DNA of 27,673 nucleotides from a virus (IMGVR_UViG_3300023210_000169:1-27673); one strand, 5' to 3'. Shown: positions 1 to 27,673, numbered from the stretch's first letter. A program made the numbers and translations. Notes: a model not told the origin generated them from the sequence alone.

Positions 1-112
1 CTGCTACTGTTCCTATTTGTACGTTTTCAAAATTTGCTATTAAAATTTCCTCGATTCCGCCTGTATTGTTTCGGCAGTCTATTGTTCTTCCCTGTGTTAA
101 ATTACAAGCCAT
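1..112 (-). CDS. Partial small structural protein downstream of the capsid gene (5' part only)
   Basis: An ATG at 112 opens a frame that runs off the left edge of the window, giving 37 residues that begin MACNLTQGRTIDCRNN. Short proteins with this kind of N-terminus (a Cys near residue 3, then a TQG..DCR motif) are common just after the major capsid gene in Bacteroidota phages, and I infer a virion or head-associated role. The gene is separated from the capsid gene by a strong terminator, so it may receive only reduced readthrough. The remainder lies outside the window and its function cannot be assigned. Confidence 0.7.
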   Translation of the reverse strand, partial: MACNLTQGRTIDCRNNTGGIEEILIANFENVQIGTVA

Positions 113-136
113 GTCTTATTTTTTTTTAGTGTTTAT

Positions 137-170
137 AAAAAAAGGGGTAAGGTATTTTACCCACCCCTTC
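137..170 (-). terminator. Intrinsic terminator after the major capsid gene
   Basis: On the minus strand AAGGGGT (169-163) pairs with ACCCCTT (148-142). The stem continues inward as a GGTA/TACC pairing after a small bulge, and seven Ts follow (143-137). This is a classic hairpin plus U-tract about 25 bases past the capsid stop codon. It probably lowers expression of the next gene relative to capsid protein. Confidence 0.85.
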
Positions 171-192
171 TTAAGTTATTGTTAAAGTCCTA

Positions 193-1134
193 TTAAGGAA
201 TTAATGTGAACTGTACACATTCGTCTACAAATCTTACTTGTACTCCTCTTTTGAAAGTAACATCAAAGAAGATGTTCTTTTCAGTAACTGGGTCAAGTCT
301 TACTCCCATTGCATCCTCATCTGCATCGCCATCCATTCCAATTACAATGTTAGAGTTTCTAGTTAAAATCATTCTCTCGCTTCCTGCTGCTCCCGGAAAA
401 CCTACTGAGCTTCTTAATGCTACATTTGTTCCGTAAAGGTTTACTTGCTCGCCATCTCCTGAGTAGTGAAATAAGTTAGCGTTTTTCAATGCTACTACGT
501 ATTTCTTGTAAACTGATGTAGGTACAAATAAAGATAAATCTTCTGCTTCTGAGATATTGTCAGGGATAGACTCCCACATTCCATCTAAGATGTCTAATAC
601 GTTAGAGCTAGAGATTCCAGTCGCTACTGTTACTGCTCCTGTGTTACCATCTACTGGTGCGCCTGCATCTACAATTTTCAAAAGACCATCGTAGTAAGAC
701 AAGTTGTTTGTTGCACTTAATGTGTCTCCCTGTACGTCGCTCAAAGTTAAAGCATTTTGTAAAGCGTTCATTTTCTTCTCCATGTAAACTGCTTCAATCT
801 CTGCAGGCATTTCTTCTTCTCCTGCTGCTCCTTTCTTTACTAGAACTTGCGCCCAGTATCCGTTAAGGTCTTTAATACATAAATCTTCTGATACTGCAAT
901 AGCTCCTACTGTGATAGTACGTTGAGTTAGTGATGTAGTGTCTGCTCCTGTTCTTGAACAGCCATCTGCTCCGAATACTACGTCTGTAGATAAAAACTGT
1001 AAGTTCGAGCTTCCTTTAATTCCTGTTTGAATATCTGCTACTGCTGCTAAACCTCCTGTCGCCTGCATCTGTGCAATTAATGGAAAGTCTTGGTCTTCTA
1101 TGTATGCTGATAATGTTCCTAAGCTAAATGCCAT
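193..1134 (-). CDS. Major capsid protein
   Basis: The product is a 313-residue protein without cysteine-rich or membrane segments, of a length usual for HK97-fold capsid subunits. The assignment rests on the overall composition, the position directly after a protease-scaffold gene, and the terminator that isolates it as a highly expressed gene. The sequence resembles capsid proteins of Bacteroidota phages, with an N-terminal MAFSLGTLSAYIEDQ helix region, a long central region with a predicted E-loop and A-domain, and a C-terminal segment ending in a beta strand (FTLIP). The start is the first ATG after an A-rich 18-base gap (TAAAAAAAATTATT) typical of Bacteroidota translation initiation. I did not see catalytic residues and none are expected. 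A different structural role is possible but unlikely in this position. Confidence 0.8.
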   Translation of the reverse strand: MAFSLGTLSAYIEDQDFPLIAQMQATGGLAAVADIQTGIKGSSNLQFLSTDVVFGADGCSRTGADTTSLTQRTITVGAIAVSEDLCIKDLNGYWAQVLVKKGAAGEEEMPAEIEAVYMEKKMNALQNALTLSDVQGDTLSATNNLSYYDGLLKIVDAGAPVDGNTGAVTVATGISSSNVLDILDGMWESIPDNISEAEDLSLFVPTSVYKKYVVALKNANLFHYSGDGEQVNLYGTNVALRSSVGFPGAAGSERMILTRNSNIVIGMDGDADEDAMGVRLDPVTEKNIFFDVTFKRGVQVRFVDECVQFTLIP

Positions 1135-1152
1135 AATAATTTTTTTTAATGT

Positions 1153-2382
1153 TTATTTATTTACTGTAAAAATTGATTTTTTCTTTGGAGAAATTACTCC
1201 GCTTCTTTTTTTCTTAATTGGTGCTACACTAGATTCTGTAGCTAACTCCTCAACTGCTGAGAATAACGCCTTTTCTTTTGTGTCGCTTTCCTCTTTGTAT
1301 TTAGCAAATTCTGCTTTTACTGTTTCTAATTCCTCTGTAAGTTTTGCGAATTGCTCATTAAATACAGTTTCTGTAGATTCAATAATCTTTCTGATTTTTG
1401 CTTCTGTTACTGTTTCAGCTTTTGGAGTTGCTTCTGTTTCCATTGCTTCCTCTTCCTCTGCTTCTACTTCTTTAATGTCAGAAATAGCACCTTCTGAAAT
1501 AGTTACTACTGTTCCATCTGCTAGTGGATATTCTCCGTTAGGCATTGGAGCTACTTCGCCCTCTACCTCAACAGTAACTACTGCACCAACTTCTAAAGCA
1601 GGGTCTATATTTACCATTGTACCATCTGCTAATTCAGCAGCCATTAACTTAATTTCAGTTACTTCTGGAGTTGCTTCTACAGCTACCTCTGTTGTTTCTT
1701 CACCGAAGATTAAGCTCTTTACTTTGTCTAAAGTTTCTTTACTCATATTATCTATTGTTTGTTTGTTACTTAGTTGTACATTGTCCTCTATACTTTTTTC
1801 AAAGTCTTGTATAGTTTTGATTATTTTGTTTATAGTTTCCTCATCCATTGTTACAGGCTCAAGTTGTTTAAACATCCCTTCTACGCTGAATCCTTTAAAC
1901 TCTCCGTTCTTTACTTGCTCCCATATTTCATCGTTATCAACTTTTGCACTTCCCCACAAACTACCGTTAGGTACTTTCTCGAATTCTTTTGGTGCTACCT
2001 TGCCACGTTCATTGTCTATAATAAGGTTGTCTAACATATAAACCCCTTCTGCAATTTGTCTAGGGTCATGCATTAAATTAAAGTTGTTGTTTAATCCTAG
2101 TCTGCTTTGTTTTTCTCTAATTTGCTCTATAGTCTTAGCGGAGAATTTAACAAAGAACTTTTCGCCATTCTCTCCGATTCGTGGGATAAGTAAATCAGCT
2201 ACCATAAAGTAGCCCTCTATAATTCTTTTCTCCTCATCTTTTACAGCAAATTTATATTCTGTCTGCTGACTGAATGCCATCCAGTTTGAGTCTATTGCAG
2301 GCTGGTCTACTAAAGCTATAGCAGTTACTCCGCTTTCGTCATCGGTGTCTATTACCAACTCAAATACTTCTATCTTTTCCAT
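1153..2382 (-). CDS. Prohead protease (XkdF type) fused to scaffold domain
   Basis: This 409-residue protein has two parts. Residues 1-180 look like the XkdF/phage serine protease family that matures proheads: an LVDQPAI segment near residues 25-30, a conserved His in NLMHDP near 105, and the hallmark FKGFSVEGMF near 163-172, in which the Ser is the likely nucleophile. Residues from about 213 on form an acidic scaffold-like domain, with two ADGT-containing repeats (AELADGTMVNI and YPLADGTVVTI), an EEEEA stretch, a long coiled coil (about 320-375) and a basic C-terminus (KKKRSG, PKKKS). The protein would be cleaved during head assembly to release the scaffold. An internal ATG (MSKETLDK, 1744) follows an A-rich start-like context and may give a separate scaffold. 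It lies between the tape measure and capsid genes. Confidence 0.8.
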   Translation of the reverse strand: MEKIEVFELVIDTDDESGVTAIALVDQPAIDSNWMAFSQQTEYKFAVKDEEKRIIEGYFMVADLLIPRIGENGEKFFVKFSAKTIEQIREKQSRLGLNNNFNLMHDPRQIAEGVYMLDNLIIDNERGKVAPKEFEKVPNGSLWGSAKVDNDEIWEQVKNGEFKGFSVEGMFKQLEPVTMDEETINKIIKTIQDFEKSIEDNVQLSNKQTIDNMSKETLDKVKSLIFGEETTEVAVEATPEVTEIKLMAAELADGTMVNIDPALEVGAVVTVEVEGEVAPMPNGEYPLADGTVVTISEGAISDIKEVEAEEEEAMETEATPKAETVTEAKIRKIIESTETVFNEQFAKLTEELETVKAEFAKYKEESDTKEKALFSAVEELATESSVAPIKKKRSGVISPKKKSIFTVNK

Positions 2383-2392
2383 ATCTATTATT

Positions 2393-4333
2393 TTAAAAAG
2401 TTGCGCTCTCCTCGATTACGCTTACATTGTTTTGTGTTTCTGTTATATCTGTTTCAGTTACAAATACCTGTTGGTCGCCTAGTATAGTGCTTGTGTTACT
2501 TACTGGAGTTAATTGTATACCACCTCCTGCATCTGCACCTCTAGGGGCATCTCCATCACTTATAGAAGGAGGCTCTGGTATCTGAGCCGAACCTGAAAAC
2601 TGTTGGTTTTTAATAGCTGCTATCTGTACACCTCCTGTTACTGCTGCTCCTGCTGCTAAGAAAAGATTAAGAGGATAAGGGTTGGTCATTGCAGAGGCTA
2701 TAGACTGAGCCATATTAATAACAGCCATAGCGATATTCATTTTCTTTTGCCTTTCAAAGTGTTTCTTTAAAATAGCGTCTTTTTGTTTAGCATATAAAAA
2801 CTCTTGTTTAGCTGTTAGTGTTCCTTTCTTTTTTTCGTTATTATATTTAAGGTCAATCGCAGCTATAGCATTATCTCTTACAGCTCCATCTATGTCCATA
2901 ATAGCCTGACCTACCATTTCCATTTTTTGCAGAGTATCTTGAGCTGCTGCTATCTTAGCTTGTTTTTCTGCTTCTATCCTGTCTATTTCTTTTTGGTGGT
3001 CTGCTGCTTTTTGCTCTTGTATTAACTGCATAAAGTTTAACAAGTTGTATGTCTTTTCTTCCTCCTCTACATACATTTCCTCGTTAAGCTCTTTTGTTTC
3101 TACTAGCTCAATGTCTCGCCTTGCTTTCCTTTCTTCAAATGCTTTTTTATCTGCTTCCTCTGCGTCTTTTAATCTTTTCGCTTTTGCTTCTGCTCTTTCT
3201 TTTGCTATCCTTTCTGCTTCTTTTAATCTTTCTGCTTCTTTATCTGCTTCCTCTTTTCCTACTGCACCTGCTTCTAGTAATGCGTCAATCTCTTTTTGTT
3301 TAGCATCTGCTAACTCATCTATTACAGATACTTGTTTTTGAGATGCTACGATAGATTTATTAGTTGCTGCTGTTGCAAAATCCTGTGCTTCAAATACAGT
3401 AAAAAGTCCTAGAGCCTCCTCGTATAAACCTTTATTAACTCCTGTCTGTGCTTCTATCCTAGACTTATATTGTTCCTTTATTTCTTCGGCTCTTAACGAT
3501 GCTAGAGCTTCCTGCTCTGCCCTTAACATTACCAACTTAGTGTTTAATACTAAAGCCTTATTTATGTCCTCTATGCTGTCTTTCTCAGCGTCTATATTAG
3601 ATAATAAATTAGGGTACTCGTCTTGTAATGCTACAATAGCTTTATTCTTTTCCTCTCTTGTTTTAGACTCATCGTTTAAAGTCTTTTGTAGTTTATCGGA
3701 TGCGCTTATTTCATCGCCTACAGCATCTATAGCTTCCTGAGTTACTTGGTTATTTAGCTTTTGTGCTTTGGTAGATAGTCCAATAGCCACCGTTAAGTCA
3801 TCCCAATAAACAATTAAAGTAGTTATTAATGCTATTATTGCACCTATGCCCGTTGCTATTAATGCTTTACCCCACCCTTTAGTAGCAAGGGTTAAAAGTT
3901 TCTGCATTGCTGTACTTTGTTTAAGTACATTAGTCCATAGCTTTTGAGCAGCACTCATACCTTCTATAGCTCCCTTCATTCCCATAGAGATAGCCATAGC
4001 CTTTTCAATAGATGCGCCTATTTGCTCTATAGTTTCATTCTCGCCACCCATTAAAACTAGACTAGCTGTTACATCTCCTACACCCCCTGCTAACCCCCCG
4101 AGCTGACTAGCCACTCCTTCTTTGTCTAGTCCTTCAAAACCTAGCTCTATGTTCTTAATTTCCGCACTAGTTTGAGCCATTGCAGTAGAAAGCTCTTTAA
4201 ACTCCTCACTACCTCTACCTACATTTTTAAGGCGTTCCTTCATAGAGTCAAACCCTGCCTCTAAATCTCCTAGAGTCATTTGAGCTTTGTCTGCTTCTAT
4301 AAATATTTCTAATGCTACTTTATCGTCTGCCAT
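2393..4333 (-). CDS. Tail tape measure protein
   Basis: This 646-residue protein is helix-rich and has the features of a tape measure protein, which sets tail length and is ejected with the DNA. The N-terminal 130 residues contain heptad-like segments. A strongly hydrophobic stretch at about 155-178 (IATGIGAIIALITTLIVYW) is the usual membrane-insertion segment, followed by long charged coiled coil at about 340-500 (repeats of AKERAEAKAKR type). A second hydrophobic patch lies near 560-580 and is followed by a Gly/Pro-rich tail. At about 1.5 Angstrom per residue, the family rule, the tail would be near 95 nm. No sheath gene is seen, which favours a siphovirus morphology. It sits after the baseplate and fibre genes and before the head genes, which is an unusual order. 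Confidence 0.8.
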   Translation of the reverse strand: MADDKVALEIFIEADKAQMTLGDLEAGFDSMKERLKNVGRGSEEFKELSTAMAQTSAEIKNIELGFEGLDKEGVASQLGGLAGGVGDVTASLVLMGGENETIEQIGASIEKAMAISMGMKGAIEGMSAAQKLWTNVLKQSTAMQKLLTLATKGWGKALIATGIGAIIALITTLIVYWDDLTVAIGLSTKAQKLNNQVTQEAIDAVGDEISASDKLQKTLNDESKTREEKNKAIVALQDEYPNLLSNIDAEKDSIEDINKALVLNTKLVMLRAEQEALASLRAEEIKEQYKSRIEAQTGVNKGLYEEALGLFTVFEAQDFATAATNKSIVASQKQVSVIDELADAKQKEIDALLEAGAVGKEEADKEAERLKEAERIAKERAEAKAKRLKDAEEADKKAFEERKARRDIELVETKELNEEMYVEEEEKTYNLLNFMQLIQEQKAADHQKEIDRIEAEKQAKIAAAQDTLQKMEMVGQAIMDIDGAVRDNAIAAIDLKYNNEKKKGTLTAKQEFLYAKQKDAILKKHFERQKKMNIAMAVINMAQSIASAMTNPYPLNLFLAAGAAVTGGVQIAAIKNQQFSGSAQIPEPPSISDGDAPRGADAGGGIQLTPVSNTSTILGDQQVFVTETDITETQNNVSVIEESATF

Positions 4334-4336
4334 ATC

Positions 4337-4999
4337 TTAGTAAGTTTTAAATAGTACAAAGTTTGCGCTGTAGATGTCATCTCCTCCGTTTAATACATTC
4401 CATTCTACAGTTATGTCTAAGGTGTTGCTTATGGTCGTATCTATTGCTTGAACGTCTTGGAAGATGTAACCGCTTACTTTCCTATCATTATCTTTCACAT
4501 AGGCAAAATTACCATTTGTACGGATGCTTCCACTAGCTCCAATAGTTGCTATTGTAAAATCTAGTTCGCATTCCCACCCCTGATTAGTTGCAGTATCTAA
4601 ATCAAATACTCCCGTACTCGCTAAAATGGTAGCACCAGTTTTAATTTTCACAATCAATTCAGAACGTGAACCGCCTCCAGTAGCATTTAAAACTCCCCCT
4701 ATTTTACCATGATAAGAGTCGCCAACTGTAAAGAATCCAGCAGGAACGGTTAAAGCTCCTACTCCACTTCCTACAATAGACTGCTCCCCTACTGTGTTAA
4801 TAGTTGCACTTTGTACAGTTTGCGAATATAAACCGTAAAGAGTTGCAGCTACTCCACCTCCTAAGATAGTATCTGTTCCTGCACTATTTCTTAAAGTGTA
4901 TTTATTTGCATTATCACTATCTATAAAAATGTAAAAGTCTCCACTTGGTGGGTTACCTAAAGTAGTTCCTGCTGCTGTGCCTATTTGTATATTTGCCAT
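4337..4999 (-). CDS. Tail or head fibre-like structural protein
   Basis: The 220-residue product is rich in Gly, Thr, Ser and alternating hydrophobic residues, with no charged helices, which is typical of beta-rich fibre or appendage proteins. The N-terminus has a short repeat-like segment (FYIFIDSDNANKYTLRNSAG) that resembles fibre attachment regions. The C-terminal 150 residues look like a beta-sandwich domain of the kind that trimerises at fibre tips. It lies between a 49-residue beta-repeat protein and the tape measure gene, supporting a tail-tip or adhesion role. The precise receptor and fold cannot be told from sequence. Confidence 0.6.
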   Translation of the reverse strand: MANIQIGTAAGTTLGNPPSGDFYIFIDSDNANKYTLRNSAGTDTILGGGVAATLYGLYSQTVQSATINTVGEQSIVGSGVGALTVPAGFFTVGDSYHGKIGGVLNATGGGSRSELIVKIKTGATILASTGVFDLDTATNQGWECELDFTIATIGASGSIRTNGNFAYVKDNDRKVSGYIFQDVQAIDTTISNTLDITVEWNVLNGGDDIYSANFVLFKTY

Positions 5000-5004
5000 T
5001 TGTT

Positions 5005-5154
5005 TTATTTTAATATTAAATCTCCATTTATAACTAGAACCCCTTGCACATTTAACCCTCCATAGTTAATCATTTGACTATATTGGATAATCGTTAGAAT
5101 GTTATTAGGAGCTATATAATTTACTCCTGAGTATATGTCTGGGATATATGTCAT
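5005..5154 (-). CDS. Tiny beta-repeat structural protein (49 aa)
   Basis: An ATG at 5154 overlaps the stop of the 975-residue gene by one base (TAATG), and a 49-codon frame runs to a TAA at 5005. The peptide ends in a strand-turn-strand pattern (GGLNVQGVLVINGDLILK) like one rung of a right-handed beta-helix, as seen in short fibre-associated proteins of Bacteroidota phages. The translational coupling and the fact that it fills the gap between two genes support a real gene. I infer a tail-tip or fibre role. Confidence 0.7.
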   Translation of the reverse strand: MTYIPDIYSGVNYIAPNNILTIIQYSQMINYGGLNVQGVLVINGDLILK

Positions 5155-8081
5155 TATATTATCTTATAGTTTACTCCGTTAAATTGTAAAGTGTAGGCGT
5201 TATTTAATGCGTTTATGTTTTTAACTAGTTGCCCATCTATTGAGTTGGGAGCGTTTACTCTTATTTGTATAGTATTGTTTAATGCTAGTTTTTTAAAGTT
5301 CCATACCTTCCCAACAGTCGGAAAGTCAGGCAATGAAATAACTATTGTTCCTGCTGAGCTATCACATAAATAAGTACTTACTTTCTCATCTGCTGTAGTA
5401 TTTGAATCTATAAGTACCACGCTACCAGTTCCTTTTATTTCTCCATTAATGTAAGTTACATTCGACTCCGTTACTGTTACTCCACTTGTATTAATTAGGG
5501 TTATGTTTTCCAAGTTTGACTCTATTACATTATTGTCTCCTTGTATAGTTATGTTTTTACTTCCTGTGAATACCTTGTTAGAATCTCCTTTAATATCTAC
5601 AAACATTGCAGTTTTGTCTATAAAGTTGTTTAACCCATCTACGTGGCTAGACTTCATATTTAGTATATTGTTTCCAGAAAGTACATCCTGAAATATATTA
5701 GGAATTTCTTCATCTCCAATAGTTCCTAACCCTCCTATTAGCTCCTCAGTTATTGCTGTTGGTGTAGGCACTTCTTTTAGTTTTAAGAACTCGCATTTAC
5801 TAGGCTGATAGATAGAGCTGCTATACATAACTTTATGTAGTGTCCAGTATTCATTTTCAAAGAAATAAGAAGGTCTAAAAGATAAATTTGAAATGTCTGT
5901 AGGGTTTAACAAAAAATATCCTTTGAATATCTTACTATCCTTATCTGTAAGTTGCTCTAATTCTTTTCTGTGATAAGCTAAATATAGGTTGTTATTCGTT
6001 ACTGTAATGCTCCCATAGGTGTTATCATAGTATATCTCTTTTGGCAATCCGAAATTAATATCTAAAGTCGGATTATAGGGGTCGTCAAAATGTCCTGCAT
6101 AAGGATAGGTAGGTTGTATGACATCTCCTGCTATTGCTTCGTGAGTCCAGTTAACAACACTAGGTTTTAAACCTCCGTAGTATAATATCCTAATATTAGA
6201 TTTAATTGTCTTTTGCTGTAAGTTAGAATCTACATCTATAATAGTGGGGATAACCCTATCATTTGTTAGCTGTCCTACTATTGGAGTAGGTGAAAAGATA
6301 AGCTCTGTCTTATGCTCAGATTTATTAAAATCATTATCTAGGTAGATGTTTCTAGTACCGTATATGTCTAGCCAACTTGCTTCATATTTCTTATTGTAAT
6401 AGTCAGCATCCTTTTTATAGGTGTATATGTATTTCTGTTTATTGGTTACAGCAGTAGGTGTTAAATTATGCTCTTTAGAATAATCTAGCTTCTGACTCCA
6501 ATCTATTATGTCTGGAGTGTAGAAGTCCTCTCTAGTTTCTATAATAATATTCTTTGGGTTGTTCTCGTCGGGTATCATATAGAGGTTAAACATCTTTATA
6601 ATGGATGTTAAGAAATCTCTTTGCTTTATCTTCTCAGGAATAGCTGAAAACATATTAATAGTATCTCCTTCTACGTAAGTTGAAGCTAATACATCAAGCG
6701 AAAAGTTAGCACTTGTAAGTATGAGGTTAAAGTCTGAATGCCACCCATTAATAGGAATAGAGCCAACATCGTAATAGGGGTAAATTGCATTAACTATATA
6801 TCCAGATGGAGAAACAAACGGAGCGTGCTTCCAACTAGTATCTAATAAAACCGTTATTAAATCCCCTGCTTGTAATTGCACATCTACACTAAATTTATAT
6901 TGGTTAGGTGGATTATAGTTTCTAGCTTGAAAACCGCCACTTGACTTAAAGTTATTGTCTGGGTATGTAGTTGGGTTTGATGTTGTATAGGTTACAGATG
7001 GAGATAGTGGTTCAGTTGCAGCAGTAGATGAAGATATATTGTTTATCTCAACTCCATTAAGAGCTATTTTAAAAAGATTAAAAAAAAGAGGTGCGCCATT
7101 GCCATTAATATCTCCTATTGCTACACCCGCTTTTGGTGTAGTTTCAGTCTGTATTATGACATCAAATGAAACTCTGTAAAAACCAGTAGCTCCTACAGTT
7201 AAAACTCCTGTAGTAGGATTGTATTGGTTGTCAGCATCTATCACTTCATTTGTTAACCTAATAGAATTACTAGATACAACATTAAGGCCAGTCGATGAAT
7301 CAATATCAAAACTATCTAATCCACTAGCTAAAAACAAAGGAGTATTAACTCGCACCCTTCTAGGACTTAAATCTGTTTGAGTCTGTTTAAATTCCTTGCC
7401 ATTAAATGGAATAATCAACCGCTTAAATAAAGGGTTATTAAAGAAAGTAGATGTGTAAGTATAATTTGAATCTGCAAACATTCTGTCTATATACTCTTTG
7501 GCATAAATAGCAGGAAACATCTCATTAACATTATATACTTCTATATCCGTATCATTTCCAAAATTACACATTGGATAAGTGTATCCGCTTCCATATTGGA
7601 AAGGCTCTACTGCTCCATTTAAGATATAGCTAGTATCCCAACTATTTTCTTGATTTACTTGGGTGTAGTCATGGTCTAAGTTATCCCAATTCATCCCTGC
7701 GTCATTCAGAAACTTATTGCCTAGCTCTCTAAAGATGTTGGCTGTTTCTCCAAATAAAACTACACTATACTCTACTTGGTTATAGTCTTTTTTAATAATG
7801 TCTTTTAACTGGATAAATCCACTAAATACCGCAATGTCATTTTGGTAGTAAACCGCATCTAGTTTTAAGTTAGGGTTAAAAGTAGAATCACTATTAACTT
7901 CAAAGATAAAATTGAGCTTATCATTTATTGCTTTACTTCCCGGTAGTTTAATAGTCTTACTAAAGCTAGACTTTACTTTGTCAGGTTGTTGTATATCTTT
8001 AATACTAAAAGTTAGCACCGTAGAAATACCCTTGTCTATTGGAATAGTTACCCCTTCTATTATTAGCTGTTCTTTTACCAT
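5154..8081 (-). CDS. Large tail/baseplate protein with beta-helical C-terminus
   Basis: This 975-residue protein is the largest in the window. The first 120 residues (KSSFSKTIKLPGSKAIND at about 37-54) match a conserved N-terminal pattern, with an LPG(T/S)K motif, of tail-tip proteins in Bacteroidota phages. The central region is beta-rich and aromatic. Residues of about 810-890 contain short repeated beta-strand units (for example NITIQGDNNVIESNLENIT), which suggests a beta-helix or receptor-contact segment. The last 60 residues form another small beta domain. It is preceded directly, without a gap, by a 405-residue tail protein. I infer a baseplate hub or tail-associated adhesin. I see no lytic enzyme motif in it. 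Confidence 0.65.
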   Translation of the reverse strand: MVKEQLIIEGVTIPIDKGISTVLTFSIKDIQQPDKVKSSFSKTIKLPGSKAINDKLNFIFEVNSDSTFNPNLKLDAVYYQNDIAVFSGFIQLKDIIKKDYNQVEYSVVLFGETANIFRELGNKFLNDAGMNWDNLDHDYTQVNQENSWDTSYILNGAVEPFQYGSGYTYPMCNFGNDTDIEVYNVNEMFPAIYAKEYIDRMFADSNYTYTSTFFNNPLFKRLIIPFNGKEFKQTQTDLSPRRVRVNTPLFLASGLDSFDIDSSTGLNVVSSNSIRLTNEVIDADNQYNPTTGVLTVGATGFYRVSFDVIIQTETTPKAGVAIGDINGNGAPLFFNLFKIALNGVEINNISSSTAATEPLSPSVTYTTSNPTTYPDNNFKSSGGFQARNYNPPNQYKFSVDVQLQAGDLITVLLDTSWKHAPFVSPSGYIVNAIYPYYDVGSIPINGWHSDFNLILTSANFSLDVLASTYVEGDTINMFSAIPEKIKQRDFLTSIIKMFNLYMIPDENNPKNIIIETREDFYTPDIIDWSQKLDYSKEHNLTPTAVTNKQKYIYTYKKDADYYNKKYEASWLDIYGTRNIYLDNDFNKSEHKTELIFSPTPIVGQLTNDRVIPTIIDVDSNLQQKTIKSNIRILYYGGLKPSVVNWTHEAIAGDVIQPTYPYAGHFDDPYNPTLDINFGLPKEIYYDNTYGSITVTNNNLYLAYHRKELEQLTDKDSKIFKGYFLLNPTDISNLSFRPSYFFENEYWTLHKVMYSSSIYQPSKCEFLKLKEVPTPTAITEELIGGLGTIGDEEIPNIFQDVLSGNNILNMKSSHVDGLNNFIDKTAMFVDIKGDSNKVFTGSKNITIQGDNNVIESNLENITLINTSGVTVTESNVTYINGEIKGTGSVVLIDSNTTADEKVSTYLCDSSAGTIVISLPDFPTVGKVWNFKKLALNNTIQIRVNAPNSIDGQLVKNINALNNAYTLQFNGVNYKII

Positions 8082-9299
8082 TTACATTCTTTGTCTGTAA
8101 TCATCGTAACCCATTTCTAGCTCTACCTCAATTTTAAATAGCTTCTCCCTTACTACCTTTTTCTTAGTGTATGAAGTAGCTTGTATCTTTGCTACTGCTG
8201 TTAACTCGTTACCCTCTTGTAAGTATATCTCAGGACTAGACATTAGTTCTAGTAACCAGTTGCTTTCTGCTTCTGTAATCCAATCGGACATAAGTTTTAA
8301 ACTCGGTGTATTCTTAGTATAGTATGTAACCTTTTCACGCTCATTCATGGAGTAGACAATATCAGTACCCACGACTGTGTCTACGTTTACCTTCATATCC
8401 TTTTTCTCTATCTTAGTTGTAGACTCATCTCCTAAGTAAAAAGTAAAGTTATCGAATGCTCCTAAGTTGTTTTGGAATATTAAAGTGTTTGTATTGTACT
8501 TGCAATTTTCTTCTATTACAAAAGTTCTAGTTTCTGAGGCAGAAGCTAGTACATTTGATTTAGCTAATATAGTATAAGATGCTACAGAGTCTGTGATTAT
8601 AGGCTGTAACCCCGCTAATAAATTAGCATTATCTATAGAGTTAAGCGAGGCAGGAGATGAAGGTATAAATTGAATCTCTCCAGAACTAGCAGACGGGTCT
8701 ATCTCAAAAGTATTTATAGTAGCTCCTGCGCTATCTTTTGTAATAACTTGAAAATTAAACAATGGAGCATCTGTCTTATAATAAAGCCATCCATGTGAGT
8801 TAATAGATACTTTATGATTATCAGGCATATTTGTAAGGAATTTCTTATTACCTCCGAATATGGTAAACTCGTAATCTGTTACATCCCAATTTATAAAAGG
8901 TCGCTTCTCTAAAGATGCATTAAAAGCGTTTCTACTTGAATCAATAGTAAGGTCAGGATATTGTACTACAGGATTCCCAAACTCCTCCCCGAATTTAACT
9001 ATATAAGATAGTGAGCTATTTGGAGCTTCATAAGTTCCTGCATCTGCTGTTGGGTCTGGATTACCTACATCGCTTGTTAGAGCTGATTCTAATACTCTAT
9101 GAATATCTACCTTCCCTTTACTATCGGAAGGTCTTACTGGTATTCTTAAGCGTACAGTTTTAGTTACTGAGCCATTTATATAGATATCTACTAGGTGTGC
9201 AAAGTTTGGCTCTGTATAATTGTTAGATTCTATAAGGTACTCCATTTTGTTGTAAACGGGTGCAAAGTCTTTAGGAGTTGCTAGTATATTTATTGCCAT
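8082..9299 (-). CDS. Tail structural protein, probably distal tail/baseplate component
   Basis: The 405-residue product has no membrane segment and is predicted to be mostly beta-strand. It begins MAINILATPKDFAPVYNKMEY, a pattern seen in proteins encoded just before the large tail-tip protein in Bacteroidota phages. Its start codon overlaps the end of the preceding tail-completion gene by one base, and its stop codon abuts the next start, so the three genes are translationally coupled. Position and coupling suggest a distal tail protein or baseplate hub partner. No enzymatic motif is visible. Major tail protein is an alternative, since no other tail tube candidate is evident in the window. 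Confidence 0.55.
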   Translation of the reverse strand: MAINILATPKDFAPVYNKMEYLIESNNYTEPNFAHLVDIYINGSVTKTVRLRIPVRPSDSKGKVDIHRVLESALTSDVGNPDPTADAGTYEAPNSSLSYIVKFGEEFGNPVVQYPDLTIDSSRNAFNASLEKRPFINWDVTDYEFTIFGGNKKFLTNMPDNHKVSINSHGWLYYKTDAPLFNFQVITKDSAGATINTFEIDPSASSGEIQFIPSSPASLNSIDNANLLAGLQPIITDSVASYTILAKSNVLASASETRTFVIEENCKYNTNTLIFQNNLGAFDNFTFYLGDESTTKIEKKDMKVNVDTVVGTDIVYSMNEREKVTYYTKNTPSLKLMSDWITEAESNWLLELMSSPEIYLQEGNELTAVAKIQATSYTKKKVVREKLFKIEVELEMGYDDYRQRM

Positions 9300-9865
9300 T
9301 ATTTAAGTCTTTTAAATGTGTCTGTTAATGCTATCTTCATATCTCCTGCTGCTGCACTTGCTAAGTCTTTTCTAAGTTTGTCTAGTCTCTTTTCTGTTAC
9401 TACCTTATCGTAGAAATGGTTGCCCTTAATTCCTTTCTCTTTCCAACTTCTAGCCATTGCAAAAGCCTGTGAGTCCTTACTACCTACCTTATAAGTTTTC
9501 CTAGTTGCCATACTTGAAAAAGCTGTACCTTTCGGTAAAAACAAACCTTTATTATTCATCCATTGTTTAGCAAAGTAAAAAGGTATCTTAGAACTTGACA
9601 TATAAGAATAAGGTGTATTAGGTCTTTTCTTATCCGTTCCACTTACTCCCTTATTCACATAATCGTAATAGTCTTTTAATCTAAGCGTAAATACATAACC
9701 CTCACCATTGATTATAGAACTAAACTCTATTTGCTCTGCTAAGTTTCCAGAAACATAAGCCTTATCTTTTACTAACTCAGCTCTTAAATCCTTTTGCATC
9801 TCTAAGCCAAACTCTTTAAGAACCTCCCTAATTGTACTATGTGGTGTTACTAATTCGTTACTCAT
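9299..9865 (-). CDS. HK97 gp10-like tail completion / neck protein
   Basis: This 188-residue basic protein has an N-terminal helix, then a strand region ending YDYVNKGVSGT (about 67-77), and a long basic C-terminal half with an FYFAKQWM helix. The pattern of a beta hairpin followed by Y..YVNKG resembles HK97 gp10 and related head-tail joining or tail-completion proteins. The start codon overlaps the stop of the frameshifted tail chaperone by four bases (ATGA). The place between chaperone and tail protein fits a tail-terminator or joining role. The family assignment is by pattern only. Confidence 0.55.
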   Translation of the reverse strand: MSNELVTPHSTIREVLKEFGLEMQKDLRAELVKDKAYVSGNLAEQIEFSSIINGEGYVFTLRLKDYYDYVNKGVSGTDKKRPNTPYSYMSSSKIPFYFAKQWMNNKGLFLPKGTAFSSMATRKTYKVGSKDSQAFAMARSWKEKGIKGNHFYDKVVTEKRLDKLRKDLASAAAGDMKIALTDTFKRLK

Positions 9866-10149
9866 CTTCTTTTTAGTTCCTCCATTCTACGGTGTGCTGC
9901 TTCTGCTTTTTGTTTCTCCTTAACATAGGAGCAAATATTTAGAAACTCTATTACATTCATTTTTTCGTAGTGTGGTCTTTTTGTAAAGTCTCCATTGCAG
10001 AGATTATCGAGGGTGGCAATCCATCCCCATCTCTCTCCAAATCCTTCGCTACTTCCAAAATCACGTTCCTGCTCTCTGTCGTCATCTTCTCTACTTTCTG
10101 ATTCAAATAGTCCTGAGTAGTTTTCATTAAGCTCGTTGACAGCAGACAA
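9862..10149 (-). CDS. Tail assembly chaperone T-domain, expressed as -1 frameshift extension (gpGT-like)
   Basis: This frame has no ATG before its conserved part and begins inside the upstream chaperone gene, one base behind that gene's frame. It encodes an acidic linker (SESREDDDREQE), then RWGWIATLDNLCNGDFTKR and an NVIEFLNICSYVKEKQ segment. The W-G-W..LD.L..GD.TK pattern is a conserved domain following tail-assembly proteins in Bacteroidota phages. Ribosomes slipping at the nine-T run (10156-10148) would fuse residues 1-163 of the upstream protein to these 95 residues, giving a 258-residue protein next to the 226-residue unshifted form. This parallels G/GT in lambda, where the ratio of forms guides tape measure assembly. 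Low-level independent initiation at TTG (10161) is a weaker alternative. Confidence 0.75.
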   Translation of the reverse strand: MSAVNELNENYSGLFESESREDDDREQERDFGSSEGFGERWGWIATLDNLCNGDFTKRPHYEKMNVIEFLNICSYVKEKQKAEAAHRRMEELKRR

Positions 10150-10637
10150 AAAAAAACACAAATCGGGTAAGCATCTTCTATAGACATTGTATTACGTATG
10201 TCATCTGCTAGGTTACGAAAGTAGCTAGGCTCAATAGCCATGACCTTATTGTTTTTGTCTACTGGGAAGATAACACTAGCTAGAATGTCGGGCATCTGCT
10301 CAATATGTACATTTGGGTTATCTGCAAAGCCTTTCAAGTAAGTAGTAAAGCTCATGTATTGCCCTGCTTCTAAATCGTTAATATGGTTAACTATTCCGTA
10401 GCGTTTACCGTTAATAGTGAAATACTGTTTAAGCACTCTGCTAGGCTCAACTAATAAGTGGCTCAAGTCTACAGCTATTTCAGAAGGCTTCTGCTTTAGT
10501 ACATCCTCTCTGTCATTGAAAATACACAATAGGTCGATAGTCCTAGTAAATGGGTTATCGTACTCAGCACTCCTTATCTTATTGATTTGTATGTAATCTT
10601 TTACAAGTACCTCCTTTAGGCTCTTTGGTATTCTCAT
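9957..10637 (-). CDS. Tail assembly chaperone (gpG-like)
   Basis: The 226-residue protein starts MRIPKSLKEVLVKDYIQINK and carries a helical, cytosolic-type sequence without membrane or enzyme motifs. Its N-terminal half is typical of Bacteroidota phage proteins found upstream of tape measure genes. The identification rests mainly on the -1 frameshift signal near codon 163 and on the overlapping second frame with a conserved T-like domain. It follows the large terminase gene after a 35-base gap, and in most phages this position would hold a portal gene. After the slippery site the unshifted frame continues for 63 residues rich in charged and polar residues. Confidence 0.7.
   Translation of the reverse strand: MRIPKSLKEVLVKDYIQINKIRSAEYDNPFTRTIDLLCIFNDREDVLKQKPSEIAVDLSHLLVEPSRVLKQYFTINGKRYGIVNHINDLEAGQYMSFTTYLKGFADNPNVHIEQMPDILASVIFPVDKNNKVMAIEPSYFRNLADDIRNTMSIEDAYPICVFFCLLSTSLMKTTQDYLNQKVEKMTTESRNVILEVAKDLERDGDGLPPSIISAMETLQKDHTTKK
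10148..10156 (-). other. Slippery run for -1 frameshifting (nine Ts)
   Basis: On the minus strand the upstream frame reads GTT TTT TTT TGT. It therefore contains the canonical heptamer T TTT TTT in the correct register for simultaneous -1 slippage of both tRNAs. The downstream -1 frame is open for 95 codons and carries a conserved domain. The run could also allow transcriptional slippage. I do not see an obvious strong hairpin directly downstream. Confidence 0.75.
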
Positions 10638-10672
10638 ATTGTCTATTGTAAAATTATTTAATAGTTGTATAA

Positions 10673-11881
10673 TTAATATACAAAATACTTGCCGCTTGAC
10701 TTCATAGTTTTTAAAGCGTGGTTTGTTATTGCTCTACTCATTACATAATCATCGTGTAAGCCTACAGGAGCAGAATACTTTATAGCTCTAGTCTTTAAGT
10801 TGTACTCATAGGTAAATACTTCTAGCTCGTTTACTTGCCAATCGTGTCCTATTATTCCTATATCCTTATTCTCAAATTTAACTATTAAATCCTCTACTAT
10901 ATTCTGCTTACTTTTGGAAGTAGTAACGAAAGGCTGTATTGAGTTCTTATTATAGCTGACCTTATTACGTATCTGCTCAAAGATAGCATCTTGCGCACCG
11001 TTAGATTCGACTAAGGTATTAGGTCTATACTTATTTAGCTGCTCTACAATATTGTTAATTATAGCACTCCATTCCATGTGCCTCCACCTTTCACAATATA
11101 CCTCTATATTATTTGAGTCTACAATAGTTAAAACTGTATAATCATCTGACCTACCTAAGTCAATCCCTGCATAAAGGCTAGAGGTGTTATTAGAGCTTTT
11201 AACGCACTCTTGTATATTTCTGAATACACTACTACCATTGTCTAAGAACTCCGCTAGATACTCTTGTTTAAATACATGGTCGGGTAAGTTCCTTTCTGCT
11301 TCCTTTATTTCTTCGGGGTCTATAAATGGGTTATCATAGCTGCTGCCTCTGAAACTAATATAGTTGCTATTGTGTTCAGCTAGGTTAAACAGATTGTAAA
11401 ATTGGTTCTTTCCCTTTGGAGTAGATAAGATAAGTACCTTTTTACCTCTGACTAATACAGTAGCTTTTAGTACTTCATTCCACGCTTCAGGTCTAAAGAA
11501 TGCGAACTCATCACAAATAAGAGCGTCGAATGTTTCCCCTCTTATACTATCGTAGGCATCTGCTGAGTAAAACTGTATAGAGCTGCCAGTAGCAAATTCT
11601 AGTATTAAGTCTCCTTTATTTACGTTGGTAATAAATGGGCAACCTATAACAGCTTTCTCTATGTCCTTAAATACTTTCTTTGCTTGTTTGTATATTGGAG
11701 ATACCCAACCTATCTTCCAGTGGTTATTTTCTAATGCCCATTTTATAGATTGATTCTCGCCTAGTGTAGACTTCCCAAATTGCCGACCTATAGAAACTAT
11801 ACAATACTTAATATCTGTGTCTAAGGCTTTATGTATCTCCCTTTGTTTTGGGTGTGGTCTATATAAGTCTACCTCCTCCAA
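10673..11881 (-). CDS. terL: Terminase large subunit
   Basis: This 402-residue protein is the DNA packaging motor, an ATPase plus nuclease that cuts concatemers and drives DNA into proheads. The ATPase has a Walker A-like GRQFGKST at 32-39, a Walker B LICDE at 121-125 with the catalytic Glu, and a coupling motif LSTPKGKN at 152-159. The RNase H-like nuclease domain shows AGIDLGRSDDYT (Asp241 and Asp246/247), an acidic residue in VESNGAQ (Glu292), and HDDYVMSRA (Asp377/378). All key motifs are intact. The length is short to normal for terL. It lies directly after the small subunit, with one base between the coding frames, and before the tail chaperone. Confidence 0.95.
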   Translation of the reverse strand: MEEVDLYRPHPKQREIHKALDTDIKYCIVSIGRQFGKSTLGENQSIKWALENNHWKIGWVSPIYKQAKKVFKDIEKAVIGCPFITNVNKGDLILEFATGSSIQFYSADAYDSIRGETFDALICDEFAFFRPEAWNEVLKATVLVRGKKVLILSTPKGKNQFYNLFNLAEHNSNYISFRGSSYDNPFIDPEEIKEAERNLPDHVFKQEYLAEFLDNGSSVFRNIQECVKSSNNTSSLYAGIDLGRSDDYTVLTIVDSNNIEVYCERWRHMEWSAIINNIVEQLNKYRPNTLVESNGAQDAIFEQIRNKVSYNKNSIQPFVTTSKSKQNIVEDLIVKFENKDIGIIGHDWQVNELEVFTYEYNLKTRAIKYSAPVGLHDDYVMSRAITNHALKTMKSSGKYFVY

Positions 11882-12337
11882 TTATCCCCAATTTGTTTTA
11901 TATGTTTTAACTATATGGTTATGCTCCACAACTTCAGGCTCATTAAGTCCCATCATTTTAGCAATGGATTCTAAGGCTCTTAGTTTGTCAGTATTCTTAG
12001 TTTGATTCATAACCCTATAGAATGCTTGTTTATCTTCCTTAGAAAGCGTGTTATCTGCTCCTAGTTGGAATGTGTAGTCTGCATCGCTTATAATTTCTAA
12101 GTAACCTTTTAAGATAAATGACCTATCTATTCCATGAGATTTAGATACTTCCATTTTAAGGTTTTGGATAGTTACCGTTATGTTACTTTTGTTTGCCAAC
12201 TCAGAAGCTCTAACTTTAATCCATTCAGCATCCTTATTAGTGACATTATAAGCCTGTCTATATGCTTCTGTTTGATTCCCTAGTGTTACACATAGCTCTG
12301 CAAATTTCTGTTCTTTAGGTGTTAGCTCCTTATCCAT
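11882..12337 (-). CDS. terS: Terminase small subunit
   Basis: The 151-residue protein begins with KEQKFAELCVTLGNQTEAYRQAYN (residues 8-31), the characteristic N-terminal DNA-binding helix-turn-helix pattern of the Terminase_2 small-subunit family. This is followed by WIKVRASELANKSNI (39-53), the second typical block. It recognises phage DNA and recruits terL. Its start overlaps the end of the metallopeptidase gene by eight bases and it ends immediately before terL, so the three are coupled. The C-terminal part (NHIVKTYKTNWG) may contact the large subunit by analogy with other systems. Confidence 0.9.
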   Translation of the reverse strand: MDKELTPKEQKFAELCVTLGNQTEAYRQAYNVTNKDAEWIKVRASELANKSNITVTIQNLKMEVSKSHGIDRSFILKGYLEIISDADYTFQLGADNTLSKEDKQAFYRVMNQTKNTDKLRALESIAKMMGLNEPEVVEHNHIVKTYKTNWG

Positions 12338-12614
12338 TGTTTAGTATGTTTTCTGTTTTGTTTATCCAGTCCTCGCTTTTATTTGGATGCTTAACGTGCA
12401 GCAGTTCGTGTATTATATCTGCTTCTGTTAATTCTCTGTCGTGGTAGATTGTACCTATCTTATTTTCTTTGTCTATTTCTATGCCTACAAAGTATCTATC
12501 TTTATCTGGGCAGTCATTATCATAAACTACTTGCTCAGGTAATATATCCTCTGTAATAAAGCTCCACTCTTTTAACCTTAGTTTGCTTTGCCATTTATCT
12601 AATAAGCTACTCAT
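12330..12614 (-). CDS. Small HExxH metallopeptidase-like protein
   Basis: The 94-residue protein has an N-terminal helix (LLDKWQSKLRLKEWSF), a beta region, and IIHELLHVKHP at 67-77, a clear HExxH zinc-binding motif with a further His at 76. The compact size and the Tyr/Ile-rich strand (NKIGTIYHDREL) before the motif resemble minimal SprT- or ImmA-like metallopeptidase domains. The substrate is unknown. Its start overlaps the end of an upstream frame, and it overlaps terS by eight bases, so it belongs to the packaging operon. It might process a phage or host protein at the early-to-late switch, but this is speculation. Confidence 0.7.
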   Translation of the reverse strand: MSSLLDKWQSKLRLKEWSFITEDILPEQVVYDNDCPDKDRYFVGIEIDKENKIGTIYHDRELTEADIIHELLHVKHPNKSEDWINKTENILNNG

Positions 12615-12750
12615 TTCTTTTAATGTTCTTATTACTCCAAAAGAATGTATCTATTGCTACTTTATCTTTACAATTAAAATCTCCATAAGTTTGCATAAAC
12701 TCGCTAGGCTTTGCTGTAAATCTATGGCAGTCTTTTTTAAACTCCCCAAT
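12607..12750 (-). other. Open frame without a normal start; possible +1 frameshift extension or decayed gene
   Basis: A frame open from 12750 to a TAG at 12607 encodes about 46 residues with a natural look (FKKDCHRFTAKPSEF ... DTFFWSNKNIKRNE). Its stop overlaps the start of the metallopeptidase gene (ATGAGTAG), as real genes in this cluster do. There is no ATG, GTG or TTG at its 5' end, the first ATG leaving only 28 residues. The frame lies +1 relative to the upstream 42-residue gene, which ends GTT TAA before an A run. It could be joined by +1 frameshifting, start at a rare ATT, or reflect an indel in the A6 run. The product is unrecognised. Confidence 0.4.
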
Positions 12751-12865
12751 TTAACCATATAAACTCTAAGGCTCTATATCCATTCAATGCTTTTGAGTGG
12801 GTAAATTTAATAGTCGGTATTAAGTAGATTTGATAACCTACATTAAATAGTTTTATTCTATCCAT
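12737..12865 (-). CDS. Tiny unknown protein (42 aa)
   Basis: An ATG at 12865 overlaps the end of the preceding 52-codon gene by eight bases. The frame gives 42 residues with aromatic and Ile-rich content (VGYQIYLIPTIKF near 9-21, EFIWLNWGV at the end). The pattern resembles short phage proteins with a Y.IYLIPT core that are common in Bacteroidota phages, whose function is unknown. The gene may be complete, or its product may extend into the next frame by a +1 shift at its stop codon. The tight overlap supports translation. Confidence 0.6.
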   Translation of the reverse strand: MDRIKLFNVGYQIYLIPTIKFTHSKALNGYRALEFIWLNWGV

Positions 12866-13016
12866 GAAATTCTGTTTTGTCTAGTTTAAAAGTTCCTTTC
12901 CCACTCTCATAGAATGAGCATAAAATATACTTCTTAGTTTCGTGGCTAATGTATATCTTTTTATTTTTATATGTGTATTCTTTGCTCCAGTCCATTTCTT
13001 CATATTCATTTACCAT
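12858..13016 (-). CDS. Tiny unknown protein (52 aa)
   Basis: This 52-codon frame starts at ATG 13016, overlaps the upstream gene by 11 bases and the downstream one by eight. The product (begins MVNEYEEMDWSKEY) is charged and Tyr-rich, with a Lys-rich strand region (KNKKIYISHETKKYIL) and no membrane helix. I do not recognise it. Position and overlaps argue that it is translated as part of the sigma-to-terminase operon. Phage genes of this size often encode host-takeover peptides, but nothing here shows that. Confidence 0.6.
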   Translation of the reverse strand: MVNEYEEMDWSKEYTYKNKKIYISHETKKYILCSFYESGKGTFKLDKTEFHG

Positions 13017-13164
13017 TCTGCTCTATTCTATTTCTGTTTAACATTGTTTCATTTACCTCGCTATTTTGCACTACTTCAAATATAAAGTTTGTGGGCAAGT
13101 ATTTCCACCTCTGAATAAGTGAGGCATACTGTAGGGCTTTATAGTGTTTACGTTTAATCTTCAT
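13006..13164 (-). CDS. Tiny unknown basic protein (52 aa)
   Basis: The ATG at 13164 overlaps the preceding gene by 11 bases and the frame ends at a TGA at 13006. The 52-residue product is basic at its N-terminus (MKIKRKHYKALQYASLI) and ends NRNRIEQNGK. A short amphipathic helix is likely, and nucleic-acid contact is possible because of the charge. No family is recognised. It forms part of a run of small overlapping genes in which three consecutive products have 52-54 residues. Confidence 0.6.
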   Translation of the reverse strand: MKIKRKHYKALQYASLIQRWKYLPTNFIFEVVQNSEVNETMLNRNRIEQNGK

Positions 13165-13318
13165 ATAAATTTATAAAATATACTTCTCCATCTGCTTCTA
13201 TTGTGGCGTTCGCTGCCCATATCGTAATGTATCCATTCATATACTCTGTGACCATGTAAAGGTTACCATCCTCGTGTACTTCTAAACAGTAGTTATATAC
13301 GTTCTCCTCCATACTCAT
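13154..13318 (-). CDS. Tiny unknown acidic protein (54 aa)
   Basis: An ATG at 13318, or an in-frame one two codons later at 13312, opens a frame ending in TAA at 13154. It overlaps the end of the SAP-like gene by 26 bases. The product is acidic and beta-strand-like (NYCLEVHEDGNLYMVTEY, then ITIWAANATIEA), with no membrane segment. The alternation of polar and hydrophobic residues suggests a small beta-sheet fold. I do not recognise a family. Its overlaps on both sides support expression from the same transcript. Confidence 0.65.
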   Translation of the reverse strand: MSMEENVYNYCLEVHEDGNLYMVTEYMNGYITIWAANATIEADGEVYFINLYED

Positions 13319-13703
13319 CTACTAGCCTATTATAACCTGCTATCATTCTCTCGTAATATCTCTGCTTGCATATTCCGCACCCTAAATTTAACCGTATGTT
13401 TTTATCCTCCTCAATGTACTTTAAAAATAAGGCTGCTATTGCTTTGTTCACTTCTGGAACTGGACTAATAGCATGGAGCTTCTTATAGGCTTTTAAATAT
13501 GGTAGATAGTCTTTTATCTCCTCAAATAATGGATGCTCTTGTTTAATGCCTGTGAAAGGCTTTAGCTCCTCTATTCCATGCGCTTCATCAGGCATCGCAT
13601 CTAACCACTCTAAGAGGACTTGTTTAGTCATTCCTTTAGTGTTTATTCCTAGCTTAGTTGCATAGCTCTTTAAAGCTCCCCATTTAAGTTTTCTGTAGTC
13701 CAT
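13293..13703 (-). CDS. SAP-like domain protein of unknown function (136 aa)
   Basis: The N-terminal 35 residues (KWGALKSYATKLGINTKGMTKQ, about 7-28, then LLEWL) follow the two-helix pattern of SAP/HeH/LEM-type domains, which commonly bind DNA. The central part is helical and acidic. Near the C-terminus, LGCGICKQRYYERM (about 107-120) has a CxxC pair that may bind a metal or form a redox pair. The start overlaps the stop of the CAYC membrane protein by one base (TAATG). Proteins of this layout occur upstream of terminase genes in Bacteroidota phages. A DNA-binding or regulatory role is possible, but the function is not known. Confidence 0.7.
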   Translation of the reverse strand: MDYRKLKWGALKSYATKLGINTKGMTKQVLLEWLDAMPDEAHGIEELKPFTGIKQEHPLFEEIKDYLPYLKAYKKLHAISPVPEVNKAIAALFLKYIEEDKNIRLNLGCGICKQRYYERMIAGYNRLVDEYGGERI

Positions 13704-13948
13704 TAATCTTGTTTTGCAAAGTATAAAAATATAATCATGTAGTTAATATCTAAAGAGCCTATAGTAAGAACCAAGCCAAACCAAAAAGAAAGACAGTAAG
13801 CACAGCTCAAAGGCTTAAAGTCTAAAGTATAAAGTATCTTACTTATTGGTTGGTAAACATATCTAAAACCCTCCTTAGTTGTAAAGGTTTGTTTAAAAAG
13901 ATTAGTCCATCCTAGTACTGCCAGTATTGATATTATTATTATAGTCAT
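13703..13948 (-). CDS. Small two-helix membrane protein with CAYC motif
   Basis: The 81-residue protein has an N-terminal hydrophobic helix (MTIIIISILAVLGWTNLF) and a second helix region (FWFGLVLTIGS ... YMIIFLYF) following PLSCAYCLSFW. The Cys-x-x-Cys pair lies at the start of the second membrane segment, where it could bind metal or form a disulfide. Membrane proteins with a P..C..C.SFW motif are recurrent in Bacteroidota phages and prophages, but I know of no assigned role. Its start overlaps the sigma-like gene by four bases (ATGA), so it is translationally coupled. Confidence 0.7.
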   Translation of the reverse strand: MTIIIISILAVLGWTNLFKQTFTTKEGFRYVYQPISKILYTLDFKPLSCAYCLSFWFGLVLTIGSLDINYMIIFLYFAKQD

Positions 13949-14421
13949 TTGTTTTGTTTTCTTAATTTGTTGTAAATGCTTTCCATTCGTTCCTTTGCTG
14001 TGGCTCTATGTATTCCTGTATGGTCTGAGAATAGTTTTATAGATAGGTTTCTTTTAACTATCTCCTCTACCCAAATACGCTCCATTTCATCCAGTTGTTT
14101 TACTTGCTCTAAATATTCTTTGTAAACATTCTCACTAATATACGGAATGTCTTTCAATTTTAAGTAGTCAAGTTCTGTAGATTCCTGCAAAACATTGTCA
14201 AAGTGCAAACGGTTAAATTCAGAACCCGACAAGTGAAACATCTTATAAGCTACCACGAAAATAAACCCATCTATCTTATTTAGGTTGCTAGGTAGCTCAT
14301 TAGTCAAAAAATATATATTAACCTCCTGAGATAAGTCTTTCCAAATGTCAGAATGTTTGCAGATATTCTTACAAGCTGTTTCTATTACTTGCCTTTTTTC
14401 TTTTATAAAACTTTCGTTCAC
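13945..14421 (-). CDS. Sigma-factor-like transcription regulator, probable late-gene regulator
   Basis: The 158-residue protein has the layout of a small sigma-70 family factor. Residues 9-70 (ETACKNICKHSDIWKDLSQEV, then FIFVVAYKMFHLSGSEFNR) resemble region 2, with a D..DL.QEV stretch that normally contacts core polymerase. The C-terminal 45 residues (SIKLFSDHTGIHRATAKERM) form a helix-turn-helix like region 4. The start is a GTG at 14421 and no ATG is available until the middle of the protein. A strong promoter -7 box ends only five bases before this GTG, so the mRNA may be leaderless. The gene heads the operon leading to terminase and structural genes, and I infer a role in late gene control. 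It could also be a non-sigma helix-turn-helix regulator. Confidence 0.55.
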   Translation of the reverse strand: MNESFIKEKRQVIETACKNICKHSDIWKDLSQEVNIYFLTNELPSNLNKIDGFIFVVAYKMFHLSGSEFNRLHFDNVLQESTELDYLKLKDIPYISENVYKEYLEQVKQLDEMERIWVEEIVKRNLSIKLFSDHTGIHRATAKERMESIYNKLRKQNK

Positions 14422-14425
14422 GTTT

Positions 14426-14442
14426 GCAAATATAATACTTTT
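14426..14442 (-). promoter_or_regulatory. Promoter for the sigma-like/late operon (copy 3 of shared element)
   Basis: On the minus strand this reads AAAAGTATTATATTTGC, containing the Bacteroidota -7 box TATATTTG (14434-14427). It matches 16 bases of the two elements at 24751 and 21181. No TTTG -33 box is found at 17-23 bases upstream; the upstream DNA is A/T tracts. The predicted transcription start falls within a few bases of the GTG start codon. Confidence 0.65.
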
Positions 14443-14494
14443 TTTTGTTTAATATTTTTGATAACGTAATTACTAGATTTAAGTTTCTTTAGGC

Positions 14495-14701
14495 TCATTC
14501 TTTTTTATTAAAATATCTTCTAATTAAATAACCCCTTAATACACTAGCAATAAAAAAAACAAAAGTAATTATTACATTTTGCGATATGGTTACTGGAATG
14601 TTTAACAAAGGGTATATTATTAATTGAATAATAAAAGAGGTAACTAACCCTATTACGGTATTAGCTACGCTCTCTATTATACTGTGCTTCTTAGATTGCA
14701 T
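14495..14701 (-). CDS. Small two-helix membrane protein (DUF7220-like)
   Basis: The 68-residue protein has two predicted membrane helices (VIGLVTSFIIQLIIYPLL and VIITFVFFIASVLRGYLI) separated by an NIPVTISQN loop and followed by a basic C-terminus (RRYFNKKE). The pattern E(S)..N...G...S...Q...P.....S.NV.I...F...S..R.Y..RR.F is that of a widespread phage membrane protein family that I believe is Pfam DUF7220. Its start overlaps the stop of the ParB-like gene by one base, which ties it to the IbrA/IbrB block. The function is unknown. Confidence 0.7.
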   Translation of the reverse strand: MQSKKHSIIESVANTVIGLVTSFIIQLIIYPLLNIPVTISQNVIITFVFFIASVLRGYLIRRYFNKKE

Positions 14702-15369
14702 TAAGATACTTTTGTCATTGGCTCAGTTTCCCATGCTTTTGAAAACTCCTTATCTGCAAATAATTCTGTTAAACCCGATATTTGAGCTAATCTTAAAACT
14801 TCGTCAGCATCCATTCCTAATTCTTTAGATATTTTTTTATCAGACCAGTTTCTTTTTTTAAGGTCAACTACAATATCACTCATGCTTTCAACTCCATGCT
14901 TACCTCTAGCTCTGTTATGTCTTATTGTAGATGCTACCCTATCGTTAAGTCCTTTTTGACTTTCTCTTATTGTAACTACAGGTAAATATCCATGTACTCT
15001 TTTTTGAATATCTTCACATTCTTTACCTACTCTATTTCTGTGAAAGCCATCAATAACCTCTCTTGTATCTTCTCCATCTTTCATACTTACTATTGGCTGT
15101 GTATATCCATCACTCGCTATAGATAATCTTAGTAACTCCATTTCTGGAGGAGCTACACTATTAGGGTTGTAATCGTTTGCGTGTACTGTATCATTCTTTA
15201 CCCAAAGAACACAATCTACAGGCTCTGTATTAAATGGACTTTCGTTATGTAGCAACTTCTTAAATTCATTAATTATATGAACCTTGTTATCTAATGACGA
15301 ATATCTTAATGCTCTAATATCGTTTTGAGCATTACTTAAAATCTTTTCTTCTAATTCTGTTAATTTCAT
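14701..15369 (-). CDS. ParB-like nuclease/NTPase-domain protein (IbrB-like)
   Basis: This 222-residue protein carries a ParB N-terminal-type domain. TQPIV at 90-94, DGFHRNRVG at 107-115 (the equivalent of the GxRR motif) and TIRHNRARGKHGV at 148-160 follow the order of ParB boxes. A helix-turn-helix-like segment follows at 173-200 (NWSDKKISKELGMDADEV). It lies four bases after the PAPS-reductase-like gene, and the pair has the arrangement of IbrA/IbrB, which in Escherichia coli control eib expression by an unknown mechanism. ParB folds bind and hydrolyse CTP or ATP, and related domains occur in phage defence proteins. The biochemical role is not known. Plasmid-type partitioning is unlikely because no ParA is present. 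Confidence 0.75.
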   Translation of the reverse strand: MKLTELEEKILSNAQNDIRALRYSSLDNKVHIINEFKKLLHNESPFNTEPVDCVLWVKNDTVHANDYNPNSVAPPEMELLRLSIASDGYTQPIVSMKDGEDTREVIDGFHRNRVGKECEDIQKRVHGYLPVVTIRESQKGLNDRVASTIRHNRARGKHGVESMSDIVVDLKKRNWSDKKISKELGMDADEVLRLAQISGLTELFADKEFSKAWETEPMTKVS

Positions 15370-15373
15370 AATC

Positions 15374-16597
15374 TTAGTTTTTTACGTTTAAAAATTTATT
15401 TTCTGTTCTTTGTCTTTTCTTTAATTCTAGATATTTTTTATATGCTGCTGTTTTGTGTTGCGTAAAACCTAACCCTTTACACCAAAAATCATTTCTTAAT
15501 AAAGATTTACATATCCTTCTCCATGATGGCACTATTTTTTTACCCTCTAATAAATAAGGAGCTTCATCAGGAATACCTAGCGCATATCCTCTATCCTCCC
15601 ACCATGTTATAAATGTATATATCTTATTTAAAAAATGTTCTTTAGTTACGTCTGGAATACTATTTAAAAATAACATACTAAAAGACTCCCATGTGTGGTG
15701 GTCAGGTTTTGTTATTTTATTATACCCAGTTATTGAGCCACTTTCATTTATGTATAAAGCTCCTGAATTAGCTCCATTAACTCTTGCAACAACTTTCGCC
15801 CATGTTTCAGGCTCTATTAAATGGAATAACCATAAACCCCTTCTTTGGTCATCTCCGTATGGTTGGCAAATTCTTTGTTGATGTATTCCTAAACCTGCCT
15901 TATGCATAAGTTCATAAAGTTCATTATATCTCTTTTTTGGATTCCTTGCATGATATATCCAAATATCTTCTGTTCTCCAGTCGTAAACAGGATAAACATT
16001 AAATACATTATCAGTTACCTTAGTTGTATACTGTTTTGAATCATAGGTTATTTTAGAATCACTAGCTATTGTTCTGTATCTATTTAAACTTTCATCTGTC
16101 CTTATACCAACTAAACAAGCTGTTAATTCTCCTTGAGAATACCACTCCCCAAATTCAGGAACAAACTCCTCAAATTCCATTCCTCTAGTAAAAAATGGAA
16201 AGTAATTTTCATCACTTATAGAGTTATCAGGAAGCTCCCTTATCCAGTCTTTTTTCTTTTCTTTATCCCAACACATCCAGAATGGCTCATATACTGAAAC
16301 TGCATTTCTTAAATGAATCGGTAAACATATCCAATACAAATCTATTAAATGTTCATATTCTTTTATACATTCTTTTATATGGTCTATAGTTAGTTTGTAT
16401 TGACCTTCTAAATCAACAATCATTACAGCAATCTTTTGATTTCTTTTTTTTGCCTCATCCATTGCTAGGTGGAGCATAACTGTAGAGTCTTTACCCGCAC
16501 TAAAAGAAACGTATATTTTTTTAAAGTTATCAAATGTATATTCTATTCTTTCTTTAGTTGCTTGAAGCACTGTTTTATCTATATAATATTTAGGCAT
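15374..16597 (-). CDS. PAPS-reductase-family protein (IbrA-like, DUF3440)
   Basis: The 407-residue protein has a clear PP-loop (SAGKDSTVMLH, residues 33-43), which activates a substrate by adenylation, followed by VMIVDLEGQY. The C-terminal half, with the GIHQQRICQPYGDDQRRG segment (about 232-249) and a Trp-rich tail, matches the DUF3440 extension of IbrA. True PAPS reductases are shorter and have a redox Cys near the C-terminus, which I do not see here. DndC/SspD of DNA phosphorothioation belong to the same superfamily, so a sulfur or nucleotide chemistry role is possible, but no cysteine desulfurase or other Dnd gene is nearby. It overlaps the 136-residue gene by 19 bases and is coupled to the ParB-like gene. 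Confidence 0.8.
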   Translation of the reverse strand: MPKYYIDKTVLQATKERIEYTFDNFKKIYVSFSAGKDSTVMLHLAMDEAKKRNQKIAVMIVDLEGQYKLTIDHIKECIKEYEHLIDLYWICLPIHLRNAVSVYEPFWMCWDKEKKKDWIRELPDNSISDENYFPFFTRGMEFEEFVPEFGEWYSQGELTACLVGIRTDESLNRYRTIASDSKITYDSKQYTTKVTDNVFNVYPVYDWRTEDIWIYHARNPKKRYNELYELMHKAGLGIHQQRICQPYGDDQRRGLWLFHLIEPETWAKVVARVNGANSGALYINESGSITGYNKITKPDHHTWESFSMLFLNSIPDVTKEHFLNKIYTFITWWEDRGYALGIPDEAPYLLEGKKIVPSWRRICKSLLRNDFWCKGLGFTQHKTAAYKKYLELKKRQRTENKFLNVKN

Positions 16598-16989
16598 AGC
16601 TGTATTTTTTTATTGTTATTATCCCAATTACTTATAACTTCTTTAGCTAAATCATTTGACCTATCCTTAACTTCTTCTGTTAAATGACTCCATGCTTCCA
16701 TTGTAACGGTTGATGGAACTCCTGCATATAAGCAACAAGCTCCTTGTCCAATATACGCTATCTTATTCATAGATGGATTAGTTAAATTTTGTTCGCATGA
16801 ATACTTCCATGTTTCTATAACTTTATTCATATACTTTTTTGTTAGCTTTTCGTCATTAAACATTTCAATAGACTTAAGTAGCATATTGTCTTTGTCTGCT
16901 CCTGTGCAATTATTATAGAACCCATGCTTATAATCTTCCCATAATGTATATGGGTGATAAACTCTTTTAATGTTTGGTTTTTCGTTCAT
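16579..16989 (-). CDS. Conserved protein of unknown function associated with IbrA/IbrB (136 aa)
   Basis: This 136-residue protein contains a VYHPYTLWEDYKHGFY block at 10-25, an SCEQNLTNPSMNKIAYIGQGACCLYAGVPS segment (given as parts SCEQNLTN and AYIGQGACC, about 69-93), and TMEAWSHLTEE after it. I recognise the combination of HPY..WEDYK.G.Y with SCE.NLTN as a phage protein often located beside PAPS-reductase-like and ParB-like genes. The length fits that family. It has no catalytic signature that I can name. Its end overlaps the start of the IbrA-like gene by 19 bases, so the three genes form one expression block. A substrate-binding or accessory role in the unknown IbrA pathway is inferred from linkage alone. 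Confidence 0.75.
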   Translation of the reverse strand: MNEKPNIKRVYHPYTLWEDYKHGFYNNCTGADKDNMLLKSIEMFNDEKLTKKYMNKVIETWKYSCEQNLTNPSMNKIAYIGQGACCLYAGVPSTVTMEAWSHLTEEVKDRSNDLAKEVISNWDNNNKKIQLCLNII

Positions 16990-17073
16990 AGTTTTTAATT
17001 TTAGTTTATATCTGCAATTTTAAATAGAATATTTTACTCTACCTAATTTTTTAATAGCTTTTTTGTTTTATCC

Positions 17074-17325
17074 TTATAAATTACTTTCATTTCTATCAAT
17101 ATAAGCAGTAAACCCTAGAGCTTTTAGTTCTTTTATTCTATATTCCTGTAGTTTAGATACTACTCCCTTAGCTGCTTTCACTTCTATAAATATAGGTTCT
17201 TCTCCTTTCTTTAAAGCTAGTAGGTCTGGAATGCCTGACTTATTAGTCTTAATTAAATTCAAAACATAATACCCCCTGCTTTCAAAATCCTTAATTATCT
17301 TTCTTTGGTATTTCGATTCTAACAT
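17074..17325 (-). CDS. VRR-NUC domain nuclease
   Basis: The 83-residue protein is a minimal VRR-NUC nuclease, a family of PD-(D/E)XK enzymes that includes Holliday-junction or flap-cleaving phage nucleases. Visible active-site elements are GIPDLL at 31-36 (Asp34), FIEVKAAKG at 46-54 (Glu48 and Lys50) and the following KLQEYR helix (Gln60). The start overlaps the upstream helicase gene by 35 bases. A role in branch resolution or debranching of replication concatemers before packaging is likely by family. About 85 bases without a gene follow, in which I see no clear signal. Confidence 0.9.
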   Translation of the reverse strand: MLESKYQRKIIKDFESRGYYVLNLIKTNKSGIPDLLALKKGEEPIFIEVKAAKGVVSKLQEYRIKELKALGFTAYIDRNESNL

Positions 17326-18520
17326 CTTTTATAAAAGTTTGAGTTGTATAATTCTTTTTATTCATTACAGCCTTGTATATTTTATCTTCTATCCCTCCAA
17401 TACTGAACAACCAATATACAATATTATTGCTTCTTTTTATAGTTGTCATTCTATCTCTAGCTTGCCAGTAACTAACTGCGCTAAAATCTATATTGTACAT
17501 GATAATAAAATCTGCTTTAGATAGGTTAGTCCCTTCTCTACCGCTTACAATCTGTAAAGCTATATGTTTATCCGTTGTATTGAACTCCTCTATATCCTGA
17601 GTGACATCTAGCACAGACTTAATAGCGTTCAGCTCCTCCTTAAATTTATAAAATATAGCTAGTTTCTTACCTTCAAAGTTCTTTTTAATATACTCTACTT
17701 TTGAATAATCAATAACTTTACTATTCCCACTTTCAAATTTAACCGTACCACTATAAAGCTGATGTAGTTTACTCATTAATTTTACTCCAGTATCTGCAAG
17801 TAATACCTCGTCTTTTCCCTCTACTACTAAATCCTTTTTAAGTCTGTTCGCTAATTTAATAGTGCTTTCTTTTATTGGTACTCTTAGTATTTTCTCTTGA
17901 ATATTAGAGTTAAATCCTGCTTCTTTTTGTGTATAAGTTAAGAGTAAAGGTTTAATGTATTCTTTAATCTTTGAGTAGTCTACAATAGAATAGTCTTTAG
18001 CTTCTCCGTATGACGTGTAAATAGTTGCAGGAGTTCCAAATACTTTATGCCAATTATAGAAGCTCCTGAACGCTCTAAACGGTGTCTTGTGGCTAACATA
18101 TAATTGATGGTATATCTGAGCGTTTGACTCAGGTAACAGCGTTCCAGTCATTAGAATCAAATCCTTTGTTATGTGCTTAGATAATTCTTTGACTCTCTTA
18201 GAAGGCTTTGGATAAGCTCCTAGTCCATGACTCTCATCTGCTATAACTAAGTCGAATCTACCATTAACTTTATGTAAAGATTCGTAATTGATAACTGTTA
18301 AGTTATAGGTGTGTCCTGCTGTTTTATAGTCTGATTCAATACTTGAGATAGCTTTTTTCTTAGTTACAAACAAAACATTGTTATAGTTCCTGCTTATATC
18401 TAAAGCTATGTGAGTCTTGCCTGTTCTTACTTCAAAGTTTAGAATCAATATACCCTTTTTTCTCAGTATATCAAAACCATCTTTTGAGGCTTTCTTTTGG
18501 TATTCTCTTAGCTCAAACAT
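17291..18520 (-). CDS. SF2 DEAD-box-like DNA helicase
   Basis: The 409-residue protein is a superfamily 2 helicase of the phage SNF2/RecG-like size class. Motifs seen in order are a Q-like N-terminus (LREYQKKA at 3-10), motif I VRTGKT at 31-36, motif II DESH at 95-98, motif III MTGT at 124-127, motif V VSGREGTNLS and motif VI YWQARDRMTTIKR in the C-terminal half. The set is complete, so an active ATP-dependent translocase or helicase is expected. Its stop region overlaps the VRR-NUC gene by 35 bases, and helicase plus VRR-NUC pairs are a common phage replication unit. It starts at the ATG that overlaps the 60-residue gene by eight bases. Confidence 0.9.
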   Translation of the reverse strand: MFELREYQKKASKDGFDILRKKGILILNFEVRTGKTHIALDISRNYNNVLFVTKKKAISSIESDYKTAGHTYNLTVINYESLHKVNGRFDLVIADESHGLGAYPKPSKRVKELSKHITKDLILMTGTLLPESNAQIYHQLYVSHKTPFRAFRSFYNWHKVFGTPATIYTSYGEAKDYSIVDYSKIKEYIKPLLLTYTQKEAGFNSNIQEKILRVPIKESTIKLANRLKKDLVVEGKDEVLLADTGVKLMSKLHQLYSGTVKFESGNSKVIDYSKVEYIKKNFEGKKLAIFYKFKEELNAIKSVLDVTQDIEEFNTTDKHIALQIVSGREGTNLSKADFIIMYNIDFSAVSYWQARDRMTTIKRSNNIVYWLFSIGGIEDKIYKAVMNKKNYTTQTFIKDVRIEIPKKDN

Positions 18521-18695
18521 TGTTCTTTACTGTTATGCTTTCGCTTTCCTTTAATGCTTTCAGTAGTGCCTCGTTAAGGGTAGCAAATTTAATATACTTC
18601 CCTTTGCACGTCATTACTTTTACTTGTTTTATTAGTAGGTCATTTTTACCATATTCATTTTCTACTAATTCCATTCTGCTTATTTCAAATTTCAT
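18513..18695 (-). CDS. Small unknown protein (60 aa)
   Basis: The 60-residue frame lies between the primase and the helicase, separated by four bases from the primase stop and overlapping the helicase start by eight bases. The sequence begins with a short beta-type stretch (KFEISRMELVENEYGK) followed by KQVKVMTCKGKYIKFATL and a helical end. It has no motif I recognise. The position between replication proteins suggests an accessory factor, but this is only from context. Confidence 0.65.
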   Translation of the reverse strand: MKFEISRMELVENEYGKNDLLIKQVKVMTCKGKYIKFATLNEALLKALKESESITVKNNV

Positions 18696-18699
18696 AATC

Positions 18700-21081
18700 T
18701 TAAAATATATCTTCGTTATTATCTTCCCATTTATTAGCTTCGTCTATCATTACAAAATACCTAGAGCTATCCCTTCTTTTATCTAAAGTGTACCCTTTTA
18801 AGTTGCACCACTTTTGAACCCATAATAAAAAAGCTCTACCAGATAGATTAGTAAATTCTTTATATTCTTTTATAAACTCCTCTTTCTTTTCTGTATTATA
18901 ATATTTTACATTTGGCTTTAAGTTTCCATCCTCTATCCAGTCGTAAAAATCTTTGCTAGTGCTTTGTATAAATCTTTTGACGTCTGCATTAATTGATACT
19001 GTACTAGTCAATCCATTAATTAAAAACTTTTGAAGGTTGTTAATCATGTAATTATCAAAACTAACCCACTCGTTAGAATTCCACTCATCAAATAAAAGTT
19101 TGCCATATTCATCTAGTGGAGTATGGTTACCGTTAAAGAATTGATTAAACTCTATTTCGTGCCTCCTCCTATCGTGTGAATTACCAGCGCCATCTATTAC
19201 GTAGTTAGTAGTTATTATAACTTTAGGAGAGCGCTCAAATGGAATAAATATTTCATCTTTGTTTTTTCTATTTACTGTTATCCCTTCTGTAATTAAACTA
19301 AATAAATTCTCGAAATTAAAATTCTTTTTTACGTCATCAAATGCTAGTGTCTGGGTATCGATATCCACCCTTTGATATACAAAGTCTGAGCGAGAAGGGT
19401 CGAAACTTTTACCATCTATTTTAACTACTTTTTTAAAGTAACATATTGCAGTTAACATTAAACTTTTACCACTCCCCCCATTCGGGTCATCGTTTATCTC
19501 TTGGTCGTTTAATATTATAGCTTTTTGGTCTGTCTTATCTTTAAAGCTGTGCATTAAATAACCTATCGTATTTTCTAGTGAGTCCCTTCTATCTTTATTA
19601 TTATCTGAAACTTTAGAAACTAAGTCCTTAAAGTCGTTATCAATATCTTTGCTTTTGTTAAAATCTCTTTTTATTATTTGGTTTTCCCAAATGTAACCAT
19701 CTATATCTACGTAGTCAATTAACTCTATACTATTTTTAGTTACCTCAACTACTCCATTAGAATAATATATAAACGAATTGTCTTTAGTGTCCTGCAACAT
19801 TCTTAAATCAATACTATCTAGCATATTAAGATAAGAATCTTTAAAGAACTTTACAGAGCTAGTAAGATAGTTCCAAACATCCCACAGCTTTAAACCTTCT
19901 ACGTAGTCCAGGATAAAGTCTTTTACTTTCTCTACTGATGAATTAGAAACTATATTAGATTTCACTCTAACAAATATCGGAGTTTCTGACTTCTCAGCAT
20001 AGTACTTAAAGAATCCTTTAGACTGTAGGAATATTTTAAAGTCTGCATTGTTAATGTTTACTTTTGTTACTCCTTGCTTATTAACGGATATACTCCAAAA
20101 GTTCTCTATAGTTTCTTTTATCTCAGATATTATCTTCTCCGCTTCTAATGGCTGCACTCTTTTTAATAGCTCCTCCTTTACTTCTATTTTGCTCACTCCA
20201 TTAGATAGCTTTCTCTTTACATCTATTATAGCTTTTGCATCTTCAAAATACTTTGTTTTAAAATCTCCTACCTTAGAGTATGCGCTTCTGTTTATATTAG
20301 TTACTTCATTAATCTTATTAGATAGATTAAATTGAGTTATCATGTAATCAATAGAGGTAGACTGATGTACCCCATAAGTATTAAAAGCAGAAGCTAAAAT
20401 AAACAAATTGTTATTTATTTGTCCTTCTATTATTCCGTATTTTGACTCCCACCATTTCATAACTAAAGATATTATTCTAGCTTCATCGTTTACTGGAATA
20501 GTTGGTACTCTTTCAATATAGTTATATCCTTCTTTTACTTCTATTTTATCCCACAGCTCAGAATCTTTATTAATATAAATATCACTATCATAAGACTCAT
20601 AGCATATTCTACTCACATTTTTATTTGCAGCATCAAAATACTTACTATTAAAATGCTTTTTTAATTCATTAAAATAAAGAGGATGTTCTTCTTTTGTGCA
20701 TTTAGGTATTTTTACCAATGCTTTTAAGCCATTACCCGAAGGAGAAACGAAAACAGAATAAATATACTTATCTTTTTTTAATAGTTCTTTTTGTTCTTTT
20801 AAAACCTTTTTACTTTCAAAATTATCAAAATCTAAAACACAATAACCCGAATGATTAACTAAGCTGTTATCATTCCTAGAGCTGAACTCTCCATTAAACA
20901 ATACGCAAATACATTTCTCTTTTAATTTATTTCTTTTCTCTTTGTTAGATTCCTTTCTAATCTTTTGAATAAGCTCTTTAGACTTTCCTATTTTCACTCT
21001 TTCCAGAGCTTGGTCTATTGTAATATAAAAAGCCACTCCTTTAGAATCGAATAAACTTTTATAAACTGTTATTTTCTCCAT
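18700..21081 (-). CDS. Primase-helicase fusion (VirE_N-type primase plus SF3 helicase)
   Basis: This 793-residue protein combines an N-terminal primase-type domain with a C-terminal superfamily 3 helicase. The N-terminal domain (about 10-170) resembles the BT4734/VirE N family: CVLDFDNF (81-88, with catalytic-type Asp84/Asp86), VSPSGNGLKALVKI (112-125) and SRICYESYD (157-165). The helicase domain has Walker A GGSGKS at 535-540, Walker B AFDDV at 580-584, motif C VIITTNY at 621-627 and an arginine segment HDRRRHEIEF at 637-646. The organisation is that of phage or plasmid primase-helicases that initiate and drive replication. All main motifs are intact. It begins the middle transcription unit behind a promoter and an attenuator-like leader. 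Confidence 0.9.
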   Translation of the reverse strand: MEKITVYKSLFDSKGVAFYITIDQALERVKIGKSKELIQKIRKESNKEKRNKLKEKCICVLFNGEFSSRNDNSLVNHSGYCVLDFDNFESKKVLKEQKELLKKDKYIYSVFVSPSGNGLKALVKIPKCTKEEHPLYFNELKKHFNSKYFDAANKNVSRICYESYDSDIYINKDSELWDKIEVKEGYNYIERVPTIPVNDEARIISLVMKWWESKYGIIEGQINNNLFILASAFNTYGVHQSTSIDYMITQFNLSNKINEVTNINRSAYSKVGDFKTKYFEDAKAIIDVKRKLSNGVSKIEVKEELLKRVQPLEAEKIISEIKETIENFWSISVNKQGVTKVNINNADFKIFLQSKGFFKYYAEKSETPIFVRVKSNIVSNSSVEKVKDFILDYVEGLKLWDVWNYLTSSVKFFKDSYLNMLDSIDLRMLQDTKDNSFIYYSNGVVEVTKNSIELIDYVDIDGYIWENQIIKRDFNKSKDIDNDFKDLVSKVSDNNKDRRDSLENTIGYLMHSFKDKTDQKAIILNDQEINDDPNGGSGKSLMLTAICYFKKVVKIDGKSFDPSRSDFVYQRVDIDTQTLAFDDVKKNFNFENLFSLITEGITVNRKNKDEIFIPFERSPKVIITTNYVIDGAGNSHDRRRHEIEFNQFFNGNHTPLDEYGKLLFDEWNSNEWVSFDNYMINNLQKFLINGLTSTVSINADVKRFIQSTSKDFYDWIEDGNLKPNVKYYNTEKKEEFIKEYKEFTNLSGRAFLLWVQKWCNLKGYTLDKRRDSSRYFVMIDEANKWEDNNEDIF

Positions 21082-21091
21082 ATTATTTTAT

Positions 21092-21180
21092 AAAAAAAAT
21101 CCCTATCAAAGTAGCCACATAGGAAGGGCATTCTAAGATAAGGATTTTTAACAATGTTTTGTGAGTTCCTATGTCACTTG
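21092..21180 (-). promoter_or_regulatory. Leader RNA of the primase operon with terminator/attenuator and overlapping pseudoknot stem
   Basis: In the minus-strand transcript, AAAAATCCTTATC (21149-21137) pairs with GATAGGGATTTTT (21107-21095) over 13 bp with one G-U pair. A U8 run (21099-21092) partly overlaps the 3' arm, as in an intrinsic terminator. The 29-base loop contains TTCCTATGT (21125-21117), which pairs perfectly with ACATAGGAA (21174-21166) a few bases after the predicted transcription start. The two helices interlock, so they form a pseudoknot or exclude each other. The primase start codon is 10 bases after the U-run. An attenuator or a structured regulatory RNA is inferred. Confidence 0.6.
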
Positions 21181-21201
21181 AAGCACAAAGATAATACTTT
21201 T
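21181..21201 (-). promoter_or_regulatory. Promoter for primase operon (copy 2 of shared element)
   Basis: The minus strand reads AAAAGTATTATCTTTGTGC and then TT, with the -7 box TATCTTTG at 21193-21186. It is identical to the element at 24751-24771 except for one base. The predicted start is near 21180, directly upstream of the leader hairpin. A -33 TTTG at normal spacing is not seen, so the extended upstream A/GTATTA element may substitute for it or be read by another sigma factor. Confidence 0.65.
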
Positions 21202-21435
21202 TTTAACATAGAATACTTTCCGCGCTTTATTTTTATTTACGTCGATTCATTTTTTAAAGTGACGTGCCTACATCCTTTGCTATCATTAGCTTTTTGAATA
21301 TTTACGTCACTTCGTCGATAGATTTGCAGAAAAAAATATTTTAGTTGTAACTTTCACTTTATGAAAATCTCTCATAGGCAAAATAAAGTGGCGAAGCGCG
21401 GATTTGTAGGAAACATAAGGTCTAAGAGTACGACG
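21202..21435. repeat. Noncoding spacer with interspersed inverted repeats; candidate replication origin or regulatory region
   Basis: No minus-strand gene occupies this stretch. It contains TCCGCGCTT (21219-21227) and its exact inverse AAGCGCGGA (21394-21402), AAGTGACGT (about 21257-21265) and its inverse ACGTCACTT (21304-21312), and CACTTTAT (21355-21362) with inverse ATAAAGTG (21383-21390). GTCACTT recurs at 21173 and GTCGAT-type words recur at about 21241 and 21314. The local GC clusters stand out against the AT-rich genome. The site between the SSB terminator and the primase promoter is where phage origins are often found, but an origin is not proved. No DnaA box of the TTATCCACA type was seen. 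Confidence 0.4.
21293..21326 (+). promoter_or_regulatory. Possible plus-strand promoter inside the spacer
   Basis: TTTG at 21293-21296 is followed after 22 bases by TAGATTTG at 21319-21326, matching both elements of the Bacteroidota promoter (TTTG, then TAnnTTTG, with spacing in the accepted range). Transcription would run rightwards towards the SSB terminator and would give an RNA of about 140 bases. This is the only plus-strand signal I can defend in the window, and a chance match in AT-rich DNA is possible. Confidence 0.35.
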
Positions 21436-21470
21436 ATAAAAAAAGGGAACTCAATTAAGAACTCCCTTTT
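21436..21470 (-). terminator. Intrinsic terminator after the SSB-like gene
   Basis: In the minus-strand RNA, AAAAGGGAGTTC (21470-21459) pairs with GAGTTCCCTTTT (21452-21441) over 12 bp with two G-U pairs. The loop has six bases and seven Us run from 21444 to 21438. It lies about 40 bases past the SSB stop and ends the recombination unit. The stem is weaker in the plus direction because of two mismatches, though it still has a short T run there. Confidence 0.85.
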
Positions 21471-21509
21471 CTACTATACCCATTATTTAAAAATAAATCT
21501 ATTACCTTC

Positions 21510-21851
21510 TTAAAAGGGCAAATCACTTTCTTCCTCAGCTTGTACAGTCGCTTTCGCTGTAGTCTGTGAATCGTCCTTTGTGCATCTCCAAGACTGTAAA
21601 GTCGTGAAATACTTTCCTTTCCATTCATTTGTTGATACGTTAAATTTTACGCTTACCTTATTACCTACTACGTTATACTTTTTAAACTGCTCTACCTTCT
21701 CCTGAGAGAATACTTCAAAAGCGTATAAGTTATTGTAAGTCTGGTCTGTTGTTACTAAGTAGGTTAGCTTTTGCCATGGTGCGCCATCCTTACCTGTTCC
21801 TGTTACTGTTTCTCCTATTTTAGTCAGAGTTCCTTTTACTTCTAATTCCAT
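21510..21851 (-). CDS. Single-strand DNA-binding protein (DUF3127 family)
   Basis: The 113-residue protein has a compact OB-fold-like beta pattern (MELEVKGTLTKIGE, then APWQKLTYLVTT and NKVSVKFNVSTNEW) and ends in an acidic tail, EEESDLPF. The acidic tail with a final hydrophobic residue is the feature by which SSB proteins recruit partner proteins. DUF3127 proteins are the SSB-like proteins of Bacteroidota and their phages. It protects single strands during replication and recombination and is the last gene of the recombination unit, followed by a strong terminator. Confidence 0.85.
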   Translation of the reverse strand: MELEVKGTLTKIGETVTGTGKDGAPWQKLTYLVTTDQTYNNLYAFEVFSQEKVEQFKKYNVVGNKVSVKFNVSTNEWKGKYFTTLQSWRCTKDDSQTTAKATVQAEEESDLPF

Positions 21852-21872
21852 AATTTAATTTTTAATTGGTTA

Positions 21873-21880
21873 CAAATATA
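21873..21880 (-). promoter_or_regulatory. Possible internal promoter -7 box before the SSB gene
   Basis: The minus strand has TATATTTG (21880-21873) within the 36-base gap before the SSB start, matching TAnnTTTG. No -33 box is visible at usual spacing. It would allow extra SSB expression from a start about 15 bases before the ATG. The AT richness of the genome makes isolated matches expected, so I rate it low. Confidence 0.3.
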
Positions 21881-21887
21881 CTAATTT

Positions 21888-22286
21888 TTATCTATATAAT
21901 TCCATTAGTTTAGTACATAGTTCATTGTGATAGCTTCTATATTCTTTATCTACTTCTATTACTCCTTTTATTTTATTGATTGAGTGGATAGCTGTTGCAT
22001 GGTCTAGGTCGAATACTTGCCCTATCTCGGTCAGGGTTATTCTACGAACTTCGCGCCTTAAAAAGTATGCAGTAAATTGTTTAGCTCTTATTATATTAGC
22101 TTGTCTGTTCTTTACTTTAATCTTTTCTAGTGGCACATCAAAATAGGCAAATACTAACCTGCAAATATTGTCTATGTGTTTATCGTGGTTCAAATACATT
22201 TGTTTATGTTTTCTATAGACTTCCTCGTCTACTGTTCTTAAATAGGCTTTTATACCTTTATCTGTTAAATAGTGTGCTTGGTACAT
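21888..22286 (-). CDS. Stand-alone DnaA domain IV-like DNA-binding protein
   Basis: The C-terminal two thirds of this 132-residue protein match the DNA-binding domain IV of DnaA: KNRQANIIRAKQFTAYFLRR (59-78) is the first helices, LTEIGQVFDLDHATAIHSI (85-103) contains the signature DHAT.IHS, and a final helix follows. The AAA+ ATPase domain of DnaA is absent, so the protein can bind DNA but not remodel it. Phage proteins of this type may direct replication or compete with host DnaA at its boxes. It lies just before SSB, and about 800 bases from the primase, in the replication region. Confidence 0.85.
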   Translation of the reverse strand: MYQAHYLTDKGIKAYLRTVDEEVYRKHKQMYLNHDKHIDNICRLVFAYFDVPLEKIKVKNRQANIIRAKQFTAYFLRREVRRITLTEIGQVFDLDHATAIHSINKIKGVIEVDKEYRSYHNELCTKLMELYR

Positions 22287-22304
22287 TGTTTTTAGTTTTT
22301 AGTT

Positions 22305-22694
22305 TTAAAAATTTCTTTTACCTTGATTTGCATCACGTAGTCCGCCTTTTGAACGTGCTTCTTTATGTTTTATTTTTCTATGTTCAGCAAGGTTTGAATA
22401 CTTTTTTATCTTTTCAAAGTGTCTTTTCGCCTTATACGACATATTAGAATTGTGTATTTCATTTAATTCAAAATTTAATTCTGGATTTTTACCAGGCTTT
22501 TCAATTCTAAAATCTTCTGGAATATTTATTTCGTCAAGAATTTCATCAACGAAAGTTATTTTATCACAATTAAAATAATAAAATCTTAATATCCTGTGCT
22601 GTTGCCTTATTAATAAATCGCCAACCCTCATGTCATAATACCTTCCAAATTTAAGATAGGATTTCTTTGTTAATGTTCTTAGTAATGTTATCAT
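22305..22694 (-). CDS. Conserved phage protein of unknown function (129 aa)
   Basis: The N-terminal third has a KSYLKFGRYYDMRVGDLL segment, then RILRFYYFNCDKITFVDEILDEI (written in two parts, RILRFYYFNCDKI and TFVDEILDEI), which I recognise as a recurring block in flavobacterial phage proteins. The C-terminal half is basic and Lys/Arg-rich (KAKRHFEKIKKYSN, KIKHKEARSKGG), suggesting RNA or DNA contact. It overlaps the upstream gene by 44 bases, and the conserved block lies in the overlap, so this early start is probably right. No enzymatic motif is seen. It sits between the nuclease and DnaA-like genes. Confidence 0.7.
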   Translation of the reverse strand: MITLLRTLTKKSYLKFGRYYDMRVGDLLIRQQHRILRFYYFNCDKITFVDEILDEINIPEDFRIEKPGKNPELNFELNEIHNSNMSYKAKRHFEKIKKYSNLAEHRKIKHKEARSKGGLRDANQGKRNF

Positions 22695-22899
22695 AATTTT
22701 TTAAATAAGTGAATAAGTTTATATCTGTGTCGATTAATATTAGTTTTCTGTTAAGGTGTTTCTCTAGCCATTTGCCTTGCTTGTTATACCAGTCTAAGGC
22801 TTCTTTTTTAGTGTAGTAATACCTACTATACTCCTCTAGCTTTCCTCTACTATTATACACTTTATAAATGTAGGGTTTAAATCTATCCTCCTTTCTCAT
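22651..22899 (-). CDS. Small basic protein of unknown function (82 aa)
   Basis: The 82-residue protein has a strongly aromatic and basic N-terminus (YIYKVYNSRGKLEEYSRYY, residues 10-28) and a helical middle (KKEALDWYNKQGKWLEKH). It has no membrane helix or catalytic motif. The start overlaps the nuclease stop by four bases (ATGA) and its end overlaps the next gene by 44 bases, which argues for translation as part of the recombination operon. The function is not known. Confidence 0.65.
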   Translation of the reverse strand: MRKEDRFKPYIYKVYNSRGKLEEYSRYYYTKKEALDWYNKQGKWLEKHLNRKLILIDTDINLFTYLKNYDNITKNINKEILS

Positions 22900-23534
22900 T
22901 CGCTTAGTATTGGCTGTTTGTTTAGTATAGAATCTCTGTACTCATTGTAGAACTCTCTACAGTCTTTAACTCTTTGTTCTATTAGTGCCTCCTTTTCTAC
23001 ATCTCTTTCAAATGAGATAGTAGTAACTCTTAGGAATGGGTCGTGTTTATCTACTTTGTGAATCTTATAGTTATCCCACTCTTTTAATAAGTAGTCAGGA
23101 GTACTAACCATACAATAAGCTAGTTCTGCTTTAGGCTTATCATAGAGCCATAAATAACCCCTTAACTGCCATTCGTAATCTTTATTATTTACATCCTCTG
23201 GGGATGCAGGAAATGTTTCTAAAGACCAACTAGACTTTATGTCTATTATTTTATCTTCTGCATTTATATCGCATTCGCCAGTTATAAACTCATTTGAGAG
23301 CCTTTCTGTATTCTTTAGATATAAAGTACCATGTACTTCGTTATAAAGGTCTATAGAGGTATCTTCTAAGTCTATTCCTTTGGTTAGGTATTTAGAATCT
23401 ATTGTAGACTTGTATCCAAATAAATCCTCTTTTACAAGTTCCTTAATATAGGTCTTACATCCTGCTGACAATACCTCTGTTTTCTTACGTGGGTTTGTCA
23501 TTATTTTACCTAGTGCGCTGCTTCTAATCTTCAT
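22896..23534 (-). CDS. PD-(D/E)XK exonuclease (YqaJ/lambda-exonuclease-like recombinase partner)
   Basis: This 212-residue protein carries the active-site order of YqaJ-type exonucleases: KGIDLEDTSIDLY (52-64, with Glu57), FITGECDI (83-90, with Asp89), IIDIKSSW (96-103, with Asp98 and Lys100) and EWQLRGYLWL (121-130, with Gln123). Such enzymes digest one strand of linear DNA to make single-stranded tails for an annealing protein. The ERF protein encoded just upstream is the expected partner, giving a Red-like recombination pair. Its start overlaps the preceding 58-residue gene by four bases. Confidence 0.85.
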   Translation of the reverse strand: MKIRSSALGKIMTNPRKKTEVLSAGCKTYIKELVKEDLFGYKSTIDSKYLTKGIDLEDTSIDLYNEVHGTLYLKNTERLSNEFITGECDINAEDKIIDIKSSWSLETFPASPEDVNNKDYEWQLRGYLWLYDKPKAELAYCMVSTPDYLLKEWDNYKIHKVDKHDPFLRVTTISFERDVEKEALIEQRVKDCREFYNEYRDSILNKQPILSE

Positions 23535-23707
23535 AGTTCAGAGTTTTTAGTATAAAAGTTTTCTAATTCAAAAGCGTGGCTTTTCTCCATTAGTTCTATT
23601 CGTTCATCCATAGCAGCTATAATACGCTTACAAGTTTCTATTGTACTTTCTAGTAGTATTATTCTTTCGTCTGCTGTTTTTAGTTCAGTTCTTAAAATAG
23701 TTTCCAT
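23531..23707 (-). CDS. Small coiled-coil protein (58 aa)
   Basis: An ATG at 23707 opens a 58-codon frame that ends in a TGA at 23531, overlapping the exonuclease start by four bases (ATGA). The product is an almost wholly helical charged peptide (for example LKTADERIILLESTIETC), a short coiled coil without membrane segments. It fills the gap between ERF and the exonuclease and is probably translated. No family is recognised. A role as an adaptor between the two recombination proteins is only a guess. Confidence 0.7.
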   Translation of the reverse strand: METILRTELKTADERIILLESTIETCKRIIAAMDERIELMEKSHAFELENFYTKNSEL

Positions 23708-23708
23708 G

Positions 23709-24245
23709 TTATTTAGCTTTTAGTTTTTTACCTAATTCTGTTACCTTTTCTGCTTGCTCTTTTGTTAATTCAAATTGCTTTATTATAGTTCTTAAATCTC
23801 CTATACTAGCTTTTAACATCATTCCAGAAAGTTCGCCATCTGTTATCTTTTCTTTTTGCTTAGGTTGTGGCGCTTCTGTATCTGCATCTTTAGTATCGTC
23901 TATTAAAAACAAACCATTAAGAGCATACTTTCTAGCATAACTAGAGGAGCTGCCGAAACTTTGTGCTATATCCATTCCCTTCTTATTTGGGTTAATTCCT
24001 GCCTGAGCAGATACAGCTACCTCTTGGTCTTTCTCATTCTTTATAGTTGCTATTGCTTCTACAAATATTAAACCTCCGACCTCTAGTATATTATCGGAGA
24101 TATACAAAGTACATTTATTCTTTTTTAAGAGTGGTTTAAGAGCCTCTAAGACATCTTCACAGTTTCTATACTTGTACTTACCAAAAGAATTGTATTGGCT
24201 CTTAGGTGCTTTTAATTCGCTTTGAATGTTTAGTAGTTCTTTCAT
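23709..24245 (-). CDS. erf: ERF-family single-strand annealing protein
   Basis: The 178-residue protein shows the ERF superfamily layout. The N-terminus has a PKSQYNSFGKYKYRNCEDVL segment (14-33), the central beta core has LIFVEAIATI, and the best signature is QSFGSSSSYARKYALNGLF (95-113), followed by DDTKDADTE. ERF proteins form rings on single-stranded DNA and anneal complementary strands during phage recombination and concatemer formation. The C-terminal third (after about 130) is a charged linker and helix typical of partner binding. It is the third gene of the 24606-21510 unit and is separated from the exonuclease by a small coiled-coil gene. Confidence 0.85.
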   Translation of the reverse strand: MKELLNIQSELKAPKSQYNSFGKYKYRNCEDVLEALKPLLKKNKCTLYISDNILEVGGLIFVEAIATIKNEKDQEVAVSAQAGINPNKKGMDIAQSFGSSSSYARKYALNGLFLIDDTKDADTEAPQPKQKEKITDGELSGMMLKASIGDLRTIIKQFELTKEQAEKVTELGKKLKAK

Positions 24246-24427
24246 TTGTTTATGTTTTTATGTTTATTAATTTCTTTTTGTTCTTTTGCTTCACGCTCTG
24301 TTGAGTGGTGTGAAATATCTTTAATAGTGTAAGTACCGTTATCCCAAAAGTCAGTCGTGTAAACCTCGTATAAGTCCTTATGTACTTTTTGCATCTCGCA
24401 AAGTGAGTGAGTTAGTTTTCTTTTCAT
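24242..24427 (-). CDS. Small unknown protein (61 aa)
   Basis: The 61-residue frame overlaps the ERF start by four bases (ATGA) and starts by a one-base overlap with the stop of the 59-residue gene (TAATG). The peptide has a short Thr/Tyr-rich beta region (YEVYTTDFWDNGTYTIK) and a charged C-terminus (EREAKEQKEINKHKN). I do not recognise it. Strict coupling to both neighbours supports expression in the recombination unit. Confidence 0.65.
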   Translation of the reverse strand: MKRKLTHSLCEMQKVHKDLYEVYTTDFWDNGTYTIKDISHHSTEREAKEQKEINKHKNINK

Positions 24428-24606
24428 TAGTTAAATTTTAATTGTTTAGCCATTAATAAAGCGCCTACCAAAATATAGGAGTATTCGTGTCCTTCCCTTT
24501 GGTATTTTTCTTTAAAGGTCATAATCATAGACTCAATAGCTACACATTGAGACTCTGTTTTAAGTGTTGCAATACTTTTGCAAATTTTGTTAAATGATGT
24601 TTCCAT
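24427..24606 (-). CDS. Small unknown protein (59 aa), first gene of the recombination unit
   Basis: An ATG at 24606 opens 59 codons to a TAA at 24427, which overlaps the next start. The product has a helical N-terminal half (NKICKSIATLKTESQC) with a Cys pair spaced apart, a charged middle (KEKYQREGHEYS) and a hydrophobic end (YILVGALLMAKQL). It may be a short membrane-associated peptide, but one weak hydrophobic stretch is not convincing. It is the first gene behind the 24751 promoter. Phage genes in this position often encode early host-directed peptides, though nothing here proves it. Confidence 0.7.
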   Translation of the reverse strand: METSFNKICKSIATLKTESQCVAIESMIMTFKEKYQREGHEYSYILVGALLMAKQLKFN

Positions 24607-24692
24607 AGTTTTATAGTTTAAAAGTTTTCAACAATATTATATATAAGTTTTGGAATAAAAAAATTTTTAAGTACTTATTTTAAAATAGGCAC

Positions 24693-24729
24693 AAAAAAAA
24701 GAGCTAACAAATGAATGTTAACTCCCTTT
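24693..24729 (-). terminator. Terminator-like hairpin between promoter and first gene
   Basis: In the minus-strand RNA AAAGGGAGTTAACA (24729-24716) pairs with TGTTAGCTCTTTTT (24709-24696) over 14 bp including three G-U pairs. The loop has six bases and the T-run ends at 24693. It lies about 20 bases downstream of the 24751 promoter and about 90 bases before the next ATG. It may end the upstream lysis and phosphoesterase transcript, or attenuate the recombination unit. Between it and the gene I see only AT-rich DNA without a clear promoter. Confidence 0.8.
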
Positions 24730-24750
24730 CCAAACTAAACTAAACTACGA

Positions 24751-24771
24751 AAGCACAAATATAATACTTTT
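24751..24771 (-). promoter_or_regulatory. Promoter for recombination unit (copy 1 of shared element)
   Basis: The minus strand reads AAAAGTATTATATTTGTGC and then TT, with -7 box TATATTTG at 24763-24756. Only one base differs from the element in front of the primase gene. It lies just past the 60-residue gene's stop and before the hairpin at 24729. A clear TTTG -33 element is missing. The repeated, extended core suggests common control of three units. Confidence 0.65.
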
Positions 24772-24774
24772 ATT

Positions 24775-24957
24775 TTAGTTACTCTTTTTAATATGAATTT
24801 CTTTTGCCCTCTCTAGGATGTAAGTATCTACCTCTAAGTCTGCTTTGGTGTACATTCGTACCATTTCCTCAAAGCTGTACATTATATCGTGGGCATCCCT
24901 AATAGGAAAGTAAGTGCTGTATTCTATTTCGTCGTCTGAAAGTTCTATACGTGTCAT
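24775..24957 (-). CDS. Small acidic protein of unknown function (60 aa)
   Basis: The 60-residue protein begins MTRIELSDDEIEYSTYF and is acidic in the first half, with a helical second half (SFEEMVRMYTKADLEVD). No membrane segment or catalytic motif is visible. Its start overlaps the stop of the phosphoesterase gene by one base (TAATG), showing that it is expressed with it, and a shared promoter element follows at once. It may bind or regulate the phosphoesterase, but only the coupling suggests this. Confidence 0.65.
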   Translation of the reverse strand: MTRIELSDDEIEYSTYFPIRDAHDIMYSFEEMVRMYTKADLEVDTYILERAKEIHIKKSN

Positions 24958-26006
24958 TAAAAATAGTGTGTTATATGTGAAACTCTACCCATGTCTTTAG
25001 AATGTAGAAAACCTTCGCAAGCAACCATATTATTATATCCGCTTTCTGCGTGCCAAAGGTCAGCACTACTAGGGGAGCGTAAATAGGTTACATTGCAGCC
25101 TGTGAAATCTTTACCACTTTTAAACTGTGTTTTGTCTTGGTGGTGTACGTGGTGCAAATAAGCATATCTAAATTTAGTACTTGCCCACATCTGAGGCTGC
25201 TCGTTTGCCATTTGTAAAGGTAGGTTTGACATTTTACCTTTGTGTCCATGTTCAAACTCTAGCATTGAATTGTGAAACTGGTAGTACTTTCTATACTTTG
25301 GACTTATGTCGAATGTAATATTTTTACTCTTTCTAAACCATGCAGACAATACAGAAGCTAAAAGGCATCCGCTCATTTCATCGTGATTACTAGGGCAATG
25401 TATTATATCTACATCTGCAACCTGCATACATAACTCTATACATTTAATATAACAGTCTTTAGCAATGTTAAAGGCTTTAAACCAATTAACATCCGTATCC
25501 TGTGGAGTGAATTTAGTAGTTGACCTAGAAAGATTATCGGTATTAAGTACATCGTTACCTATTACGAATACAACCTTTTCAATGTTAAAGCCTGAAGCCT
25601 TTTGAATAAGTCCTTTAGTTCCTTCTATTGCTCTTTCTACTGCTATCTTACTGTTATAGTCTGCTCCTGTTAAGTGAGCTTCTGCATACTTGTTTATATG
25701 TAAGTCAGCTATATCTATAACTAATAAATGCCCATCCTTTGACTTGCTCCGTTTTATAGTTGGATACTTTGGCGAGTATTGTTCAAGCTCTTTAATTAAG
25801 TCCTCTGCAAATTTGTTCTTTTCTTCTGTCTTAAAGTTAGGATTCTTAAAGAATAGGCTACTCTTGTCTGTCTTGAGCCATCCATGTTTAACATCGTCGG
25901 GGTTTATCCCTGCTGATATACTTTCTTCTTTTATCCTTCTGTACTTTTGGATAAGGTCAAACTCGTCATCTTTTAATCTTAGTCTTGTAGTATTTCTATG
26001 CTGCAT
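24957..26006 (-). CDS. Calcineurin-like metallophosphoesterase
   Basis: This 349-residue protein has the five blocks of the metallophosphoesterase superfamily: DIADLHI (98-104, Asp101 and His103), VIGNDVLN (148-155, with GND), CPSNHDE (204-210, with NHD), EHGHKG (252-257) and LHHVHHQ (284-290). They supply the di-metal centre. The N-terminal 90 residues form an additional charged region. Phage members of this family are often compared to the SbcD/Mre11 nucleases, but this one has no SbcC partner here. Nucleic acid or nucleotide hydrolysis is likely and the exact substrate is unknown. A weak promoter-like TATATTTA lies in the 35-base gap before the gene. Confidence 0.85.
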   Translation of the reverse strand: MQHRNTTRLRLKDDEFDLIQKYRRIKEESISAGINPDDVKHGWLKTDKSSLFFKNPNFKTEEKNKFAEDLIKELEQYSPKYPTIKRSKSKDGHLLVIDIADLHINKYAEAHLTGADYNSKIAVERAIEGTKGLIQKASGFNIEKVVFVIGNDVLNTDNLSRSTTKFTPQDTDVNWFKAFNIAKDCYIKCIELCMQVADVDIIHCPSNHDEMSGCLLASVLSAWFRKSKNITFDISPKYRKYYQFHNSMLEFEHGHKGKMSNLPLQMANEQPQMWASTKFRYAYLHHVHHQDKTQFKSGKDFTGCNVTYLRSPSSADLWHAESGYNNMVACEGFLHSKDMGRVSHITHYF

Positions 26007-26041
26007 AATCTAGTTTTAAATTTGCGTAAATATACAAAATA

Positions 26042-26467
26042 CTATCTAACATAATTACGCCTAAGAATAACAAAGAATAAAGCAGCTAGTAAGACTACTA
26101 TTATAATCATAAAGCGGTTATCCTTCTCTATTACTTTAATCTTATCTACTGGAACTAATACCTCTCTAATTATTGTATCTCCTTTACACTCTATTTCGTG
26201 GTAAATCTCTTGTCTTAGGGTGTCATAAAAGTACCTTAAAAAGACTTTCTCATTGTTTACTACTGTTATACTATCGTGCCTGTAGAAAGTCGCTGTAGTG
26301 TCGTGTATGTAGCTTTCTACTATTACAGTATCAACTACCTTAATAGTGTCTTTAATTACTAAGCCATGTTTATAGGCGTAATTCTCTGCTCTCTTTACTT
26401 TTCTATTAAGTCTATTTTGTGGATTGCAAGAGGTTAGAAATATTAATATAAGTAGTAAGCCTTTCAC
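26042..26467 (-). CDS. Predicted unimolecular spanin (u-spanin)
   Basis: The 141-residue protein starts with a signal peptide ending in a lipobox (LLLILIFLTSC, Cys14 being the expected lipidated residue) and ends with one membrane helix (FMIIIVVLLAALFFVIL, about 118-134) followed by basic RRNYVR. The connecting 100 residues are predicted beta-rich (TIKVVDTVIVESYI, FLRYFYDTL). An outer-membrane lipid anchor plus an inner-membrane C-terminal anchor in one chain is the diagnostic topology of u-spanins such as phage T1 gp11, which fuse inner and outer membranes at lysis. The position directly after endolysin and holin genes, with a four-base overlap, supports it. Confidence 0.8.
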   Translation of the reverse strand: MKGLLLILIFLTSCNPQNRLNRKVKRAENYAYKHGLVIKDTIKVVDTVIVESYIHDTTATFYRHDSITVVNNEKVFLRYFYDTLRQEIYHEIECKGDTIIREVLVPVDKIKVIEKDNRFMIIIVVLLAALFFVILRRNYVR

Positions 26468-26643
26468 TTTCTTAACTTAGCTACAGCATCTACAACAGCT
26501 TGACCGCCTATGTATATAATTGCTACATCTACCCAGTCATTAGAAGCTATCATTCCAAAACCAACAAAGAAACTAGCTACAATAAATACGCTTAATTTCT
26601 TGCTAATAAAATACCCTAAGAATTTATCTATCTTTCCTTTCAT
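26464..26643 (-). CDS. Holin-like small membrane protein
   Basis: The 59-residue protein starts at ATG 26643, two bases after the endolysin stop. A longer frame from 26682 would overlap the endolysin gene by 37 bases and is less likely. One clear membrane helix (LSVFIVASFFVGFGMIA, about 17-33) is followed by a second moderately hydrophobic helix (WVDVAIIYIGGQAVVDAV) and a short basic tail. Size, charged ends and location between endolysin and spanin genes are those of a phage holin, which opens the inner membrane for endolysin release. The two-helix count is a prediction from hydrophobicity only. Confidence 0.65.
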   Translation of the reverse strand: MKGKIDKFLGYFISKKLSVFIVASFFVGFGMIASNDWVDVAIIYIGGQAVVDAVAKLRK

Positions 26644-26645
26644 AA

Positions 26646-27083
26646 TTAATCTATTTGAAAATGCGCTCCGTCTTTCTTCCAAAGGTCATAACCCCAATTA
26701 AGGATAATGCCATAGTCGGAAGCTGTTTGTATTAAGTGTCTAGCTATTGGCTCTAGGTATTTCATCTCCCACGATGCTCTACCATTGTTATCTATTGCAA
26801 AGATGTCGAATGCCTTGCCTGTCATGTGGTAACTTTTAAGAGTCCAAGTGATACGGCTCTTGTCTGGTCTACCTTCTAAGTCTGTTATGCCTTTTTCTAT
26901 TAATTGCTCAGTAGTACGACCTCTAGCATAAAGCTCCTCTTGTCTGCGAAAGGTTCTAAAGCCACCATCTCTAGGTATTCCAAAATCATAAGGCGAGTGT
27001 TTAATTCCTTCCTCTAAAATAGTGATAAGAATAGGCGAAACATATTCTAAACGGTCTAAACTTCTACTGCTGAATCTGTACAT
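26646..27083 (-). CDS. Endolysin, M15-family L-Ala-D-Glu-type peptidase
   Basis: The 145-residue protein has the zinc-ligand signature of the M15 (VanY/D-Ala-D-Ala carboxypeptidase) family: SYHMTGKAFD at 84-93 (His86, Asp93) and DGAHFQ at 138-143 (His141). The preceding GGFRTFRRQEELY (40-52) block with conserved Arg is also typical. The length is about that of compact phage endolysins such as T5 endolysin. It cuts the peptide stem of peptidoglycan. It lacks a signal peptide, so a holin is needed, as found next to it. It overlaps the coiled-coil membrane protein start by one base. Confidence 0.9.
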   Translation of the reverse strand: MYRFSSRSLDRLEYVSPILITILEEGIKHSPYDFGIPRDGGFRTFRRQEELYARGRTTEQLIEKGITDLEGRPDKSRITWTLKSYHMTGKAFDIFAIDNNGRASWEMKYLEPIARHLIQTASDYGIILNWGYDLWKKDGAHFQID

Positions 27084-27373
27084 TATATCTTTAATTCGTG
27101 AATAGCTGTAATAATTCTTAACTCCATTGCTTGCATCTTGCCTGTAATATCAGTTATAGATGTGTCAGACTTTTCTCTGTTTTCTTTGACTTCATCTTTT
27201 AAAGAGTCTAATCTTTTATGGAGTACTTTAATGTTCTCCTCTGACGTTTTTTCTCTTTGACTAAGCAAACTAACCGAGCCTTTAATTTTAAACCAAAAAG
27301 CAAACGCTCCTCCTGCTGCACATCCTATACTAATCAAAGCATTTAATCCTAATGTTATCCCCTCTGCTTCCAT
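27083..27373 (-). CDS. Membrane-anchored coiled-coil protein (96 aa)
   Basis: The 96-residue protein has an N-terminal hydrophobic helix (GLNALISIGCAAGGAFAFWF, about 9-28) followed by a charged coiled coil (for example KTSEENIKVLHKRLDSL). It resembles small membrane proteins that precede endolysin genes in Bacteroidota phages and may act as a pinholin-like or antiholin regulator. The helix also contains a Cys at position 18, which a lipobox would need at an earlier position, so lipidation is unlikely. Its stop overlaps the endolysin start by one base. Confidence 0.7.
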   Translation of the reverse strand: MEAEGITLGLNALISIGCAAGGAFAFWFKIKGSVSLLSQREKTSEENIKVLHKRLDSLKDEVKENREKSDTSITDITGKMQAMELRIITAIHELKI

Positions 27374-27382
27374 TCTTATTGT

Positions 27383-27640
27383 TTAAATTGTTTCTATTGG
27401 TGAACTCCATTTGTCGGTAGTCATTAATTCTAAGCATTCGCTGTGTGTATAAATTCCTACTGGTATAACTTCACCATCTGCAATAAATGTAGGCTCGTGT
27501 CCGTCTTGCCACTTAATTATAAATTGAGTTTCATCTATTGACTTTCTAACCGTACTTGCAGACGTTTGTCCTACTTGTGAAAAATCAATTAATCCAACAT
27601 CTGTTAAATTGATAACTGCGTATGTTTTATTATTGTGCAT
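27383..27640 (-). CDS. Conserved small phage protein of unknown function (85 aa)
   Basis: The 85-residue protein begins MHNNKTYAVINLTDVGLIDF and contains SIDETQFIIKWQDG (about 34-47) and GIYTHSECLELMTTDKW (about 62-78). I recognise this pattern of FSQV..TSA.TVRKS.DET..I(I/V)KW followed by YTH.E.L as a common Bacteroidota phage protein next to lysis or tail genes. Its role is unknown. The start has an A-rich upstream context (AAAACAATATAAA), and a short gap separates it from the window edge. It is acidic, with no membrane segment. Confidence 0.75.
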   Translation of the reverse strand: MHNNKTYAVINLTDVGLIDFSQVGQTSASTVRKSIDETQFIIKWQDGHEPTFIADGEVIPVGIYTHSECLELMTTDKWSSPIETI

Positions 27641-27673
27641 TTTATATTGTTTTAAGGTACGTCCGGAACAACC

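Follow-up and report, generated by a model that had tools for sequence, protein, structure and literature searches.

A phage p136-IbrA-IbrB gene cassette in a genomic slot where related phages carry DNA-modification genes

Closest described systems and the layout of the locus

The IbrA/IbrB gene pair is already known. In E. coli the two proteins have been described as co-activators of prophage genes, and the K-12 genes ybdNM are under CitR control. Our literature search for IbrA/IbrB function returned annotations and this regulator reading only; there is also scattered speculation on a DndC-like function of the pair (PMC8092301). Other described systems share parts of this make-up. DndC, SspD and BrxP have a PP-loop fold, and Dnd includes a ParB-superfamily partner, DndB. 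Dpd systems and the phage DpdA-QueCDE cassette combine a ParB-fold protein with a base-modifying core that contains a PP-loop enzyme, QueC. Type IV-B CRISPR systems on mobile elements encode CasCysH, a cysteine-less PP-loop protein without assigned function, for which a cysteine-based argument against a sulfur route has already been made (PMC8175902).

We analyzed a 27,673-nt virus fragment from IMG/VR (the window), and statements of absence refer to this stretch rather than to a whole genome. Nearly all large ORFs lie on the minus strand. A recombination/replication group (exonuclease, Erf, SSB, primase) with an SF2 helicase and a VRR nuclease comes first, followed by the block under study, a sigma-like regulator, both terminase subunits (small, then large) and the structural genes. 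An earlier reading made from the sequence alone had proposed four translationally coupled genes at 14495-16989, and all four ORFs were found there on the minus strand: p136 (136 aa, 16579-16989), IbrA (15374-16597), IbrB (14701-15369) and a small membrane protein (14495-14701). Overlaps of 19 bp (p136/IbrA) and 1 bp (IbrB/membrane protein) and a gap of 4 bp (IbrA/IbrB) make coupling plausible at all three junctions, but IbrA and IbrB do not overlap. A leader (16990-17073, minus strand) separates p136 from the upstream flank (17074-18520, minus strand), which Pfam resolves into a VRR_NUC nuclease gene (17074-17325) and an SF2 helicase gene (17291-18520).

As in the E. coli prophage IbrA/IbrB and K-12 YbdN/YbdM pairs, a protein with PAPS_reductase and DUF3440 domains is directly followed by a ParB-domain protein. 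The window cassette differs from the E. coli pair in being phage-borne, in containing p136, which the sampled enterobacterial loci (L177 and L196) lack, and in occupying a slot common to DNA methyltransferases.

The cassette comprises p136, IbrA and IbrB

In the best 80 loci of an IbrA-seeded IMG/VR scan, IbrB adjoined IbrA in every case and p136 was present in 78, usually overlapping IbrA by 8-19 bp. The genes that flank the block in the window were rare in these loci (terminase large subunit 9/80, primase 7/80, helicase 5/80, DUF7220 3/80), although these counts are lower bounds, many contigs being short. Because the cassette partners are near-constant and the flanking genes rare, we concluded that this is a travelling cassette and not just a feature of one phage lineage. 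Conversely, IbrA was found in 70 of 71 newly cut p136-seeded phage loci, the only other contig stopping 95 bp past p136; the two sets overlap in many contigs, so the counts are not independent. A collection of cultured phages gave six p136 matches. IbrA lay near p136 in each of the four that we examined closely (XCL1123, Gaia, Amjad_SA and Mwe-JY13); the other two matches were a second Gaia record and Nebkiss, the latter with the same local genes around p136.

p136 also recurs beside very distant IbrA proteins, and the gene order varies (p136-A-B, B-p136-A and A-B-p136). In one locus (L181) IbrB and p136 are fused through a linker in a single protein of 382 aa, with IbrA 12 bp downstream. The variable order and the fusion indicate a functional link between the three proteins and not only an inherited arrangement. 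The functional unit is therefore p136, IbrA and IbrB. The fourth ORF is indeed a two-helix membrane protein, as had been read from the sequence (PF23858, DUF7220, E 7e-26), but it is a phage backbone gene that borders the slot: besides its rarity at IbrA loci, it is retained, 94-97% identical, in sister phages whatever the slot contains, which rules it out as a cassette partner. The co-occurrence search thus upheld the proposed linkage and conservation of the other three families and contradicted that of the membrane protein.

Searching 84,980 species genomes with IbrA as the seed yielded 80 further loci (best-segment identity 43-65%) from many bacterial phyla, Asgard archaea and one methanogen. 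IbrB adjoined IbrA in all of them, and hence in 160/160 loci altogether, whereas p136 was present in only 5/80. A GNAT-like protein lies between IbrA and IbrB in ten loci, nine of them bacterial or archaeal (that of L202 matches Acetyltransf_1, E 5e-6); the Acetyltransf_1 profile matches in 16/80 loci, not always between the two genes. Since IbrB is always beside IbrA while p136 and the GNAT-like protein come and go, we regard IbrA-IbrB as the core and the other two as accessory.

Exchange with DNA-modification genes in two groups of phages

Sister phages were obtained from DUF7220-seeded loci. In two of them, L254 and L261, the proteins of the helicase, VRR nuclease, DUF7220 and sigma-like genes are about 97% identical to those of the window, and TerL is 92-97% identical; p136, IbrA and IbrB are all absent from the stretch available of each. 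At the DNA level (blastn), the flanks of L254, L255 and L261 are 86-97% identical by segment up to window position 16980 and again from 14711. The segment exchanged between these points (14711-16980) is replaced in all three by genes for a helicase and an N6/N4 DNA methyltransferase (N6_N4_Mtase, 3.5e-25, Pfam), of 458 and 340 aa in L254; other sister phages carry a helicase-methyltransferase fusion in the slot, and a more distant relative carries ParB and Mom. These replacements use SAM-dependent methyltransferase or Mom chemistry, as opposed to PP-loop chemistry. The leader is about 95-99% identical upstream of the methyltransferase cassettes (L254, L261 and L267) and is partly kept upstream of a second IbrAB cassette, in L262. 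The three L262 proteins are so diverged from those of the window (IbrA 32%, IbrB 51% and p136 56% identity) that we take this cassette to be an independent acquisition at the same place.

Among 14 resolvable sister contigs (DUF7220 about 94% or more identical), the slot held a methyltransferase in nine, IbrA/IbrB genes in five and other content in none. More widely, a methyltransferase or Mom lay within two genes upstream of DUF7220 in 31 of 59 readable loci and IbrB in 4 more, compared with 3/57 for the same content downstream; these numbers are contigs rather than independent events, some coming from near-identical phages, and one locus (L288MT) was left out for want of Pfam support. Slot versions recognized by Pfam include Mom (3.5e-51), Dam, C5-MTase and ParB-MTase. 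SF2 helicases also lie directly before IbrA, or overlap it, in about ten loci. In L172, IbrAB is found within a few kb of a relative of the methyltransferase-partner helicase, so the two slot versions are possibly not strictly exclusive.

A second case came from cluster B mycobacteriophages, where modification genes make up most of the region left of TerL. The order in LizLemon (Rosebushvirus) is gp1 (ParB), DpdA-like queuine tRNA-ribosyltransferase, QueC, QueD, QueE, FolE and TerL; this phage stands in here for Rosebush, which is classed in the same species and in whose DNA dPreQ0 was demonstrated at about 28% of G, while Orion DNA gave no 7-deazaguanine (PMC6884629). Heath has ParB and a DpdA-like protein, and Knocker has ParB, FolE, a DpdA-like protein, QueC/D/E and FolE. 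Obutu (Pipefishvirus), which we take to belong to subcluster B3, instead has ParB, two small genes, a PAPS-reductase-like protein, a further ParB and TerL. Against the IbrA and IbrB profiles, its gp4 and gp5 score 92 and 99 bits, respectively. Obutu-type IbrA has no significant DUF3440 match and so represents a diverged subfamily. Over 128-139 aa, the ParB proteins beside DpdA share 49-56% identity with Obutu gp1, so that a related accessory ParB accompanies either an established DNA-base-exchange enzyme or IbrA/IbrB. The B3 pair beside the terminase, where B2 phages carry DpdA-QueCDE, the cassette proven to introduce dPreQ0 into Rosebush DNA, is a displacement independent of the sister-phage case. 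The window cassette differs from the DpdA-QueCDE cassette in content: no DpdA/TGT or QueCDE was seen among the scanned proteins of the window fragment, nor does the cassette include FolE, and to that extent it does not match the Dpd/7-deazaguanine systems.

A third comparison was neutral. Streptococcus thermophilus phage D4276 carries helicase-IbrA-IbrB in an accessory locus near AcrIIA5, and four related phages have no methyltransferase at the matching locus, which holds small ORFs of no assigned family instead. New findings, as far as we searched the literature, are p136 as a third member, the exchange with methyltransferase cassettes at base level, the slot and related ParB in common with the dPreQ0 genes, and the presence of IbrAB within type IV-B CRISPR loci.

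Protein features and possible function of the cassette

The window IbrA consists of a PP-loop domain (PAPS_reduct, PF01507, 53 bits, E 4e-14) followed by DUF3440 (PF11922, 117 bits, E 1e-33), both above cut-off, and matches phrog_2302 (4e-84), in agreement with its earlier assignment to the PP-loop PAPS-reductase family. In its PP-loop, S33-A-G-K-D-S38 (16484-16501, minus strand; this and the other motif coordinates were derived by arithmetic from the ORF positions), residues S33, G35, K36, D37 and S38 are unchanged in 15/15 strongly diverged relatives, as are D62, E64, R120, R166, E169, R173, P203, D206, W207, D211, Y224, Y228, R242 and P263. Judged by sequence, such conservation is what an ATP pyrophosphatase would be expected to show. 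Across the same 15 relatives no cysteine is kept, the best column having Cys in 8/15. We had considered sulfur transfer via C244, which was invariant in 81/81 sequences, and rejected it: that set had been fetched by a pattern containing RICQPYGD, and in the diverse set the majority of distant relatives have Ser or Ala at this position. Because IbrA conserves its PP-loop residues but no cysteine, a persulfide or Fe-S route is disfavored.

IbrB scores below cut-off for Pfam ParB_N (19.5 vs 26.3 bits), but its match to phrog_2159 (6e-72) and its AF2 model (pLDDT 83), which Foldseek aligned to Noc/ParB/KorB (E 2.6e-7), bear out the ParB-domain assignment. The model has an N-terminal ParB domain akin to sulfiredoxin and SbnI and a C-terminal helix-turn-helix. 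The DGxHR-type motif D107-G-F-H-R111 (15037-15051, minus strand), of which D107, G108, H110 and R111 are invariant in 26 sequences and kept at 95% or more in 81, is a putative nucleotide site by analogy with ParB, Srx and SbnI. p136 carries the motif W..SCEHNL[TS]N.s.NriAyiGqAAC..P..vTm.aW, with S64 invariant and C65, E66, N68 and L69 at 90% or more in 38 sequences (core S64-C65-E66-x-N68-L69, 16783-16800, minus strand). Its AF2 model (pLDDT 92.5) is compact and all-helical. It gave no PDB fold match, profile searches gave no family match above cut-off, and a structure search of viral models returned one significant match, a protein of 116 aa that is 38% identical. A weak match to PF05971 (18 bits vs cut-off 23) raised the possibility of an RNA methyltransferase, which we rejected because the model is all-helical and has no PDB relative.

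We propose, with a probability of about 0.6, that p136-IbrA-IbrB is a mobile phage DNA-modification cassette, for self-marking or anti-restriction, that is functionally interchangeable with phage DNA methyltransferases. This reading rests on the precise exchange of the segment with methyltransferase cassettes and on the presence of IbrA/IbrB in the DpdA/QueCDE slot of mycobacteriophages, on the general position of DUF7220 at the border of modification genes, and on the fold that IbrB shares with DNA-loading ParB/Noc/KorB proteins. It also draws on the neighbors of diverged IbrA genes: methyltransferase genes in phages of Arthrobacter and Bacillus, and genes for glycosyl-, acetyl- and methyltransferases in a phage of Microbacterium. 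The earlier proposal that the block might modify DNA or act against host defense has thereby gained independent positional support. IbrB would load on phage DNA under nucleotide control and recruit IbrA, which might use ATP, releasing pyrophosphate, to activate an oxygen of a base, modified beforehand or not, so that another group can take its place. p136, small and helical, may assist IbrB as an adaptor or specificity subunit, with a GNAT acyltransferase in the accessory role in other lineages. Guilt by association cannot name the substrate, however, and several observations stand against DNA modification: the S. thermophilus locus near AcrIIA5 with small ORFs in its sister phages, the co-activator description in E. 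coli, the CitR-controlled ybdNM, the absence of p136 from 75/80 bacterial/archaeal loci, and L172.

Some of these observations suit a transcription-regulating pair, in which IbrB, a ParB/Noc-fold protein with a helix-turn-helix, would bind DNA as a regulator and IbrA would give a nucleotide-derived signal or modify a protein, switching phage or host genes. The annotation as co-activators of prophage gene expression and the regulatory locus of K-12 ybdNM favor it, but it leaves the precise exchange with methyltransferase, Mom and dPreQ0 cassettes unexplained, and DNA modification could itself alter transcription and so reconcile the E. coli observation; we consider it unlikely. Similarly unlikely is a counter-defense role whose target is not DNA but a small molecule or nucleotide, for example the removal or alteration of a signaling nucleotide or the NTP pool. 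PP-loop and ParB/Srx-fold proteins use nucleotides, SbnI and sulfiredoxin, which the IbrB fold resembles, phosphorylate small or protein substrates, and the D4276 locus lies near AcrIIA5. Yet DNA-modifying enzymes or IbrAB fill the slot in all resolved sister phages, and the C-terminal domain of IbrB is of a DNA-binding type.

Many PP-loop enzymes act on tRNA, and IbrA gives weak TilS and TtcA profile matches, but these fall far below the cut-offs, its partner is a ParB/HTH protein and not an RNA-binding domain, and the exchange partners are DNA enzymes; modification of tRNA or RNA by a TilS/TtcA-like enzyme is thus improbable. Still less probable is a sulfur modification of DNA, phosphorothioation or other, fed by a host cysteine desulfurase. 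IbrA does share a superfamily with DndC/SspD, seen as weak matches to PADLOC and NCBIfam profiles, and DndB is also a ParB-superfamily protein (PMC12839542). Besides the lack of a family-wide cysteine, however, IbrA misses the DndC (TIGR03183, 28.5 vs 290.4 bits) and CysH PAPS-reductase (TIGR02057, 26.3 vs 254.2 bits) cut-offs about tenfold, and no cysteine desulfurase, DndA/B/D/E or SspA/B/C partner was seen among the scanned proteins of the window fragment. The sulfur chemistry put forward in the sequence-only reading is not supported by these sequence comparisons.

IbrA/IbrB is a widespread, unexplained phage and prophage gene pair annotated as PAPS reductase or chromosome-partition protein. 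Since DNA methyltransferases, Mom or the dPreQ0 pathway take its place in other phages, its function becomes directly testable on culturable phages. If the DNA-modification reading is true, many virome genes have been wrongly annotated as auxiliary sulfur metabolism and a widespread system for marking DNA has escaped notice. The analysis also supplies a partner protein, p136. A tentative generalization, which we hold possible but doubtful, is that IbrA-IbrB, with p136 or GNAT, modifies DNA in a way not yet described, by PP-loop chemistry that needs no cysteine and is directed by a ParB-type loader gated by nucleotides, in bacterial phages, Asgard elements and methanogens alike, and that the CysH-like protein of type IV-B CRISPR systems is perhaps a relative with related chemistry. 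That protein is shorter (217-258 aa here) and its gene is separate from IbrA where found, but the cassette offers a lead to it: the csf operon of a type IV-B CRISPR system contains or adjoins IbrAB in four loci.

Helicase and CRISPR neighbours of IbrAB

Helicases of a distinct SF2 clade are encoded immediately before IbrA, the PP-loop protein of the cassette, at seven loci (L188, L189, L190, L203, L223, L234 and L239) and in the Streptococcus phage D4276 (L248); the helicase and IbrA genes often overlap by 4 bp. This arrangement resembles the helicase–methyltransferase pairs of the sister phages. We also found that a type IV-B-like CRISPR operon contains or directly adjoins IbrA and its ParB-fold partner IbrB at four of the 80 loci from species genomes, namely L226 (3918-9627, with IbrAB flanked by cysH-like and csf3), L185 (1435-6505), L240 (4388-9983) and L195 (2608-7864). 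These operons encode Csf1, Cas11, Csf2 and Csf3, usually together with a CysH-like PP-loop protein, and their hosts are Alkalithermobacter, Thermoanaerobacter, Methanobrevibacter and one Heimdallarchaeote.

DUF7220 and p136

DUF7220, the small two-helix membrane protein bordering the cassette (14495-14701 in the window), was followed in a set of 61 loci. At 35 of 59 loci its gene comes right after one for a phage DNA methyltransferase, Mom or IbrAB, and DUF7220 may serve a function connected with DNA modification. Because the IbrAB loci of Enterobacteriaceae B14 (L177) and Hafnia (L196) lack p136, the helical third member of the cassette, the phenotype described for E. coli IbrA/IbrB may not be wholly transferable to the three-gene form found in phages.

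Genes between IbrA and IbrB

A GNAT-like acetyltransferase gene separates IbrA from IbrB at L180, L183, L184, L202, L231, L233, L237, L240, L242 and the viral locus L062, spanning Actinobacteria, Deltaproteobacteria, Clostridia, one methanogen and one phage. Some phages (L006, L021 and L042) encode a conserved 171-aa protein between IbrA and IbrB, which, judged solely by eye, resembles PD-(D/E)XK nucleases of the Cas4/YqaJ type.
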